NCBI RefSeq assembly: GCF_003049575.1
Contig: NZ_PYWI01000001.1
Span: 434,001-498,000 of the forward strand
DNA length: 64,000 bases
From: Lysinibacillus parviboronicapiens
GTDB lineage: Bacteria; Bacillota; Bacilli; Bacillales_A; Planococcaceae
Direction of reading: 5' to 3'
Part shown: positions 1 to 64,000 of the stretch, piece by piece
How positions within the stretch are numbered: position 1 is the stretch's first letter
Layout: every line of letters starts with the position of its first letter
Notes under the pieces: model-generated
Seen by the model: only the letters and a program-made list of their open reading frames with translations
What the model was told of the DNA's origin: nothing
Databases searched by the model: none
Made by a program: the position numbers and the translations under genes

Positions 1-10
1 GAAGTTTCAT
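1..10 (-). CDS. Start codon of an off-window gene (partial)
   Basis: Reading the minus strand, a GGGGAGGA ribosome site lies about seven bases before an ATG at position 10, followed by codons for Met-Lys-Leu before the window ends. This is almost certainly the 5' end of a gene continuing to the left. Its product cannot be told from three codons. Confidence 0.5.
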
Positions 11-185
11 CAAAAATCCTCCCCTTTTGTATCAAATACGGTCACAGCGTAATTGCGACCGGATTTTTCTCGACCCAACTTGCATTCGAAAAAATTTCAC
101 TAGGGATACATACGATTCCCTCTAGATAGTAGAAATCCTCAAATCTTCCTAAGAAACGACAATTTCTACTGATAAAGAATAAATA

Positions 186-208
186 TCCCCACAAACATGT
201 CGTGGGGA
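186..208 (-). terminator. Terminator of the peroxiredoxin gene
   Basis: A TCCCCAC/GTGGGGA stem with a 9-nt loop sits about 20 bases past the peroxiredoxin stop codon. On the minus strand it is followed by a T-rich stretch, as expected for a Rho-independent terminator. Confidence 0.7.
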
Positions 209-227
209 CCTACTATTCATTTTAAAA

Positions 228-770
228 TTAAAGAGTAGCTTGACCTGGACGCCAGTTTGCCGGGCAAAGACCACCAGTTTGTAAAGCTTGAAGTACACGT
301 AAAGTTTCATCTACGTCACGGCCGATGTTATTATCGAATACTGTTTGGTATTTTAATTCGCCTTGTGGATCAATGATAAATAAACCACGCAGTGCGATAC
401 CTTCTTCTTCAATTAACACACCGTATTCTTTTGAAATTGTGTGGTTTGTATCTGCAGCTAATGGATATTTTAAATCACCAAGACCATTTTGAGTGCGGTC
501 AGTGTTAATCCAAGCTAAGTGTGTGTGAATTGTATCAGTTGAAACACCGATTACTTCAGCATCTAAGTCTTCGAACTCATCATAACGATCGCTCATTGCA
601 GTAATTTCTGTTGGACATACAAATGTGAAGTCCATTGGATAGAAGAATAATACAGTCCATTTGTCTTGTGCTTTAATCTCTTCTAAAGATACTTTACCAA
701 AAGATTTGTCTGGAAGTACTGCTTCCATTGTGAAGTTAGGTGCTTGTTTGCCTACCATACGTTCTGCCAT
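228..770 (-). CDS. 2-Cys peroxiredoxin (AhpC/Tsa family)
   Basis: A 180-residue cytosolic thiol peroxidase that reduces H2O2 and organic peroxides. The peroxidatic cysteine is C52 in the motif DFTFVCPTE. The resolving cysteine is C169 in GGLCPANW, which makes it a typical 2-Cys enzyme that works as an obligate dimer. The length matches AhpC/YkuU-like proteins of Bacillales. No AhpF-type reductase is adjacent, so the electron donor is probably thioredoxin or is encoded elsewhere. The ATG is preceded by GGAGGGATTAAC. It is monocistronic, with its own terminator. I see no clear PerR box upstream, only several palindromes. The family is certain; AhpC versus a YkuU-like paralogue is not resolved. 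Confidence 0.93.
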   Translation of the reverse strand: MAERMVGKQAPNFTMEAVLPDKSFGKVSLEEIKAQDKWTVLFFYPMDFTFVCPTEITAMSDRYDEFEDLDAEVIGVSTDTIHTHLAWINTDRTQNGLGDLKYPLAADTNHTISKEYGVLIEEEGIALRGLFIIDPQGELKYQTVFDNNIGRDVDETLRVLQALQTGGLCPANWRPGQATL

Positions 771-809
771 TGTTAATCCCTCCGAATAAATATGTAGTTA
801 AATATTCCA

Positions 810-966
810 TTCGCACATGCGAACTCGTCTTCTACGATAGCAAAGAAGTCGCAGTTTTTCAACGAAGTGCACTTCGCCATGCGATTCATTTCAAGTACGT
901 TGACAAATATTTGTCAAATACCCAAACATAATCATTCCTACATCTTATTTATTCGCTACTTTTAGC
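810..966. repeat. Palindrome-rich region between the divergent peroxiredoxin and XRE genes
   Basis: The 403-bp gap between the two divergent genes holds no convincing gene. It has four inverted repeats: TTCGCA-CA-TGCGAA at 810-823, CGAAGTGCACTTCG at 863-876, TTGACAAATATTTGTCAA at 900-917, and TCGCT-N6-AGCGA at about 951-966. The 900-917 palindrome contains a TTGACA -35-like hexamer on both strands. They could be operators for the peroxiredoxin gene, leader RNA stems, or a small dispersed element; the sequence alone does not decide. Confidence 0.45.
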
Positions 967-1054
967 GATTTTATTCTGGAATAAACAAAAATTTCAGGCT
1001 TAATTTATATGCTAATTTTTTTAAGAAATAGCATGTTTTTTTCAGCAAAAATGA

Positions 1055-1082
1055 TTGCAAATTTTTTATTAATATGTATAAT
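1055..1082 (+). promoter_or_regulatory. Sigma-A promoter of the XRE-pot operon
   Basis: A TTGCAA -35 box (1055-1060) and a perfect TATAAT -10 box (1077-1082) are separated by 16 bp, about 90 bp upstream of the XRE regulator start. No other good promoter is seen before potA, so it probably drives the whole operon. Confidence 0.65.
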
Positions 1083-1090
1083 AGTAATGT

Positions 1091-1106
1091 TTTTAGTAAA
1101 CTAAAA
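1091..1106. promoter_or_regulatory. Candidate operator for the XRE regulator
   Basis: A 6-bp inverted repeat TTTTAG-N4-CTAAAA overlaps the expected transcription start of the pot operon promoter. A dyad immediately downstream of the -10 box suits an autoregulatory repressor. That the adjacent XRE-cupin protein binds it is inference. Confidence 0.4.
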
Positions 1107-1173
1107 GTTTCGTTAAAGTAAACTTCATTTTCTGAAAGTTTATGATTGCTAAACTTCTTCTAGGAGGGAAAAG

Positions 1174-1716
1174 ATGCAAATTGGAGGAAAAATTAAAGCA
1201 CTTCGTTTGAAAAAAGGTCTCACCCAAGAAGAACTTGGAGAACGTACAGATTTGAGTAAGGGCTATATCTCACAATTAGAGCGTGATTTGAACTCACCTT
1301 CTATTGAAACCTTATTTTCATTATTAGAAGTTTTAGGATCAACGCCTAAAGAATTTTTCGATGATGAAGCACCTGAACAAAAGGTTGTATATACCGAAGA
1401 AGATCAATCCATTTACACGGACGAAGAAAAAAAATATGAAATTCAATGGCTTATTCCCACATCAAACGAAAAAGAAATGGAACCTATTTTCCTGACACTT
1501 GCTGCTGGCGGTGAATTCAAACAATTCGAGCCGTCGTTAGCGGAAACATTTATATATATTGTCAAAGGGCGTATTCGTCTCGTTTTGGGGAAAGAACAAT
1601 ATATAGCTAGTGAAGGCAATGCGCTCTATTTTGACGCTGCAGATCATCATCAAATTTTTAACGCACATGACGATGAAACGAAAATTTTACTCGTCGCAAC
1701 GGATTCATACTTATAG
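1174..1716 (+). CDS. XRE-family regulator with C-terminal cupin domain
   Basis: A 180-residue DNA-binding regulator. Residues about 1-65 form a Cro/C1-type helix-turn-helix (GLTQEELGERTDLSKGYISQLE). Residues about 105-178 form a cupin_2 fold with an acidic linker between. Proteins of this build (PuuR-like) often sense a small metabolite and control its transport or breakdown. It lies 22 bp upstream of potA on the same strand, so it probably regulates polyamine uptake. A dyad at 1091-1106 is a possible autoregulatory site. The ATG has a strong AGGAGG site. Ligand and direction of control are inferred from context only. Confidence 0.88.
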   Translation: MQIGGKIKALRLKKGLTQEELGERTDLSKGYISQLERDLNSPSIETLFSLLEVLGSTPKEFFDDEAPEQKVVYTEEDQSIYTDEEKKYEIQWLIPTSNEKEMEPIFLTLAAGGEFKQFEPSLAETFIYIVKGRIRLVLGKEQYIASEGNALYFDAADHHQIFNAHDDETKILLVATDSYL

Positions 1717-1738
1717 CTTAACTTAAGGAGGCGCATCA

Positions 1739-2845
1739 ATGACTACGAATTCAATTATCCGCTTTGAAAATGTATCTAAATCATATAACGACGGCACTGT
1801 CGTCTTAAAAAATATTAACCTAGAGCTTGAAAAAGGTAAGTTCTATACGTTACTCGGCCCATCTGGTTGTGGCAAAACGACTATTTTACGAATTATTGCT
1901 GGTTTTACCGAACCAACAACAGGCGATGTGTTCTTCCACGATAAAAAAATTAATGCTGTACCAGCAAATGAACGCCAAGTAAATACGGTATTTCAAGATT
2001 ATGCACTATTCCCACATTTGAATGTTTTTGAAAATGTAGCTTTTGGTTTACGTATAAAAAAGCTACCTGAAAATGACATTAAAGAACGTGTTGCAGAAGC
2101 CCTAAAGTTCGTCAACTTAGCGGGCTATGGTAACCGTGAAATTTCAGAGATGTCAGGTGGTCAACGCCAACGTGTAGCAATTGCGCGTGCCATTGTCAAT
2201 GATCCAGAGGTCATTCTACTCGACGAGCCCCTGTCTGCATTAGATTTAAAGCTACGTACAGAAATGCAATATGAGTTACGTGAGTTACAGCAACGTCTTG
2301 GTAAAACTTTTGTCTTCGTTACGCATGACCAAGAAGAAGCTTTAGCAATGAGTGATGAAATTTTTGTGCTAAGTGAAGGTCAAATTCAACAATCTGGTAC
2401 ACCTGTAGACATTTATGATGAGCCAATTAACCGTTTTGTAGCTGACTTTATTGGAGAATCAAACATCGTGCCGGGTGTAATGATTGAAGATTTTAAAGTT
2501 GAGTTTACTGGGAAGGTTTTTGAATGTGTTGACCAAGGTATGAAACCAAATGAAAAAATCGATATCGTCATCCGTCCAGAGGATTTGGAAATGACGACAG
2601 TCGAGAAAGGCAAATTAATCGTTAAAGTAGATACTCAATTATTCCGTGGGGTACATTATGAGTTGTCTACATACGATAAAGACGGCAATGAGTGGCTAGT
2701 GCATTCACTGAAAAAAGCTGAAGTAGGGACAGAAATCGGTTTAGACTTTGATCCGGAAGCAATCCATGTCATGCGCTTAAATGAGACAGAGGAAGAATTC
2801 GATAAACGACTAGAAGCCTATGGAGATGACGAAGATGCAAACTAA
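1739..2845 (+). CDS. potA: Spermidine/putrescine ABC transporter, ATPase PotA
   Basis: A 368-residue ATPase that powers polyamine import with PotB, PotC and PotD. Walker [10 protein letters not shown] is at residues 40-48, the ABC signature SGGQRQ at 139-144, Walker B VILLDEP at 158-164 and the H-loop histidine at about 196. A C-terminal TOBE-like domain (about residues 240-350) is typical of PotA/MalK-type importers. The ribosome site AAGGAGG lies just upstream. The last codons overlap the start of potB, indicating translational coupling. The full potABCD gene order follows, so the assignment is secure apart from the exact polyamine preference. Confidence 0.95.
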
Positions 2846-3644
2846 GACATCAAAATCTGCGTTATTTCCATACGTCTTATGGATTGCATTATTTGTCATC
2901 GCACCGATTGCCCTCGTCGTTTACTATTCCCTACTCGATTTACATGGCAACTTCACGCTTGATAACTATAAAGCATTCTTTACGTCTGTTTATTTAAAAA
3001 TGACACTTAGCTCGTTTTGGTATGCGTTTTTAATTACATTCTTCACATTATTAATTTCCTATCCGACTGCTTATTTTTTAACGAAAACAAAGCATAAGCA
3101 ACTTTGGTTATTACTCATTATCATTCCATCTTGGATCAATCTTTTATTAAAAACTTATGCATTTATCGGGATTTTCGGTTTATATGGTCCCATTAATGCA
3201 TTTATAGAAGTATTTGGTTTTGATCCACAACAGATGCTTTTCACAGATCTTAGCTTTGTGTTCGTATCCGTTTATATTTTTATTCCATTTATGATATTAC
3301 CGATTTTCAATTCATTGGATCGTTTAAATCCAACATTGATTTATGCAGCACGTGATTTAGGGGCTTCTGCCATTACAACTTTCCGTCGTGTCGTGTTACC
3401 CCTTACGTTGGATGGCGTTAAATCGGGTATTCAAGTTGTCTTTATCCCAGCATTATCACTTTTCATGATTACACGCTTAATCGCGGGGAACCGAGTAATT
3501 ACACTTGGTACAGCGATTGAACAGCAATTCCTGGTGACACAAAACTGGGGAATGGGCTCAACAATTGCTGTATTCTTAATTTTATTTATGGTCATCATTA
3601 TGTTAATTACAGGTCAAAAGGATAAAGGAGGTCGTGTACGATGA
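2835..3644 (+). CDS. potB: Spermidine/putrescine ABC transporter, permease PotB
   Basis: A membrane permease of about 269 residues with six predicted transmembrane helices and the cytoplasmic EAA loop ([21 protein letters not shown]) that docks on PotA. An open frame begins at 2820, but GGAG at 2822-2825 is correctly spaced for the ATG at 2835, giving [15 protein letters not shown] chose that start. It overlaps potA by 11 bp and its stop overlaps the potC ATG by 4 bp, so the genes are translationally coupled. Confidence 0.94.
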
Positions 3645-4438
3645 CAAAACTATCTACATCAGCGAAGGTCTATTTAGCAATGGTTTTTATTGTCTTATAT
3701 GCGCCTATTCTTTACTTGGTCTTCTACTCATTTAATAGTGGTGGCTCAATGAATAATTTCGAATCATTTACATTAGAGCACTATAAAGCGGTTTTCGAGG
3801 ATTCAAGACTCCTTGTAATATTAATTAATACAGTTATTGTGGCCTTACTTTCGGCGTTAATCTCTACAATTATCGGCACATTAGGTGCAATTGGCATTGT
3901 TACCGTAAAAGATGCAAAAATGCGCAATACATTACTTTCGTTAAATAATGTACTAATAGTAAGCCCTGATGTTATTATCGGTGCAAGCTTTTTAATACTG
4001 TTCACAATGGTTGGCATTAAATTAGGCTTTGCTTCTGTATTATTAGCACATGTCGCGTTTAGCGTACCGATTGTTGTACTGATGGTCTTACCAAAATTGC
4101 TAGAAATGAATAAATCGTTAATCGATGCTGCATTAGATCTTGGCGCAACGAAAAAAGATATCATGATGCGCGTTATCTTACCATATATTCAGCCTGGTAT
4201 TTTTGCAGGATTCTTCCTCGCTTTAACGTATTCACTGGACGACTTTGCAGTAACATTTTTCGTGACAGGTAATGGCTTCAGTACATTATCTGTTGAAATT
4301 TATTCGATGGCACGTGCTGGTATCTCCTTAACGGTAAATGCTATTTCAGGGTTAGTCTTTTTCGTCACTGTTTTCGTCGTTATCGGCTATTATTTCATTA
4401 CAAGCCGTGCTAGTAAAAGAACGGAGGGACAACAATGA
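3641..4438 (+). CDS. potC: Spermidine/putrescine ABC transporter, permease PotC
   Basis: A 265-residue second permease with about six membrane helices. The EAA-type loop reads DLGATKKDIMMRVILPYIQPG. It pairs with PotB to form the channel. GGAGG just before the ATG at the end of potB is the ribosome site. The ATGA overlap with potB and the 4-bp overlap with potD show tight coupling. Length and order agree with PotC of other Bacillales. Confidence 0.94.
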   Translation: MTKLSTSAKVYLAMVFIVLYAPILYLVFYSFNSGGSMNNFESFTLEHYKAVFEDSRLLVILINTVIVALLSALISTIIGTLGAIGIVTVKDAKMRNTLLSLNNVLIVSPDVIIGASFLILFTMVGIKLGFASVLLAHVAFSVPIVVLMVLPKLLEMNKSLIDAALDLGATKKDIMMRVILPYIQPGIFAGFFLALTYSLDDFAVTFFVTGNGFSTLSVEIYSMARAGISLTVNAISGLVFFVTVFVVIGYYFITSRASKRTEGQQ

Positions 4439-5508
4439 AGCAATTAATTCAAGCTACAATCGCGATCCTTGTCGTTTCCGCCCTGTTAATGTATGCTGCA
4501 AATGCGATGAGTGCTGGTGGTGGTAAAAGTGGTAAAAATACATTGACCATTTTTAACTGGGGAGAATATATTGACCCTGATTTATTGAAGCAATTTGAAA
4601 AAGAAACTGGCATCCATGTCGTTTACGAAACGTTTGACTCAAATGAAGCCATGATGACAAAAATTCAGCAAGGTGGTACAGCTTACGATATTGCAGTACC
4701 TTCTGAGTACATGATAGAAAAAATGAAAGAAGAAGATTTACTCATTCCTTTAGACAAAACGAAAATCCCTAATATTAAAAATATAGACCCGTATTTTTTA
4801 GATTTGCCATTTGATGATAACAATAAATATTCTGTGCCATATTTTTGGGGAACAGTCGGCATTGTCTATAATCCAAGTCTTGTTGGCGATTTAGACTTCT
4901 CCTCTTGGGAAGATTTATGGGATTCTTCGTTAAAACGTAAAGTATTTTTAGTAGACGGTGCACGGGAAGTAATCGGTATGGGCTTAAATAGCCTCGGCTA
5001 CTCTCTAAACTCTTTAAATGATGACGAATTGCGGGAGGCTACTGATAAGCTTATAACCCTTGCTCCAAATGTCAAAGCAATTATTGGCGACGAAATTACG
5101 CCACTCATGATTAATAATGAGGCGGCTGTTGCCCTTACGTGGTCTGGTCAAGCGGCAGATATGATGTACGAAAATGAAGAGTTAGACTTTGCTGTACCTG
5201 AAGAAGGATCTAACTTATGGTTTGATAATATGGTTATCCCAAAAACTTCAAAAAACATGGAGGGAGCACATGCATTTATCAACTTTATGTTGGATGCGGA
5301 CTCTGCTGCTACAAATGCCGATTATGTAGGTTATTCGACGCCTAATATTGCGGCGATGGATTTAATGGATGAAGAAGTGGTAACTGATGAACGCTACTAC
5401 CCTTCTGAACAACAACGTGACACATTAGAAGTTTATAAAAACCTAGGCCCAGATTACTTAGGGAAATACAATGAACTGTTTTTAGAATTTAAAATGAGTA
5501 TACGTTAA
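4435..5508 (+). CDS. potD: Spermidine/putrescine-binding protein PotD
   Basis: A 357-residue extracellular substrate-binding protein. The N terminus is one hydrophobic helix (about residues 5-27) followed by a Gly/Lys linker. There is no lipobox cysteine, so it is probably held by an uncleaved signal anchor rather than as a lipoprotein. The mature part begins TLTIFNWGEYIDPDLL, the hallmark of bacterial solute-binding family 1 polyamine proteins. The VPYFWGTVGIVYNP and LTWSGQAADMMYE segments are also characteristic. It is the last gene of the operon and is followed by a strong terminator. Confidence 0.93.
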   Translation: MKQLIQATIAILVVSALLMYAANAMSAGGGKSGKNTLTIFNWGEYIDPDLLKQFEKETGIHVVYETFDSNEAMMTKIQQGGTAYDIAVPSEYMIEKMKEEDLLIPLDKTKIPNIKNIDPYFLDLPFDDNNKYSVPYFWGTVGIVYNPSLVGDLDFSSWEDLWDSSLKRKVFLVDGAREVIGMGLNSLGYSLNSLNDDELREATDKLITLAPNVKAIIGDEITPLMINNEAAVALTWSGQAADMMYENEELDFAVPEEGSNLWFDNMVIPKTSKNMEGAHAFINFMLDADSAATNADYVGYSTPNIAAMDLMDEEVVTDERYYPSEQQRDTLEVYKNLGPDYLGKYNELFLEFKMSIR

Positions 5509-5582
5509 GTTTTCGTTTATAAATGAAAAGGTGATAAAAAACAAAAAGTTAAAAAAGTTTTCATCGCCACAGCCTATAGACC

Positions 5583-5625
5583 AATACCCCGAGAATTTCA
5601 TTTCTCAGGGTATTTTGTCTTTTTT
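5583..5625 (+). terminator. Terminator of the pot operon
   Basis: A hairpin with arms AATACCC/GGGTATT plus GAGAA/TTCTC closes a short loop and is followed by TTTTGTCTTTTTT. It sits about 75 bp after the potD stop. Confidence 0.85.
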
Positions 5626-5695
5626 GAAGGCAGTTGAATATAAATCCCCCTGAATTTTATGGATGAATTGTCTCTAGTTTTTATGTCCTATTAGG

Positions 5696-5728
5696 TAGCT
5701 TGCCATGTCCAAGTGGCAAGCTATTTTT
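5696..5728 (+). terminator. Orphan terminator-like hairpin
   Basis: A perfect 10-bp stem TAGCTTGCCA/TGGCAAGCTA with an 8-nt loop is followed by TTTTT on the plus strand. No gene ends here apart from the already-terminated pot operon, so it may be left from a deleted gene or act as a second terminator. Confidence 0.5.
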
Positions 5729-5749
5729 AATTCATCACAGCTATAGTAA

Positions 5750-5839
5750 TTAACTCCTCAGTAGAATTGTCCAACGCATACCATCTTTCATATCCCCATA
5801 TACACGTTCATTTGTTGGTATTTCGAGCTTTTTACGCTC
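5750..5839 (-). pseudogene. Transposase C-terminal remnant (IS1182-like)
   Basis: On the minus strand, 29 codons ending at a stop read as ERKK...NERVYGDMKDGMRWTILLRS. This resembles the IERVFADxKEKHGxRWTTLRG motif near the C terminus of IS1182-type DDE transposases, with a two-residue deletion. There is no start, no upstream catalytic region and no terminal inverted repeat. It is a relic; a similar remnant lies at 36.4 kb. The family name comes from memory of the motif. Confidence 0.5.
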
Positions 5840-5932
5840 ATTGATTTATATTTCTTCATCTCATTTATTATCACTTCAAGAATTCTTTTCTTAGCAGGCT
5901 AAAAGCAGAATAAAATATCAGTAAGCATACAA

Positions 5933-6070
5933 GTTGATTGGCATGGAAGGTGGTACATTCCTGCAACAACAGCACGTGCGGAAAGGAAGCGCCTGGAACG
6001 GGAATCAACAGGTTCATATAGATACTTCTATTTAAAAGAAAAAAACAAACTCAATTTTTTGAGTTTGTCT
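5933..6070. repeat. Dispersed repeat copy 1 with shared tail
   Basis: A 77-bp element bounded by GTTGATT (5933-5939) and AATCAAC (6003-6009) contains CAGCACGTGCGGAAAG and CGCCTGGAACGG. It is followed by TTCATATAGATACTT, a CTATTTAAAAGAAAAA tract and a hairpin ACAAACTCAA/TTGAGTTTGT (6045-6068). The tail recurs at 36936-37010, next to a related but longer element. Both copies lie beside a transposase remnant. Confidence 0.6.
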
Positions 6071-6078
6071 ACAGTAAG

Positions 6079-6115
6079 AAAGGTGATGAAAAAATATTTT
6101 TCATCACCTTTTTTG
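6079..6115. terminator. Strong terminator downstream of comX
   Basis: A near-perfect hairpin AAAGGTGATGAAAAA/TTTTTCATCACCTTT with T-rich flanks on both strands. On the minus strand it lies about 65 bp after the comX-like stop codon, marking the end of that short transcript. On the plus strand it isolates comP from upstream transcription. Confidence 0.8.
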
Positions 6116-6178
6116 CGCAAAAATTGTAACTTGCAATCCTGAAGAAATTGCTGTACTTTCAAGAATTCTTAAAAGAGT

Positions 6179-6355
6179 TTATCTAGGTAACCAGGATGAT
6201 GATTTTTGTAAAACATCCGATTTATCAGAACCGTTAATAACTTCCTGAATAATACTTAACTCTGAAACTGAAATATCCCCAACCATTTCCATTTTACCGA
6301 AATCTACTTCTTTATTGGAGCATAAAAGCATTGAATGAACTATTTTCATTATCAT
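6179..6355 (-). CDS. comX: ComX-like pheromone precursor
   Basis: A 58-residue ORF beginning MIMKIVHSML and ending SSSWLPR. ComX precursors are about 50-75 residues, highly variable, and carry one essential tryptophan three or four residues from the C terminus that ComQ isoprenylates. Here the only tryptophan is W55, four from the end, as in the natto-type ComX ending WVPS. AAGGAAGGG is spaced six bases from the ATG; the in-frame ATG at codon 3 would be too far. It has its own -10 box upstream and terminator downstream. It diverges from comP, with comA and comQ next. ComX family similarity is too weak to prove by eye, so the call rests on length, tryptophan position, ribosome site and locus. 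Confidence 0.82.
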   Translation of the reverse strand: MIMKIVHSMLLCSNKEVDFGKMEMVGDISVSELSIIQEVINGSDKSDVLQKSSSWLPR

Positions 6356-6384
6356 AGTATTCCCTTCCTTTCAATTTCTTTACA

Positions 6385-6444
6385 ATTATAATACTATAAA
6401 AGAAGTAAGTAATAACCGCAAATATATTAGAGATAACCGCAAAT
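6385..6444 (-). promoter_or_regulatory. comX promoter with two ComA-type half-sites
   Basis: On the minus strand a TATAAT -10 box occupies 6390-6385, about 30 bases before the comX ATG. The -35 region (TTACTT) is poor, as at activator-dependent promoters. The 12-mer ATAACCGCAAAT occurs at 6412-6423 and again at 6433-6444, a 21-bp period or two helical turns. B. subtilis ComA recognises TTGCGG-N4-CCGCAA, so each copy holds one CCGCAA half-site. The placement, about 39 and 60 bp before the expected comX start, suits activation of comX by the adjacent ComA. Confidence 0.65.
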
Positions 6445-6468
6445 TTTTTATTCTGGGAAGGATTAAAA

Positions 6469-8775
6469 ATGATGAATGAAAAAAGAAAAATCCTTGTTTT
6501 ACAGTTTATATTTTTAACGGCTCATCTTTTTTTAATTTTCACCATGCTCTCACCCTATATAGGAATAGCAATACACTTTAACAGTAATGAGGAAGTTGTC
6601 GTTACTAATGTATATGATAATGATGGTTGGGCACGTTATACGAATCTTTCACCTGGAGACGTCATCTTAGAAGTAGATGATAAGGAAATTAGCTCAATAA
6701 AAACTTATAACTATAATAATTGTTTTGTTCATGGTTCCTCAATAAAAATTAAACGAAATAATGAAATGAAATACATTCAAGCTCCAACTAATTCACGTAA
6801 AGATACTTTTCAGGAAATTATAATTCCAAGTATTTTTTCCTTAACTGTATTTGTCCTTACTTTATTTATTTACCAACAAAATAGTAAAGTTGCTTTCTAT
6901 TTAATAGGATTTCTTTTATCAGTATCTCTTAGTTTTTTTGCCTCTACAGAATCTGGACGAGGGGATATTGTATCTAGTATTTTAATATGTGTTTTTTTCC
7001 CTCTTGGTTCCCTTTTCCTTACACTTTTCATTCATAGGTTGTTACTGGAAAAAGGAATTATTAAAAATAAATGGCTAACTTTTTTTAAAATCAATAGTGT
7101 CATTTGCCTGTTCGTTATTTTTCTAAAATTAGCGACACTTTTGCAAAACAATTTACTTGATGTTATCAGCACTGGACTAATGTTAAGCTACTTTTGCCTC
7201 AATATTTGTTTTTCAATTATGCTCTTACTTTATTTTTATGTAGCCACTAAAGGCTCTCATCATGAAGTCTTTTTTAAATGGTTAATATTAATTCATGTCT
7301 GTGCCTTTATCCCATTTATTTTTTTACATGCTGTACCATTTATTTTTAATCTTCCCTATCTACAAGATGATGTAGCAGCTTTTACGTTATTTATTATTCC
7401 TATAGGTTATTCTTACATAGTATTGACTAACCGTTTAATAGACATAAATTTTATTTTAAAACAAATTCCATATTATACATTCTTAACATTTATCCCCACG
7501 TTAGTGTTAACTATTCTAGTAATAAGCGATAGATTTTATACAGAAAATGGCGTTGTGTATTTTATTATCTTATTTTTAGCGATACTAATTATTAATATTG
7601 TTACATTATTTTTAAAAGAAAAATTAGATTTTCAATTAAAAGATAGTTTTCTTTATAAACAATCCTATTTGTCCAAAAATCTAAATGAATTTTCACAAAA
7701 ATTACCTTCAGTTATGAAAGAAAATGATTTGGAAAATTTACTGCTTAATCAAATTACAGAAATATTAGACCCTCAGATTCTTTTATTAATACGGCTAAAT
7801 AAAGAAACACTAGAATTTCAAAGCATAGATTATAAAAGCAATTCACAAAGTATGCTTACTGATTTCATCAAGAAAAAGTTAAAAAATACTACTACTGATA
7901 CTTTAATTGGCAACCCGAATTATCTTGGAATTGAACTTTATCAAACTGATAGCTATGTCACCTATCTATGGGTAAGCCAAAAAAGAAATAATACCACTTT
8001 TAATATGCACGAAAAAATGTGGCTAATTAATATTGTAAAGTATGTGAGATTAGTTCATGAAAATTTAAATATCGTACAAAATATTATAAAGTCAATAGAA
8101 AAAAGAGATACTACTAATCATCAATCATCGAATACTCTTTCTAGATTTTTATTGCAATTAGGCGAACAAGAACGAATAAGACTGGCTTCTGATTTGCATG
8201 ATTCTGCCTTACAAGATCAAACAATTTGGTATCAAAAATTAGATAAAGTAATACAAAATTCAAGTAGTACCTTGCAAGAAGAAGAATTAGCCACATTAAA
8301 TAAAATAAAAAATGGGCTATTGGATGTTATTAAACAGCTTAGAGAAACTTGCAGTGAGCTTCGTCCCAATTTTATGCTGAATACAGATTTTACTGCTTCG
8401 TTAGAAGAATTCTGTAAAAAAAAACAAATGAAAGTTAGTTATAATTTGAAATATGAATTTCATAATTTTTCCGATTACTCTAATAATTATAATTTAACTA
8501 TTTCCATTTATCGGGTACTACAAGAACTCTTAAACAATGCGGAGAAGCATGCTAAAGCCTCTGTCGTTTCAGTGGAGATGTGGGAAGAAAATGATTATAT
8601 TTTTTTAGATTATAAGGACAATGGTGTAGGAATGAACAATTCTATCGAAAAATATAGTGAACACCATATTGGACTCATTGGAATAAAAGAAAGAATTCAT
8701 ATTCTAAACGGTGACATTGAATTTATTTCTGAAGTCGATAAGGGATTACAAATTCTAATAACAATACCGAGGTGA
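6469..8775 (+). CDS. comP: ComP-type membrane histidine kinase
   Basis: A 768-residue kinase, almost exactly the length of B. subtilis ComP (769). An N-terminal helix and an extracytoplasmic PDZ-like segment (GWARYTNLSPGDVILEVDDK, about residues 45-75) precede a block of about seven or more membrane helices. Then come LIDINFILKQIPYYT, matching the conserved end of the ComP sensor, a linker, HisKA_3 with LASDLHDSALQDQ (phospho-acceptor H577) and an HATPase domain with the N-box ELLNNAEKHA (from 686) and GLIGIKERI. It should sense the modified ComX peptide and phosphorylate ComA. GGAAGGA precedes the ATG. The stop abuts the comA ribosome site. Confidence 0.93.
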   Translation: MMNEKRKILVLQFIFLTAHLFLIFTMLSPYIGIAIHFNSNEEVVVTNVYDNDGWARYTNLSPGDVILEVDDKEISSIKTYNYNNCFVHGSSIKIKRNNEMKYIQAPTNSRKDTFQEIIIPSIFSLTVFVLTLFIYQQNSKVAFYLIGFLLSVSLSFFASTESGRGDIVSSILICVFFPLGSLFLTLFIHRLLLEKGIIKNKWLTFFKINSVICLFVIFLKLATLLQNNLLDVISTGLMLSYFCLNICFSIMLLLYFYVATKGSHHEVFFKWLILIHVCAFIPFIFLHAVPFIFNLPYLQDDVAAFTLFIIPIGYSYIVLTNRLIDINFILKQIPYYTFLTFIPTLVLTILVISDRFYTENGVVYFIILFLAILIINIVTLFLKEKLDFQLKDSFLYKQSYLSKNLNEFSQKLPSVMKENDLENLLLNQITEILDPQILLLIRLNKETLEFQSIDYKSNSQSMLTDFIKKKLKNTTTDTLIGNPNYLGIELYQTDSYVTYLWVSQKRNNTTFNMHEKMWLINIVKYVRLVHENLNIVQNIIKSIEKRDTTNHQSSNTLSRFLLQLGEQERIRLASDLHDSALQDQTIWYQKLDKVIQNSSSTLQEEELATLNKIKNGLLDVIKQLRETCSELRPNFMLNTDFTASLEEFCKKKQMKVSYNLKYEFHNFSDYSNNYNLTISIYRVLQELLNNAEKHAKASVVSVEMWEENDYIFLDYKDNGVGMNNSIEKYSEHHIGLIGIKERIHILNGDIEFISEVDKGLQILITIPR

Positions 8776-8780
8776 AAGTA

Positions 8781-9413
8781 ATGATACAAATATTAATTGT
8801 GGATGACCATCCAATGGTTGGTCTCGGTACCAAAAATATACTGGAGGAAGTAACAAATTTTGATATTACCTATCTATTAGATAGTCAACAGGTTATACAA
8901 GCCATTAAAAAAAAATCTTTTGATATTTACTTACTAGATATTAATATGCCCAACTGTTCGGGAATTGAATTATCCAAAAAAATCTTAAATACTCATGCGG
9001 ATGCTAAAATCATTTTCTATACAGGTTTTGATTACTCTTTTCAATTTAATACGTTAATTGAATTAGGTATTTATGGCATCATAAGTAAATCAGCTTCCTA
9101 TCAAGTTTTAGTTTTGAATATACAAGCTGTGCTGAACGGTTATGTGTTAGTCCCAAGAGAAATGCTAATCAGGTCAACCCCTTCAAACTTTTCACAAGGT
9201 TTATTCAGTGCTGATCATCGTCAAGTGTTTTCCCAAAAAGAGCTAGATATATTGGAGAGTTTAGCAAAAGGTTCCAGCAATAAAGAAATTGCAGATGAGC
9301 TTTTTATGAGTATTCGTGCAGTTGAATATAACCTAACAAAAATCTATAAAAAGTTGTGTGTCACTTCTCGTTCCGAGGCAGTCGCAAAAGTATTAAACAA
9401 TAGTCAAATATAA
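8781..9413 (+). CDS. comA: ComA-type response regulator
   Basis: A two-domain regulator of the NarL/LuxR class. The receiver domain (about residues 1-120) has acidic residues in IVDDH and the phospho-acceptor D53 in YLLDINMPN. The C-terminal LuxR-type helix-turn-helix contains KELDILESLAKGSSNKEIAD and SRSEAVAK. The frame is open from a GTG at 8772, but GAGGTG at 8770-8775 is correctly spaced for the ATG at 8781, giving MIQILIVDDHP and 210 residues. The neighbouring kinase is ComP-like, so this is ComA by sequence and context. Likely targets include the half-sites at 6412-6444. Confidence 0.9.
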   Translation: MIQILIVDDHPMVGLGTKNILEEVTNFDITYLLDSQQVIQAIKKKSFDIYLLDINMPNCSGIELSKKILNTHADAKIIFYTGFDYSFQFNTLIELGIYGIISKSASYQVLVLNIQAVLNGYVLVPREMLIRSTPSNFSQGLFSADHRQVFSQKELDILESLAKGSSNKEIADELFMSIRAVEYNLTKIYKKLCVTSRSEAVAKVLNNSQI

Positions 9414-9461
9414 TTTTCACTACTGAGATTACGAGTTTTTGGTATATGGAGGAATTTATAA

Positions 9462-10403
9462 ATGGAGACACGCAACAACAGTCAATTACATGAAGAATTA
9501 ATATCCATAGCAAATCAACTAATTGAGACTGCTTTTACAGAGCAACACTTGCACAACCTTGCCCAAAGTTATGTACGGTTTAAATTTCATCAAAGTATAA
9601 ACTTTGCCTTACTAACTGAGCTTCATTATTCCATCTTTAGAGAGCAGCAGACCCTCAAGGAACAAAGAGAGCTGCAAGTCGTGATGGAGTTAATTATTTT
9701 AGCGGCCGATATTTTAGATGATATTCAAGACAAAGATGCATCTATTTATCCTTGGTCAGAGGTCAACTTTGAAGAAAATTCAAATATCATTATTGGTTTA
9801 TTACTCACAGCATTCAATAAAATTACTTTATTAGACTGTTGTTTCGAGGTCAGAAATTTCATGAGCCAGCAAATTCATTGCTTATTGCTGCAATCCATTA
9901 ATGGACAGCAAAGAGATATTAACAATCGAATCACGACTGAAACCGAATATTTAGAAATGGCTAGCTTGAAATCAGGTTCCCTCACGCAATTGGCCTGTGT
10001 ACTAGGGGCTGGCAATGTCTCAGAAAAAACTTTAAATATTATTAAAACCTATTCAAACTATATAGGCATCATTGCTCAAATCCGCAATGATGTGCATGAT
10101 TTGTTAACAGAGCACCAAATAAGTGATTTACATATAAAAAAGATTACTTTACCAGTCCTTTACTATCTTTGCATAGATGATGACGATTTTCTCCCTATAA
10201 AACATTACTATAATAGTGAGCAAATCTTTATGCATTTAACAGATTCAGAAAAGGATCATTTTATGAAAGTCATACGACAGGGCGGGGCTATTCAATATTG
10301 TCATGCAGTAGAAAAAATTTACTACCGTAAATTTATAAATTGCATTGAAGGTTTACCTATCTCGAACATAGCACGCGAGCAACTATTAACTCTAAAATTT
10401 TAA
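9462..10403 (+). CDS. comQ: ComQ-type isoprenyl transferase
   Basis: A 313-residue member of the polyprenyl synthetase fold. The first Asp-rich motif is DILDDIQDKD (residues 83-92), the usual metal and diphosphate site. The second is weaker: IRNDVHDLL at about 207-215. Both look like ComQ, which attaches a farnesyl or geranyl group to the ComX tryptophan, more than like chain-elongating enzymes. LKSGSLTQLA also matches. GGAGG lies nine bases before the ATG. It is separated from comA by 48 bp and ends in a terminator. In B. subtilis comQ is first in the locus; here it is last. An unrelated prenyltransferase role is unlikely given the neighbours. Confidence 0.9.
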   Translation: METRNNSQLHEELISIANQLIETAFTEQHLHNLAQSYVRFKFHQSINFALLTELHYSIFREQQTLKEQRELQVVMELIILAADILDDIQDKDASIYPWSEVNFEENSNIIIGLLLTAFNKITLLDCCFEVRNFMSQQIHCLLLQSINGQQRDINNRITTETEYLEMASLKSGSLTQLACVLGAGNVSEKTLNIIKTYSNYIGIIAQIRNDVHDLLTEHQISDLHIKKITLPVLYYLCIDDDDFLPIKHYYNSEQIFMHLTDSEKDHFMKVIRQGGAIQYCHAVEKIYYRKFINCIEGLPISNIAREQLLTLKF

Positions 10404-10424
10404 TATCATATAGTGTAGAAACTG

Positions 10425-10467
10425 GAGTCTACATGCATTTAATCCTAAGCAAGTAGACTCATTTTTT
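10425..10467 (+). terminator. Terminator of comP-comA-comQ
   Basis: An 8-bp stem GAGTCTAC/GTAGACTC with a 20-nt loop is followed by ATTTTTT, 20 bp after the comQ stop codon. It separates the plus-strand com genes from the converging transglutaminase-like gene. Confidence 0.7.
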
Positions 10468-10481
10468 ATCCTTATTTAAGA

Positions 10482-11177
10482 CTACTGATTTCTCAATATA
10501 TCCAATTTTCGGTTAATTTTTTTCCTTTTTCTATTAAACATTATCCGCTTTAGTTTACTCCCCGTATTGTTATACTTTACAAATAATTCATCCGGGTTAT
10601 TAAAAATCCCTAAATCATCTGTTATTGAAAAGCTCTGTACATATACACTTTCACCAGTCCAACATAGATTTATGTTATCCTTATCTTTCACAGAAATTCC
10701 ATATCCGATAAAACCATCATTAAAACTGCAAAGTCTATTTTTTACTTGCTTTAAATAAGAGTCATCAATAATTACACCTTCAAGGGCAATCCATTCATCA
10801 TTTACATTCACTTCCGTCCAAGCGTGTACAATTTTATTGGGCGCTAATAGGTATGTGATACCCGTTAAAGCACCCTTTTGCATTTTTTTATCAATAAAAA
10901 AACCATGAATCCTGCAAGGAACGCCAACAGCTCTTAGTAAAGCCATTAAAAGTGTACTTTTTGTATTACATTGCCCATAGCCGTCTTGCAATACTTCCGA
11001 AGCAGGTATATCATCCCCTCGGTTATACCCGAACTTAATTTCATTTCTGACAAAATCATAAATCTGCTTGATTCTATCTTCATAATTTAAGTTATCCCAG
11101 CCTTTTTGTCTTATTAGGTGCTGAAACATTTCATCGTTAAAGTTTAACATTGCTGTCGGCTCCAAATATTTTTCCAT
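10482..11177 (-). CDS. Transglutaminase-like (papain-fold) protein
   Basis: A 231-residue protein with no signal peptide. The transglutaminase-core motif DGYGQCNTKSTLLMALLRAVGVP holds the likely nucleophile C70, and KIVHAWTEV holds H118. The third catalytic residue, usually Asp in LDPT, appears changed to ALEGVIIDD, so E133 or a nearby Asp would have to serve. Bacterial members act as peptidases, amidases or transferases; the substrate here is unknown. It converges on comQ and is transcribed separately from the exporter gene upstream, which has its own terminator. The ribosome site is a weak AAGGGTGAG. A role in processing a product of the neighbouring cluster is speculation. Confidence 0.75.
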   Translation of the reverse strand: MEKYLEPTAMLNFNDEMFQHLIRQKGWDNLNYEDRIKQIYDFVRNEIKFGYNRGDDIPASEVLQDGYGQCNTKSTLLMALLRAVGVPCRIHGFFIDKKMQKGALTGITYLLAPNKIVHAWTEVNVNDEWIALEGVIIDDSYLKQVKNRLCSFNDGFIGYGISVKDKDNINLCWTGESVYVQSFSITDDLGIFNNPDELFVKYNNTGSKLKRIMFNRKRKKINRKLDILRNQ

Positions 11178-11381
11178 CTTTTCTCACCCTTTTCAGTTAT
11201 CCTTCACAACGATTCCTTTTAACTTTTTCTATATATTTACTATTATAACTAATATCATCTGTATAAAATATGGTATCTTACTACTCATATTTCCTCTTAC
11301 TCACTTTGAATTATGTATGGAAGTTAATTGAAACATTGTGCATGGAATAATGACTATCTACACTGCGAAAATGCAATTTTA

Positions 11382-11411
11382 ATCGGTAGGGATTTACTTA
11401 TCCCTACCGAT
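11382..11411 (-). terminator. Terminator of the biosynthetic cluster
   Basis: A perfect 12-bp stem ATCGGTAGGGAT/ATCCCTACCGAT with a 6-nt loop begins a few bases after the exporter stop codon. The minus-strand T tract is interrupted (TAAAATTGCATTTT), so termination may be incomplete. Confidence 0.7.
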
Positions 11412-11414
11412 ATC

Positions 11415-13136
11415 TTAAAGAATTTCTTCGACTTGTTTCTTCCTTAAAAAAATTAATGATAAACTAAAAAGACAGGTTAAAAGTAATCCACACCAAAATG
11501 CTTTCGTCATCGCCTCAACAATAAAACTTTGTGCATCACTGCGGATAGTATTTTGAATATTATTAACTTCCTTCTCTATATTTTCTATTTCTACATTTAC
11601 CATCGCAGTTACTTTCTTTTCGATGTTTGGAGTAGCATTAACTTCTACTACTTGAGGCATTTCCTTTAACGTTTCCTCCAATTTCTTCGCAACAAATTGA
11701 TCTTGCATTTCCTGTGGAATTTCAAAACTCTCTTGTTCTCCTTCACCTTCGAATAGCGTATCCTTTTTTCCTTGTAGATTCTCAATTGCAATGGCTTTTA
11801 CAGCTTCAGGCATATTACCATTTTCAAAACGTGCCACCCCATCTGCAACAACATCATCCGCATATTGATTTAAAAAACTTAATGTAATTGATACAAATAA
11901 AGATACACCAAGAGCGCCTCCAAGATTTCGTGCAGTGGCAAAAATACCAGACCCTAAGGATACATGCTTTTCTGAAACGGAAACCGTACAAACAGTTACA
12001 CTTGTCACCATGATGATGCCTAACCCTGTTCCGAGAAGGGACATCATGGTAATAAGCATTGAAAATTCTGTATCTGGTGTTAATTTTAATAAGAACACAA
12101 AACCTATCACTGTAAATACATAACCAAAGAACATTGGAATTTGATAGCCAATTTTATCAATTAATCGTCCAACAATTGGTGCAACTACTAACATGACAGC
12201 CGATAAAGGTGTTATTAAAAACGAAGCGTGTAATGTAGAAATCTCCTTCACCTGTGTAAGATAAATTGGCAATAAAATTAACGTTCCCATTAACAAAATG
12301 CCGCCTAAAAAGTTTGAAAGAATACCACCTAAATAATGTTGATTTTTAAATATTGTAAAATCAACTAAAGGTATATTTGTCCGTTTTTCTATAAAAATAA
12401 ATAATAGAGTGGCAATTAAACTAATAGTGAAATACATATAGATTGTTGTAGAAGTCCAGCCTAGTTTTTCACCCTGTAATATGGCAAATGTTAAAAAATA
12501 AAGCGCCATACTTACGACGATCACGCCTAGTACATCCAATTTAAAGGGTGATTTAACGTCTTTACTTCCTTTAAATGCTACTATAATGAATGGGAAAGCG
12601 ATCATGATAACTGGCACATTTATATAAAAAATCCAACGCCAATTAATAAATTCAGTTACAACTCCCCCAAGACTTGGGCCAATGGCTACTGCAAGCGCAC
12701 CAACGGCTCCCCAGATGCCCATTGCCAGCCCTAATTTTTCAGGTGGCTCAGCAGTTCTTACGAGCATCATACTAGTAGGTATAATCATAGCTCCACCAAT
12801 TCCCTGTAAAACACGAGCAGCTATTAACACTTCTACCGTTGGCGCCATACCACACAATAGGGAGCTAATCGCAAATACAATAACCCCAATTAAAAAAATT
12901 CTAATTCTCCCAAAGAAATCTGCTATTTTTCCTAAAGTAATTAACAAAATCGCAAGCGTCAGTACAAAGGAATTGATTATCCAAGAAGCTAAATTCAAAT
13001 TAATGTGATAATCATTCATTATGTTAGGGAGTGAAATATTGACCACTGTACTATCTAAAAATACTAAAAACAAACCTAAACTAACCGCTAGTACTTGCTT
13101 CATACCTCCATATTTAGGCGCTGTTTGATTTGTCAT
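11415..13136 (-). CDS. DHA2-family (14-helix) multidrug-type exporter
   Basis: A 573-residue MFS protein of the EmrB/QacA type. The motif LDSTVVNISLPNIMNDY in helix 1 and GKIADFFGRIR between helices 2 and 3 are characteristic of DHA2 drug:H+ antiporters. The frame is open further upstream to 13364, but that stretch overlaps the preceding gene and is low in hydrophobicity. AGAGGG spaced before the ATG at 13136 (MTNQTAPKYGG) gives the real start. Between the last two helices lies an unusual insertion of about 115 residues, rich in Glu and Lys and probably extracytoplasmic. It is last in the cluster, 41 bp after the flavoprotein gene, so it probably exports the cluster product. Confidence 0.88.
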   Translation of the reverse strand: MTNQTAPKYGGMKQVLAVSLGLFLVFLDSTVVNISLPNIMNDYHINLNLASWIINSFVLTLAILLITLGKIADFFGRIRIFLIGVIVFAISSLLCGMAPTVEVLIAARVLQGIGGAMIIPTSMMLVRTAEPPEKLGLAMGIWGAVGALAVAIGPSLGGVVTEFINWRWIFYINVPVIMIAFPFIIVAFKGSKDVKSPFKLDVLGVIVVSMALYFLTFAILQGEKLGWTSTTIYMYFTISLIATLLFIFIEKRTNIPLVDFTIFKNQHYLGGILSNFLGGILLMGTLILLPIYLTQVKEISTLHASFLITPLSAVMLVVAPIVGRLIDKIGYQIPMFFGYVFTVIGFVFLLKLTPDTEFSMLITMMSLLGTGLGIIMVTSVTVCTVSVSEKHVSLGSGIFATARNLGGALGVSLFVSITLSFLNQYADDVVADGVARFENGNMPEAVKAIAIENLQGKKDTLFEGEGEQESFEIPQEMQDQFVAKKLEETLKEMPQVVEVNATPNIEKKVTAMVNVEIENIEKEVNNIQNTIRSDAQSFIVEAMTKAFWCGLLLTCLFSLSLIFLRKKQVEEIL

Positions 13137-13177
13137 TTTCAACCCTCTTTCATCCATTACATGAAATATTGACTCAA

Positions 13178-14338
13178 CTACAACTGGGTAGGCACATCCA
13201 ATACAATCTTTCCGATTAATTCTTTTAACACATCTGGCGTTGGTCCCATGACTGTTCCCGCCATACTGTCTCGGATATACCTCTCTATTGGTGTATTTGC
13301 TGAATAAGCATGACCTCCGCAAACTTTTAAGCCTATTTCTGCAACTCTTAGTACTGTTTGACAAGCCATTACTTTGACCTCTAGTGTGCTAACCATATCT
13401 ATTTCTTTATTTTCCATCCGTTGCACAAAGGCATTTAAAGCTGTTTCCGCTTGGTCACATAGTACCTTCATTTCTCCAACCATTTGTTGAATACTTTGAA
13501 AGTCCGAAAGATTCGTATTAATATGTGTATAAAATCGTTTCTTGACGTAGTTTACGGACTCTTTATAAATTGCCTTTGCAATCCCAATATTTACTGCTGA
13601 AATACCAATTTGCCCCATCGGAAGCAATGCTTCACGCGTAATTTTAAAGCCTTCTCCTTCTTCTCCAATAAGCATCTCTGGATTTAAATAGGCATCTATA
13701 TTTAACGGGGCACTTTGATTACCTCTCAGGCCCATGCCTTCCCATGTACCACCTACTTCAATTCCATCATAATTACTCGAAACTGCGAAAAAGTTACTTT
13801 GCATAGAATTTTTAGCAAATGTTGCTTTTGAGTTTATGACATATAAATCTGCCTCGCCTGCGCTTGTCACCATAATTTTATTAGTTTTTAAGCGAAGTCC
13901 ATTGTCAGTGTTACGTACTTGGCTTACAGGTAAAAAGAAATAGCAGCCCGAACCCGCTTCACTAAGTGCAATGGTTGTAAGACAATTCCCTTGTGCAATT
14001 TTACTTAAAATATTTTTTATATAGTCACTATCTTTTCCATATAATAAGATAGAAACGGCCGACATATGTTGCACATAGACAAGTGCAGTTGAAGCACAAG
14101 CTTGAGCTAACCTAATAACTGTTTCTTTATATAAAAATAGAGGAGCCTCTAAGCCGCCCAATTGCTGTGGAATTAGTAAGCCCAATAAGCCATTTCGTCC
14201 GATTTCGTTTATATTTTCTCTCGGGAATGCTCTTTCTCTATCAATATGAGCCGCGTTAGGTGCAACGAAATCCACTATAATATCATCCAATTTTGTTAAA
14301 ATATCTTGCGTCAAGCTCTTCTCCTGAATATTACTCAT
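13178..14338 (-). CDS. Acyl-CoA dehydrogenase-like flavoprotein, catalytic Glu missing
   Basis: A 386-residue member of the acyl-CoA dehydrogenase fold. An N-terminal helical domain, a central beta domain with ALSEAGSGCYFFLP (FAD/substrate loop) and a C-terminal helical domain are recognisable. In most acyl-CoA dehydrogenases the C-terminal motif YRDxxxxxIYEGTS supplies the catalytic base. Here it reads RYIRDSMAGTVMGPTPD, without that Glu. The enzyme may therefore be an oxidase, hydroxylase or desaturase with another base, as in some natural-product clusters. A GAGGAGG site precedes the ATG, and the 4-bp ATGA overlap with the U32 gene shows translational coupling. The substrate is unknown; the adjacent LuxE-like enzyme could supply an activated acyl group. 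Confidence 0.85.
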   Translation of the reverse strand: MSNIQEKSLTQDILTKLDDIIVDFVAPNAAHIDRERAFPRENINEIGRNGLLGLLIPQQLGGLEAPLFLYKETVIRLAQACASTALVYVQHMSAVSILLYGKDSDYIKNILSKIAQGNCLTTIALSEAGSGCYFFLPVSQVRNTDNGLRLKTNKIMVTSAGEADLYVINSKATFAKNSMQSNFFAVSSNYDGIEVGGTWEGMGLRGNQSAPLNIDAYLNPEMLIGEEGEGFKITREALLPMGQIGISAVNIGIAKAIYKESVNYVKKRFYTHINTNLSDFQSIQQMVGEMKVLCDQAETALNAFVQRMENKEIDMVSTLEVKVMACQTVLRVAEIGLKVCGGHAYSANTPIERYIRDSMAGTVMGPTPDVLKELIGKIVLDVPTQL

Positions 14339-15210
14339 TTTATTGCCTCCTCTTTAAGAAGTATTGGTGAAAATCTTGCATCATCGCACAATGAATCCAC
14401 TTCAAATGCTATACTTTCGTTGTGCCGGTTACTATCCTGGACAACAATATTTCCATATATCAGTAAGTTCCCCATCTTCTCTCTACTTTCTTTGGAAATC
14501 TTTACTGTTACATCCTCAAATCGATTCCATCGTTCTCTCGGCTCGATCATAATGCCGTTATTACATAAATGCTGGCAATTTCCTACTGGTTCATTATAAA
14601 GTCTTAATGTATGGCAGGACCTCGAAGTAGATACCATTGGGTAATGTAAAAAGCCATTTACTTTTATCCCTTCATCTCTGAGCATGTTTACTGAATGCTC
14701 CATGTAAGCATGAATATCTGCATCTATTTCTGTCACACCATATTCTTTTAAAAGTTTTATCATTGCAGGATTACCAAAATTCAATTGCAAGTAATTCTCT
14801 TTAATTGTCTGATCTTCGTACTGTAAAATATCTTCATACCACGGGCAGTTTCCATAACTAAAAGCCAATTGTCTGCCTACCGATAAGGACACTGTTGAGG
14901 GTAGTTGCTGTTGTGCTAAAAAACGCATAGTTCCCCAATCATTCACGATGAAATTTATTTCATAATGAAAAAAACGCTGCATTTTAGTAAAAAATCCGTT
15001 CATAGCTGCTTCAAATAAAATAGGCATTTCGACTTTCACCTTTTTGTCTCGTTCCAATAAATAATGGATATGTTGCTCTTCAATGCCATTCATTTTATAG
15101 TGGCATCCTGAATGTCCTAAAGAAACAGTTTGATAATTCCCTAAAATTTCTTCGGTTAATTCATATAAATGTTCGTGGTGAATCCGTAGTTCTTTTAATG
15201 GCGTTTTCAA
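14335..15210 (-). CDS. U32-family protein, UbiV-like Fe-S subunit
   Basis: A U32 peptidase-family protein of 291 residues from the preferred TTG start; an ATG frame at 15270 has no ribosome site, whereas AGGTGG is seven bases before the TTG. Four cysteines fall at C36 (LGHSGC), then SRSC-x12-C-x3-C. This spacing matches the [4Fe-4S] ligands I recall for E. coli UbiV (C39, C180, C193, C197; 292 residues). UbiU-UbiV form an O2-independent hydroxylase in anaerobic ubiquinone synthesis. Gram-positive bacteria of this kind make menaquinone, so another substrate is expected. The stop overlaps the flavoprotein ATG and the start lies just after the UbiU-like gene. Confidence 0.8.
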   Translation of the reverse strand: MKTPLKELRIHHEHLYELTEEILGNYQTVSLGHSGCHYKMNGIEEQHIHYLLERDKKVKVEMPILFEAAMNGFFTKMQRFFHYEINFIVNDWGTMRFLAQQQLPSTVSLSVGRQLAFSYGNCPWYEDILQYEDQTIKENYLQLNFGNPAMIKLLKEYGVTEIDADIHAYMEHSVNMLRDEGIKVNGFLHYPMVSTSRSCHTLRLYNEPVGNCQHLCNNGIMIEPRERWNRFEDVTVKISKESREKMGNLLIYGNIVVQDSNRHNESIAFEVDSLCDDARFSPILLKEEAIK

Positions 15211-15221
15211 ATAAGCACCAC

Positions 15222-16178
15222 CTAAATGTATGTTTTTGTAATAGCAGTTGATTTGTAAGTACATCGGCATTTTTCACAAAAGCGTGGCACCCATTTCATA
15301 ATCCACATTAACTGCTCCTGCTCCATGACTTTCATTTTTTGTTCTATAGAGAATCCAGAAACCCCCATCTCTTTCCATTCATTAAACATACTGACCACCA
15401 TGGCTAATGTAACAGGATTAGGTGCTTCCCTTCCGATAAATTTGATAGCTGTCACCCCAGCAGAGACTAAATCTTCTAAATTACACAAACTACAATCCGT
15501 TGCACTATCTAAAATATGATGCTGTTTTAGTTGATTGTTTAATGGAGACAGTATTCGATAGAGTGTTCTTACACCTTCTCCTATTTCACCATTATTTGGG
15601 CTTTCCCATAAACGACAACAATTAGCTATGCTTCCTGTTCCAAAATTGCCTGTAATCATCAGTTCAACATCTAAATCACGAAGTGACTGAATTTCTTCTA
15701 ATGTCATGGACTGTGAAACGGTTATTCGGCTTACGCCTAATTCTGTTAACATTTCTGCCCCATATTTATTGACTGGCGCTAATTGCGAACCCGAAATAAT
15801 TTGAGTATCCCTCTCTACATTGGTTAGAAGATTAAGAGCTTGCATAGAGGAAATTGTGATAGCATCTACACCTTTCTCAAGGGCTCTATAAACATGATGT
15901 TGAAAACTTGTCTCTAAGTTGGTTGGAATGAAAGGTGTATTTGCCATGAATATTACTTTCATCTGATGCGTTTTAGCCATGGACATTATGTCGTCTAAAT
16001 CTTCCCAATCAGAGAAGTGGGCAGGGTAATCAGCTACTGTTTGAAACTTATTATCAAATGACATCTGCTGAAAAAGTGGATTAGAGACGCCAAAATAGAT
16101 TTCATTTGCACCCGCCTCTATCATTTCTTCCATCATAAATTTTGAGCGCACTGGTGCCAAAATGTTTAATTTATCCAT
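15222..16178 (-). CDS. U32-family protein, UbiU-like partner
   Basis: A 318-residue U32-family protein. The N terminus LNILAPVRSKFMMEEMIEAGANEIYFG is the usual U32 barrel start. The cysteine motif is diverged: C187-C188 in SIANCCRLW, C229-x2-C232 in DCSLC, and an extra C301-x2-C304-x-C306 near the end. These are enough to hold an Fe-S cluster. It precedes the UbiV-like gene by 11 bp, which argues for a heterodimer. Known U32 pairs or singles hydroxylate ubiquinone precursors, tRNA or rRNA using a prephenate-derived oxygen; other members are collagenase-like proteases. Absence of UbiT and presence of biosynthetic neighbours favour a secondary-metabolite hydroxylase, but this is inference. Confidence 0.8.
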   Translation of the reverse strand: MDKLNILAPVRSKFMMEEMIEAGANEIYFGVSNPLFQQMSFDNKFQTVADYPAHFSDWEDLDDIMSMAKTHQMKVIFMANTPFIPTNLETSFQHHVYRALEKGVDAITISSMQALNLLTNVERDTQIISGSQLAPVNKYGAEMLTELGVSRITVSQSMTLEEIQSLRDLDVELMITGNFGTGSIANCCRLWESPNNGEIGEGVRTLYRILSPLNNQLKQHHILDSATDCSLCNLEDLVSAGVTAIKFIGREAPNPVTLAMVVSMFNEWKEMGVSGFSIEQKMKVMEQEQLMWIMKWVPRFCEKCRCTYKSTAITKTYI

Positions 16179-16192
16179 TTTATTCTTCCTTT

Positions 16193-17362
16193 CTATCCTA
16201 CAGGGAGAATACTTCTTAGACGGGTGACAGCTTCTTTCAGACTGTCGACAAGGTAATCAACATCTTTGTAGTCTGTATAAAGGCCAAAACTAATACGTAT
16301 AGAAGATTTAATTCTTTCTTCAGACAGTCCGAGAGCAAGCAATACATGGGAAAGCTCAGCTTTTTCTGCACTACAGGCAGAACCGATAGACACCGCAATG
16401 CCATATACTTGACTTAAAAGAACCGACAGCGCTTCTGCTCTAATATTCGTAAAGGATATATTAAATGTATTTTGTAAGACATCCCCTTCTATTTCAGGAC
16501 TATTCATCTCAATTTGTTCAATGGCATGTTTTATTTTTTCTAAGAAATAGTTTCTTAAGGCAACTGTATTGTTTTTATGTTGCAATAACTCTTCCGTCGC
16601 TAAAGCACAAGCTTGACCAAATCCAATGATACCCAATAGGTTTTCAGTACCCCCTCGTAGGCCGTTTTCTTGCCCACCACCATGAAGTAGCTGAACTAAC
16701 TGTTGGTTTCCTTTTTTTAAGTACAATGCGCCCGTTCCCTTAGGACCATATATTTTGTGCGCCGCTAACGATAGCGCATCTACTTCTAAATCTTGAACAT
16801 TTATAGGAATTTTCCCAAGTGCCTGCACAGCATCTACATGAAAGAAAATATCTCTATTTATTTGCTTAATGGCTTTTGCCATCTCTTTAATTGGTTGAAT
16901 GGTACCAATTTCATTATTCGCGTACATGATTGAAATTAATGCGGTATGTTCATGGATAGCATTCACTAAATCTTCTATAGCTATAAATCCATTAGCATCT
17001 ACAGGTAAATAGGTAATTTCTGCACCTAGTGAGGCTAAATAATGACACAGCTCTAAGGTCGCCGAATGTTCAATTTTAGAGGTGATGATATGAAACGGTC
17101 GCTTATCACAGGCAAAGAAAAAGCCTTTTAAAGCCGTATTGATTGACTCTGTACCGCCAGATGTAAATAAGATTTCTGAGCTATCTGCGTTAATTAATGC
17201 TGCTACTTGTGATCGTCCCTCCTCTATTTTTTCTTTCGCAAATTGACCAAAAGAATGACTGCTTGAGGGATTACCAAATAACAATAAATTATCTATTAAA
17301 ATAGAAGCCACTTCCTCACGAAGAGGGGTAGTGGCATTATAGTCAAAATACTTCCCTAACAT
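16193..17362 (-). CDS. Cysteine desulfurase (NifS/IscS-like)
   Basis: A PLP enzyme of 389 residues that takes sulfur from cysteine as an enzyme-bound persulfide. The start is the ATG at 17362 (MLGKYFDYNATTPL) with an AGGAGG site; the longer frame to 17407 overlaps the scaffold gene. The PLP lysine is in SLAAHKIYGPKG and the persulfide cysteine in SIGSACSAEKAELSH, a class I signature. It follows the IscU-like gene, so the pair probably builds Fe-S clusters for the two U32 proteins, or delivers sulfur to a product. Housekeeping desulfurases are usually elsewhere, so this looks like a dedicated copy. Confidence 0.92.
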   Translation of the reverse strand: MLGKYFDYNATTPLREEVASILIDNLLLFGNPSSSHSFGQFAKEKIEEGRSQVAALINADSSEILFTSGGTESINTALKGFFFACDKRPFHIITSKIEHSATLELCHYLASLGAEITYLPVDANGFIAIEDLVNAIHEHTALISIMYANNEIGTIQPIKEMAKAIKQINRDIFFHVDAVQALGKIPINVQDLEVDALSLAAHKIYGPKGTGALYLKKGNQQLVQLLHGGGQENGLRGGTENLLGIIGFGQACALATEELLQHKNNTVALRNYFLEKIKHAIEQIEMNSPEIEGDVLQNTFNISFTNIRAEALSVLLSQVYGIAVSIGSACSAEKAELSHVLLALGLSEERIKSSIRISFGLYTDYKDVDYLVDSLKEAVTRLRSILPVG

Positions 17363-17372
17363 AAAAAACCTC

Positions 17373-17726
17373 CTATGCTTCACTAAGTATTTGCTCAAAT
17401 AAATCATGTAAAATATTTAAACAGTGCATTTGTGGAGGTTCTAGTTCTCCCAGCATACTATCAATTTCATGCGCTAACAGTTGAGCTATTTCAGCTAAGG
17501 ATTTACCGATAATATAATCTGCAAAAATATCAGCCGTTGCCAACGACGTCGCACAACCGTATGCCTTATATTTTGCATTTACTACCCTTCCATCCGTGAC
17601 TTTAATTTTCATGAAAATGGTATCTCCACAAACAGAATTACCAATTTTCAATTCTCTATTGGCATCAATCACATCTCCTGAATGCCTAGGTTTGCTGAAA
17701 TAATCAACGATGATAGAATTGTACAT
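17373..17726 (-). CDS. IscU/NifU-N-type Fe-S scaffold
   Basis: A 117-residue scaffold protein on which Fe-S clusters are assembled. The three ligand cysteines are in NSVCGD (C33), YGCATS (about C58) and QMHCLN (about C101), spaced as in IscU. The protein starts YNSIIVDYFSKPRHSGDV, a typical NifU_N opening. AGAGG lies seven bases before the ATG. It stands between the LuxE-like gene (13-bp gap) and the desulfurase gene (10-bp gap to the chosen start). An isolated IscU-IscS pair inside a biosynthetic cluster suggests a local Fe-S demand. Confidence 0.9.
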   Translation of the reverse strand: MYNSIIVDYFSKPRHSGDVIDANRELKIGNSVCGDTIFMKIKVTDGRVVNAKYKAYGCATSLATADIFADYIIGKSLAEIAQLLAHEIDSMLGELEPPQMHCLNILHDLFEQILSEA

Positions 17727-17739
17727 GTTGATACCTCTC

Positions 17740-18918
17740 TTATACTTCTGTCATTTGACTTTTTTCTTCAGCCGCATCCATATGCTTCTCTAAATTAATA
17801 GCACAACAGCCAATCTCTGCCCCTGCTACCCTTGATAAATAAACGACTTTTTGACCGTTTCTTCCACATTCACATGTATTTTCTTTCTTTAAATACACTA
17901 AATCCTCTGTTTGAATAAATCCTGGATATGAAAGTGAAGTAGGGTCAAATATTGCTAAGACACCTCTTTTTCCTTGCGGTACTTCTTCAGCTAAATTTTT
18001 GGGATTTCTTAAAGAAAAATGAACCCAAGGTGGCACATGCTTCGATTGTTTCTCGCACTCTATGGCTAAAATATTTGATTCAACTAAGCCATACATATCT
18101 CTAACATTTTCTTCTGGGATACCTAAGTATTCAGCACATTCTTTATTGTATTGTTCGCGTGGTATTTCCATACCGGAGAATCTTTTCCAACCTCCTAAAT
18201 TAATAATCATTGTCTTATTATCTAGTTTTAAATGTATATTATTTGTTTTTAGGTAATTTACTAATTTATAAATTAAAAATGGCGGCCCAATAATGTGACG
18301 CGTATGAATATTTTGCCATTTTTCCAATGTTTCAATTGCCTCTTTAGGTTTAAAAGAAGCTCTTTTCACAAGACATCTTGTTGCATCAAATAAACCTGAA
18401 AGCATATTTAGCACTTTAACCATGCCCATCTCTGGCATTTCTTCAGGGGATGGGAATAAGAACAGTCCAGCTCCTCTAGAAAAGGCAAACATTTCTCTAT
18501 ACATCGCATATATACTAAAGACACAATTGTTTAATGTTTCAGCATCTCTTCTAGATATACTTGGTATGCCACTTGTACCAGTACTGCGCATTTCAAATTC
18601 AATATTTTCTAAAGAGGTTGATAAAAGTAAATGTGAGTCAGGTCTTTTAAAGCTCGTTACCGGAATTAATGGTATTTTGTGTAAATCATCCAAACTTTGA
18701 ATATCAGCTGGTGTAACCCCACTATCTTCACAAAGCATTCGATAAAACTTATTGTTTTCGTAATGATGTTGAAAATTTTGAGCAATTAAATATCCTTTTA
18801 GTTCATTGACCTTTGCTTCATCCCAATGAAATAATTGTTGTGTTGCCCCAATCGCTGTAGTTACGGGGTTAAATCCTAATTCTTTTAAATTTTCCATAGC
18901 CGTTTGCATAGATACCAT
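17740..18918 (-). CDS. LuxE-like acyl-protein synthetase / adenylating enzyme
   Basis: A 392-residue ANL-superfamily protein. RSTGTSGIPS at residues 111-120 is the ATP-binding loop, MYGLVESN (about residue 300) the adenylate-binding motif, and the C-terminal CECGRNGQKVVYLSRV is typical of LuxE. LuxE activates a fatty acid as acyl-AMP and moves it to its own C-terminal cysteine; here C371-C372 are candidates. No LuxC or luciferase gene is near, so bioluminescence is not implied. As first gene of the cluster it probably activates the starting carboxylic acid. A phenylacetate-CoA-ligase-like role is the main alternative. GGGGAG lies ten bases before the ATG. Confidence 0.82.
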   Translation of the reverse strand: MVSMQTAMENLKELGFNPVTTAIGATQQLFHWDEAKVNELKGYLIAQNFQHHYENNKFYRMLCEDSGVTPADIQSLDDLHKIPLIPVTSFKRPDSHLLLSTSLENIEFEMRSTGTSGIPSISRRDAETLNNCVFSIYAMYREMFAFSRGAGLFLFPSPEEMPEMGMVKVLNMLSGLFDATRCLVKRASFKPKEAIETLEKWQNIHTRHIIGPPFLIYKLVNYLKTNNIHLKLDNKTMIINLGGWKRFSGMEIPREQYNKECAEYLGIPEENVRDMYGLVESNILAIECEKQSKHVPPWVHFSLRNPKNLAEEVPQGKRGVLAIFDPTSLSYPGFIQTEDLVYLKKENTCECGRNGQKVVYLSRVAGAEIGCCAINLEKHMDAAEEKSQMTEV

Positions 18919-18975
18919 CGTACATTTTCTCCCCTTTTTATTATCTTTTAATAGAAGCTATAAAGACTGCTAATG

Positions 18976-18999
18976 GTTGACTATTAGCAAAAAGTCAAC
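18976..18999. promoter_or_regulatory. Inverted repeat upstream of the biosynthetic cluster
   Basis: GTTGACT (18976-18982) and AGTCAAC (18993-18999) form a 7-bp inverted repeat with a 10-bp spacer, about 60-80 bp before the LuxE-like start. On the minus strand it includes a TTGACT -35-like hexamer, but a matching -10 box is weak. It may be an operator. No TTGCGG or CCGCAA ComA-type site is seen here outside the hairpin at 19105-19130. Confidence 0.4.
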
Positions 19000-19104
19000 T
19001 ACGATAATTTACTATTATTACAAAAAATTGAAATAATTATCGATATAAGAAGATTAACATAACTATCAACGTTGTAACCCCTAATCCAATACCAATAAAA
19101 AAGT

Positions 19105-19130
19105 AAATCCCGCAAAAATATGCGGGATTT
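19105..19130. terminator. Bidirectional terminator-like hairpin
   Basis: A 10-bp stem AAATCCCGCA/TGCGGGATTT with a 6-nt loop lies in the 373-bp gap between the divergent LuxE-like and MFS genes. On the minus strand it is followed by TTTACTTTTTT. It probably blocks read-through into the cluster. The remainder of the gap shows nothing else clear. Confidence 0.55.
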
Positions 19131-19291
19131 CCTCATCGAACAACAGTAGAAAAAACACAGTCGAAACTATTATTTGCAAAATAAAACGTCAACTTTTAAT
19201 TGATGTGCTTCTCATACTTTAATCCAATAGCCAAGCCTCATTTCTTTATGATAGACTGTAGTATATTTGATTAGAAAAAGGGGGGCTATGG

Positions 19292-20488
19292 ATGACCCAG
19301 CAGAAGTCGAATAAGGCGGCTTTGTATATTTTAATGTTTAATATGTTTATCGCAATGGGGAGTATTGGTATTATTATTCCTGTTATGCCTGAGTATTTGA
19401 AAATATTTGGGGCTGCAGGACAAGTTCTTGGCATGCTTATCGCAACGTTCGCCTTGGCACAATTTGTATTTTCTCCAATTGCTGGGAATCTCTCCGACCA
19501 GTATGGTCGAAAAAATCTCATTATTTTTGGCCTCATCGTAACTGGTCTTGCACAAATTTCATTTGGGCTTTCAACGGATGTTTGGATGCTCTTCCTCGCA
19601 CGTTTTTTTGGAGGTTTAGGTTCTGCCTTCATCGCACCTCCTATTATGGCATTTGTAGCTGATGTGACAACATATGAGGAACGAGGCAAGGGAATGGGTA
19701 TGTTAGGGGCAGCAATGTCTCTTGGCTTTATGATTGGTCCGGGTATAGGTGGCTTTTTATCGAAGGTTAGTCTGCACTTCCCGTTCTATACAGCTGGATC
19801 TGCAGCGATTTTAGCAGCTATTCTATCATTCTTTCTTTTACCTTCTTCAAAACCAAGCACATCCCAAAAGGCGCAAAAACAAGACAATCTTGCGAAGCAG
19901 ATGGTACGCTCTGTCCAAATGCCTTACTTTGTAATGCTCATCATTATGCTTGTGTTCTCGTTCGGAATTGCTAATTTCCAAACGACTTTATCATTATTTG
20001 TTACAAACAAATTTAACTACACACCTACTGATATTGCCATTTTATTGGTTGTTGGTGGTGCGTTTGGTGTTGTTGTACAAATGTTTATAATTACACCTCT
20101 TTTTAATCGTTATGGTGAAATGAAAGTTGTGTTAGTCAATTTATTTATTGCAGCCGTTTCTATTTACTTAATATTATTTGTCTCTGGCTTTGCACTTATT
20201 TTAATAGTAGCTACAATTTTCTCCACTGCGACGACATTGATTCGACCAGCAGTCAATACGCTAATTTCTAAACTCGCTGAAAATGAGCAAGGTTTTGCCG
20301 CTGGTCTTAATAATGCATATATGAGTTTAGGTAATATGATTGGCCCTGCTTTAGCAGGTATCTTATTCGATTGGAATATGAACAGCCCATATATTTTTGG
20401 GGCAATTATATTAATGGCCTGCTTCTTCCTTGCCCTCATCTGGACATTGAAAAAAGCGCCACATCTTATGCACCCTGATTCGAAATAG
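19292..20488 (+). CDS. MFS multidrug-type transporter (NorA/Bmr-like)
   Basis: A 398-residue, 12-helix major facilitator. The cytoplasmic loop GNLSDQYGRKNLI between helices 2 and 3 and FIGPGIGG-like MIGPGIGGFLS in helix 5 (antiporter motif C) mark it as a DHA1 drug:H+ exporter. GGGGGG lies close to the ATG. It is divergent from the LuxE-like cluster and ends before the TPP riboswitch region. The substrate cannot be deduced, and export of the cluster product is possible but not indicated. Confidence 0.88.
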   Translation: MTQQKSNKAALYILMFNMFIAMGSIGIIIPVMPEYLKIFGAAGQVLGMLIATFALAQFVFSPIAGNLSDQYGRKNLIIFGLIVTGLAQISFGLSTDVWMLFLARFFGGLGSAFIAPPIMAFVADVTTYEERGKGMGMLGAAMSLGFMIGPGIGGFLSKVSLHFPFYTAGSAAILAAILSFFLLPSSKPSTSQKAQKQDNLAKQMVRSVQMPYFVMLIIMLVFSFGIANFQTTLSLFVTNKFNYTPTDIAILLVVGGAFGVVVQMFIITPLFNRYGEMKVVLVNLFIAAVSIYLILFVSGFALILIVATIFSTATTLIRPAVNTLISKLAENEQGFAAGLNNAYMSLGNMIGPALAGILFDWNMNSPYIFGAIILMACFFLALIWTLKKAPHLMHPDSK

Positions 20489-20638
20489 TCTGAAAAATAT
20501 TGACTATTTTTAGTAGTATGTTACATTATTAGGTGAAAAGCGCATACGCGCAAGAACAACATCAAGCATATCACTGAGAGAAGTCATGGATAGCAAAGTA
20601 TATACTTTCTTACCTATAAAAATTAAATCGTTTCAAAA

Positions 20639-20725
20639 CCACTAGGGGAGTCTTTCTGACTGAGACGTGTATGTAACCACGGACCCTTCGAACCTGATCT
20701 AGTTCACACTAGCGTAGGGAAGTGG
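20639..20725 (+). ncRNA. TPP riboswitch (THI element)
   Basis: All conserved blocks of the thiamine pyrophosphate riboswitch are present in order: ACTAGGGGAGTC, CTGAGA, GGACCCTTCGAACCTGAT, CTAGTTCACACTAGCGTAGGGAAGTGG. It lies upstream of a terminator and thiW, so thiamine pyrophosphate binding should cause early termination and stop uptake of a thiamine precursor. Confidence 0.95.
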
Positions 20726-20758
20726 CGACACTTGCTTTTTTAATATGTAAATGCAAGG

Positions 20759-20792
20759 CCGCTTCTTTTCGTTGTGAGGAAGCGGTTTTTTT
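20759..20792 (+). terminator. Attenuator terminator of the TPP riboswitch
   Basis: The stem CCGCTTC/GAAGCGG is followed by TTTTTTT, 34 bp after the riboswitch core. This is the expression platform by position. Confidence 0.85.
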
Positions 20793-20837
20793 GTGTTCAT
20801 TTTCGACAGATTGTGCTTGAAGTGATGTTAAGTAAGC

Positions 20838-20948
20838 TTTCAGCGATATTTTGCATGCTATCCGTGATTTCGTGTGAGTTATCAGAGATTTTCTCATGCT
20901 ATCAGCGTTTTCGTGTGAGTTATCAGCGATTTTCTACATGCTATCAGC
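20838..20948. repeat. Tandem 20/21-bp repeats in the thiW leader
   Basis: About five and a half degenerate units alternate between a form like TTATCAGCGATTTTCTCATG and a form like CTATCAGCGTTTTCGTGTGAG, giving a 41-bp higher-order period. They lie between the riboswitch terminator and the thiW start. The short reading frame across them is a by-product of the repeat. Confidence 0.75.
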
Positions 20949-21003
20949 TATACCAGGTTCTATTTGTGGTTAGAGAGCTATCTACCAAAAAGGGGTGAAA
21001 AAG

Positions 21004-21492
21004 GTGTCAATTCGAAAATTAACTATTATGGCTTTATTTGTCGCCATTGCTGTAGCTGGCTCTACTTTTGTCTCAATTCCAACAGGGATTGCACGTGCCT
21101 ATCCTATACAACATGCCGTTAATGTTATTGGAGCCATTTTTCTTGGCCCAGTACCTACTGTTATAGTAGCCTTTGTCACAGCTATTATTCGAGTTGTTAC
21201 AGGAACAGGCTCTCTATTAGCGATTCCAGGCAGTGTCATCGGGGCTTTGTGTGCAGCTCTCGCCTATAAATATAGTTCTAAGGCTTGGCTCGCAGGTGTT
21301 GGTGAAATGTTTGGGACAGGTATCATCGCATCCCTTATAGCAGTGCCTTATGCACATCTTTTAATGGGTACCTCTGTTGCTGCATTATTTTTTATGCCTG
21401 CTTTTTTAACATCAAGCATTATTGGAGCAATTCTGGGAATTATCGTTGCCAGCAATCTGCGGAAAACCGTACTTATCAAAAGCTTTATATGA
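21004..21492 (+). CDS. thiW: ThiW, ECF-type substrate-binding membrane subunit
   Basis: A 162-residue membrane protein with five or six helices, ThiW family. It is thought to be the S component that binds a thiamine precursor (hydroxyethylthiazole) and works with shared ECF transporter modules encoded elsewhere. The frame is open from a GTG at 20995, but AAGGGGTG is spaced properly for the GTG at 21004, giving MSIRKLTIMALFVAIAVAGS. The TPP riboswitch upstream confirms the thiamine link. Confidence 0.9.
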   Translation: MSIRKLTIMALFVAIAVAGSTFVSIPTGIARAYPIQHAVNVIGAIFLGPVPTVIVAFVTAIIRVVTGTGSLLAIPGSVIGALCAALAYKYSSKAWLAGVGEMFGTGIIASLIAVPYAHLLMGTSVAALFFMPAFLTSSIIGAILGIIVASNLRKTVLIKSFI

Positions 21493-21536
21493 CCACGTTA
21501 TTAGCGAATAGAACTTTATTGATTTCGAATAACACA

Positions 21537-21568
21537 AAAACGCAGTGCAAAATTTTGCACTGCGTTTT
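21537..21568. terminator. Bidirectional terminator between thiW and the VWA operon
   Basis: A perfect 16-bp palindromic arm pair AAAACGCAGTGCAAAA/TTTTGCACTGCGTTTT serves both converging transcripts: thiW on the plus strand and the eight-gene operon on the minus strand. Confidence 0.9.
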
Positions 21569-21588
21569 AAATTTAAAGTATTCAATTA

Positions 21589-24186
21589 TTATTGACGTTT
21601 CTTCATGCCCTTTAATAGCTGTGCTACATTTGTATCCTCAGCCTGTACTGGTGTATCATTTGCAATTTGCTGTGTTTGCTTCGCCTTTGTTAAGAAACTC
21701 CAGCCAAAACGTCGGATTGTAATATCTATGAAGAATAGTAACATCCCTGCTAATAGCAGCCAGGTTGCAATATTTTGGCGCTCTGCCCCTTTTTGCGTGA
21801 AATCACGGAACACTTCCTGTGGTTCTTCTAACACACTACCACCTGTTTGCTTTGTAAGGTCTTCCACTAATTTTTCATTTACTGGACGTAATTCATACTC
21901 GGCACTATACGGAACACTTAGACCAGCCTGATAAATTGCCTGTTCTTCATCGGCAATACGGAAAAAGATAAGACCTGGTTGTGCTTGTACAGTCGCCCGA
22001 ACTTGCGAGGCAGATAATGTTTCGAGCTGCATTTCTAGCTCTTCTCCTGCCTCATTGACAGCGACGATATCTAAAAATGCCGCTTCATTTGTCGGGTCAG
22101 TAATAACAAAAGTGCCATCCGTATCTAAACGTACGTCATAGGCTACATCATTATAACTTGGTAGCATTTGCGAAATCATCGTTTGCCAAAATGTGCCCCA
22201 TTCCTGCCATCTTGCCCAGTCTCCTGTCCATTTCCCTGTGGAATCTGATGTGAAAGCGAATGTTTTGCCTAGTCCATATTGCCACTGTGCTATCACTGGA
22301 TCTTGCTTCTCGCTTTCTGCGATTACAGAAGCGCCCTGCTTCGGAGTTGTACCTATATACGCATTCATTTGTGGCACGCCATTTGCAAATAATGAATGCC
22401 AACCCGAGGCATTATAAATCGTTGGATAGAAAGGATTATCTTCAATATATGTGCGTGAAATCATCGCTGTCTCGCGTGATAATATGGAAGGAATGGTCTG
22501 TTCATCAATAACATCATAGAAACGTCCACTCCCCATTTCACTTAAAGACTGAAGTAAATGGCCATCCGCATCTTGTCCAATCGCAACTGTCGATAGTGTA
22601 ACCCCATTCTCTTTACCAGTTGCAATTAAATCCTCATAATTCCCTGATTGTGATTGTCCGTCAGTTAATAAAATAATATGCTTACGTTGTAATTTTTGAT
22701 CGGCCAAATTTTCATATGCCTTTGCAAGGGAGCTATATATTTCCGTACCCCCACCAGGAGTCACAGATAATATCGTATCGACTGCTTCTTCTTTATTGCC
22801 AAGCGGTCCGGTTTCGATAATTTCCCAAGGGCGATCATCAAAGGCAATAAAGCCAAGTGTATCCTCGTCATGCAACATCTCAACTGAACGTGCTGCCGCT
22901 TCCTTAGCAAGTTCTAACTTTGTACCATGCATACTTCCTGAACGATCGAGCACGATGACCAGACCTAAAGATGGTAATTGTTCCTTACCTTTAATCTCCA
23001 TTTCAACAGGTAACAATGTTTCGATTGGTGTTTTAAAATAGCCACCCAAGCCAAAGCTATTTTCGCCACCGACCATTGTAAAACCGACACCAAAATTTTT
23101 CACTGCCTGCTCAATAACGCCCATTTTGGCCTCACCAACCAAATGCCCTGGAACATTATCAAAAATTATTGCATTGTATTGTAAATAACTTGATAGCTCA
23201 TTTGGCAAACTGCTTGCATCTACGACATCATAGGAAATTGACTTCGTGCCCAATGCCGCAGCAATTGGTGATGCTGTATCATAACCGTTCACTATCAGTA
23301 AGTGAGGCTCACTTTGTACCATCGTGACACTCGTTAATTTATTATTTTCAAATATTGCATCTTGGTCTACTTGAACAAGTGCCTCGTATTTGACCAGTCC
23401 TTCGGCAGTTGCCGTATGCTTGTAGGTAAATACATTCAATCCTTCGGCAAGTGCCACTACTTCTCGATGAATAAGCACATCATTTTCGTATAGCAATAAT
23501 TCGCCCTGACCTGCTGCTGTTGCATTCACTTCAGTGACAAGTTGCTGTTGTTCGCCGACATAAGCAATCTGTGGTGTCACAAAGCTTTTAAGCGATACAT
23601 CATTGGCAACGGACTGACTGAATGGCACAACGTCTACGCTAATATTGGAGCTTTTTAATTTGGTAGCAAACTCCAATGCATCACCTTGTGTTTCATTCGC
23701 GTCCGTTAATAAGATCAACCTTGTAGCTTTTTTCGGATTGACAATACCAGTAGCTAATTGAAGACTTTGCTCAATATTTGTTTGATCCGTTTCTTTTATA
23801 GTTGTAAATTTCGGTACTTCCTTTAATGAATTCGATAAAATCGTTTCTGTTTGTAATGTCGAAGAAAAAGAATAAATCCCTGCAAGTTGCTCATCCTTTT
23901 TTGACTGCAAACTTTCCTCTATAAAACTAGCCATCTCCTCTTCTGTACCCTTCATGGAAGCGGAGCGATCGACTAAATACAGTACCTGTTCTTCTTTAAT
24001 TGGTAACAAAATATATGGTGCTGCGAGAGCAAAGACTAAAGTGCTTATTGCCATAACCCGAATACCAAGTACAACGAGATGGCTTTTTTTCAGACGTTGA
24101 CGTTCACGCCAATAAGTCCATGCAAAATACGCAAATAACGGTAATAATAACAATAAAGCTAGTGGCGTATCAATTCGTAAATCCAC
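21589..24186 (-). CDS. Large membrane protein with two VWA domains
   Basis: An 865-residue protein. Two or three N-terminal helices (residues about 8-65) are followed by a VWA-like segment with a DRSASMKG metal-site motif, a glutamine-amidotransferase-like region (LIVNGYDTASPIAAAL), and a second VWA domain with LDRSGSMHGTKLE. A C-terminal helix (WLLLAGMLLFFIDITI) ends the chain before a basic tail. VWA domains with MIDAS motifs bind proteins through a divalent metal. It starts with GTG, overlaps the previous gene by 17 bp and is last in the operon. Function is unknown; with MoxR and DUF58 it probably joins a chaperone-like complex at the membrane. Confidence 0.85.
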   Translation of the reverse strand: MDLRIDTPLALLLLLPLFAYFAWTYWRERQRLKKSHLVVLGIRVMAISTLVFALAAPYILLPIKEEQVLYLVDRSASMKGTEEEMASFIEESLQSKKDEQLAGIYSFSSTLQTETILSNSLKEVPKFTTIKETDQTNIEQSLQLATGIVNPKKATRLILLTDANETQGDALEFATKLKSSNISVDVVPFSQSVANDVSLKSFVTPQIAYVGEQQQLVTEVNATAAGQGELLLYENDVLIHREVVALAEGLNVFTYKHTATAEGLVKYEALVQVDQDAIFENNKLTSVTMVQSEPHLLIVNGYDTASPIAAALGTKSISYDVVDASSLPNELSSYLQYNAIIFDNVPGHLVGEAKMGVIEQAVKNFGVGFTMVGGENSFGLGGYFKTPIETLLPVEMEIKGKEQLPSLGLVIVLDRSGSMHGTKLELAKEAAARSVEMLHDEDTLGFIAFDDRPWEIIETGPLGNKEEAVDTILSVTPGGGTEIYSSLAKAYENLADQKLQRKHIILLTDGQSQSGNYEDLIATGKENGVTLSTVAIGQDADGHLLQSLSEMGSGRFYDVIDEQTIPSILSRETAMISRTYIEDNPFYPTIYNASGWHSLFANGVPQMNAYIGTTPKQGASVIAESEKQDPVIAQWQYGLGKTFAFTSDSTGKWTGDWARWQEWGTFWQTMISQMLPSYNDVAYDVRLDTDGTFVITDPTNEAAFLDIVAVNEAGEELEMQLETLSASQVRATVQAQPGLIFFRIADEEQAIYQAGLSVPYSAEYELRPVNEKLVEDLTKQTGGSVLEEPQEVFRDFTQKGAERQNIATWLLLAGMLLFFIDITIRRFGWSFLTKAKQTQQIANDTPVQAEDTNVAQLLKGMKKRQ

Positions 24187-25915
24187 GACGTCGTTGCACC
24201 TCCCACTCTGACACCAGTAATACTAAAATAATGAGTATGAGCCAAGGCACAAATGAAGTCTTGGATACCTCTTCCTTGCCACTTTCTTGTAATTCTCCAA
24301 GTGTATAACTCGTGCCTTTTTCGATCACACGCTCCTGTGCCTGAAGTTGCACGATGAGGCGTTTTTCCTCACCATTAGAGCGTGCTGTGGAAACTCCCGG
24401 CTTCATCGGCGCTGTTAATAAACCATTTGTAACCGTCGATAAAAATTCATCATCCTGTGCATAAACACTCCACTCTCCTTGCGCTAAAGCAACTGAGCGC
24501 TGTTCATTTGGCGTAAAAATCCCCAGTGAACCAATTGATTCAGCTAATTGTTGTTGGGCACTCCATAAGAATAGTGGGAATGAGGGATGCAATGGCCAAT
24601 CGGTATCGGCTATATCCGCTAGTATGATAATATCTCCTTCTGTTGAACGCTGAATAAATGGTTTATCTCCAACAGTGGCAATTGTTTTATAGCCATCAAA
24701 TGCAGGATAAAGTGCACTTACATAAATATCTTTTAAATCACTGAATGCAAATAAAGCGTCATTCGTGGTTTTCACGACACCATTCATTTCAATCTTTTCG
24801 CTATCATCACGTCCAAATAATACAATCGGCTTGACCATTTCTTTCAGCAAGGCTGTTTGATTTGTCACCACGGTAGCATCTTGACTGTCTACCATTTGTA
24901 AGGGTGGAACAATCTTTACGCCACTGTTTATTGTTTGGAACCCCTTTTGAATAAGTTGATGCATATCTTGATCAACAACTACTTTGGAAGTGGCTGTTTG
25001 TAACAATACCGATTGACTATTATCGATGGCATAATCGTCTTGCACATCAATGATCGCAGTCATCGAATCCACCAACGGTAAGTCTTTAAACGTTTTAGTC
25101 ACTGCTTCGTTTGCTGGTATTGTGACCTTCTCTGTTATAACTTCTTCACCCTTAGCATTTTCTAGCGTAAGAGTCAGATTATGCTCTTTGCCTGTATCAT
25201 TTTGCAACTGTACAAGTGCCATCGTTGCTTTTCCGTCTGTTGTAGCAGCAAACTTTGTAATGGCTATATTGGTTAAATCCTTCGCTGATCCTTGGACAAT
25301 CCATTTCACCGAATCCTTTTCCATCGGTAATTGCTTCTTGTCGAGTGTATCTGTAAAGACATAAATCGATGTCGGTGTCTCACCGACAAAAGCTTGCGCC
25401 ACATCAAGTGCTTTATTCATTTGCGCAGTTTCATATGTCACTTGCAAATCCTGGACAGCTTTCTCAATATCTTTAGCGTTTGTTTCTTGCTGTAAAACGG
25501 CATGCGGAGTATTACCTGTCGTAATAAGTGTCACAGGTCTTCCATCAAGCTGATTGACTAACGACAACATTTCCTTTTTATGTGCATCAAATGTTGACTG
25601 CTCTTTCCCTGCTAGCATTGTCGCAGATGTATCAACAATGAAAATGGTTTGTGCTCCTGCAATCGTTGACTTTTTTACATATGGATTCATCAGCGCGAGT
25701 ACTAGTAGAAGAAGTGCTAACAGTTGCAAATAGAGCAATGCATTTTTTTGTAAATGCTTTAAGTATGGGGATACACGTGTCTCCTGCATAATTTCCGACC
25801 AGAAGAGTGTTGAAGACACACTTTGATCGGTATATTTTTTTCGAAAGAAATAATATAGTAGGACAATGACCGGGATGATGGCCGTCCAGCTAAAAAGTAT
25901 TTGACTAAAGCCCAA
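24170..25915 (-). CDS. BatA/VWA-type membrane protein
   Basis: A 581-residue protein. The N terminus has two helices (about residues 8-25 and 57-77) with the basic BatA-like segment between. A VWA domain follows with FIVDTSATMLAGKEQS, an imperfect MIDAS (DxSxT then M). A long extracytoplasmic part leads to a C-terminal helix (WLILIILVLLVSEW) and an Arg-rich tail. Such proteins accompany MoxR ATPases and DUF58 proteins across bacteria. The gap to the DUF58 gene is 11 bp. No specific substrate can be named. Confidence 0.83.
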   Translation of the reverse strand: MGFSQILFSWTAIIPVIVLLYYFFRKKYTDQSVSSTLFWSEIMQETRVSPYLKHLQKNALLYLQLLALLLLVLALMNPYVKKSTIAGAQTIFIVDTSATMLAGKEQSTFDAHKKEMLSLVNQLDGRPVTLITTGNTPHAVLQQETNAKDIEKAVQDLQVTYETAQMNKALDVAQAFVGETPTSIYVFTDTLDKKQLPMEKDSVKWIVQGSAKDLTNIAITKFAATTDGKATMALVQLQNDTGKEHNLTLTLENAKGEEVITEKVTIPANEAVTKTFKDLPLVDSMTAIIDVQDDYAIDNSQSVLLQTATSKVVVDQDMHQLIQKGFQTINSGVKIVPPLQMVDSQDATVVTNQTALLKEMVKPIVLFGRDDSEKIEMNGVVKTTNDALFAFSDLKDIYVSALYPAFDGYKTIATVGDKPFIQRSTEGDIIILADIADTDWPLHPSFPLFLWSAQQQLAESIGSLGIFTPNEQRSVALAQGEWSVYAQDDEFLSTVTNGLLTAPMKPGVSTARSNGEEKRLIVQLQAQERVIEKGTSYTLGELQESGKEEVSKTSFVPWLILIILVLLVSEWEVQRRRGFTN

Positions 25916-25926
25916 TACGGCTCACC

Positions 25927-26802
25927 TCACCTAATCCAATGTGCTTTTAATAATTGTTGAAAGACGGCATGCTGAAGTCCATCTTCCACCTTCAGTTGTA
26001 ATTTTCGAACACCGAAGCGTCGACAAATTGCCTCAAACTCTTCTTCATGTAAACGTCTTCTTGCCTCATACGTATCAAGTACCTTGGATGACATCGTAAC
26101 ATTCACATCACGACCCGTTTCACGATCAAGTAAACGAACATCCCCACTATAATTTGGAGATAATTCTTCCTGTGTAACGATTTGTAGAATGCGCACATCC
26201 CCTGCAAAACGTGGCAACCTTTTCAATAGCTGTTCCCATTCTTCGATTGCTTCTAGACCATCTGTCACTATAAATAGCACCGTGCTGTCTTTAGGCATTG
26301 CTTTTAATGCTCCCTGTGCAAAGCTACTAGTATATGTCGCATCTTCAATGTCAGTCACTATTTGTAAGAAGGCACGCCGATACATTGCACCTTTTCGACG
26401 AAACGGTGGCTTCATGTCTTCTTGAACAACTGAAAATGATAATCGATCATCACGACCAAGCACCATTAAGCCAAGTGACGCAACAATTTGCCGAGCAAAA
26501 GTCCATTTTGCTTGCTCACCCATAGATTTGGTGGTGTCTAATAAAATGTGAACACGCATCTCTTGTTCATCTAAAAAACGTTTAATGAAATATTTATCAG
26601 TTCTCGCAAAGACGTTCCAATCCACCTGTCTTACATCATCACCTAGGTGATATTCACGAAAATCCGAAAAATCGAGCGATGCCCCGAAACGTTGCGAACG
26701 GTGCGAGCCCTTATGTTGCCCACGCAATTTGGAGGCCGTCGCCACTTGGAAGCGACTAATTTTCGCTAGCCAATCTTCGGGCAATAATATTCTCTGAGTC
26801 AC
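25927..26802 (-). CDS. DUF58-domain protein
   Basis: A 291-residue soluble protein. The segment SLDFSDFREYHLGDDVRQVDWNVFARTDKYFIKRF is the classic DUF58 signature, followed by a VWA-like fold starting HILLDTTKSM. DUF58 proteins are partners of MoxR ATPases. The ATG overlaps the MoxR stop by 4 bp, which shows translational coupling and likely fixed stoichiometry. Confidence 0.92.
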   Translation of the reverse strand: MTQRILLPEDWLAKISRFQVATASKLRGQHKGSHRSQRFGASLDFSDFREYHLGDDVRQVDWNVFARTDKYFIKRFLDEQEMRVHILLDTTKSMGEQAKWTFARQIVASLGLMVLGRDDRLSFSVVQEDMKPPFRRKGAMYRRAFLQIVTDIEDATYTSSFAQGALKAMPKDSTVLFIVTDGLEAIEEWEQLLKRLPRFAGDVRILQIVTQEELSPNYSGDVRLLDRETGRDVNVTMSSKVLDTYEARRRLHEEEFEAICRRFGVRKLQLKVEDGLQHAVFQQLLKAHWIR

Positions 26803-27794
26803 CCGCTAACACCTTGCTGTACTTTTTCTAAAATAATGTCTATCACATCATCTGCCGTTTTCCCTGAAGCCTCCCCTTCATAGTTCAGCAGCATACGATG
26901 ACGTAGTACAGGCTTCGCTACGGATTTAATATCCGCAACTGATACATGGAAGCGTCCATTCATCAGTGCTCTTGCTTTTGCTAGTTTTATTAAACTTTGT
27001 AAGCCACGAGGACCGCTACCATACATGGCATATTGCTTCACTTCATCTATGGCATCCACTCTTTCAGGATGTGTTGCCACAACAAGATCAGCTGCAAATT
27101 CAAGCATTTCATCTGCGACAAGTACTTCTTTCACCATTTGTTGTGCGAGCAGGAGTCCTTCTGTATCCATTATTTTTTGTAGGGTGATTTCCTGTGCTCC
27201 AGTTGTTCGTTTCATGATGTCCATCAGTTCACTTTTCTCTGGATACGGAACGAGAATTTTGCAAAGAAAACGGTCCATTTGTGCCTCTGGTAATGGATAT
27301 GTCCCCTCCATTTCAATTGGATTTTGGGTAGCTAGCACAAAGAATGGTTTTGCCATTTTCTTCGTATCCCCTAAAATTGTTACGGTTTTTTCCCCCATTG
27401 CCTCAAGCAGTGCACTTTGTGTTTTCGGTGTAGCACGGTTAATTTCATCTGCTAATACCATTTGGCTAAAAATTGGCCCTGGCTGGAACGTAAATTGTTG
27501 TTTACCATCTGCTGTGCGCTCAATCATACTCGTTCCTGTAATATCGGCAGGCATTAAATCTGGCGTAAATTGAATACGCGAGAAGGATAAATCCAACACC
27601 TCTGATATTGTGCGAATTAGCATTGTTTTCCCTAAGCCTGGTAGTCCCTCTAACAGCGCATGACCATCTGCAAGAACAGCATACAATGTATAATCAATCG
27701 CTTGCTCTTGACCAACTATAAAGCGATGAATTTCTGCTTTGACTTGTTGTAAATTCGTACTCATTTCCATATATTGTTGTTCTGTAAATGCCAT
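26799..27794 (-). CDS. MoxR-family AAA+ ATPase
   Basis: A 331-residue ATPase. Walker A is LEGLPGLGKTML (about residues 48-59), Walker B LADEINRATPKTQSALLEAM, and sensor 1 FVLATQNPIEMEGTYPLPEAQMDRF is characteristic of MoxR. These ATPases act as chaperones that activate or insert metal into partner complexes, usually with VWA-domain proteins as here. The ribosome site is AGGAGGAAAAGAA. It sits centrally in the operon, before DUF58 and the two VWA proteins. Confidence 0.95.
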   Translation of the reverse strand: MAFTEQQYMEMSTNLQQVKAEIHRFIVGQEQAIDYTLYAVLADGHALLEGLPGLGKTMLIRTISEVLDLSFSRIQFTPDLMPADITGTSMIERTADGKQQFTFQPGPIFSQMVLADEINRATPKTQSALLEAMGEKTVTILGDTKKMAKPFFVLATQNPIEMEGTYPLPEAQMDRFLCKILVPYPEKSELMDIMKRTTGAQEITLQKIMDTEGLLLAQQMVKEVLVADEMLEFAADLVVATHPERVDAIDEVKQYAMYGSGPRGLQSLIKLAKARALMNGRFHVSVADIKSVAKPVLRHRMLLNYEGEASGKTADDVIDIILEKVQQGVSG

Positions 27795-27805
27795 TTCTTT
27801 TCCTC

Positions 27806-29239
27806 CTACTGCGACTCAATTGACGTGAAATAAGATTGCACGACATTTTGTAAATCCTTCGGTAATTGTAAACGCTCTGAGCTTTCTAAATAACTGTCTT
27901 TATAAGAGCCTAAAACTTCATCATATGGACGAATCGAACCTTTTGTAATCGGTCCATTTCCTTGCTGCTCCGAAACATGTGAGCCGTCTCCTAATGCTCC
28001 TCCATCTACAGTGGTTTCACTTGAACCACCTAACCGCTCAGGCATTGTTAAGAGGTTTCGGCCACCTTGTCCTGTTCCTGCACCGTTTCCTAAACCTGAA
28101 CCCTGACCAGAGCCACTGCCTTGACCTTGACCTTGACCCTGGCCTTGTCCCTGTCCTTGGCCCTGTCCTTGGCCCTGTCCTTGGCCTTGACCATTGCCCT
28201 GTCCTTGCTGATTACTTTGACTAGACCCTTGCGCTTGCCCATTGCTATTTTGCCCCTGCTGCCCACCTTGTTGATTGTTTGACTGCGCATTACCAGCAGG
28301 ATTTTGATTGGTATTCGCATTGGTGCTGTTTTGTTGATTGCTATTTGCGCTATTGGCACTTGCAATGGCATTTTGTAATGAATTACTTGCTGGCTTGCCG
28401 AGCTTACTCATTGCTGTTTGAGTAGTATTCGCATTTTGCGTTAGCTCTTGCTGCATTTGAGCAAGCTCCTTCAATTGTTCAAGTTGTTCTTTAGATAAGC
28501 CTTGCCCCTCAGATGCACCGTCTTCACTAGCCGTTTGCTTATCCTTTAATTGTTGTTCCTTTAACGCAAGTTCTTTTTGCTTTTTCACGACTTCACGTAG
28601 TGCTTCTTCAGCTGTATCTGTCTCTTTTAATATATTTTGTAATTCTTTTATCTGCTCTTTCACTTCTTTTGTTTCTGCTTTTTTTTCTAATTTAGCAACT
28701 TCTTTTTTTATATCCTCGATGACCGCCTTTTCTTTTTCTACCTCTATCGCTTCAATTTGTGTAGTAGCTGGGAACATATAGAGCACCGCTAACACAACAG
28801 CTGTTGTAAATAGTCCAATAAATGCTGGAGGTCGAAACAAAGCTTTCTTTCGAACTTTAAATTCAGAGAATGCTTTTTCTGCCTTTTGGACTGCTTTTGC
28901 AAGTAGTGATTGAACCAATGGATCTTCATCTTCTTTAAATGACAAAGCTGTAACCAGTTCATTATGCGAGAAATAATAATCGAGTGTGTGTAATGCCTCT
29001 TTCTCACTTACACGCTTCCACCACATGATGACAATTGTTGCAATTATCCCAACTAGAAAGACAACCAATGCCGTTTGACGGTAATACGGCCAGACAAATA
29101 GCCTAGAGATAAGGATGAGGGAAGCACTAGAAAGCAATGCCAAAAACAAGCCGTACTGTGCAATAGGAATGCTTTTTTCGAATGTTAGACTCGTTTTTGC
29201 ACGCTGTATATATTTTTGTAATTGCTTACGACGCTCCAT
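27806..29239 (-). CDS. Membrane protein with coiled coil and Gly-Gln repeat tract
   Basis: A 477-residue protein. Two N-terminal helices (about residues 25-70) and a third at about 133-155 precede a Lys/Glu-rich coiled coil (about 165-245), an Asn/Gln-rich linker and a (GQ)n tract of about 25-30 residues near 360. The C terminus resumes normal composition and includes NLLTMPERLGGSSETTVDGG. No domain with known function is recognised. It is 12 bp after the ABC permease gene and 11 bp before MoxR, so it belongs to the same complex or envelope process. The repeat tract is probably length-variable. Confidence 0.8.
   Translation of the reverse strand: MERRKQLQKYIQRAKTSLTFEKSIPIAQYGLFLALLSSASLILISRLFVWPYYRQTALVVFLVGIIATIVIMWWKRVSEKEALHTLDYYFSHNELVTALSFKEDEDPLVQSLLAKAVQKAEKAFSEFKVRKKALFRPPAFIGLFTTAVVLAVLYMFPATTQIEAIEVEKEKAVIEDIKKEVAKLEKKAETKEVKEQIKELQNILKETDTAEEALREVVKKQKELALKEQQLKDKQTASEDGASEGQGLSKEQLEQLKELAQMQQELTQNANTTQTAMSKLGKPASNSLQNAIASANSANSNQQNSTNANTNQNPAGNAQSNNQQGGQQGQNSNGQAQGSSQSNQQGQGNGQGQGQGQGQGQGQGQGQGQGQGQGSGSGQGSGLGNGAGTGQGGRNLLTMPERLGGSSETTVDGGALGDGSHVSEQQGNGPITKGSIRPYDEVLGSYKDSYLESSERLQLPKDLQNVVQSYFTSIESQ
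28119..28207. repeat. In-gene tandem repeat encoding Gly-Gln
   Basis: About 90 bp built from variants of the minus-strand hexamer GGCCAG/GGACAG/GGTCAA, with longer 12- and 18-bp identical blocks. It keeps frame inside the 477-residue protein gene. Slippage here would change protein length by multiples of two residues. Confidence 0.8.
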
Positions 29240-29251
29240 AGGGTTTCCTCC

Positions 29252-30097
29252 TCATCGATTGCTTTTCATATTGGCACGTAATTTTTTAATAGCAACTGTT
29301 AAGCTAAGAACAATAATGACTATATACACTAGTAAATAAGTAATCCACACTGGGAAATCCACACCTGAAAGCTCTGCTAAAGCGTCCCCCATGTCTGAAG
29401 AAATAAGTGTCAACATTAATGCACCTGGGTTTATGGATGCCCAGAAATACGTCATATAGGAAACACTCGTCCCTATGGCATTCCCCATTTGATGAAAGGC
29501 CATTGTTAAAAAGAAGAAAAATGCAGTGATCCCGCCTAAAAAGATTATCGAGCCATACGTTGCAATCATCGCAACAATTGTTTTTTTTGTAATGGTAGAG
29601 AACATCACCCCGATACTACCAATCGCAATGACAGTCACTAAGTAAAATAAAAAGATAGCAACTAATTGAGAAGGCGATACCCCACCAAATAAAAACACTA
29701 AACTATACAAAGGTAGTCCTGCGATTAACATTAGCACTAAAAATGCCACCGAAGAAAATAACTTTCCAATCACAATTTGTGTTGAACTTTGTGTTGTAGT
29801 CAATAAAATATTTAATGTTTGCTTTTCACGTTCACTACTAATAGCACCAGCCGTTAAACTTGGTGTGATAAATAGAACCAGTGCCATTTGCAATATCGTT
29901 AACACAGCAAACATCATAAAGCTTATCTCAGGTCTAAAGAAACCCTTGCCTGTAAATTCAGTTGTCAGTAGTAAAAAACCTGCGATAAAAATACAAATAA
30001 CTGCTAAATAAAACATCAAACCTGAAAAGCTTTTAAAAGAACGGAAGCGTAACTTCAATTCTTTAACGAGTACGGGATTATAAAATCGCTCCATCAT
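29252..30097 (-). CDS. ABC transporter permease
   Basis: A 281-residue integral membrane protein with six predicted helices, ABC-2 type. It begins MMERFYNPVLVKELKLRFRSFKSF, the amphipathic start common to these permeases, and contains LTAGAISSEREKQTLNILLTT, the conserved cytoplasmic segment. It overlaps the ATPase gene by 4 bp. It probably exports or positions an envelope component together with the large surface protein encoded first. Confidence 0.88.
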   Translation of the reverse strand: MMERFYNPVLVKELKLRFRSFKSFSGLMFYLAVICIFIAGFLLLTTEFTGKGFFRPEISFMMFAVLTILQMALVLFITPSLTAGAISSEREKQTLNILLTTTQSSTQIVIGKLFSSVAFLVLMLIAGLPLYSLVFLFGGVSPSQLVAIFLFYLVTVIAIGSIGVMFSTITKKTIVAMIATYGSIIFLGGITAFFFFLTMAFHQMGNAIGTSVSYMTYFWASINPGALMLTLISSDMGDALAELSGVDFPVWITYLLVYIVIIVLSLTVAIKKLRANMKSNR

Positions 30098-31029
30098 TGA
30101 TTGTCCGCTCCTTTCGTAATCGCCATAAAGACGTCCTCTAAATCCTTTTCTTCTTCACTTAGTGCATAAATCGGTAAATCTGCAAGGATTGCTGTTTTCA
30201 GTAGTGTTACTTGTTGCGCATCAGTTCCACGGTAATTAAAGGCTATCTCTAAGCGATTATCCATTACATCAATGGAAGAAATAAGGGGATCTTCTTCTAA
30301 AAATGCACGTACCTCGCTTAAACGTTCCGCTACCTTAATGACAATGCGCTTCTCTCCCTGTAATTGCGCTTGTATTGTTGCAACATTACCATGAGCGATT
30401 AGTTTCCCATTATCAATAACACCTATTTCATCACACATTTCTGCAAGTTCAGGCAAAATATGTGAGGAGATTAAAATGGTTTTTCCCATTGATTTTAAAT
30501 TTCTTAAAATATCTCGCATTTCTACGCGAGCACGTGGATCAAGTCCTGATGCTGGTTCATCCAATATCAATACTTTTGGATCGTGGATTAAAGCGCGTGC
30601 AAGACATAAACGTTGCTTCATGCCTCGTGATAGTAAATCTACATAGTCAAAACGCTTATTTGTTAAATTCACAAGCTCTAACAACTGTGGAATTAATACT
30701 TTACGCTCCGTCGCGCCAATGCCATAACTCGCACCATAAAAATCTAAATATTCATCTACTTTTAGTTGATCGTATACACCAAAGAAATCCGGCATATAAC
30801 CTATTTGCTTGCGTACTTCCTTTGGTTCTTTGATAACGCTTTTTCCATTGATAAGGGCATCGCCAGAAGTTGGGGAGAGTAATGTTGCTAAAATCGAAAA
30901 TGTTGTCGATTTCCCAGCACCATTTGCGCCAACAAAGCCGAACACAATTCCTTCCTCAAGTGATAGGTTTAAATGGTCTAACGCTGTAAAGGAGCCATAT
31001 CGTTTTGTTAAATCACGAATTTCAATCAT
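30094..31029 (-). CDS. ABC transporter ATP-binding protein
   Basis: A 311-residue ATPase of the ABC-2 exporter type. Walker A is GANGAGKST (about residues 34-42), the signature LLSRGMKQRLCLARAL, Walker B KVLILDEPASGLD and the H-loop ISSHILPEL. The C-terminal extension of about 90 residues is typical of this class. The ATG overlaps the stop of the first operon gene by 4 bp. Confidence 0.93.
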   Translation of the reverse strand: MIEIRDLTKRYGSFTALDHLNLSLEEGIVFGFVGANGAGKSTTFSILATLLSPTSGDALINGKSVIKEPKEVRKQIGYMPDFFGVYDQLKVDEYLDFYGASYGIGATERKVLIPQLLELVNLTNKRFDYVDLLSRGMKQRLCLARALIHDPKVLILDEPASGLDPRARVEMRDILRNLKSMGKTILISSHILPELAEMCDEIGVIDNGKLIAHGNVATIQAQLQGEKRIVIKVAERLSEVRAFLEEDPLISSIDVMDNRLEIAFNYRGTDAQQVTLLKTAILADLPIYALSEEEKDLEDVFMAITKGADNQ

Positions 31030-33419
31030 TCCTTCGCCACTCCTTTCAGCTCAATATTTGGTAATTTTGTTTGCTCACCTGTTTGATCCGGTCCAAACTT
31101 AATTTGTACGCGTAGTTCACCATTTTCATTTACGTATTGCATAATATTGTCCGTAAACGTTTGCTTTGTATCAACCATAGGCTCAAAGATGTTCGTTTCA
31201 TTATTCCAAAGAGCAAGTTGCATGCGCTTGACATCCAGATTTGAAATAACAAGTTCATTTAATGATTGAACAGATGCCATAAAATTATCTGGCATGGCCA
31301 TTGTAACTTCATATAAACCGTCTGATAGGTACCAGTTATTTAGTTGTTCGTCTATTTTGTCAAAATAGGCATTCGCTGATTGTGGACTCACTGTATAAGT
31401 AAAGTTTGTACGCTTCATTGTAAATGGACCTGTTAAATCCACTTTTCCTTCAAATGGCTGTATGAAATATGAAATAGGTGACATGTTAGCACTTGTCTCA
31501 AGTTCTACCCCGACAACTGCTTGTTCTGCCCAAGCAGCAATTACTGGTTGCTTGTCTTTTTCTGCAAGCGGCAGTGCGAACGATTTCATACGCTCGATAC
31601 GAAGAGGATCTACATCTTCTTTCTTCTTTGGATAATTATAATTGTAATTATTAAACGAAGATGGCTTTTGCAGTACCGTTGACTTCAGTTCCTTGTCCAC
31701 TTTTAGTGTGCCGTTCGGCTCGATATCCCCAAGCTTTACTTCTTTAATTCCTGAAATTAACGTGACATCCTTTAATTCAAACGGGAAATTATTCTTAATT
31801 GTCCCAGAGAGCTTTTCATTTTTAAGTGTAATATCGATATCCATCTTACCGATGTCTTTTGCAGTTGTTTTCCCCGCAAATGATTGAACAGACCAATAGC
31901 TTAAATTTCGTAATGTTAATGTCGAGCCATTAGCGTGTTCCTTAATATACGATGTTTCATGTAAATCGCCTACCGTACCAGTGATATTATTATTGTTCCG
32001 TAATGCCAGTGCAGTTGTATTTTTATCTGCCTCTACAACAAAATCTCCACTACGATTCGTTAAAATCGATTCAACATAATAGCCATTTATACTACTATCC
32101 TCATTTACTTTATAGAAGGCTGATTGCTGTACTTGTGGTTGTACGATACGATCTTTAGCACCAAAAATAAAGAGCGCAATCGAGATTGCAACTGAAATAG
32201 CTGGTATTAACCACCACGCATGTTCACGTTTATCCATTTTTTTCAGGACAAAATAAAGAAGAGGTCCGATAATTAAAATATACAAAATAATGACGATTAA
32301 CATATAGCTAACAGACACTTCAAATGAGGGGAATAATTCATTAATGGAACGCAGTTCATATGAAATTTGATCCATTGTGGATTGTCCTTGCATCATCCCT
32401 TGTTGGGACAAGGTTTGGATATTTAACATTTTTGCAGTTAATGCGGCGTATCCATCCATTGATGCTAAAGGCTGATCTCCTAATGAGAATGTTGTTTGCA
32501 CAATTTCCCCACTACCAAGCTTTTTCTTTGCAGCTAGTGTTGTGTCATTTTCTTTTAAAATAGCAACGCTTCCTTGATTATCGGTTGCTGTATAAACGGA
32601 AATATCTTTTGTAAAGATACCTCCACCTGATAATTTTGTTAAACTTCCTGCTGAAACCGTCTTCATTTGTTGTGATAATGTCAGTGGTAAATAATCTTTA
32701 AAGATGCCCGCAGTTGTCAGTACTTGATCAGAAGCACCAAGTAATAAAGTACCTCCATCCTGTACCCATTTCAATAAAGCTTCCTGTTGATTTTGAGATA
32801 GGTCGGCAATAGAGATTTCATCGACTGCAATAATATTCGCCATCGCATAGCCTTGTGCATCCTCCGGCAAAGTAAAGTCTTTTAGTTGATTCAAATTAAA
32901 AATTTCTACATTACCAGACGAAGAAAACTGTGATAACCGCAAATAAGCAGATAAGCGGTCACTTTTATCCGTTAATGTATAGATAAATGTTGTGGAAGGA
33001 TCTAAAAAGTTTGCTTGTAAACGTTTTGTTCCTTTATAAGCAACCTTTTTTCCTTTTTCAATGCTCCCCTCATAAAAGGCAAACAAATCTGCTTCTGAAT
33101 AGCTATAATCTGCTAGTCCATCCAAATATAGCTCAATTGTTTTTTCTTCACCTGCTGCTATATCTAGCGGTAGTACAAGCGCTGATGCAGCCTCAAAGGA
33201 ACTTGACGCATTTATCGCCATGTCTCCTGAAAAATCAGCTCCATTATTTTTCACTGTTACTTGTAATGGCACAACAGATTGATATTTTGCTTTTCCCGCC
33301 ATTCCCGCATGGGCTTGCACTTCTAAGGTTGGTGCGGCGCTTGCCTGCGATACAGGTAGCATAAAGCTCATAACAAACATTAATAGAACTATAAGTGCCG
33401 TTATACTCGATTTTTTCAA
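31026..33419 (-). CDS. Large secreted/membrane-anchored protein, first gene of the MoxR operon
   Basis: A 797-residue protein. A signal peptide (about residues 1-28, ending VSQASAA) is followed by a long extracytoplasmic region and two central helices around residues 375-430 (ISVSYMLIVIILYILIIGPLLYF and LIPAISVAISIALFIFG). A further beta-rich region makes up the C terminus. I recognise no enzymatic motif; it resembles uncharacterised Bacillales proteins found beside MoxR/VWA genes. The start is TTG, with AAGGGG at the right distance. It leads the eight-gene operon and overlaps the ATPase gene by 4 bp. Confidence 0.82.
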   Translation of the reverse strand: MKKSSITALIVLLMFVMSFMLPVSQASAAPTLEVQAHAGMAGKAKYQSVVPLQVTVKNNGADFSGDMAINASSSFEAASALVLPLDIAAGEEKTIELYLDGLADYSYSEADLFAFYEGSIEKGKKVAYKGTKRLQANFLDPSTTFIYTLTDKSDRLSAYLRLSQFSSSGNVEIFNLNQLKDFTLPEDAQGYAMANIIAVDEISIADLSQNQQEALLKWVQDGGTLLLGASDQVLTTAGIFKDYLPLTLSQQMKTVSAGSLTKLSGGGIFTKDISVYTATDNQGSVAILKENDTTLAAKKKLGSGEIVQTTFSLGDQPLASMDGYAALTAKMLNIQTLSQQGMMQGQSTMDQISYELRSINELFPSFEVSVSYMLIVIILYILIIGPLLYFVLKKMDKREHAWWLIPAISVAISIALFIFGAKDRIVQPQVQQSAFYKVNEDSSINGYYVESILTNRSGDFVVEADKNTTALALRNNNNITGTVGDLHETSYIKEHANGSTLTLRNLSYWSVQSFAGKTTAKDIGKMDIDITLKNEKLSGTIKNNFPFELKDVTLISGIKEVKLGDIEPNGTLKVDKELKSTVLQKPSSFNNYNYNYPKKKEDVDPLRIERMKSFALPLAEKDKQPVIAAWAEQAVVGVELETSANMSPISYFIQPFEGKVDLTGPFTMKRTNFTYTVSPQSANAYFDKIDEQLNNWYLSDGLYEVTMAMPDNFMASVQSLNELVISNLDVKRMQLALWNNETNIFEPMVDTKQTFTDNIMQYVNENGELRVQIKFGPDQTGEQTKLPNIELKGVAKE

Positions 33420-33556
33420 AAACTCAACCCCTTTTTTTACTTAACATATAGATGATTACATAATTATACGTTTTAAATTGCATTTTGTTCCATTTCTTAT
33501 GATATCTTCATGAATATTCATAAACTCTTAAGATTTAGACAGGTCAACAACAAAAA

Positions 33557-33610
33557 GGGCAAACCTACAAGTGATGGATGAATCACTTGGGGCTGCCCGT
33601 GTTTTTTGTG
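33557..33610. terminator. Terminator of ccpC
   Basis: A compound hairpin has GGGCA/TGCCC at the base (33557-33561/33594-33598) and AGTGAT/ATCACT inside. Both strands have T runs beyond the stem (GCCCTTTTTG on the minus strand). It lies about 20 bp past the ccpC stop. Confidence 0.75.
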
Positions 33611-33620
33611 AAGCTATATC

Positions 33621-34508
33621 CTATTTTGTATAATCAAACAGGCAACGCGCATGATCTTGTACTACTTCTACAAAAGCCTCTACCTGTCGTAACTCAAAAG
33701 AAGATTCGTAGCCTATTAACCACGTATCACGCGTTAAGCCAAATTCTTTTTCATTGTTAGTCAGCGCAATTTTATTTATGCCATCATGCTCGTTTAATGT
33801 GATGGAAGGGAGAATGGCATAACCAATCCCATTCAAAGCCATCTGTTTACACGTCTCAATTTGATCCACCAAAATTTGTCGTCTCGGATTCGATGCAAAA
33901 TGTCGTTGCCACCATTGTTGAATTTCTTGATAATAATTCGAATCACTCTTGAATTGAATAAATGGTCGATTCGTCGTAAGTACGTCTTCAATAGTTTTCA
34001 ATTCTTGATCGACTAAGTAAAGGGTGTCACGGAAAAGATGAATCTTTTCCCCCTTCCAATCAACCTGTCCACGTACAATGCCAATGTGTGCTTCACCCTC
34101 GTACAAGGCTTTGACAATTTCCGAGCTCCAGCCAGTCATAAGCGAAATTTTTGCTTCCGGGTATTTAGACACAAAATCCTTTAATATTTTCGGAAGCCAA
34201 TTTTGCCCGACAATGGATGCACAAGCAATTTTGAGTGTTCCGTTTACTTTTGTTGTTAATGATTGAATCGTTTCGAAAATTTCTTCTTTTTTTGCTAGCA
34301 TATCTATTGCATAAGCAATAACTAGTTCTCCAGCAGGTGTCGCAGTTAGTCCCTTCTGTGAACGAATAAAAAGCTGTGCACCCCATTCTTTTTCAATCGA
34401 TTGCAACCGTTGAGAAAGCGCTGGCTGCGATAAAAACAACCGTTCGGCTGCTTTCCGCATATTACGTTCCTCAGCTAATATTTTTAATATTTCTGCTTCC
34501 GTTGCCAT
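33621..34508 (-). CDS. ccpC: LysR-type regulator CcpC
   Basis: A 295-residue LysR regulator. ILKILAEERNMRKAAERLFLSQPALSQRLQSIE is the winged helix-turn-helix, followed by a periplasmic-binding-like effector domain with LKIACASIVGQNWLPKILK and DQIETCKQMALNGIGYAILPS. These agree closely with B. subtilis CcpC, the citrate-responsive repressor of aconitase and citrate synthase genes. darB lies just upstream, as in B. subtilis (ykuL-ccpC). I chose the ATG at 34508; an adjacent TTG at 34511 is possible. Confidence 0.9.
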   Translation of the reverse strand: MATEAEILKILAEERNMRKAAERLFLSQPALSQRLQSIEKEWGAQLFIRSQKGLTATPAGELVIAYAIDMLAKKEEIFETIQSLTTKVNGTLKIACASIVGQNWLPKILKDFVSKYPEAKISLMTGWSSEIVKALYEGEAHIGIVRGQVDWKGEKIHLFRDTLYLVDQELKTIEDVLTTNRPFIQFKSDSNYYQEIQQWWQRHFASNPRRQILVDQIETCKQMALNGIGYAILPSITLNEHDGINKIALTNNEKEFGLTRDTWLIGYESSFELRQVEAFVEVVQDHARCLFDYTK

Positions 34509-34574
34509 CAATTACCTAAACCTCCAATACAAGCAAAGGGGGCCACACGATTTACACCTGAGTCCCCTCTTAAA

Positions 34575-35018
34575 CTACTTTTCTGTTTGATAAATATATT
34601 TTTTCAATTGTTTTAATATAACTCGTCTCGTTAAAATTCCTGCAAATGTACCTTCATCGTCCACTACACATAAAAAGGCATGATTAATGACTAAATCTAA
34701 AGCACGTTGAAATGTATCTGTCAGCTTGATAACAGCTAAATTTTTATCCATTATCGAATCCACTTTTATATCAGGTAATTTTTCATATTCAATGTGCTCG
34801 AGCCCTAAAATCGCTTCTGTAATCATTTTTATACTGAGTAACCCTTGAAGTCGATATTTCAAATCTAGTACAGGAATTGATGAATATCCTGTACGTGTCA
34901 GTACAAGGAGTGCATGTTCTGCACTATTTCCAATCTGTACATGTGCAACCTTTTCGGATGAAATAACAAATTCACTAATTGGCATTGCTAATAAGTCTTT
35001 GCTGTTAGTTGAAATCAT
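34575..35018 (-). CDS. darB: CBS-domain c-di-AMP-binding protein DarB/CbpB
   Basis: A 147-residue protein of two CBS domains. The N terminus (MISTNSKDLLAMPISEFVISSEKVAHVQIGN) and TRRVILKQL near the end match B. subtilis DarB (YkuL), also 147 residues. DarB binds c-di-AMP and, when free, stimulates the (p)ppGpp synthetase Rel and pyruvate carboxylase. It lies 67 bp upstream of ccpC, as in B. subtilis. AAGGAG precedes the ATG. Confidence 0.9.
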   Translation of the reverse strand: MISTNSKDLLAMPISEFVISSEKVAHVQIGNSAEHALLVLTRTGYSSIPVLDLKYRLQGLLSIKMITEAILGLEHIEYEKLPDIKVDSIMDKNLAVIKLTDTFQRALDLVINHAFLCVVDDEGTFAGILTRRVILKQLKKYIYQTEK

Positions 35019-35156
35019 GAACTTCTTCTCCTTTTCTGTCCTTGCTTTGCAGAACAGGATGCTTCCCTTTTATCATATCATAATTTTTCCGTATATGACC
35101 ACGACAAGGTCGAGAAGAGTTTTTGAAGAACAACGAATTATTTTAGCATTTTAAAC

Positions 35157-35204
35157 AAAAACTAAGTATCAAATCTGCTCACGCAAATTTGATACTTAGT
35201 TTTT
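35157..35204. terminator. Bidirectional terminator
   Basis: AAAAACTAAGTATCAAAT and ATTTGATACTTAGTTTTT form a stem of about 17 bp just past the stop of the small membrane protein gene. T runs are present on both strands. Confidence 0.85.
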
Positions 35205-35215
35205 AACTCATACAT

Positions 35216-35455
35216 TTAATACCCTGCCTGACTCCAGTAGTAAAAAATAACAATGCCTAAAAAAAGTAAGAAAATAGCATACACCCAAACAATTGGATTC
35301 AACATTGTTGCATATTCTTCCACAGTTTCTGAAATTGGTGTATCTTTTTCTGATTTTCGTTCCGTTGTCATTTTAGCAATGCGTAAAGTGGAAACGAAGG
35401 AAATGACAGCAATGATGGTTATCGCAATAAGAGCTGGTATTAACCACATACCCAT
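35216..35455 (-). CDS. Small two-helix membrane protein
   Basis: A 79-residue protein with helices at about 3-23 and 52-72 and a polar loop carrying KMTTERKSEKDTP. GGAG lies about ten bases before the ATG and a strong terminator follows the stop, so it looks like a real monocistronic gene. I do not recognise the family. Confidence 0.7.
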   Translation of the reverse strand: MGMWLIPALIAITIIAVISFVSTLRIAKMTTERKSEKDTPISETVEEYATMLNPIVWVYAIFLLFLGIVIFYYWSQAGY

Positions 35456-35525
35456 AAGGCAAGACTCCTTTCTTTACCCTTAGTATGCGTCAATCCAGCT
35501 CCTCATTATGCAAAAAAATTATTGA

Positions 35526-36293
35526 TTAAAATGGGTGTTGATTTAACCATTGTCCACCATCAAGTGTGACACATTCACCATTCATATAGCGTGACTTATC
35601 CGACATCATAAATGTTGCTAAGTCGGCCACTTCCTCGGGTGTACCAATTCTACCTAATGGTACAGAATCAATTGTTCGAGCGGCCGCCGCTTCTGACTCC
35701 CACAATTTATCCGCTCCGCCTGTGCGTTCGATTGGACCTGGAGCAATTGCATTTACACGAATTCCATATTGTTTGCCCCATTCGACCGCTAACGTTCTTG
35801 TTACTGATAATACACCTGCTTTTGCTGCTGCAGAATGGATAACGCCAGCGCCTGCATTCCAAGCATAGGTTGCAACCATATTAAGGATAGAACCTTGACT
35901 CTTGTTTTGAATCCAGTACTTACCAACTGCTGATGAACAATAGAATGTACCATTTAATACGATATCTACTACGGCTTTCCAACCGTTAGGCGTTAAATCC
36001 TCTGCGCGAACAATAAAATTACCCGCGGCATTATTTACAAGTCCATCAATTTTTCCAAATTTTTCAACGGCAAACGCAACCATCGCTTCTGCATGTTCTG
36101 GCACTCGGACATCCATTTGGAATGTTTCAATTGTCGTGCCTGATTCTAATATAAATTCTTTTGCTTCTTTCAAACGCTCTTCATTACGGCCTGTAACAAT
36201 TACATTTGCCCCTTCTGCAACGAATTGCTTCGCCATATACAGCCCCATCCCACTTGAGCCACCTGTAATAAGTATTGTTTTCCCCTGCAACAT
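35526..36293 (-). CDS. fadH: 2,4-dienoyl-CoA reductase FadH (SDR family)
   Basis: A 255-residue short-chain dehydrogenase for breakdown of unsaturated fatty acids. The NADP site is ITGGSSGMGLYMA, and NNAAGNFIVRAEDL and the late PGPIERTGG are characteristic of FadH/DecR rather than of ketoreductases. The usual YxxxK tyrosine is not in standard form (VIHSAAAKAG keeps only Lys), as in dienoyl-CoA reductases. The start is the ATG at 36293 with GGGGGAA; the longer frame to 36329 has no ribosome site. A FadR-like operator lies 20 bp upstream. It resembles B. subtilis YkuF, which is in the same wider region as darB/ccpC. Confidence 0.88.
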   Translation of the reverse strand: MLQGKTILITGGSSGMGLYMAKQFVAEGANVIVTGRNEERLKEAKEFILESGTTIETFQMDVRVPEHAEAMVAFAVEKFGKIDGLVNNAAGNFIVRAEDLTPNGWKAVVDIVLNGTFYCSSAVGKYWIQNKSQGSILNMVATYAWNAGAGVIHSAAAKAGVLSVTRTLAVEWGKQYGIRVNAIAPGPIERTGGADKLWESEAAAARTIDSVPLGRIGTPEEVADLATFMMSDKSRYMNGECVTLDGGQWLNQHPF

Positions 36294-36313
36294 ACTATTT
36301 CCCCCTTTACAAA

Positions 36314-36333
36314 ATGAATAACCATTCATTCAT
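36314..36333. promoter_or_regulatory. FadR-type operator upstream of fadH
   Basis: ATGAATAACCATTCATTCAT (20 bp) reads on the other strand as a close variant of the Bacillus FadR box TGAATGANTANTCATTCA, with one extra base at the centre. Position just upstream of fadH supports repression relieved by long-chain acyl-CoA. No fadR gene is seen in the window. Confidence 0.6.
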
Positions 36334-36357
36334 AAATTCTACTATATTTTCTCGAAA

Positions 36358-36720
36358 ATGTCATATAAATTCTACAAAGAGAAAACTTCAATTAGTTGGC
36401 GTCATACTGACCGCTTGCGGGATAAAATAAAACTTCCTACTCTTCAAACAACGCAATCAATCAAAAAAGCGACTATTCAACGCAACAATCATCAAATAAC
36501 TCACATCTATGCACGTCGAAAAGAAACGATTGATCGTGTATTTGCGATGCGTAAGAAAAACCATGATATACGTTGGACCACCTTACGATGGATTAAAATT
36601 GTCGCTGGCGCTGTTTATTTTTGCTGCCATGTATTTGACGAGGCAGCTAATGGCAACGTCCAAAAATGGCAGAAAATAATTGCTCGTAGCGTACTACTCT
36701 TGTTAATAGGGGCTATTTGA
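36358..36720 (+). pseudogene. Transposase C-terminal remnant (IS1182-like)
   Basis: A 120-codon open frame whose middle reads IYARRKETIDRVFAMRKKNHDIRWTTLR, matching the IYxxRKETIERVFADxKEKHGxRWTTLRG signature of IS1182-type transposases. The last 45 codons remain only roughly similar (GAVYFCCHVFDEAAN in place of a QAMLTFAAMNLKKLAN-like end). The catalytic N-terminal two thirds, a ribosome site and inverted repeats are missing. It is a fossil. The same family left a smaller trace at 5750-5839. Confidence 0.6.
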
Positions 36721-36814
36721 AACTTCTATTTCTGATAAAATTCATATAGCACGTTCAATGATTTTCCGATGTCAGCAGATGTCGCTTCAATTATTTATAG
36801 ACGACACTAATTAA

Positions 36815-37010
36815 CTGGAGCGCAGGCGGCGACTTCTGTGGGAATAGCATGAGCTAAAGGCCCCGCAGGAGCTTAGCGACGAGGAGACTGAAGCCATGCC
36901 CGCGAAAAGCGGTTGCCGGTAACGAAAATAACGGATTCATATAGATACTTATACTTCTATGTTTAAAAGAAAAAGACAGTAACCAAAATCATTTTTTGAG
37001 TTTGTCTACT
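36815..37010. repeat. Dispersed repeat copy 2 with shared tail
   Basis: From about 36815 the sequence has CTGGAGCGCAGGCGGCGACT, GGCCCCGCAGGAGCTTAGCG and GCCCGCGAAAAGCGGTTGCC, a GC-rich block unlike its surroundings. The tail from 36936 (TTCATATAGATACTT, then TTTAAAAGAAAAA and GAGTTTGTCTAC) repeats the tail of the element at 5933-6070. No open frame is associated. Confidence 0.6.
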
Positions 37011-37013
37011 GTC
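36966..37013 (-). terminator. Terminator of the alcohol dehydrogenase gene
   Basis: GACAGTA (36975-36981) pairs with TACTGTC (37007-37013), and the minus strand continues TTTTTCTTTT. It overlaps the repeat tail, so the repeat seems to supply the terminator. Confidence 0.55.
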
Positions 37014-37042
37014 TGAAAGATATCATCTTTTTTAGGACCTTT

Positions 37043-38227
37043 CTAAAATTCATAATGATAAGCCATTTTATATAGCTCCATTAACTCCTCATATGTTGGC
37101 ACTTTCGGATTATTCCCTGGGCTACCACTTGCAATTGCATCCACAGCCATTTTTGGAATAGCCGCATAGTATGCATCGTTTTCTATACCCCATTGCTGTA
37201 AATTACCAATGTTCATTCTCTTACACAATTCCTTTATCGAAACAATGGCTAAATCGGCAAGTTCTTCTTGTGTTAAATACTTTCCTTCTTTATTAAAAAA
37301 ATTACCAATGTCAGCTAATCGATCTACACAGGCATCTTTTGAGTACTCTAGTACAGCGGGTAGTAACATTGCATTAGAAATTCCATGTGGCACATGGAAT
37401 AGTGCCCCGATAGGACGAGACATGCCGTGCACTAAAGCGACAGAAGCATTTGAGAACGATAGGCCTGCTTGCATAGAACCAAGTGACATAGCCTCACGGG
37501 CATCAATATCATCTCCATGTTCATAAACTTTTAGTATGTTATTGACAATTAACTCCATCGCTGATAACGCAAGTACATTAGAGTAGGGATGTGCTAAGCG
37601 TGATAAATAACTCTCGATTGCATGACTCAGTGCATCGATACCAGTAGCCGCAGTGATTGCTGATGGCGAAGTGATGGTCAAAATAGGATCAACAATTGCA
37701 ATCGTTGGCATAAATGCCGGTTGCTTAATCATCATTTTCACTTCATTTGTCGTGTTTGTAATAACAGTTGCATCCGTTGCCTCAGATCCTGTCCCGGCAG
37801 TTGTTGGTATCGCGATATGTGGAATAGGTGTTTTATCAGCGACTTTTTGCATTTTCATGTAGTCCCCAATATAACCACCATTTGTTGCGACCACTGCAAT
37901 GGCTTTCGCTGTATCAATGCAGCTTCCACCGCCTAGTGAAATGATGACATCACATTGTTGCGCTTGCAAAACTTCAAGCCCTTCTTTTACAAACGAATCA
38001 ATTGGTTCAGTTGTTACCCCTAAATATGAAACTGTTTCCAATCCTTGCATTTTCAATAATAAGTTGCATTGATTGACAAATCCTAAACTATCCATGATGG
38101 GATCACTAATAATCAATGCTCTCGTCCCTAATTTTTTTGCATGAACCCCTACTTCTTCAAAAGAATCCCGTCCATAAATCATCGTCACTGGAGAATTTAC
38201 TGTGAAAATTGTTTTAGTTTGAATCAT
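37043..38227 (-). CDS. Iron-containing alcohol dehydrogenase
   Basis: A 394-residue group III dehydrogenase. The nucleotide motif is SLGGGSCIDTAKAIAV and the C-terminal metal-binding histidines are in SHAIESYLS, LVHGMSRPIGALFHVPHG and later. The family covers 1,3-propanediol, lactaldehyde, butanol and 4-hydroxybutyrate dehydrogenases; by eye the substrate cannot be fixed. It is 16 bp after a 3-hydroxybutyrate-type dehydrogenase gene, suggesting a joint role in hydroxy-acid breakdown. GGGGGAG precedes the ATG. Confidence 0.88.
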   Translation of the reverse strand: MIQTKTIFTVNSPVTMIYGRDSFEEVGVHAKKLGTRALIISDPIMDSLGFVNQCNLLLKMQGLETVSYLGVTTEPIDSFVKEGLEVLQAQQCDVIISLGGGSCIDTAKAIAVVATNGGYIGDYMKMQKVADKTPIPHIAIPTTAGTGSEATDATVITNTTNEVKMMIKQPAFMPTIAIVDPILTITSPSAITAATGIDALSHAIESYLSRLAHPYSNVLALSAMELIVNNILKVYEHGDDIDAREAMSLGSMQAGLSFSNASVALVHGMSRPIGALFHVPHGISNAMLLPAVLEYSKDACVDRLADIGNFFNKEGKYLTQEELADLAIVSIKELCKRMNIGNLQQWGIENDAYYAAIPKMAVDAIASGSPGNNPKVPTYEELMELYKMAYHYEF

Positions 38228-38243
38228 TCCGTCTCCCCCTTAA

Positions 38244-39005
38244 CTATTGTGCAGTATAGCCGCCATCCAATACAATCGCTTGACCCGTTAGACCTTTTGC
38301 CACATCACTTGCTAAATAGAGCGCTAGTCCTGTAATTTCAGATACATCTAGCAAGCGCTTTTGTGGAACAAGTGGATAAAGAACTTGTTCAAGTACTTCC
38401 TCTACCTTGATACCTCTTGTCTTCGCTAAGTCTATAAACTGATTACGTACCAAATCTGTATCAACGTAACCTGGACAAATAGCATTTACCGTAATGCCTT
38501 CATTTGCTACCTCAAGCGCAGCCACTTTTGTTAAACCTATTACCCCATGTTTAGCTGCATTGTATCCTGCCTTACCTGCAAATCCAATAACCCCATTAAT
38601 GGACGCCATGTTAATAATACGGCCAAAGTTATTTTTCTTCATATGTGGCAATGCATATTTCATCGTTATAAATGGTGCAGTTAGCATCACTTTTTGCATT
38701 AGCTCAAAAGTATTTGTCGAGAAATCCTCAATGAATGAAACATGTTGGAATCCTGCATTGTTCACTAAAACATCTATTGTCGCGAACTTTTGGATTGTGA
38801 AATCTATCGCTTCACGAATCGCCCGCTCATCCGTTACATCACAGGTATATGCCGTTAATAAAGGATTTTGTTCAACTGCCGCGATCAAACTTTTTTCATT
38901 TATATCCGTAATCACTACATTCGCACCTTGTTCAGCAAATGCTTGTGCTAACGAGAGCCCAATTCCACGTGCCGCACCGGTAATAAATACTGTTTTTCCA
39001 TTCAC
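38244..39005 (-). CDS. 3-hydroxybutyrate dehydrogenase-like SDR
   Basis: A 253-residue short-chain dehydrogenase. The cofactor motif is ITGAARGIGLSLA with D35 region VVITDINE favouring NAD. The active site is S-x12-Y-x3-K in NMASINGVIGFAGKAGYNAAKHG. The segment VNAICPGYVDTDLVRNQ is typical of D-3-hydroxybutyrate dehydrogenases. The start is GTG with GGAGGG eight bases upstream. A decayed GntP-type permease lies immediately upstream, the usual partner for uptake of such acids. Confidence 0.85.
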   Translation of the reverse strand: MNGKTVFITGAARGIGLSLAQAFAEQGANVVITDINEKSLIAAVEQNPLLTAYTCDVTDERAIREAIDFTIQKFATIDVLVNNAGFQHVSFIEDFSTNTFELMQKVMLTAPFITMKYALPHMKKNNFGRIINMASINGVIGFAGKAGYNAAKHGVIGLTKVAALEVANEGITVNAICPGYVDTDLVRNQFIDLAKTRGIKVEEVLEQVLYPLVPQKRLLDVSEITGLALYLASDVAKGLTGQAIVLDGGYTAQ

Positions 39006-39084
39006 GTTATATCCCTCCTACGTACCAAGCAAGAATTGTAGTATTGCAATAATGACGGCCAATGCACCAAATAGTAAATAAGCA

Positions 39085-39300
39085 GCTTATTATTTTTACA
39101 AACAGAGGTAATCGTTATAGCCCCACGTGGTAAAGAAGCCCAATGTTATCGCAATTATGCGGTGTATACCTACATATCAACATTCATATCAATCCCATGG
39201 GGTGCTAGTAAAGGCATTGCACTCGTTTGACCACCCGATACTAACTCTGTCATAACTAAAGTGCCACCAATTTATAACAACCGAAGCATAGCAAGCCTTT
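39085..39300 (-). pseudogene. Remnant of a GntP-family permease
   Basis: The 345-bp gap holds minus-strand fragments in different frames: TELVSGGQTSAMPLLAPHGID, then IHRIIAIT, then ASLPRGAITITSVCKNNK. The last two correspond to the HRxxxIASGxxDSLPHNGAVITxLxVCKLTHK region of GntP-type gluconate/3-hydroxybutyrate permeases, joined by a one-base shift. Stops interrupt the rest. Only small C-terminal pieces survive. Confidence 0.55.
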
Positions 39301-39302
39301 GT

Positions 39303-39340
39303 AAAAAAAAGCTGTACTCATTAATCAAGAGTTACAGCTT
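39303..39340 (-). terminator. Terminator of mmsA
   Basis: AAGCTGTACTC pairs with GAGTTACAGCTT (one bulged base), about 10 bp past the mmsA stop, followed on the minus strand by TTTTTTTT. The downstream dehydrogenase genes therefore probably have a separate promoter or rely on read-through. Confidence 0.7.
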
Positions 39341-39350
39341 CTTCTATTGA

Positions 39351-40871
39351 TTAGTCGTTATTACTTGGGAATGCAAATGTTGATGCTGTGGACACATTAC
39401 TTGTCATCCAGCGTTCTGAAATGGTTTTCGTTTTAGTAAAGAAACGTGCTTGATCTGGACCAAACATATGACCTTCGCCAAAGCGAGACCCTTTAAATCC
39501 TGCAAAGTTGTGATAACCCACTGGTATCGGAATCGGTACATTCACACCAACCATTCCTACATCAATTTCAGTTGTAAATTTACGAGCTGCAAAACCATCA
39601 TTCGTAAAGATTGTTACGCCATTTCCAAGTTCATGGTGGTTGATTAATGCAATCGCTTCATCTAAAGAATCGACACGAACAATGTTACGAGCAGGGCCAA
39701 ATACTTCTTGTTCATAAATCTCCATACCCGGTTTCACATTATCCAGTAATGTTGGACCTACAAAAAAACCTTTTGATTCTTTAACTATTGCTAAGTCACG
39801 ACCATCACATACGACAGTCGCACCTTCAGACTCTCCGCGTTCGATCGCTGCTAAAATGGCATCTTTGGATTGTTGGGAAATTACTGGGCCAAAATCAGTA
39901 TCAGGCTCCGTATATGAACCCACTTTTAATGCAGAAATTTTTTCCTTTAAAATAGCAACAAGACGATTTGCAGTGTCTTGCCCTACAGGCATAATTGTAG
40001 AGATGGCCATACAACGTTGTGAAGCGGCACCGTAAGCCGCTCCAATAAATGCGTTGGCTACTTGTTCTAAATCTGCATCGGGCATTACAACCATATTGTT
40101 TTTACCACCACCAAGTGCAGTAACACGTTTACCGTATTTTGTTCCTGTTTCATAAATGTATTTAGCAACCGGTGTTGACCCTACAAATGAAATTGCTTGT
40201 ACTGTCGGGTTTTCTAATATTTCATTTACTGCATCTTTATCACCATTTACAACTGTCCAAATACCATCTGGTAAGCCAGCTTTTTTCCATAATTCACTGA
40301 CATACAACGAAGTCATTGGTACACGTTCAGATGCTTTTAACACAACAGCGTTCCCCACTGCAATTGCCATACTTGTTTGCGCTAACGGTACCATAATCGG
40401 GAAGTTAAATGGCGAAATGGCCGCTACAACCCCTAGTGGATATTTAGCTGAATAGGCGTTTATTTGACCTCCAATGTTGACAGAATACTCACCTTTAACC
40501 AAATGAGGTACACCGATAGCTAAATCTACAGATTCAAGTCCTCTTGTGATCTCACCTCTTGCATCCTCTACAGTTTTACCGCTTTCTCTACAAATAATTT
40601 GTAATAATTCATCCATATTGTCAGTGATCAAATTACGAAATTTTATAATAATCTCCGCTCGTTTAGATACTGATGTATCACGCCAATCTGGAAACGCTGA
40701 CTGTGCCTTCGCAATGGCTTCACGTGTCTCTTCTACTGTTGCTAAGGGGACTTTTGCGATAACCTCACCTATTGTTGGATTATATACTGAACCGTAACGA
40801 CCACTTTTTCCCTTCGTCATTTCACCACCTATAAAATGCGTTAATGTTTTTACTTCTTGTGCTGTTGTCAT
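39351..40871 (-). CDS. mmsA: CoA-acylating methylmalonate-semialdehyde dehydrogenase
   Basis: A 506-residue aldehyde dehydrogenase that converts methylmalonate or malonate semialdehyde to propionyl- or acetyl-CoA. It has FGPARNIVRV, the GGGKNNMVVMPDAD segment and the catalytic cysteine in AAYGAASQRCMAIS, all typical of MmsA/IolA. The ATG at 40871 with AAGGAGGAAAAAACT is the likely start; the frame is open six codons further. It would act after 3-hydroxyisobutyrate dehydrogenase in valine breakdown, and the gene upstream is indeed a decayed mmsB. Confidence 0.93.
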   Translation of the reverse strand: MTTAQEVKTLTHFIGGEMTKGKSGRYGSVYNPTIGEVIAKVPLATVEETREAIAKAQSAFPDWRDTSVSKRAEIIIKFRNLITDNMDELLQIICRESGKTVEDARGEITRGLESVDLAIGVPHLVKGEYSVNIGGQINAYSAKYPLGVVAAISPFNFPIMVPLAQTSMAIAVGNAVVLKASERVPMTSLYVSELWKKAGLPDGIWTVVNGDKDAVNEILENPTVQAISFVGSTPVAKYIYETGTKYGKRVTALGGGKNNMVVMPDADLEQVANAFIGAAYGAASQRCMAISTIMPVGQDTANRLVAILKEKISALKVGSYTEPDTDFGPVISQQSKDAILAAIERGESEGATVVCDGRDLAIVKESKGFFVGPTLLDNVKPGMEIYEQEVFGPARNIVRVDSLDEAIALINHHELGNGVTIFTNDGFAARKFTTEIDVGMVGVNVPIPIPVGYHNFAGFKGSRFGEGHMFGPDQARFFTKTKTISERWMTSNVSTASTFAFPSNND

Positions 40872-40894
40872 AGTTTTTTCCTCCTTCAAAGTTG

Positions 40895-41754
40895 TTTAAT
40901 GTAACATTTTCCTTTTAAACTTAAATATGCAGCTGACATATCATTTCTCCATAGCCCTCTATTGAAATATCACTGTAAAGATTCACTAATTGTTCGCCAA
41001 TACGAAGTGGGACACCTGCTTCGTCTGCCAAGGTTTTAGCTGATTTCAAATCTTTTAATAAACGATTTGTTGAGAAGTCAGGCTGATAGTTTTCATTTTT
41101 CATATATCCAAGTAATTGCGTTCATAAATTCGACTTTGACCATAGCTATTACTTAACACTTCATAAAGCGTATCTGCTGTAATATCCATTGTTTCCCCTA
41201 ACACGATTGTTTCTGCTACTGCCTCTGTATAGAATCCTATCGCGGGTACCAACGCTAGGAGAAGTACCAAGATAATAAATATTTTTACCAACTATTCTGA
41301 AAATTCCAGATCCACTTTGATAATCTTCTCGCTCTCCGCCTACCATTTATTGTTCGCGTTGCACGAGTAGCACCAATGACACTCACACTTACAGGTGCCA
41401 AGGTAGCGTAACCCCAACGATTGCGCTTCTTTATGTAGCAAATCATTTAATTGGGGATTCTCCGTGCTGAAGTCAATCAGATAAAGTTCCTTGTTTCGCA
41501 TGTTGTAAAATCACATCTTGTGCTTTGTATACTTGCTCGACTGCTTGTGGGGTCGGCAAGCTTGTCATAATAACATCACTCTGTTTAATGACATCCTGTA
41601 AAGTAGCTAAACCAACTCCATCTTCTGCGATGAATCGGTCTATTGCCTTAGCATTTATGTCGAAACCAAATACCTCATAACCTGCACGTAGGAAATTTAT
41701 CGACATCGGTAATCCCATATTACCTAAGCCGATAAACCCTAATTTCTCTTTCAT
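40895..41754 (-). pseudogene. Frameshifted 3-hydroxyisobutyrate dehydrogenase (mmsB)
   Basis: Pieces of one 3-hydroxyisobutyrate dehydrogenase appear in order but in several frames. The N terminus KLGFIGLGNMGLPMSINFL (41754-41473) is intact. Then, after a shift, comes DFST...PQLNDLLHKEAQSLGLRYL, then APVSVSVIGATRA, VGGEREDYQSG, VGKNIYYLG and SPSVGTR. Next is FYTEAVAETIVLGE, and last FSTNRLLKDLKSAKTLADEAGVPL, with one more shift at the end. At least four frame changes separate them. A good ribosome site (GGGGGGAT) still precedes the ATG. Sequencing error could explain one shift but hardly all. Confidence 0.85.
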
Positions 41755-41839
41755 TCGATATCCCCCCGTTTCTTAAAAATTCACAAATAAAGCTGAATGA
41801 TACACTAGCCAACTTCATTTTTTTGTCGTAACATCAATA

Positions 41840-41944
41840 ACGAGATAAATTAGGCGACTACGGTCATTGACTGCGGTCATTTAAATCATAATCAAACGCA
41901 ATCTATCTCGTCAATTAAAATTTTTTTATTTTCTGAAAAAATAG
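41840..41944. promoter_or_regulatory. Tandem 13-bp repeat in an inverted repeat upstream of the TetR gene
   Basis: GACTACGGTCATT (41856-41868) is followed directly by GACTGCGGTCATT (41869-41881). Outside them ACGAGATA (41840-41847) and TATCTCGT form a distant inverted repeat. The position between the divergent mmsB relic and the TetR gene fits an operator region. Binding by the TetR protein is inference. Confidence 0.35.
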
Positions 41945-41988
41945 AATTAAAATTATTAGAGTATATCTATATTTGGAGGAAAAGGAGT

Positions 41989-42615
41989 ATGAATTCATTA
42001 ACGACTCGCCAAAAGAAGGCATTAGAGACTCGAGAAAAATTACTAAAAACATCGCTAGATTTATTTAATAAACATGGATTTGAGCATGTGTCAGTCGAAC
42101 AGATTACCAAGGCATGTAATGTCTCAAAAGGGACATTCTATACACATTTCCCTTCTAAATACGATGTTATTTTAGAAAAATTTAAAGAGCTCGACAATTT
42201 TTATAGCACCGTGGAGAAAAGTATTGATGGCAATATGCCGGCAAGTGAAAAAATACTATTGCTTTACAGAGAACAAATGCTGTATTTAACAAACATCGTT
42301 GGCAAGGATTTATTGCGTACTGTATATACGGCTGCAATGACCAATCAAGTGGAAAAAGATCATTATTTAATTAGCCCCCAGCGTAAAATTTTCCAAATCC
42401 TTAATACATATATTGAGGAAGGAATTAAACTAGGAGAGTTTCGTAAAGATTTACAAGCAACACAAATGCAAACCATTATCAAACGTTGTATGCGAGCAAA
42501 TGTGTATGATTGGTTAATTCATAATGAAGATTTTGATTTAGTAGCAGAGATGGCACACTTTACAGCAGTTGTATTAAATGGCATGAAAGTTGAAGCAACA
42601 GACGAAGTAACATGA
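41989..42615 (+). CDS. TetR/AcrR-family regulator
   Basis: A 208-residue regulator. The N-terminal helix-turn-helix is EHVSVEQITKACNVSKGTFYTHFPSKYDVI (about residues 32-61), followed by an all-helical ligand domain. It has a GGAGGAAAAGGAG ribosome site and is divergent from the mmsBA block, which it may control. The ligand-binding part is not diagnostic. It is monocistronic, with its own terminator. Confidence 0.88.
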   Translation: MNSLTTRQKKALETREKLLKTSLDLFNKHGFEHVSVEQITKACNVSKGTFYTHFPSKYDVILEKFKELDNFYSTVEKSIDGNMPASEKILLLYREQMLYLTNIVGKDLLRTVYTAAMTNQVEKDHYLISPQRKIFQILNTYIEEGIKLGEFRKDLQATQMQTIIKRCMRANVYDWLIHNEDFDLVAEMAHFTAVVLNGMKVEATDEVT

Positions 42616-42619
42616 AAAC

Positions 42620-42670
42620 AACAGTAGCACTCCTCCCATGCTGTTTGGTGAAGTGCTACTGTTATTTATG
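42620..42670. terminator. Terminator of the TetR gene
   Basis: A 12-bp stem AACAGTAGCACT/AGTGCTACTGTT with a 20-nt loop, a few bases after the TetR stop, is followed by ATTTATG. It may also serve the converging GGDEF/EAL gene. Confidence 0.7.
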
Positions 42671-42674
42671 TGTA

Positions 42675-44681
42675 TTAACTTACAAAATATTTTTTAACTA
42701 TAGATTCTACAGGCAATGGCTTGTTATATAAATATCCTTGCCCCTTTTGACAATGATGTCGTTTTAAAAAGGCAACTTGTGATGGTTCTTCAATGCCCTC
42801 TGCGATAACCTCAAGCCCTAAATTATGAGACATTGAAATAATAGCCTTAATTATCGCTTCGTTTTTATCATCTTTTTCAATGTCGGCAATAAATGACTGA
42901 TCTATTTTTATAATATCAATTGGATACCGTTTTAAATAGCTAAGTGACGAATATCCTGTGCCAAAATCATCCACCGAAACAAAAACACCTAACTGCTTCA
43001 ATTCCGTTAAGATGGAAAACGTTTCATGGACATTTGTCATTGAGCTTTCCGTAATCTCTACCTCTATTAACTCAGGCGATACATTATACTTCTTTAAAGT
43101 TGCTTTAATTTTCCGTGCAAAGTTTTCTTTTCTAAATTGCTTCGGTGAAATATTAATGGCAATACGTACTGGACGATACCCTTTCATATGCCACTCTTTT
43201 TGATAGCGACATACCTCATCAATAATCCAATCACCTATCTCTATTATTAAGCCTGATGCTTCTGCAATCGGGATAAACTGTGCAGGTGAAACAAAACCAA
43301 ATTTACGATTGTTCCATCGTAACAATGCTTCAAAGCTATTGATGCTATTATTGTTTAAATCCATTTGTGGTTGTAAATGGATACTTAACTCATTAAATTC
43401 AATAGCGCGGCGTAAATGCGCCTCCATCAATGCCTCATTTGGAAAAACAGTTGTCATATCTTCTCGATAGTAACGGAAATGTGAACGTCCATGCTCTTTA
43501 ACTGAAAATAGTGCTTGATCTGCTTTTCGAACTAGTGTTTCTATATCATTTCCATCCGCTGGGCTAAGCGAAATACCGATTGAAACGCTAATAAAGTATT
43601 CTTGGCCATCAATCATGAATGGTTGTTTTAACACCTCTAAAATTGAATTCGCTATATGCTCAATTTTACTAATCGACGCATCTTTTAGAATGAAAATAAA
43701 TTCATCACTATTATAGCGATAAAGCGAACATTTTGAGTGACAGAGCTCACTTAACCTTTGGCTGAACTTGCGCATAAGCTCGTCGCCTTTTCCCTCACCA
43801 AGAGATTCATTGAACTTTTTAAAACGATCTATGTCCACTAAAATAAGTGCTGCTTGCCTATTAACATTCTTCTTATCGTTCAAATGAAGGAGCCAGTGTT
43901 CTTTAAATGCCTTGCGATTCCAAATACCTGTTAATTCATCCATTAGTGCAAGATAATAGAACGCCTCTTGCTCATTTATAAATGAATTCGCATCTTTCAC
44001 AAATAAGTGCACACCAACTATTTCACCCTTATAATACGTAGGGTGCGTACGTAAATAAAATGGTTCGTTACTCAACATTTGATCCTGAAATAAACATTTT
44101 GGCATACCAAAAGCAGAACCCCTAATAGTTTTCGAAAATAACAACTTAAATTCGTTTAAATACTCACTCTCTACTAATGAAAAAATATCTAATCCTATCA
44201 GGCAGTGGTGCTTATTTGGCAAGAGGGAAGTAGCCGCAATATTTTGATGAATAATACGACCCTGTAAATCAGTCGTTAGCACTGGACTTACATGCTGTTC
44301 TACAAATTGCAAATACGGCTTAGAATCGTTCTGTTCTTCACGTAGTATAATCGCGACAATTTTGTCCGCTAGTTGTTGTACACTAACTGCAAATGTTTTT
44401 GATTTGCGTCCCGTATAGTGGTCCAACGTTCGAACAACATTAAATTCTTGTTGTAAAATATTCAATAATTGCTGCCAGCTTTGCTCTGTAAAAAAACAGT
44501 GTGCTTGTATGGCATTTGCATCCTGTAGCTCAATAAAAGACGATAGTTTGTCATTATAATCTACGATTTCATACGCTATTGTATCAACTTTTCTCAAGCA
44601 TACTACTGCATCAAATGGATTGAGCTGTAACACTTGATGATAGCTTGCAAATTGCGCTACATTCTCTTTATTTTTTTTCAT
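42675..44681 (-). CDS. PAS-GGDEF-EAL cyclic di-GMP protein with degenerate GGDEF
   Basis: A 668-residue soluble signalling protein. PAS-like regions occupy about residues 10-240 (including VLTTDLQGRIIHQN), then a GGDEF domain at about 245-405 and an EAL domain at about 415-665. The GGDEF active-site motif reads RYNSDEF, so the diguanylate cyclase is probably inactive, perhaps GTP-binding. The EAL domain keeps FEALLRW, ITESSM, and VDDFGTGYSSL, so it should degrade c-di-GMP. The start is the ATG at 44681 with GAGGG; an in-frame GTG upstream lacks a site. It stands 53 bp downstream of ppk on the same strand. Confidence 0.9.
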   Translation of the reverse strand: MKKNKENVAQFASYHQVLQLNPFDAVVCLRKVDTIAYEIVDYNDKLSSFIELQDANAIQAHCFFTEQSWQQLLNILQQEFNVVRTLDHYTGRKSKTFAVSVQQLADKIVAIILREEQNDSKPYLQFVEQHVSPVLTTDLQGRIIHQNIAATSLLPNKHHCLIGLDIFSLVESEYLNEFKLLFSKTIRGSAFGMPKCLFQDQMLSNEPFYLRTHPTYYKGEIVGVHLFVKDANSFINEQEAFYYLALMDELTGIWNRKAFKEHWLLHLNDKKNVNRQAALILVDIDRFKKFNESLGEGKGDELMRKFSQRLSELCHSKCSLYRYNSDEFIFILKDASISKIEHIANSILEVLKQPFMIDGQEYFISVSIGISLSPADGNDIETLVRKADQALFSVKEHGRSHFRYYREDMTTVFPNEALMEAHLRRAIEFNELSIHLQPQMDLNNNSINSFEALLRWNNRKFGFVSPAQFIPIAEASGLIIEIGDWIIDEVCRYQKEWHMKGYRPVRIAINISPKQFRKENFARKIKATLKKYNVSPELIEVEITESSMTNVHETFSILTELKQLGVFVSVDDFGTGYSSLSYLKRYPIDIIKIDQSFIADIEKDDKNEAIIKAIISMSHNLGLEVIAEGIEEPSQVAFLKRHHCQKGQGYLYNKPLPVESIVKKYFVS

Positions 44682-44733
44682 TATATCCCTCACTAAGTAG
44701 CGTGTTTGCTCTATTCAATATCCAAAATGTAAG

Positions 44734-46890
44734 TTATTCTTCATCTAGCGTTGGCTTTAATGCTTCCTTTAAAAATATTTCCTGGCTGTTAATGGGGTCC
44801 TCACCGCGGTCAAACTCTTTATAATGATATTTTCCATTCGAGTCTTGAATACGTGATTTTGCCGTATCCACCAATTGTTTGTTCATAATGTCAATAATAC
44901 GAGCTTTTGCTTCACTTGCATATACAGGGAATAAAATTTCTACACGCTTAATCATATTACGCGTCATCATATCCGCTGAAGACAGATAAACCTTGTTCTC
45001 CCCATTATGGTGGAACCAATAAATACGCGAGTGTTCAAGGAAACGACCAACAATACTTGTTACGGTTATGTTATCACTAATTCCTGGAATGCCAGGTCGA
45101 ATACAACAAATACCTCGAATAATGAGCTCTACTTTCACCCCTGCAATAGATGCCTCATATAGCTTCATCATCAAATCCTTATCCGTTAATGAATTCATTT
45201 TCGCGCGGATAAAACCGTTTCCGTATTTCTTATGGCAAGCAATCTCCTCATCCATTAGACGAATAAATTCATCTCGAATATCAAATGGCGCTACAACTAA
45301 ATGATTAAAGGTTGGCTTCTCAGTATAACCGCTTAAATAGTTAAAGAAATTAGTTGCATCAATGCCAAATTCCTTATCCGAAGTTATTATGCCCATATCT
45401 GTGTAAATTTTTGCAGTTGCATCATTATAATTCCCTGTACCAAGATGTACAAAGCGTTCTATTTTCCCGTTTCGTCGGCTGACAACAAGCGTTATTTTGG
45501 AGTGCGTCTTTAAATTGTTCATACCATAAATGACCAGACATCCAGCTTGTTCAAGTTGCTTCGCCCAGTGCACATTATTTTCTTCATCGAAACGTGCTTT
45601 TAGCTCTACTAACACAGTCACTTGCTTACCATTTTCCGCCGCTAGCTTTAATGCCTGGATAATCGGAGAATTTCCACTCACACGGTATAATGTTTGTTTT
45701 ATCGCTAATACGTTGGGATTGACCGCAGCCTCCGTTATAAAATCTACTATTGGTGCGAATGACTCGTATGGATGATGGAAAAAAATGTCCTGCTGTAATG
45801 CTTTTTCAAAAATATTTTCATCAGACTGTAAATCTAATGGCGGTTGTGGGATAAAACTTTCATATTCTAAATGTTCACGCCCTACAGCAATACCTTTTAC
45901 AAACGAGAACATAAACGTTAAATCTAACGGGCCATCAATATGAAAAACATCTGTTTCTTCAATTTCAAATTCCTCTAATAAGTAAGCGAGTACCTCATCA
46001 TTCATTTCGCCTACGCGTACTTCTAGACGACTTCCTAAACCCCATTTACGTTTCTTTAACTCTTTTTCTATTTCTACCAGTAGGTCCCGTGCGCCTTCTT
46101 CGTGAATTGTTAAATCTGCATTACGTGTTAAGCGGAAAGCTTGTGCTGACTTGACACTATAGCCATAGAATAATTTTTCGATATGCGCTACAATAACATC
46201 CTCAAGTAATACAACGACTGTTTCACCTTCTGAAGAGGGTACTTTAATATAACGATCTAAAACAGATGGGACTTGTACAATCGCTACTCTTTCATGATTT
46301 TCTGCATTTGACTCATCTTGCTCTAATAGAACAAGTAAATTTAATGTCTTCCCTAGAAGCGTCGGGAACGGACGATATGCATCCACAGCTACCGGTGTTA
46401 ACACTGGGAAGATTGTTTCAGCAAACATTTCATTGATGAAGGCCTTTTGTGTATTTGTTAAATCCTTCATGTCTGCAATATGTACATTATGTTGTGGTAG
46501 TAAATCATAAATTAAATGTCGGTATACTTCAGTTTGTCGACGAACTAAAGCTTGCGTGCGCTCCGCTATCTTTGCTAATTGCTCTTTTGGTGTTAAGCCA
46601 GATTTATTTTCAGGCTTATGAAAACCAGCTCGGACCTGATCCTGAAGACCCGCCACACGTACCATGAAAAATTCATCTAAATTCGAACTAAAAATCGCCA
46701 AAAATTTCAAACGCTCTAGCAGAGGATTATTTTCATCCTCTGCCTCTTCTAAAACACGTTCATTGAATGCAAGCCAGCTTAATTCCCGATTATTGTAATA
46801 TTGAGGTTTTGCAATTTCCTCTAATAATCGGTTATATGTTTCTGAATGTTCTTCTTCATGTAAGCGATCGTTCGTTACTTCAGTTGTCAT
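44734..46890 (-). CDS. ppk: Polyphosphate kinase Ppk1
   Basis: A 718-residue enzyme that makes polyphosphate from ATP. It begins after the ATG at 46890 (MTTEVTND), with GGGTGGA ahead. RELSWLAFNERVLEEAED and FLAIFSSNLDEFFMVRVAGL are the N-terminal signatures. The catalytic histidine lies in NNLKTHSKITLVVSR and the second active-site region is HLGTGNYND. It overlaps ppx by 11 bp, so synthesis and breakdown enzymes are co-translated. Confidence 0.95.
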   Translation of the reverse strand: MTTEVTNDRLHEEEHSETYNRLLEEIAKPQYYNNRELSWLAFNERVLEEAEDENNPLLERLKFLAIFSSNLDEFFMVRVAGLQDQVRAGFHKPENKSGLTPKEQLAKIAERTQALVRRQTEVYRHLIYDLLPQHNVHIADMKDLTNTQKAFINEMFAETIFPVLTPVAVDAYRPFPTLLGKTLNLLVLLEQDESNAENHERVAIVQVPSVLDRYIKVPSSEGETVVVLLEDVIVAHIEKLFYGYSVKSAQAFRLTRNADLTIHEEGARDLLVEIEKELKKRKWGLGSRLEVRVGEMNDEVLAYLLEEFEIEETDVFHIDGPLDLTFMFSFVKGIAVGREHLEYESFIPQPPLDLQSDENIFEKALQQDIFFHHPYESFAPIVDFITEAAVNPNVLAIKQTLYRVSGNSPIIQALKLAAENGKQVTVLVELKARFDEENNVHWAKQLEQAGCLVIYGMNNLKTHSKITLVVSRRNGKIERFVHLGTGNYNDATAKIYTDMGIITSDKEFGIDATNFFNYLSGYTEKPTFNHLVVAPFDIRDEFIRLMDEEIACHKKYGNGFIRAKMNSLTDKDLMMKLYEASIAGVKVELIIRGICCIRPGIPGISDNITVTSIVGRFLEHSRIYWFHHNGENKVYLSSADMMTRNMIKRVEILFPVYASEAKARIIDIMNKQLVDTAKSRIQDSNGKYHYKEFDRGEDPINSQEIFLKEALKPTLDEE

Positions 46891-48433
46891 TACTTTTCCA
46901 CCCTTCTTCAATAAAATTCACTTTGATAGGTATCTTTAATGTACGCTCTAAATGCTTTTTATGGCGATTCGCTTGATATTTTTCGGCAGCAGCATTATTT
47001 TTCACATAGACATCAAGTTGTGCAAAACTTTCCTTTTTATGCAGCTCAATTGCGTGTACGATATTACGTTTTGATACATTTAATGAATAGACGAATTTTA
47101 AAAGCGCACCTAGTTCACGTATTTTTCGATATTCCTCACGGCTCATCCATTCTGTAAATGGCGCAGCAAATCGCTGATAATAATCTTTATTTTTATATGA
47201 AGCTAAAAGGGCTAATTTTACACGTTCTTTATGATTCAAACCATCAATCGATTGATTGGCAATTAAATAAAAAGTATGTTGGCTAGCAGAACTTAATTCT
47301 ATATATTCTCCAATATTAAATACCTTTGCTGCTTTCCTTAATAATTGCAAGTCCGTACCGTCAAATTGTAAATAACTTAAATGGCAGCACTCACGGTACA
47401 ATTGATCTGCCAAATGCATTAAATAATCCACTTCTGCCTCGGTGCGCCCATATTGCCTTGCTAGCCTTCTAGCGTTTCCCTCAAAAACATTGTTTTTATC
47501 AAAAGCACTATCATCAGTTTGTAAAATACGGTGAATAATTAGCCCTTCTCGTAAACCTTTTTTTGTTAGCTGAAACACTTCACTGCCTACAACTTCCATT
47601 AGTACACGGAATACTTCCAATGCCGGCACAATAATATCGGCACGGTCAGAGGATAGTCCATCTAACTGTTTCAATTCATTAAAACTTAAATTTCCTAGAT
47701 ACATACTTAGCTTTTCTAAATCCTGCTTTGGTATTTCATAGCCATGCACACTAGCGATAGGATATTCACGCTGTTGTTGATGGATTTGAGCGATGTTTCG
47801 CGCACTACCACCAATTGCTATTATCGGCAAACCTACCTGTTGAATCCAAGGCAGCGATGTAAACTGCTCCTTCACAAACGTAATGAGCTCTTTCTTTTCA
47901 CTGCTATTCAAAATGTCTCCTTTTACGAAACGTTGTTTTAAAGACACTGTGCCAAATGGAAAACTAAATGTTTTTTTGAGCTGTTTATGTTCAAAGAGGG
48001 TTATTTCCGTACTACCGCCACCAATATCAATGGTCACTGCAGATTGTGTTCCTATGGAATGTACGACAGCAACATAGCCATAGTAAGCCTCTTCTTGCTC
48101 AGACAACAGCTCAATTTGAATGCCTGTCCGTTCCAGCATTAGAGTAATAATGCTCTCTCTATTTGTGGCCTGGCGAATTGCCGCAGTAGCAGCAGCCTTT
48201 ACATCGACAACCTCAAAATCGTCAAGCATTGCTTTAAAGGTCAATAAAGTTTCTGTTAATACCTGAATGCCCTCTTCTGACATTTCACCTGATGGTTGCA
48301 AATATGTACGTAATCGAGCAACCGTTTTTATATTTCCAAGCTCACGCAGTCCTTCCTCATTATCATATTGATAAAGGACTAAACGAATGGTATTCGAGCC
48401 AATATCGATAATTGCCGTTTTCAAACCATCCAA
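46880..48433 (-). CDS. ppx: Exopolyphosphatase (Ppx/GppA family)
   Basis: A protein of about 517 residues. The ASKHA phosphatase core begins TAIIDIGSNTIRLVLYQYD and has TIDIGGGSTEITLFEHKQL, the second phosphate loop; a helical HD-like C-terminal half follows. It removes phosphate from polyphosphate, or pppGpp. I prefer the TTG at 48433, with AAAGGAAGTG six bases upstream; the frame continues to an ATG at 48496 without a good site. It overlaps ppk, a common arrangement. Confidence 0.92.
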   Translation of the reverse strand: MDGLKTAIIDIGSNTIRLVLYQYDNEEGLRELGNIKTVARLRTYLQPSGEMSEEGIQVLTETLLTFKAMLDDFEVVDVKAAATAAIRQATNRESIITLMLERTGIQIELLSEQEEAYYGYVAVVHSIGTQSAVTIDIGGGSTEITLFEHKQLKKTFSFPFGTVSLKQRFVKGDILNSSEKKELITFVKEQFTSLPWIQQVGLPIIAIGGSARNIAQIHQQQREYPIASVHGYEIPKQDLEKLSMYLGNLSFNELKQLDGLSSDRADIIVPALEVFRVLMEVVGSEVFQLTKKGLREGLIIHRILQTDDSAFDKNNVFEGNARRLARQYGRTEAEVDYLMHLADQLYRECCHLSYLQFDGTDLQLLRKAAKVFNIGEYIELSSASQHTFYLIANQSIDGLNHKERVKLALLASYKNKDYYQRFAAPFTEWMSREEYRKIRELGALLKFVYSLNVSKRNIVHAIELHKKESFAQLDVYVKNNAAAEKYQANRHKKHLERTLKIPIKVNFIEEGWKSNDN

Positions 48434-48509
48434 ATAATACACTTCCTTTACGCGGAAAATCATCCTAGTTTTATTATCATGTGTTAGAAATACCATGATC
48501 TATACAAAA

Positions 48510-48537
48510 AAGTCGGAACCTAAAAGGTATCCGACTT
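48510..48537 (-). terminator. Terminator of cheV
   Basis: The stem AAGTCGGA/TCCGACTT with additional inner ACC/GGT pairs is followed on the minus strand by TTTTTTGTATAG. It separates cheV from ppx. Confidence 0.7.
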
Positions 48538-48604
48538 ACTTTTGTTTATTAATATACTTTCAGGATACCCATTATTAAAATTGTGAAGTATCTTTTCTCC
48601 AACT

Positions 48605-49507
48605 CTATAAGATGAGTTGATCTACGCGTAAAATAAGCTCTGCAATTTCTGGTTTACTAATTTGGTCTTCTGCCCCAACTTGGTCACCTTTATGACGAAG
48701 GTCATCGGTAATTAAACTTGAGAAGATAATAACAGGTAGTTTTTGCAAGTCTGGATGTTCTTTAATTTTACGTGTTAAATGATGACCATCCATTTGTGGC
48801 ATTTCAATATCCGTTACAACTAATTGAATATGCTCCGTTACATCATTACCACTTTTTGCGAGTGATTCTAAGTAATCATAAGCATCACGGCCATTTTCGA
48901 AGAACTCGACATTCACATAGCCTGCTTCATTCATCGTATCGAATAATAATTTACGTAGTAAAGGTGAATCCTCAGCAATTAAAATACGTTTTTCTGAACG
49001 ATCTCGTTTACCCAATTTTTTCACTGAATCTACACTAATGCCTGAATCAGGGTTGATATCCACCATAATTTTCTCAAAATCAAGTAATAGAATCATTTGT
49101 TCATTCTGCTTAATGACACCGATTACTTGTGAAGTACCTCCCTGATACATATCTGATGGTTTTTCGATTTGATTCCATGAAATACGGTGAATTTGCGTTA
49201 CATTATCTACATGGAATACAACGCGTTGTTTATTAAATTCAGCAACAATATATTTTTGTTGCGGATTCCGTACTGCATTTTCAATGCCCAGCACTCGCAG
49301 CATATCTACAACCGGTAATACCTCACCTCGTAATTGTATAATTCCTTCTACATGCGGGTGCGCGTGTGGAATAAATGTTACTTGAATGGGTTGAATAATT
49401 TCTTTCACTTTAATTACATTAATACCGAATTTATTGTTAGCTACTTCAAATTCAACGATTTCTAGCTCATTTGTGCCACTTTCTAATAATATGCCTTTAT
49501 GTTCCAA
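48605..49507 (-). CDS. cheV: Chemotaxis coupling protein CheV
   Basis: A 300-residue CheW-CheY fusion. The CheW domain (about residues 10-150) contains FGINVIKVKEIIQP and IIQLRGEVLPVVDM. The receiver domain (about 172-300) has IAEDSPLLRK and the phosphorylated Asp in VVTDIEMPQMDG. CheV couples receptors to CheA and aids adaptation in Bacillus. The start is TTG, with AAAGGAG upstream. It stands alone, as cheV does in B. subtilis. Confidence 0.93.
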   Translation of the reverse strand: MEHKGILLESGTNELEIVEFEVANNKFGINVIKVKEIIQPIQVTFIPHAHPHVEGIIQLRGEVLPVVDMLRVLGIENAVRNPQQKYIVAEFNKQRVVFHVDNVTQIHRISWNQIEKPSDMYQGGTSQVIGVIKQNEQMILLLDFEKIMVDINPDSGISVDSVKKLGKRDRSEKRILIAEDSPLLRKLLFDTMNEAGYVNVEFFENGRDAYDYLESLAKSGNDVTEHIQLVVTDIEMPQMDGHHLTRKIKEHPDLQKLPVIIFSSLITDDLRHKGDQVGAEDQISKPEIAELILRVDQLIL

Positions 49508-49575
49508 AGCAACCCCGCTCCTTTCTGTTCAACTTCTATTAATAATTCAATTGTATCATAGGCAATACATTTCTC

Positions 49576-50898
49576 CTACTTGCTATTTCCATTTTTATCA
49601 TTAACTTTTAGATGAACCAATAGCCCAATTACCGTCATTAAAATTAATGTGGACAATGCAACACGGCTAGCTAAAGTACCGTAGTCCTTCATCCATAGTG
49701 TGACCGTTCCATAGACAGCTGGTCCTATAATTGAGGATACTTTACCCGAAAAAGCAAACAATCCGAAAAATTGCCCACGTTTCTCAATCGGTGATAGTTC
49801 AATAATATATGTTCTAGATGTTACCCACATTGAGCCTAACGATATACCAAACATACTGCCTGCGATCCAGAACATCCATTGTTCTGTAGCAAAGACAGCA
49901 AAGACTAAAGCAATAATCATTAACAGTGCTACCAACGTAATTGCTCGTTTAGCACCAATCGCTTTCGTAATGTAACCAAATGCCAGCGAGCCGATAATTG
50001 TAGACAACGTAGATACTAAATAGAGTATGATAAATTGGCCGGAAGTAAAGCCAACAATCGTTGTTGCATAGACAGCCATCATAGCAATAGTCGTGGCAAT
50101 GGCATCATTTATAAAGAAGTAAGCAATCATAAAAGTAAAAATCGCTTTATATTGTTTCATATCCTTAAAAGTTTGGATAATTTCCTTATAGCCATCGATA
50201 AACTTAATTTTTTTGCGCTGTTCTTTTGGAATTGGCGTATCTTTATTAATAAAAAATAATGGCAATGAAAATAATAAATACAAAATCGCCGTTGGAATAA
50301 ATGCACGATGGAAATCACTACTACCAACATATAAATAAACGAGTAAGCCAAATACTGTGCCTAAATAACCTATTGCCACTCCATAACCAGAAATAAGTGG
50401 CATTTCTGCTTTTGTACCCAAATCACCCATCATCGAATCATAGAATACAAGACTAGAATTAAAAAAGAATTTCGCAATGACAAAACTGGCTACAACTAAA
50501 AATAAACTAAGCGGTACGCCCGAAAAATTCGGGGTCGATTGTAAATTAGCAAATATACCCATCATAAAGGTAAAGAAAATAGAGATAGAGGCAAACCACA
50601 CGATAAATCTTTTTTTATAGCCTGTATTATCAATCCATACCCCGAATAATGGTGAAAACACCACAAGGAAAAAGCTTGCTATGGCATTGGCATAAGAAAT
50701 AAATGTGCTGGTCACTTGTTGCATCACTTCATTTGTTCCTAAAACCTCATCCATATAAAATGGGAAAAATATAGTATTTATATTTGAAGAAAATATCGTA
50801 TTAGCAAAATCATAAAATGCCCAAGATAATATTGGCAATGATAAATAGAGTGCTAGCTGACTTCGATGCTGTGCTTCCCCTGCTGGCCTCTGCTTCAT
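49576..50898 (-). CDS. UMF1-family MFS transporter (Atg22-like)
   Basis: A 440-residue membrane protein with about 11-12 helices. It begins with ILSWAFYDFANTIFSSNINTIFFPFY, typical of the UMF1/Atg22 family of major facilitators, and has GVWIDNTGYKKRFI between helices 2 and 3. Substrates are unknown in bacteria. GGAGGAG precedes the ATG. The 377-bp gap after it toward the HxlR gene holds only a terminator and AT-rich sequence. Confidence 0.85.
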   Translation of the reverse strand: MKQRPAGEAQHRSQLALYLSLPILSWAFYDFANTIFSSNINTIFFPFYMDEVLGTNEVMQQVTSTFISYANAIASFFLVVFSPLFGVWIDNTGYKKRFIVWFASISIFFTFMMGIFANLQSTPNFSGVPLSLFLVVASFVIAKFFFNSSLVFYDSMMGDLGTKAEMPLISGYGVAIGYLGTVFGLLVYLYVGSSDFHRAFIPTAILYLLFSLPLFFINKDTPIPKEQRKKIKFIDGYKEIIQTFKDMKQYKAIFTFMIAYFFINDAIATTIAMMAVYATTIVGFTSGQFIILYLVSTLSTIIGSLAFGYITKAIGAKRAITLVALLMIIALVFAVFATEQWMFWIAGSMFGISLGSMWVTSRTYIIELSPIEKRGQFFGLFAFSGKVSSIIGPAVYGTVTLWMKDYGTLASRVALSTLILMTVIGLLVHLKVNDKNGNSK

Positions 50899-51233
50899 TA
50901 AACTCCTCCTTTTCTTTTCTTATAATATTAAATTAATTCCACTATGAATTAAAAAATACCTTTTGTTTAACTAAAATTAATATTATTTACAATATAATAA
51001 GGTTTGTTATTTACAGAATTTTCAAAATTCAATAACGAAAAAACTTTTCCAGTTAGAAAGATAGCTACTGAAAGTCTGCATTAGGATTCTCTTTTATTAA
51101 CAATTAGTCTTAAACATTTAGTAAGTAATTAGCTTTGGAAATGTGCCATTATGCTTTTATAAAGATTATGTCTGACACCTTTGTTTTAGTAAGGCCGTAA
51201 GCTTTAAATATTTTATGATGATGACTTCTTAAG

Positions 51234-51268
51234 AAAAAAGATATCCAAGACCCCTTCACTTGGATATC
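51234..51268 (-). terminator. Terminator of the HxlR-type regulator gene
   Basis: A 10-bp stem GATATCCAAG/CTTGGATATC lies a few bases past the stop and is followed on the minus strand by TTTTTTC. Confidence 0.8.
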
Positions 51269-51275
51269 CTTTGCA

Positions 51276-51593
51276 CTATTCATCCGTGTCAATCCACATA
51301 GAAGACCATTGTTCAATAGCTTGAAGAACTGGTGCGAGTGCATGTCCTTTTGCTGTCAGCTCATACTCGATCACTACGGGAGTGGATGGAATAACTGTAC
51401 GTATCACGATGTGCTCAATCTCTAATTCTTTTAATCGCTCCGTTAACACCCGACTGCTAATATTCAATTTACTCTTAATGTTTGAGAATCGTTGAGGACC
51501 CTCTAATAACTGATAAATAAGCAAGGTATTCCAACGGTGATTTAATATTTTTAATGCCTTTTCAAATCGTGGACAAATTTTTCTTTGCTCCAA
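51276..51593 (-). CDS. HxlR-family regulator (YodB-like, one conserved N-terminal Cys)
   Basis: A winged-helix regulator of about 105 residues. HRWNTLLIYQLLEGPQRFSNIK and SSRVLTERLKELE are HxlR hallmarks. The only cysteine, C7 in KICPRFEKA, occupies the place of the redox-sensing C6 of B. subtilis YodB. I favour the TTG at 51593 with GGAGG eight bases ahead; the ATG at 51608 has no site. It is divergent from a DoxX-family gene, as YodB-type regulators often control DoxX/CatD-like proteins involved in quinone or thiol stress. Confidence 0.85.
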   Translation of the reverse strand: MEQRKICPRFEKALKILNHRWNTLLIYQLLEGPQRFSNIKSKLNISSRVLTERLKELEIEHIVIRTVIPSTPVVIEYELTAKGHALAPVLQAIEQWSSMWIDTDE

Positions 51594-51677
51594 TTTACCT
51601 GCCTCCATTTTATTTTGTTCCTATATAACAGTATATCATTTTTCCGAAAACCATTCCCGAAAATAAAATTTAGTTAC

Positions 51678-51706
51678 TTGACAAAAGTTGTTTTTAAAAA
51701 TAAACT
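51678..51706 (+). promoter_or_regulatory. Promoter of the DoxX-family gene
   Basis: A consensus TTGACA -35 (51678-51683) and TAAACT -10 (51701-51706) are 17 bp apart, 45 bp before the ATG. Direct AGTTAC repeats flank it at 51672 and 51708 and may be binding sites for the divergent HxlR-type regulator. Confidence 0.6.
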
Positions 51707-51750
51707 AAGTTACGAAATGTAAGTCTAAAAACAAAAAGGAGTTAATCACT

Positions 51751-52143
51751 ATGCAAAATATCGGTTCAACTATTTTACGTGTCGTACTTGGCATTATCTT
51801 TGCAGTCCATGGATTTCAAAAGTTTCAGGGGGGTATTGGATTCACAGCAGATTATTTTGATGTGATTGGTATACCTGGCTTTATGGCTTATATTGTTGCC
51901 ATTATAGAACTTGTCGGAGGTATTGCCATTATTTTAGGATTAGGTACAAGAATTTTTGGCGCTTTACTGACAATTACAATGGTTGTTGCAATCTTTACAG
52001 CAAAACTTAGCGTTGGCTTTATTGGGGCAAATGGCTTGGCTGGTTATGAATTAGATTTAGCTTTAGCTGCAATGGCTTTATACTTTGCACTTGCAGGGGC
52101 TTCTAGTTATTCTATAGACGCAAAACTGTTTGATAAAGAGTAA
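51751..52143 (+). CDS. DoxX-family membrane protein
   Basis: A 130-residue protein with four predicted helices. It starts IGSTILRVVLGIIFAVHGFQKFQGGI, typical of DoxX/YphA/CatD-like proteins, and has GGIAIILGLGTRIFG in the second helix. Members take part in quinone detoxification or thiosulfate oxidation; in B. subtilis CatD is under YodB control, which the divergent regulator here mirrors. The ribosome site is AAGGAG. Confidence 0.88.
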   Translation: MQNIGSTILRVVLGIIFAVHGFQKFQGGIGFTADYFDVIGIPGFMAYIVAIIELVGGIAIILGLGTRIFGALLTITMVVAIFTAKLSVGFIGANGLAGYELDLALAAMALYFALAGASSYSIDAKLFDKE

Positions 52144-52195
52144 TGCTTCTTGTAGCTCGCTATTTTCTGTGTGGTAGTGAGTTGCTTTCTATATA

Positions 52196-52241
52196 AAAAC
52201 CCGAAGCATCCCTCTTCGTTTGAGATGATACTTCGGGTTTT
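52196..52241. terminator. Bidirectional terminator after the DoxX-family gene
   Basis: AAAACCCGAAG and CTTCGGGTTTT form an 11-bp stem, with further GATG/CATC pairs inside. T runs on both strands suit the converging DoxX-family and YkwC-like genes. Confidence 0.8.
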
Positions 52242-52317
52242 AATTTATTGTCTTAAAATCTAACTTTAATATATGTGATGAACGTGCGAAGATCCTTCAT
52301 CGCTAACTTTCAGGCAT

Positions 52318-53184
52318 TTATCTATAAGTCTTTATTAGCGTCTGTGTGCCATTGTCACCATAACCTGCTTCAATTAGCTTTTCATACATGTCATAAGCAA
52401 GCGCTAAGCCCGGTAACATAATTCCCATTTTTTGTGCTTCGTCTAAAGCAATTTTCATATCTTTTACAAAATGCTTGATATAAAAACCTGGAGCATAATC
52501 TTCCTGAATCATACGTGGTGCCAAATTACTTAAAGACCATGATCCAGCGGCACCGGAAGAAATCGACTGTAATACTGTTGGTAAATCAAGCCCAGCCTTT
52601 AAACCGTAAGCAAGTGATTCACACACACCAATCATGCCAGAAGCAATAACGATTTGATTGCACATTTTTGCATGCTGTCCAGCCCCTGCTTCACCTTGAT
52701 AAACAATATTTGCACCAAAATGGCTCATCACTGGTAAAACACTATTAAATGTAGCCTGATTCCCGCCTACCATAATCGACAATGTACCATTTTGAGCACC
52801 AATATCCCCACCAGAAACAGGTGCATCTAATGCCTCGACGTTTAGGGTCTGTGCATGTGTAAAAATTTTCTTGGCAAGCGTCGGCTCTGAAGTAGTCATA
52901 TCAATCATAATATTGCCCGCCTCAGCAGTTTGAAATAAACCATTGTCTCCAAAATAAACTTCTTCAACATCTGTTGGATACCCTACCATTGTTAAGGCAA
53001 TATCCATATCTTTAAATGCTTCGGCAGGCGAACTTGCCCATCTAGCGCCTAGTGCTACAAGTGGCTGTGCTTTTTCTTTCGTTCGCGTATAGACGGATAC
53101 TGCATGACCATTTAGTAGTAAATGCTTGATGATGCTAGCACCCATAACACCAGCGCCAATAAATGCAATACGTTCTTTTCCCAT
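52318..53184 (-). CDS. NAD(P)-dependent beta-hydroxyacid dehydrogenase (YkwC-like)
   Basis: A 288-residue enzyme of the 3-hydroxyisobutyrate dehydrogenase family, the same length as B. subtilis YkwC. The Rossmann motif is IAFIGAGVMGASI. The substrate loop reads DAPVSGGDIGAQNGTLSIMVGG and the catalytic Lys is in GAGQHAKMCNQ. The exact hydroxyacid is unknown. It is intact, unlike the mmsB relic at 41 kb, but is only a distant paralogue and may not replace it. AGGAG precedes the ATG. Confidence 0.88.
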   Translation of the reverse strand: MGKERIAFIGAGVMGASIIKHLLLNGHAVSVYTRTKEKAQPLVALGARWASSPAEAFKDMDIALTMVGYPTDVEEVYFGDNGLFQTAEAGNIMIDMTTSEPTLAKKIFTHAQTLNVEALDAPVSGGDIGAQNGTLSIMVGGNQATFNSVLPVMSHFGANIVYQGEAGAGQHAKMCNQIVIASGMIGVCESLAYGLKAGLDLPTVLQSISSGAAGSWSLSNLAPRMIQEDYAPGFYIKHFVKDMKIALDEAQKMGIMLPGLALAYDMYEKLIEAGYGDNGTQTLIKTYR

Positions 53185-53360
53185 ATGTAATAACTCCTTT
53201 GAATACTATTCGACAAATTCCCGGCTCCCGACAAATCTCAGAAACAATCGAATTAGCAATTTTTATGTGTTTTTAGTGTAGTTGAATTAGTGCAATAATT
53301 CAAACTCTTCACATTGACTTGTACTAAAATTTTTGCGTATTGCATATATACCGAATAAGC

Positions 53361-53397
53361 AAAAAAAAGAGAGCAGGTGATGGGTTATCACTGCTCT
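53361..53397 (-). terminator. Terminator of the Spo0E-like gene
   Basis: AGAGCAG and CTGCTCT, with inner TGAT/ATCA, form a stem followed on the minus strand by TTTTTTTT. The rest of the nearly 300-bp gap toward the YkwC-like gene shows nothing else clear. Confidence 0.75.
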
Positions 53398-53481
53398 AAA
53401 GGGGGAAATGAGAATGTTGCTGTGTTCAATATATTTATTCCCCAATAAATGCTTTTTAAACATCTTATTTAAAAAGTTTTT

Positions 53482-53676
53482 TTACTCTGAATACTGAAAC
53501 AAATCATCATGGTCTTCATTTTCTTCAAATGCTGTCTGTCTATAATAAGTATTCATTAACTGATCTAATCTGCGGCTCAGTTGAATGGTTTTTGCATTTT
53601 GTAACCCGTTTTCTACACCGGAGCGAATCATCATCTCACGAGTTTGTTCCATTTGTTTCAAGAGTAGATTGACCAT
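53482..53676 (-). CDS. Spo0E-like aspartyl-phosphate phosphatase
   Basis: A 64-residue two-helix protein. The motif TIQLSRRLDQLMNTYYR matches the Spo0E family core SxxLDxLI. These proteins dephosphorylate Spo0A~P and delay sporulation. GGAGGG lies eight bases before the ATG; a nearby ATG in another frame is excluded. It is alone, with a terminator downstream. Confidence 0.82.
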   Translation of the reverse strand: MVNLLLKQMEQTREMMIRSGVENGLQNAKTIQLSRRLDQLMNTYYRQTAFEENEDHDDLFQYSE

Positions 53677-53769
53677 TCATACAACCCTCCAACATACAAA
53701 TAATCATACCATTATTATACATTTATATTTCATTTCTTACAGCATTAACTTACGACAATGTTCGACAAA

Positions 53770-53958
53770 TTAACTTCTAGGTATTTCCAAATACGTGTAT
53801 ATTATTCGTCCATTTTGTTTCGCATCACCTCTAAAATGTTTAAAGAAAGGGTGTTTAACAAGTACTTCACGAAACTCATAAAACGCGTCCTTATCAATTT
53901 CGATACTGTCTATTTCCCCATTTTGTAATTGTTTAAGCATATTTTCATATTTATCCAT
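53770..53958 (-). CDS. Small conserved-looking hypothetical protein
   Basis: A 62-residue acidic protein beginning MDKYENMLKQLQNGEIDSI. GAAGGGA is spaced eight to nine bases before the ATG. Composition and codon use are normal. No family is recognised, though short Bacillales proteins of this type with FREVLVKHPFFKHFRG-like segments probably exist. The gene lies between spo0E-like and the ykvS-like gene, which is divergent. Confidence 0.6.
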   Translation of the reverse strand: MDKYENMLKQLQNGEIDSIEIDKDAFYEFREVLVKHPFFKHFRGDAKQNGRIIYTYLEIPRS

Positions 53959-54083
53959 TTTTACTATTCCCTTCTTATTTCTTATTTTGTGTAATTAATT
54001 ATGAATTATTCAAAAAAAGCTTTACGTTTCCCTTTTTTTGATGCAAACTGTATATTATTAGTCGATGAAGGAGCTGACTGTCT

Positions 54084-54272
54084 GTGAAAATAGCTGAAGT
54101 TGGAAATATTATCGAGTTTAAAAATGGTTTACAAGGTATTGTTGAAAAAGTAAATGAAAATTCGGTGATCGTTGATTTAACATATATGGAGAATTTTGAT
54201 TCCCTTGAAATTGAAGAGAAGACGGTCATCAACCATAAACGCTACAAAATTCTAAATGCAAGTGAAGCCTAA
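54084..54272 (+). CDS. YkvS-like small protein (DUF2187)
   Basis: A 62-residue protein beginning VKIAEVGNIIEFKNGLQGIVEKVNENSVIVDLT, closely like B. subtilis YkvS. It has a small KOW/SH3-like fold by sequence pattern and an unknown role. The start is GTG with AAGGAG ten bases ahead. A terminator follows. Confidence 0.82.
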   Translation: MKIAEVGNIIEFKNGLQGIVEKVNENSVIVDLTYMENFDSLEIEEKTVINHKRYKILNASEA

Positions 54273-54282
54273 TAGTCTGAAT

Positions 54283-54325
54283 AGTCCCTTTTTGTCTTAA
54301 TAGATGATAAGGGACTTTTTTTTTG
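54283..54325 (+). terminator. Terminator of the ykvS-like gene
   Basis: The stem AGTCCCTT/AAGGGACT with an 18-nt loop is followed by TTTTTTTTT. Confidence 0.85.
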
Positions 54326-54352
54326 ATAATATTAAAGTATGGAGGTCGAATT

Positions 54353-54970
54353 ATGCTTACAAATTCGAAACAAACAATAATACTTCTCCTTTCTTTATTA
54401 TTCGTTTATGGCATGCTTGCTTATACTTTTGCTAACCCGGCTGTATTTTGGTACTTATATGCATTCACCTTACTCGTATGCATTGCCATTGCTATTCTTG
54501 CTGGTAAAATTGAAGATCAGTTACCTACTTGGCAATTTTTACTTTTTGGTATCGGTTACGGCACAATCACATATGGCATTATACGATTTGGTTATTGGCT
54601 CGCTCCATTCATAAATGACCAGTTAGTAAAGTCCGTACAAAAGTTTTTAACGATTTATGGCCCACAAAATATTTGGCATTACATTTTACTTGTATTCATT
54701 GTAGCCATCGGTGAAGAACTATTTTGGCGTGGTTATGTACAGCAACAAATTAAACGCTTTATGCGTCCTAGTTTCGCTGTGCTATTAACTGCATTACTAT
54801 GTGCCATGTCCTTCGCTTTAAGTGGCTTTATGCTTGGGATGATTGCGTCACTTGTAGCCAGTCTAATCTGGGGCTTTTTATATGAATGGCGTAAAAGTAT
54901 GCCGTTAGTTATTGTCGCTCATGTCGTTTTTGTACTATTATTGTTTTTGGTGTTGCCTTTAACATCATAA
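54353..54970 (+). CDS. CPBP-family intramembrane metalloprotease
   Basis: A 205-residue membrane protein with about seven helices. The Abi/CPBP motifs are GEELFWRGYVQQQI (EExxxR type) and the later histidine in VIVAHVVFV; SLIWGFLYEWRKS is also typical. Members include CAAX-type proteases and bacteriocin self-immunity proteins. The ATG at 54353 has GGAGG nine bases ahead. Function is unknown. Confidence 0.85.
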   Translation: MLTNSKQTIILLLSLLFVYGMLAYTFANPAVFWYLYAFTLLVCIAIAILAGKIEDQLPTWQFLLFGIGYGTITYGIIRFGYWLAPFINDQLVKSVQKFLTIYGPQNIWHYILLVFIVAIGEELFWRGYVQQQIKRFMRPSFAVLLTALLCAMSFALSGFMLGMIASLVASLIWGFLYEWRKSMPLVIVAHVVFVLLLFLVLPLTS

Positions 54971-55032
54971 CAAAAAATTTAGGAAACATTTTATCTTTTA
55001 CCAACGTTTAATATAGAAAAGGAGGGCTTTTC

Positions 55033-55710
55033 ATGCAAAAAAAATTATTTTCAATGATTGCATTATTACTAACAGCCGTTTTATTTGTGGGGTGTAACAC
55101 TACAGATAAAACAGAGGAATCAGATGCTGCACAAAATGAACCAGCAAACACAGCGACTGAACAAGAACCTACTGAGAGTGGAACTGCAGACAAAGAGCAA
55201 GAAACGCCTACTACAGATGACTCAAAAACAAATGCAGAGGCTAAAGTAGAACAAGAAATTAATTACGTACAAAAAGGCGTAGACAAATCAGCAACTGCAA
55301 CTGAATCAAAAAGCGTTGACCAAGGCTATAAATTACAACAGTTACCAGGATTTACACTTTCACAAGAAGAACCAGGTAAAGATATGCTAGTGTCAAACGA
55401 AGATGATGAAGTATTTATGCGCGTCGAAACTACTACTGCATCTGAAACAAGTTATGATGCTGTGAAAACATCTATGCAAGACTACATGAATGCAGTTGGA
55501 ACTACAGTAGCATTATCTGCTGAAGAACTTGCAGTTTTCAAAGATGTTAAAAACATTGACAGTTATGTTGTAGACTTTGATACAGAAAAAGTAATCGGTG
55601 TTGTGTTCGAGAAAGATGGTCTTATTTCAAAAATTACGATTCATGATAATGATGAACAAGACTTAACAGCCGCAATGCTTGCCATGGCAGCTACTATATC
55701 TAAAAAATAA
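55033..55710 (+). CDS. Predicted lipoprotein
   Basis: A 225-residue protein. The signal peptide ends with the lipobox LFVGC, giving a lipid-anchored Cys21. A disordered Thr/Glu/Asp-rich linker (about 22-85) follows, then a compact domain from about 95 to the end. No known family is recognised. It has AAGGAGG upstream and its own terminator. Confidence 0.8.
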   Translation: MQKKLFSMIALLLTAVLFVGCNTTDKTEESDAAQNEPANTATEQEPTESGTADKEQETPTTDDSKTNAEAKVEQEINYVQKGVDKSATATESKSVDQGYKLQQLPGFTLSQEEPGKDMLVSNEDDEVFMRVETTTASETSYDAVKTSMQDYMNAVGTTVALSAEELAVFKDVKNIDSYVVDFDTEKVIGVVFEKDGLISKITIHDNDEQDLTAAMLAMAATISKK

Positions 55711-55726
55711 TATGCAATCCCTGTGG

Positions 55727-55758
55727 GGTCTTAGAAGTCTTTCTAAGACCTCTTTTTT
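55727..55758 (+). terminator. Terminator of the lipoprotein gene
   Basis: A perfect 10-bp stem GGTCTTAGAA/TTCTAAGACC with a 4-nt loop is followed by TCTTTTTT. Confidence 0.85.
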
Positions 55759-55888
55759 GCTTCGTATGGAAAATTACTCAATGGATTGTTACATGCATTT
55801 TAAGACCTTCTAACGTGTTAAAAATGGATGCTAACGGACATTCCACGTGAATTATCACCATCAATACATTGTTTGTTTGAACGCATAC

Positions 55889-55924
55889 TAAAAGAGTTGC
55901 CTCAAAAGTTCATTTGAGACAACT
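55889..55924 (-). terminator. Terminator of mhqR
   Basis: The stem GTTGCCTCAAA/TTTGAGACAAC lies directly after the mhqR stop codon and is followed on the minus strand by a short T run. Confidence 0.7.
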
Positions 55925-55928
55925 CCTG

Positions 55929-56375
55929 TTAATAAGACAAATCTTTAATCGATAAACCCAATTTTTTTAATAATGCAATGGCTTCATCTTTTTCTTCTTC
56001 TGACAGTGCACTCATCAATTTATGCAAATGCCGTTCATGCTCTGGGAATAATTCGCCCATAAAAGTTTCTCCCTTAGCAGTAATTTCTGCATAGGTAACT
56101 CGGCGATCTGATGGACAAGAAACACGCAATAAATAACCTCTTTTTTCAAGCTTATCAATTACATACGTAATCGAACCACTTGCAAGTAGTATTTTATTTC
56201 CTATTTGCTGTAACGGTTGTCGTCCTTTATGATAAAGAAGCTCTAAAACCGCAAACTCAGTAGGATTTAATCCATTTGCTTGAAAAAAGTGATTAGTTGT
56301 TTCAGTAATTGCTTTATGTGCACGTGATAATACAATAAATAATTTTAAAGATTGCTTTAAATCTTCTGACGTCAT
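55929..56375 (-). CDS. mhqR: MarR-family regulator MhqR
   Basis: A 148-residue winged-helix repressor. SLKLFIVLSRA, GLNPTEFAVLELLYHKG and PLQQIGNKILLASGSITYVIDKLEKRG agree closely with B. subtilis MhqR (YkvE), the repressor of quinone-stress dioxygenase and reductase genes. The next gene upstream is a histidine kinase, recalling the ykvE-kinD neighbourhood. Its targets are not in the window. Confidence 0.88.
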   Translation of the reverse strand: MTSEDLKQSLKLFIVLSRAHKAITETTNHFFQANGLNPTEFAVLELLYHKGRQPLQQIGNKILLASGSITYVIDKLEKRGYLLRVSCPSDRRVTYAEITAKGETFMGELFPEHERHLHKLMSALSEEEKDEAIALLKKLGLSIKDLSY

Positions 56376-56493
56376 AGCCTTTTCCTCTCAATTCGCACTT
56401 TATAATTGCCATTATAGCGACTTTAGAAAAGTATTGTCAAAAGCTTCATCATTTCATATCTAGTTAGTGCCTATACAAACATTATTACTTTCA

Positions 56494-57972
56494 CTATGTT
56501 ACTAAATAAGCAGAATCTTTTGTAGAAACTTCTAACGAATCAATTTGGTTGAATGTGTAAATTGGAAATTGCATATGGAAGCATGTCCCCTTCTGAATTT
56601 CACTGTTCACATCTATAACACCTTCATGCTCTTCAACCACTTTTTTCACGAAAGCAAGGCCCAGACCTGTCCCTGTTGATTTTGTCGTGTAAAAAGGTTG
56701 AAATAAATTTTGAATCGTAGTGCTATCCATCCCAATTCCTTCGTCTTTAATCATTAATTCAACGATTGCACAGTCTATAGTATTCATTTCTACCGTTATT
56801 GTTCCGCCGTTATGCATGGATTCCATCGCATTTTTTATAAGATTCATAAATACTTGCTTTAAGCGATTTTCATTACCACCAATATACACTTGAGTAGATG
56901 AGGAAATATATTGAATCATTATTTTCTTCATAAGTGCATCTGGTAACATAAATTCTATTACTTGTTTCACAATATGATCTAATTCGATTAACTCCACCTT
57001 CATACTAGTCGGCTTGGACAATACTAACAGCTCCGATAAAATTTGTTCCATCCGTTGTAACTCACTATCTATTACAGATAAATACATGTGTGATTCTTCA
57101 TCTGCATTGAGCTTTAGCAATTCCGTAAAGCCTTTTAAAGAAGTTAACGGATTACGAATCTCATGAGCAATGCTAGCTGCCATTTGACCAACAACATTTA
57201 AAGCTTGTTGATGTTCAATTTTATGCTGTAATTGTTTCTTTTCAGTTTCATCATTAATTACTGTGACAATAATGTTGTTATACTCGTCAAAAATGCTGGA
57301 GATTTCATAGTAGCAAGTGCTACCCACTTGTGTTTCATCTACAACATGGATATTGGCATGCTTCTCCCCCATAAGCTTGGAGAGATAAGTTGTAATTTGC
57401 CCATTCTTCATTGAAAATGAATCGAATATATGTTGATGAGCTTTATGCAAAAGCTGAGATTTTTCTATTTTTAAATACATTTCAGCATACTTGTTTAGCC
57501 CAAGAATAATACCGCTAGCATCACTCACAATAACAGCATAGGGTAAGTGATCATAAGCATTGAAAGATTGTGACTTTTCCTGCTCTTGACTAACATATAA
57601 TTCATGGGCCATATCATAATTTAATGTAGAAATTTGTGCGACAATTTCTTCTGTGTTCGGATCATAAAAACATTTAAAGGACATCATTTCAAAATCATTA
57701 CTAGCCGTTCGAATATTAAATATTTCTTCTGATCTTAAATCACTTTGTAGTTGGTTGACGAATTTTGCCCATTTTAAATTAGATGGCTCGTCCATTGATA
57801 AATAGCCAATATAGGTTAAATTAAGATTAAAAAGTTTAATAGCAGCCTCATTCACATTTAAAATTTTTCCTGCTTTATTAAGAATAAGTGTTGGTGACGA
57901 AGTACTTTTCATAAGATTTCCAAAACATTGATTCATATCATTTTGCTTCAACTTTCTCACCGAACCTTTCAC
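56494..57972 (-). CDS. PAS-domain sensor histidine kinase (sporulation-type)
   Basis: A 492-residue kinase with no membrane helix. Two PAS domains (about residues 18-130 and 140-250) precede HisKA with MAASIAHEIRNPLTSLKGFTELL (phospho-acceptor His) and an HATPase domain with NLIKNAMESM, GIGMDS and GTGLGLAFVKKVV. The H-box and locus next to mhqR resemble the Spo0A-phosphorelay kinases KinA-KinE, and B. subtilis kinD is in this place. KinD, however, is membrane-bound. No partner regulator is adjacent, as is usual for phosphorelay kinases. The start is a GTG at 57972 with a poorly spaced AGAGG, so it is uncertain. Confidence 0.85.
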   Translation of the reverse strand: MKGSVRKLKQNDMNQCFGNLMKSTSSPTLILNKAGKILNVNEAAIKLFNLNLTYIGYLSMDEPSNLKWAKFVNQLQSDLRSEEIFNIRTASNDFEMMSFKCFYDPNTEEIVAQISTLNYDMAHELYVSQEQEKSQSFNAYDHLPYAVIVSDASGIILGLNKYAEMYLKIEKSQLLHKAHQHIFDSFSMKNGQITTYLSKLMGEKHANIHVVDETQVGSTCYYEISSIFDEYNNIIVTVINDETEKKQLQHKIEHQQALNVVGQMAASIAHEIRNPLTSLKGFTELLKLNADEESHMYLSVIDSELQRMEQILSELLVLSKPTSMKVELIELDHIVKQVIEFMLPDALMKKIMIQYISSSTQVYIGGNENRLKQVFMNLIKNAMESMHNGGTITVEMNTIDCAIVELMIKDEGIGMDSTTIQNLFQPFYTTKSTGTGLGLAFVKKVVEEHEGVIDVNSEIQKGTCFHMQFPIYTFNQIDSLEVSTKDSAYLVT

Positions 57973-58171
57973 AAGAGTAAAAAACCTCTAATTCCAAATT
58001 TGAGCCTTTACTATACTTTATGACTGTACAATTCTATTATTACAAAATTTAGTAAATTTAAGTATTTAAAATTATTTCACGAACTGTTAACAAAATAAAT
58101 AGGCAAAAAGGATTATATTGTTTGTCAGCTATTTGACTGTTACAATTAGAAGTTGAAAAGGAGATAAGTGC

Positions 58172-59911
58172 ATGAATACTATTTTAACTACATTGAACGC
58201 AAAATATATCCACACAAATTTAGCCTTACGTTATTTAAAAGGTGCTGCTTTACCAGAATTTAATCCCATAATTGCAGAATACACAATTAAAGACCCTGCT
58301 TTTAACATTGTATCAGATTTGTTTCAAAAAAAACCTGATATCGTGGGATTTAGTTGCTATATTTGGAATATTGAAGAAACTATCCACGTAATTAAAATGT
58401 TAAAAACGGTGTGCCCGAATGTTAAAATTTTGCTAGGTGGGCCCGAGGTTTCTTATGATTCCCATCATTGGTTACGTCGTATAGAAGAAGTTGATTTCAT
58501 TGTGATGGGGGAAGGAGAAACTTCATTTAAACAATTACTACGCCATTTAAATGGAGAAATTGCTTTGGAAGATGTACCAGGCATTTGTTATTTAGAAGAT
58601 GGCAAGGTACGAATTCACGCACAAGCACCAAAAATAGATTTACGTGAATTACCGAGTCCGTTCCGTTTTGAAGAGGATCTTCCACATCTTAGCAAGCGTA
58701 TCCAATACATCGAAACAAGTCGTGGCTGTCCATTTAGCTGCCAATTTTGTTTATCTTCTATTGAAGTAGGTGTGCGCTACTTTAACCGTGAAAAAATTAA
58801 AGAAGATATTCGATTCCTAATGAATAACGGTGCACGAACTATTAAATTTGTTGACCGTACCTTTAATATTAGCCGTAGCTATGCAATGGAAATGTTCCAA
58901 TTTTTAATTGATGAACATCAGCCAGGCGTTGTATTCCAGTTTGAGATTACCGCCGATATCATGCGACCTGAAGTTATCCAATTTTTAAATGATAACGCAC
59001 CTGTAGGCTTATTCCGCTTTGAAATTGGTGTACAGTCGACAAATGATTTAACGAATACGCTCGTACAACGACGCCAAAACTTTGAAAAGCTAAAGCGCAC
59101 GGTGACGATGGTCAAAGAAGGCGGAAAAATAGATCAGCATTTAGATTTAATCGCTGGTCTACCGGAAGAGGATTATACAAGCTTCCGCCAAACTTTTAAT
59201 GATGTCTTTGCGATGCGCCCTGAGGAGTTACAGCTTGGTTTCTTGAAATTATTACGCGGTACTGGACTTCGTTTAGAGGCTGAAAAGTTTGGCTACACAT
59301 ATGTGGATTTATCACCATATGAAATTTTCTCAAATAATGTTTTAACCTTCGATGATATTGTTCGTATTAAGCATGCAGAGGATGTGCTAGAGAAATATTG
59401 GAACGCTCACCGCATGGATCATACGATTGAATACTTAGTGACAACAGTCTTTGAAACGCCATTTGATTTCTTCCAAAATTTTGGGACGTATTGGGAAACT
59501 AAGGGATGGTCACGCATTGGACATCAACTTGAGGATCTATTCCAACGTTTACTTGAGTTTTTAGACACTGTGGACAATGCTGATTTACAAATTATTCAAA
59601 GCTTAATGCAACTTGATTATTTAAAAGCACAACAATTTCAGCCACGAAAATTGTGGTGGAAAGAACGGCCTTCTGAGGAACAACAAAAAGCTATTTATAA
59701 TGCTTTACGTGAAAATCCTGAAATCGCCGGCGAAGAATTTGCTAACTTCAAACTATCTGAGAAAGAATTATTCAAACATACACTTGTTATCCCGCACCAC
59801 TTAGATTACCATAATTTTACAAAAGGCAAAATAATACAAAAACATGGATACTTATTAACCTACTTCCGTCATGGTCAGGCTCCATACTTTGCAACAATCC
59901 ATTCACTTTAA
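58172..59911 (+). CDS. B12-binding radical SAM protein (DUF4080 type)
   Basis: A 579-residue protein. An N-terminal cobalamin-binding-like domain (about residues 1-140, LLGGPEVSYDSH and VMGEGE) is followed by a radical SAM core with C-x3-C-x2-C in RGCPFSCQFCLSS (about 189-193). A C-terminal extension of about 220 residues is typical of the DUF4080 group. Substrate unknown; the family is common in Firmicutes. AAGGAG precedes the ATG. A terminator follows. Confidence 0.88.
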   Translation: MNTILTTLNAKYIHTNLALRYLKGAALPEFNPIIAEYTIKDPAFNIVSDLFQKKPDIVGFSCYIWNIEETIHVIKMLKTVCPNVKILLGGPEVSYDSHHWLRRIEEVDFIVMGEGETSFKQLLRHLNGEIALEDVPGICYLEDGKVRIHAQAPKIDLRELPSPFRFEEDLPHLSKRIQYIETSRGCPFSCQFCLSSIEVGVRYFNREKIKEDIRFLMNNGARTIKFVDRTFNISRSYAMEMFQFLIDEHQPGVVFQFEITADIMRPEVIQFLNDNAPVGLFRFEIGVQSTNDLTNTLVQRRQNFEKLKRTVTMVKEGGKIDQHLDLIAGLPEEDYTSFRQTFNDVFAMRPEELQLGFLKLLRGTGLRLEAEKFGYTYVDLSPYEIFSNNVLTFDDIVRIKHAEDVLEKYWNAHRMDHTIEYLVTTVFETPFDFFQNFGTYWETKGWSRIGHQLEDLFQRLLEFLDTVDNADLQIIQSLMQLDYLKAQQFQPRKLWWKERPSEEQQKAIYNALRENPEIAGEEFANFKLSEKELFKHTLVIPHHLDYHNFTKGKIIQKHGYLLTYFRHGQAPYFATIHSL

Positions 59912-59917
59912 TTTAAG

Positions 59918-59957
59918 AAACGCTATTCCCATAATAAATAAAGGGAATAGCGTTTTT
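59918..59957 (+). terminator. Terminator of the radical SAM gene
   Basis: A 13-bp stem AAACGCTATTCCC/GGGAATAGCGTTT with a 12-nt loop ends in a T run. Confidence 0.85.
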
Positions 59958-60560
59958 TTATATGTTATTCATATATTATTCATAAACTTTACAATTCTTT
60001 AAAGCGAGCATAGCTAAATATTGGTTCTGAAATTAAACCTTATCATCCTAACAATTCCTTAGTAGAGGTTCTTACTATACTAAAAAAACTTAGTGCAAAA
60101 TCCTTAACGCGATAAGGTGTATACATTGTAAATAATACCCATTAAAAGAAACCACAATCGGGAATTATGCTGTAAACTTTTTTAAATTTTTAGAAAATTA
60201 TTTATCAAAATTGATCATCGGGGGATTGCACCATTGTTTCTGCTACTGATTTTTAAATATAGAGCTGCCACTTTCAAGTAAAAAATGAACCACAAAATGC
60301 ATTTTGACCGATTAAATACAGTGAGTTACCCCCCCCACTGAATTTTAATCTACTTCCTAAAAGAAATAGAAAAATCAATGCAAATATTTACTGAATATTG
60401 ACTCTTATTTTAGCGAGGGATTCTTATGTATTTTTTGCGTATTTCATTAATGAAATCAATTTATTATTTTTTTGTTTAATAGCTTTCGTTAAGTTTACTA
60501 TAGGGGGGCAATTCAAGAATACACCCCCCACAAATTTTTTTTTACCAATGATTTAGGCTT
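59958..60560. other. AT-rich 600-bp stretch without a recognisable gene
   Basis: No ORF with a ribosome site is seen on either strand. It contains an eight-base C run near 60330 and a GGGGGG (60503-60508)/CCCCCC (60524-60529) hairpin followed by TTTTTTTTT, which is terminator-like on the plus strand. The rest is AT-rich sequence with no clear structure. Confidence 0.4.
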
Positions 60561-61916
60561 TTACCCAATAATGACTCTTTCCTTAGGATAGTGGTAACTT
60601 GATTTTTTTGCTCTTCCGCCACCACCGAGTGTATAAAGGAAAGATATTAAACCGACTCGGCCAATAAACATTAAAATAATAATAATAAATTTACCGATTA
60701 CCGATAAATCTGAAGTGATTCCTAAGGACATCCCACATGTTCCAAACGCTGAGGTAATTTCAAAGATAATTTGAATAAGTGTCGCATGTGGTTCCGTAAT
60801 CAGTAAAACAATTGTGGCAGTTAACACCATAAAGCATGCCAATAAAATAACGACAAATGAGCGAAAAACATCGATTAGATGGATTTCACGGCCAAATACT
60901 TGAATATCCTCTCTTCCTCGTGCAAACGTGATTAAGAATAAAATCGCAATGGCAAAAGTCGTCGTTCGGATGCCTCCCCCAACTGAACTTGGAGACGAAC
61001 CAATAAACATTAAAAAGCTCATAAAAATATCCGTAGCTTCACTAAAAGATGTAACATCATACGTTGTCAGTCCTGCTGAACGAGTCGAAACAGAATGATA
61101 CATTGCTGAAAAAATAGCCTCATGCCAAGGCATCCCCTTAAAGGAATGGAATGACTCCAGCAATAAAATAACTAGCGCTCCCACAACAAATAAAATCGCA
61201 TATGTCGATGTTGTAATTTTTGTAAATAGGCTAAATCGGAAATTTGGGTGTCGATTGAGTAAAAATGTTTTCACTTCAATTAACACTGGGAATCCTATTG
61301 CTCCACAAACAATCAGCACCATCGTTACCAATTGCACAAAATAGTCATTATGAAATGGCTGTAAACTCATCCCCGTAATATCAAAGCCACCATTCGTAGT
61401 AGCTGAAATCGAGGCAAAGACACCGTGAATAAGTGCTTCCTCAAACGTATCGAAATAATTCATAAAATGAGCCGTTAAGATAATAGCTCCTACTAATTCA
61501 ATACCAATTAAGATTTTCAAAATTTCCCGAATAAGCTGGACAACACCTGATAAATTGTACTGATTATGATCAATCATAATCAATTGACGCTCACGCATCC
61601 CAATTTTTTTCCCTACAAGCAACCAAACAAAGGTACCGAGTGACATAATACCAATTGCACCTAGTTGCAAAATCACAAGAACCATGACAAGGCCAAATGT
61701 TGTGTAGGTTGCTGAAATATTAAATGTCGTCAAACCTGTCACACTAACAGCACTCACTGCCGTAAATAAGCTATCTAGTAGTGAAACATCCACACCAGCT
61801 TTATGTACGCCAGGAAGTCTTAATAACAGGAAGGAAATCGCTATTGCTATAAAATAATAAGAAACAAGTACCTGAAACGGTGTCACGAGTTTATTCGATG
61901 ATTTTTTCCACGGCAC
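60561..61916 (-). CDS. Potassium uptake channel subunit (KtrB/KtrD family)
   Basis: A protein of about 451 residues with the TrkH/Ktr fold: four M1-P-M2 repeats. The selectivity-filter segments include SVTGLTTF, ISATTNGGFDITG, HSVSTRSAGLTTYD and SAFGTCGMSLG, each with the conserved Gly. I favour the GTG at 61916 (MPWKKSSNKLVTPFQ) with GAAGGGG eight bases upstream; the frame continues to a GTG at 61934. It works with a cytosolic KtrA/KtrC regulator, which is not in the window, as for ktrD of B. subtilis. Confidence 0.9.
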   Translation of the reverse strand: MPWKKSSNKLVTPFQVLVSYYFIAIAISFLLLRLPGVHKAGVDVSLLDSLFTAVSAVSVTGLTTFNISATYTTFGLVMVLVILQLGAIGIMSLGTFVWLLVGKKIGMRERQLIMIDHNQYNLSGVVQLIREILKILIGIELVGAIILTAHFMNYFDTFEEALIHGVFASISATTNGGFDITGMSLQPFHNDYFVQLVTMVLIVCGAIGFPVLIEVKTFLLNRHPNFRFSLFTKITTSTYAILFVVGALVILLLESFHSFKGMPWHEAIFSAMYHSVSTRSAGLTTYDVTSFSEATDIFMSFLMFIGSSPSSVGGGIRTTTFAIAILFLITFARGREDIQVFGREIHLIDVFRSFVVILLACFMVLTATIVLLITEPHATLIQIIFEITSAFGTCGMSLGITSDLSVIGKFIIIILMFIGRVGLISFLYTLGGGGRAKKSSYHYPKERVIIG

Positions 61917-61987
61917 CTCACCAACCCCTTCCACCTCTTGATGACAAACTTGATATTAGTATAGAAAAAATAGTTATAAAAAGAAAG

Positions 61988-62126
61988 GGCTGTCCTAAAA
62001 GTAAAAATAGTATGCTAAGAATACACATAGCATGCTGCTATTTTTAGCCAGAGACTCTGTGGGCTCGTGCATTGCCGATAGAAAGCGAGCAGCACCCCTT
62101 AGAGTTTGGCGATTTTTGGGACAGCC
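61988..62126. repeat. MITE-like element with terminal inverted repeats
   Basis: A 139-bp element has ends GGCTGTCCTAAAA (61988-62000) and TTTTGGGACAGCC (62114-62126), which pair at 12 of 13 positions. An inner stem AAAAATAG/CTATTTTT lies in the left half. It contains no ORF. It begins just past the terC-family stop and is followed on the minus strand by CTTTCTTTTTAT, so it may end that transcript. Confidence 0.6.
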
Positions 62127-62138
62127 TCATAACATTAT

Positions 62139-62903
62139 TTAGTTACCTTTTTTATTTCGTACCCCTATTAAGTATCCACCTAATGCTATTGCTATTAAAA
62201 CAATCCAGAAGGTTAATTCCCATGCTGTTGAATGTGGGAAATCCGCCGGTAAAACACCCACATTTTTATGCGCTAATGTTAAAACAACAAGCTTCACACC
62301 TACCCAACCAACAATTAAAAATGCGGCTGTTTCAAGTGAAGGATAATCATTTAATACTTTCACAAACCATTGTGCTGCAAATCGCATCATAATAACCCCA
62401 ATAAAGCCTCCAAGTAACATGACAATAAATTGTCCGCCATTAATACCCCCTATATCAAAATTACCCAAATGTGGCAATGTCACAGCTATCGCCACTGCAG
62501 CTAGCATAGAATCAATGGCAAAAGCTATATCTGCTGCTTCTACTTTAATAACAGTCATCCAAAAACCAGAACCCTTTTTTTTAGGTTTCCCCTCATATTC
62601 TTCTTCAGGCTCGTCTTTGTGTTTTTTCAAGTCATAAATATTTTTGGCAGACATGAATAGTAAATAGGCTGCTCCTACCGCTTGGATTTGCCAGTAATTT
62701 ACCAACACTGTAATAACAAACAGCGCAGAGAATCGGAATATTAATGCCCCAAATAATCCGTAAAATAATGCTTTCTTTTGTTGTTCATGTGGTAAGTGTT
62801 TTACCATTACAGCCATTACAACCGCGTTGTCTGCTGCTAATAATCCTTCTAATACTACTAGTACAATGAGTACCCAGCCATATTGTAATAATATTGCTTC
62901 CAT
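62139..62903 (-). CDS. TerC-family membrane protein
   Basis: A 254-residue protein with about seven helices. VLEGLLAADNAVVMAVMVKHLP and VEAADIAFAIDSMLAAVAIAV, with acidic and Asn residues in the membrane, are the TerC signatures. Bacillus members (YceF, YkoY, YjbE) protect from manganese excess or help load metal onto exported enzymes. AAGGAGG precedes the ATG. The long structured leader upstream suggests RNA-level control. Confidence 0.9.
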   Translation of the reverse strand: MEAILLQYGWVLIVLVVLEGLLAADNAVVMAVMVKHLPHEQQKKALFYGLFGALIFRFSALFVITVLVNYWQIQAVGAAYLLFMSAKNIYDLKKHKDEPEEEYEGKPKKKGSGFWMTVIKVEAADIAFAIDSMLAAVAIAVTLPHLGNFDIGGINGGQFIVMLLGGFIGVIMMRFAAQWFVKVLNDYPSLETAAFLIVGWVGVKLVVLTLAHKNVGVLPADFPHSTAWELTFWIVLIAIALGGYLIGVRNKKGN

Positions 62904-62994
62904 TAAATGTGCCTCCTTTAAGCTTTGTATACCCTAATAACTCACAATTACTATAGATTGCAAAAGAAAAGGAAGCTCCTAATAAGCCAAATGC

Positions 62995-63100
62995 GATAAA
63001 TGTTAGCTGTACCAATCGGGCTTTTACGGTCAGTCAATCGTCCCCTAGCTAACTAGGTTCTTCTTGTTCAGCTTGAGGGGTACCTCTCCTTACCGTTACT
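62995..63100 (-). ncRNA. Structured leader RNA of the terC-family gene (riboswitch candidate)
   Basis: On the minus strand, ACGGT near 63096-63092 can pair with ACCGT at 63030-63026, enclosing hairpins GAGG/CCTC (63086-63075) and CCTAG/CTAGG (63057-63044). TerC-family genes are often under the manganese-sensing yybP-ykoY riboswitch. AAGGAGAGGTACC here resembles its AAGGGGAGUAGC loop, but not perfectly. I regard it as a candidate only. Confidence 0.35.
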
Positions 63101-63170
63101 ATGCAGAGTATATTTTGATGCCCATGATAACTAGGCCATTTTAGTACATCACTATGTCCGCCGCACAGAA

Positions 63171-63202
63171 GGAGGTGTCTCAAATGACTTTGAGACACCT
63201 CC
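63171..63202. terminator. Strong hairpin in the gap between the SDR and terC genes
   Basis: A perfect 14-bp stem GGAGGTGTCTCAAA/TTTGAGACACCTCC with a 4-nt loop. T runs are weak on both strands. It probably ends the SDR transcript, though it lies 245 bp past that stop; sequence between 63203 and 63447 shows only a TTTGACA-AA-TGTCAAA palindrome at 63370-63385. Confidence 0.5.
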
Positions 63203-63447
63203 CTTGCTAAGCAATTTATACCTGTTACTTCGCTTTTAGTGCATAAATCTCCACTATTTGTGGGTTTTATATCTTCACTTCAGTCATGTGCTCTCACACC
63301 CGATGGTTTTCACCTTCTGTTGACGAATGTGAATCTAGATACATCACTCGCATCTGCTCGCTACTTCTCTTTGACAAATGTCAAAAGGTTTTCTTCTGTC
63401 GTGTTTATTATAGCACTATCATTTATTGCTGACAAAAATATCTAGCA

Positions 63448-64000
63448 TCATTTAATCTGTATTTGAAAGCTTTCATCTTCTTTATGGGCTAAATAAAAAT
63501 CAACCATCTTTGGCATAGTCTGTATAAAGTCAGGGCATGTTATACCGCCCTTTTGTAAAATAGTAACGGCTTCTGTTGTATCAAATAGAGCATTCCATGT
63601 TAAATAATCTAAAGTTTCTTGCTCAACGCCTAACTTTTTGCGAACATATGGTACTCGCAACGATTTTTTTGCAAGAAACAGGGGTAATCGTCCCTTTGGA
63701 TAGTGATTCGTCACTAGTTTTACCATTGTACGATACACTTCCTGTACAGGATGAGGATTAGGGTCTGTCAAATGCAAGGTTTTCCCTTCAGCGCTTTTTT
63801 CATCCATTATAAATATAGAGGCTTTTAAAATATAATCCACTGGTACGACATTTATCGATGAATTAGAATCTCCGATATACGGAATGAACGGTAAACATTT
63901 TAACTTATCTACCATATTTAAAAAGAAATACGGGCCATCAAATTTAATCGTTTCGCCTGTTTCAGAATGTCCTCGTACAATGCCAGGGCGAATAATTGTT
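63448..64000 (-). CDS. Extended SDR (NAD-dependent epimerase/reductase-like), 5' partial
   Basis: The frame runs without a stop to the window edge, so only the C-terminal part of about 183 residues is present. TIIRPGIVRGHSETGE and the following DGPYFFLN are typical of extended short-chain dehydrogenases, just after the active site and in the substrate-binding half. INVVPVDYILKASIFI is the next conserved strand-helix. The start codon and nucleotide-binding half lie beyond 64000. Function within the family (epimerase, thioester-reductase-like or flavonol-reductase-like) is open. Confidence 0.8.
   Translation of the reverse strand, partial: TIIRPGIVRGHSETGETIKFDGPYFFLNMVDKLKCLPFIPYIGDSNSSINVVPVDYILKASIFIMDEKSAEGKTLHLTDPNPHPVQEVYRTMVKLVTNHYPKGRLPLFLAKKSLRVPYVRKKLGVEQETLDYLTWNALFDTTEAVTILQKGGITCPDFIQTMPKMVDFYLAHKEDESFQIQIK

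Follow-up and report, generated by a model that had tools for sequence, protein, structure and literature searches.

Organization of the locus

The window, that is the whole 64,000-nucleotide stretch of Lysinibacillus parviboronicapiens DNA analyzed here, contains a short open reading frame that diverges from a comP-comA-comQ gene cluster (Table 1), the two divergent start codons, of this frame and of comP, being 113 bp apart. Its 58-residue translation (MIMKIVHSMLLCSNKEVDFGKMEMVGDISVSELSIIQEVINGSDKSDVLQKSSSWLPR) contains a single tryptophan, Trp55. An initial annotation of this DNA had proposed that this frame is a ComX-like pheromone gene with a ribosome-binding site, its own -10 box and a terminator. 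The extent and C-terminal sequence of the frame, the place of its tryptophan, the ribosome-binding site ahead of the ATG, the terminator-like hairpin and the divergent arrangement with comP, comA and comQ all agree with that proposal. As for the promoter, only its -10 half is confirmed, because a consensus scan of 5900-6520 found no sigma-70-type promoter (2.7 expected from shuffled sequences).

Table 1. Genes and sequence elements of the com locus in the window.
Feature	Position	Strand	Remarks
Terminator-like hairpin, downstream of comX	6043..6070	-	About 110 bp beyond the stop codon
comX-like pheromone precursor gene	6179..6355	-	58 aa, ends SSSWLPR
Trp55 codon, predicted isoprenylation site	6191..6193	-	4th residue from the C terminus
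comX ribosome-binding site	6362..6368	-	GGAAGGG, identical in L. sphaericus OT4b.31 (G006) and G005
comX promoter -10 box	6385..6390	-	TATAAT, without a good -35
Proximal ComA-like box	6409..6422	-	TTTGCGGTTATTAC; TTGCGG begins 31 bp upstream of the -10
Distal ComA-like box	6430..6443	-	TTTGCGGTTATCTC; 21 bp from the proximal box
comP-like receptor histidine kinase	6469..8775	+	768 aa; hydrophobic N-terminal half, PDZ domain, HisKA_3, HATPase_c
comA-like response regulator	8772..9413	+	Receiver and LuxR-type DNA-binding domain (Pfam)
comQ-like Trp isoprenyltransferase	9462..10403	+	FARM DDIQD, pseudo-SARM NDVHD

The three plus-strand genes have the features expected from their names. ComP matches HisKA_3 (26.0 bits) and HATPase_c (40.4 bits) above the cut-offs, and a simple hydropathy rule gives it 11 hydrophobic segments, as in a multi-pass receptor kinase. 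For the DNA-binding domain of ComA, the closest solved structure is that of B. subtilis ComA (E 1e-10), with 2krf and 3ulq at the top of 29 structure matches; when the full-length protein is compared, 10 matches reach E 1e-12 or lower, headed by other regulators. According to the available text of PMC5331326, isoprenylation of Trp by ComQ requires a FARM of the form DDxxD together with a pseudo-SARM of the form NDxxx or GDxxx (not DDxxD), and one B. subtilis-type ComQ allows the modified Trp at the second to fourth position from the end. Both DDxxD and NDxxx are present in each of the 34 aligned ComQ rows. Beyond comQ, the window contains a convergent 231-aa reading frame (10482-11177), transglutaminase-like by eye, which adjoins comQ in G006, G005 and G001 too.

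Conservation of the comX-like reading frame

The position of the tryptophan is by itself unremarkable, since 6 of the 146 reading frames of 45-75 aa in the window, the comX frame included, have a Trp second to fourth from the end. Conservation is thus needed to decide on a frame that is short, lies on the opposite strand and belongs to no Pfam or NCBIfam family, all of which would also suit a chance frame or a functionless remnant. The window peptide, queried against 101 genomes, had matches in 16 of them with E no higher than 1. Besides the window itself (G000), the strong matches are in L. sphaericus OT4b.31 (G006; 76% identity, E 5.9e-24) and in G005 (53% identity, E 1.7e-14), which belong to the same genus. 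Both are at the syntenic place, with the same neighbor genes. Matching was weak in G010 (E 0.0047) and in G015 (E 0.6), and both of these frames directly adjoin a close comQ and were accepted as comX by this position and by their Trp. Trp55 is invariant across the five rows of the resulting alignment (A2), the scores of which are circular where G010 and G015 are included, because both were accepted on position and Trp. The match in G001 is a C-terminal fragment only, and ten other genomes each gave a single weak match (E 0.06-0.83).

Among 32 genomes of the genus, intact comX is found in G000, G005, G006, G010 and G015 (their E-values in this search being circular, because these five made the model), and the same five are those with an intact close comQ. 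Twelve further genomes of this set gave weak matches only (best E 0.07-0.87). Thus the frame and its Trp are retained in five out of five genomes with an intact close comQ; their loss in relatives that keep comQ, which the initial annotation had named as a refutation, did not occur. In the sixth genome with a close comQ, G001, stops break both comX and comQ.

For the three pairs formed by the window, G006 and G005, dN/dS of the frame is 0.22, 0.32 and 0.25, and the most variable sites are third codon positions. Judged from this substitution pattern, the comX frame is under purifying selection. Its conservation at syntenic places sets it above chance and, together with the selection, contradicts a fortuitous or functionless frame, as does the fact that, within the genus, the copy interrupted by stops has a broken comQ as its neighbor. 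We therefore consider such an origin most improbable. From the sequence comparisons, the frame is real and very probably the comX of this locus. We infer a new pherotype for its product, one that is not private to the window strain since the last 16 residues are the same in L. sphaericus OT4b.31.

Relationship to the ComX family

No model of Pfam or NCBIfam matched the window peptide, which does not reach the 25-bit cut-off of Pfam ComX (PF05952). Eight relatives encoded on the opposite strand likewise stay below this cut-off, with 24.7 bits for G191, 14.1 bits for G010 and no match for the other six. Profile comparison proved more sensitive. Using hhalign, the profile of the divergent peptides matched 14 canonical ComX, 12 of which were drawn from the reading of comQ loci, with a probability of 93-94% (P 1.8e-7 with five rows, 4.3e-7 with seven). 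This match, which indicates homology of the divergent peptides to known ComX, covers the leader, up to residue 42. The length of the window peptide and the place of its Trp fall within the ranges taken for ComX precursors (52-73 aa, Trp second to fourth from the end), and its gene lies beside comQ, comP and comA, in a non-canonical order and strand.

The G191 peptide bridges the divergent and the canonical ComX, because it matches a divergent profile built without it (E 1.1e-5) and also scores with Pfam ComX (E 2.1e-5). The profile search that found it covered 398 genomes, of which 7 gave a match with E no higher than 0.05; the five besides the window and G191 are weak, and no com locus was seen at one of them, G378. 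A profile built without them likewise picked out the truncated peptide of G622 and four from genus g154 (E 6e-8 to 8e-6; matches in 6 of the 24 genomes, one of them G191). These five peptides are all encoded opposite to the comP strand. In total, Trp lies within the last four residues of comX in 13 intact loci, where intact refers to comX and comQ; two of the 13, G632 and G633, have a fragmentary comA.

By analogy with known ComX, it can be proposed that ComQ isoprenylates the Trp of the window peptide and that the peptide activates ComP. The frame may instead encode a conserved small protein that serves a different role, such as regulating ComP, and has its C-terminal Trp by coincidence, the signal being supplied from elsewhere in the genome. 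The failure of Pfam and NCBIfam to recognize it would agree with this, and so would the presence of two recognizable ComX genes, on contigs C35 and C20, which are the two Pfam ComX matches above the cut-off in this genome. Contig C35 (L056) carries a complete canonical comQXPA; on contig C20 (L057), comX adjoins a comP-like kinase, with no comQ or comA match within 12 kb. No comX other than the divergent frame was found near the comP of the window, a finding that the initial annotation had also named as a possible refutation. That a canonical comX elsewhere serves the window locus was judged unlikely.

The profile homology and the C-terminal Trp of the 13 intact loci also argue against another function, as does the provision of at least one canonical comX, that of C35, with its own partners. 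So do two decayed loci. In G001, comX and comQ are lost together. In G622 (L141), comX is cut short with loss of its C-terminal part, comP is split and no comQ match lies within 14 kb. Taken together, we regard a small protein of other function as improbable. Conservation, retention of the Trp and the lack of a rival comX at comP support the reading of the frame as a ComX-like pheromone gene.

The G001 locus (L055 5219-9050) retains full-length comP and comA, which share 87% and 96% identity with their G005 counterparts. From this pattern of loss, G001 is possibly a listener that no longer makes the signal of this locus.

Gene order and the ComQ clade

The order X/P-A-Q, where the slash marks divergent strands, is found in the window, G006, G005 and, as a remnant, G001. 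By place it also holds for Chengkuizengella L081 and L082, where comX was assigned by place and Trp only; the Trp of the L082 candidate is its last residue. A second order, Q-[X reversed]-P-A, is found in G010, G015, G191, Pseudogracilibacillus auburnensis (L080), G628, G629, G632 and G633. Regarding the 13 named relative loci, L078 and L079 duplicate G006 and G010, L080-L087 were covered and L088-L090 were left out. In a set of 58 comQ loci (some being duplicates), 46 have a comX downstream of comQ and co-oriented with it; in four, all of G010 and G015, comX is reversed relative to comQ; no comX-like frame adjoins comQ in the remaining eight (window, G006, and two each for G005, G001 and G048). 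On plasmids, comQ occurred only in distant forms, none of the 18 records reaching 60% identity.

A phylogeny of 34 ComQ sequences unites the 11 non-Chengkuizengella ones whose comX is reversed or divergent (support 100/99-100), and the Chengkuizengella ComQ join this group at support 93/95. Among the relatives covered, a comX encoded opposite to comP accompanies a single well-supported ComQ clade that spans several genera. A single origin of the opposite-strand comX is likely and stays unproved, because the tree was rooted at its midpoint and contains long branches in other parts. The window locus suggests that encoding comX on the opposite strand is an ancient feature of a single ComQ clade.

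Some of the relatives show further arrangements. In Chengkuizengella L081 and L082, a further kinase, ComP-like by eye, is located upstream of the divergent comX candidate, so that two receptors may flank one signal gene. Desulfosporosinus L085-L087 have the order X-Q-P-A on one strand, with comX candidates ending in LFWF, LYWV or LFWV. In G632 (L142 4070-4286) and G633 (L145 4357-4741), comA is fragmentary and comQ, comX and comP look intact; these loci may signal without ComA.

Tandem ComA-like boxes upstream of comX

Just upstream of the comX -10 box lie two units of the type TTTGCGGTTAT, 21 bp apart, with TTGCGG as their core. This hexamer is the recognition element of B. subtilis ComA (PMC4797271, available text). 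The same pair, at the same distance from TATAAT, is found in G006, and G005 retains the pair. In G191, which belongs to another family, TTTGCGGTAATTAC and ATTGTGGAAATTAC are 21 bp apart and located 28 bp ahead of TATAAT, and the broken G622 locus still has a recognizable, similar pair at 21 bp. At spacing 21, the box score is 23-26 out of 28 in the window, G006, G005, G191 and G622, from which the scored unit was itself derived, and at most 17 in ten other regions. In G001, with its broken comX and comQ, the boxes have disappeared. In two families alike, 28-31 bp separate the box from the comX -10. If the comX -10 is correct, the boxes are centered near -41 and -62. Such positions are typical of activation.

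None of 200,000 mononucleotide shuffles reproduced the hexamer pair, and an exact direct repeat as long as that observed (12) arose in 56 of 20,000. A regulon search of the 4.75-Mb genome found no pair besides the one at the comX promoter; the backward-read control pattern also gave one match. The canonical inverted ComA box is not in excess in this genome (6 sites versus 7 for the control). Across 399 genomes, a strict pattern, which misses the window and G006 (distal unit ending in CTC) as well as G191 (proximal unit TTGTGG), matched only the G005 comX promoter and a site in G502 inside a frame resembling a sensor kinase. Five further matches came from viral contigs (L146-L150), and no com genes were seen near those of L148 and L149. 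On L149 (3507-3575), four TTGCGG units with a 21-bp period, resembling replication iterons, precede a 266-aa frame. The 21-bp spacing is therefore not unique to com loci.

Since the core is a ComA half-site, it predicts that ComA drives positive feedback on signal production, and such feedback at comX is inferred from the promoter sequence. Alternatively, the frame would be comX and the boxes would not be an activating ComA site, being bound by another regulator or serving ComA to repress comP or comX. The spacing speaks for this possibility. The half-sites are perfect, and the spacer, 15, is neither that of TTGCGG-4-CCGCAA nor that of TTGCGG-5-TTGCGG, the known ComA promoter arrangements. In the available text of PMC4797271, a 15-nt spacer abolished in vitro binding of B. 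subtilis ComA to direct repeats, which makes a single dimer across both boxes unlikely and would call for two dimers or some other mode. Moreover, the boxes lie between comX and comP, 26 bp separating the closer hexamer from the start of comP, and could thus equally act on comP. Finally, they are absent from 9 of the 13 loci with intact comX and comQ. On the other side stand the exact match of the core to the ComA half-site in a locus whose regulator has a ComA-like DNA-binding domain, the cross-family distance to the comX -10 and the lack of a good comX -35, as at activated promoters. We regard a non-activating role of the boxes as a tentative yet serious possibility.

A proposed signaling circuit

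As a whole, the data are best explained by a ComQXPA-type quorum-sensing locus, comX(-) and comP-comA-comQ(+), an explanation that we hold to be highly likely. At the level of sequence, comX exists, is under purifying selection, has a leader homologous to ComX, keeps its Trp and decays with comQ. As in the family, the 58-aa precursor would be translated, ComQ would add a geranyl or farnesyl group to Trp55, and a C-terminal peptide ending in WLPR, with the modified Trp, would be released. This peptide would then activate ComP, leading to phosphorylation of ComA. As a further step, ComA~P may bind the two TTGCGG boxes upstream of the weak comX -35 and activate comX, thereby closing a positive feedback loop on signal production.

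A broader view, to which we give an even chance, is that the ComX branch was rewired, comX having been inverted under tandem ComA boxes shared across families and having become self-amplifying, with G001 as a listener that lost signal, isoprenyltransferase and boxes. The tandem boxes, which the initial annotation had missed, may be the more interesting feature of the locus.

Comparison with known systems

Like canonical ComQXPA systems (B. subtilis, and Lysinibacillus, e.g., contig C35), the window locus combines a ComQ with FARM and pseudo-SARM, a short precursor with a C-terminal Trp, a multi-pass histidine kinase ComP and a ComA-like regulator. The canonical order is Q-X-P-A on one strand, whereas here comX is divergent and comQ comes last. 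A signal gene missed by Pfam and NCBIfam, with a predicted pheromone ending in SSSWLPR, now completes this quorum-sensing locus.

In 2014, a hypothetical opposite-strand comX was described in L. fusiformis ZC1 and three B. cereus strains (PMC4008528, Fig. 4A). These "unusual com-like loci" resemble the window locus by a comX candidate on the opposite strand with a Trp near the C terminus. However, in the available text of that study, their comX lies between comQ and comP, has no appreciable homology and carries no claim of function, unlike the window locus with its X/P-A-Q order, detectable homology, clade and promoter boxes. The available text of PMC8895600 does not mention Lysinibacillus. 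In the open literature, we found no description of the X/P-A-Q order, of the ComX homology of opposite-strand frames or of their clade, nor of ComA boxes ahead of comX. The comX promoter with its ComA-like boxes is the main new point of the locus.

This promoter is akin to ComA-regulated promoters of B. subtilis in its TTGCGG element and in carrying at least two elements close to or ahead of the -35 (PMC4797271, available text). Those promoters combine an inverted repeat with a spacer of 4 and a direct repeat with a spacer of 5, whereas the comX promoter of the window has a direct repeat with a spacer of 15 and no clear inverted partner. Likewise, ComA-like boxes precede comX here, whereas the available text of PMC7794433 describes ComX production by the B. 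subtilis ComQXPA system without positive feedback. If ComA drives comX in the window locus, naturally occurring ComQXPA systems that possess positive feedback could be set directly against those that lack it, a comparison now testable owing to the B. subtilis work on feedback-free quorum sensing.
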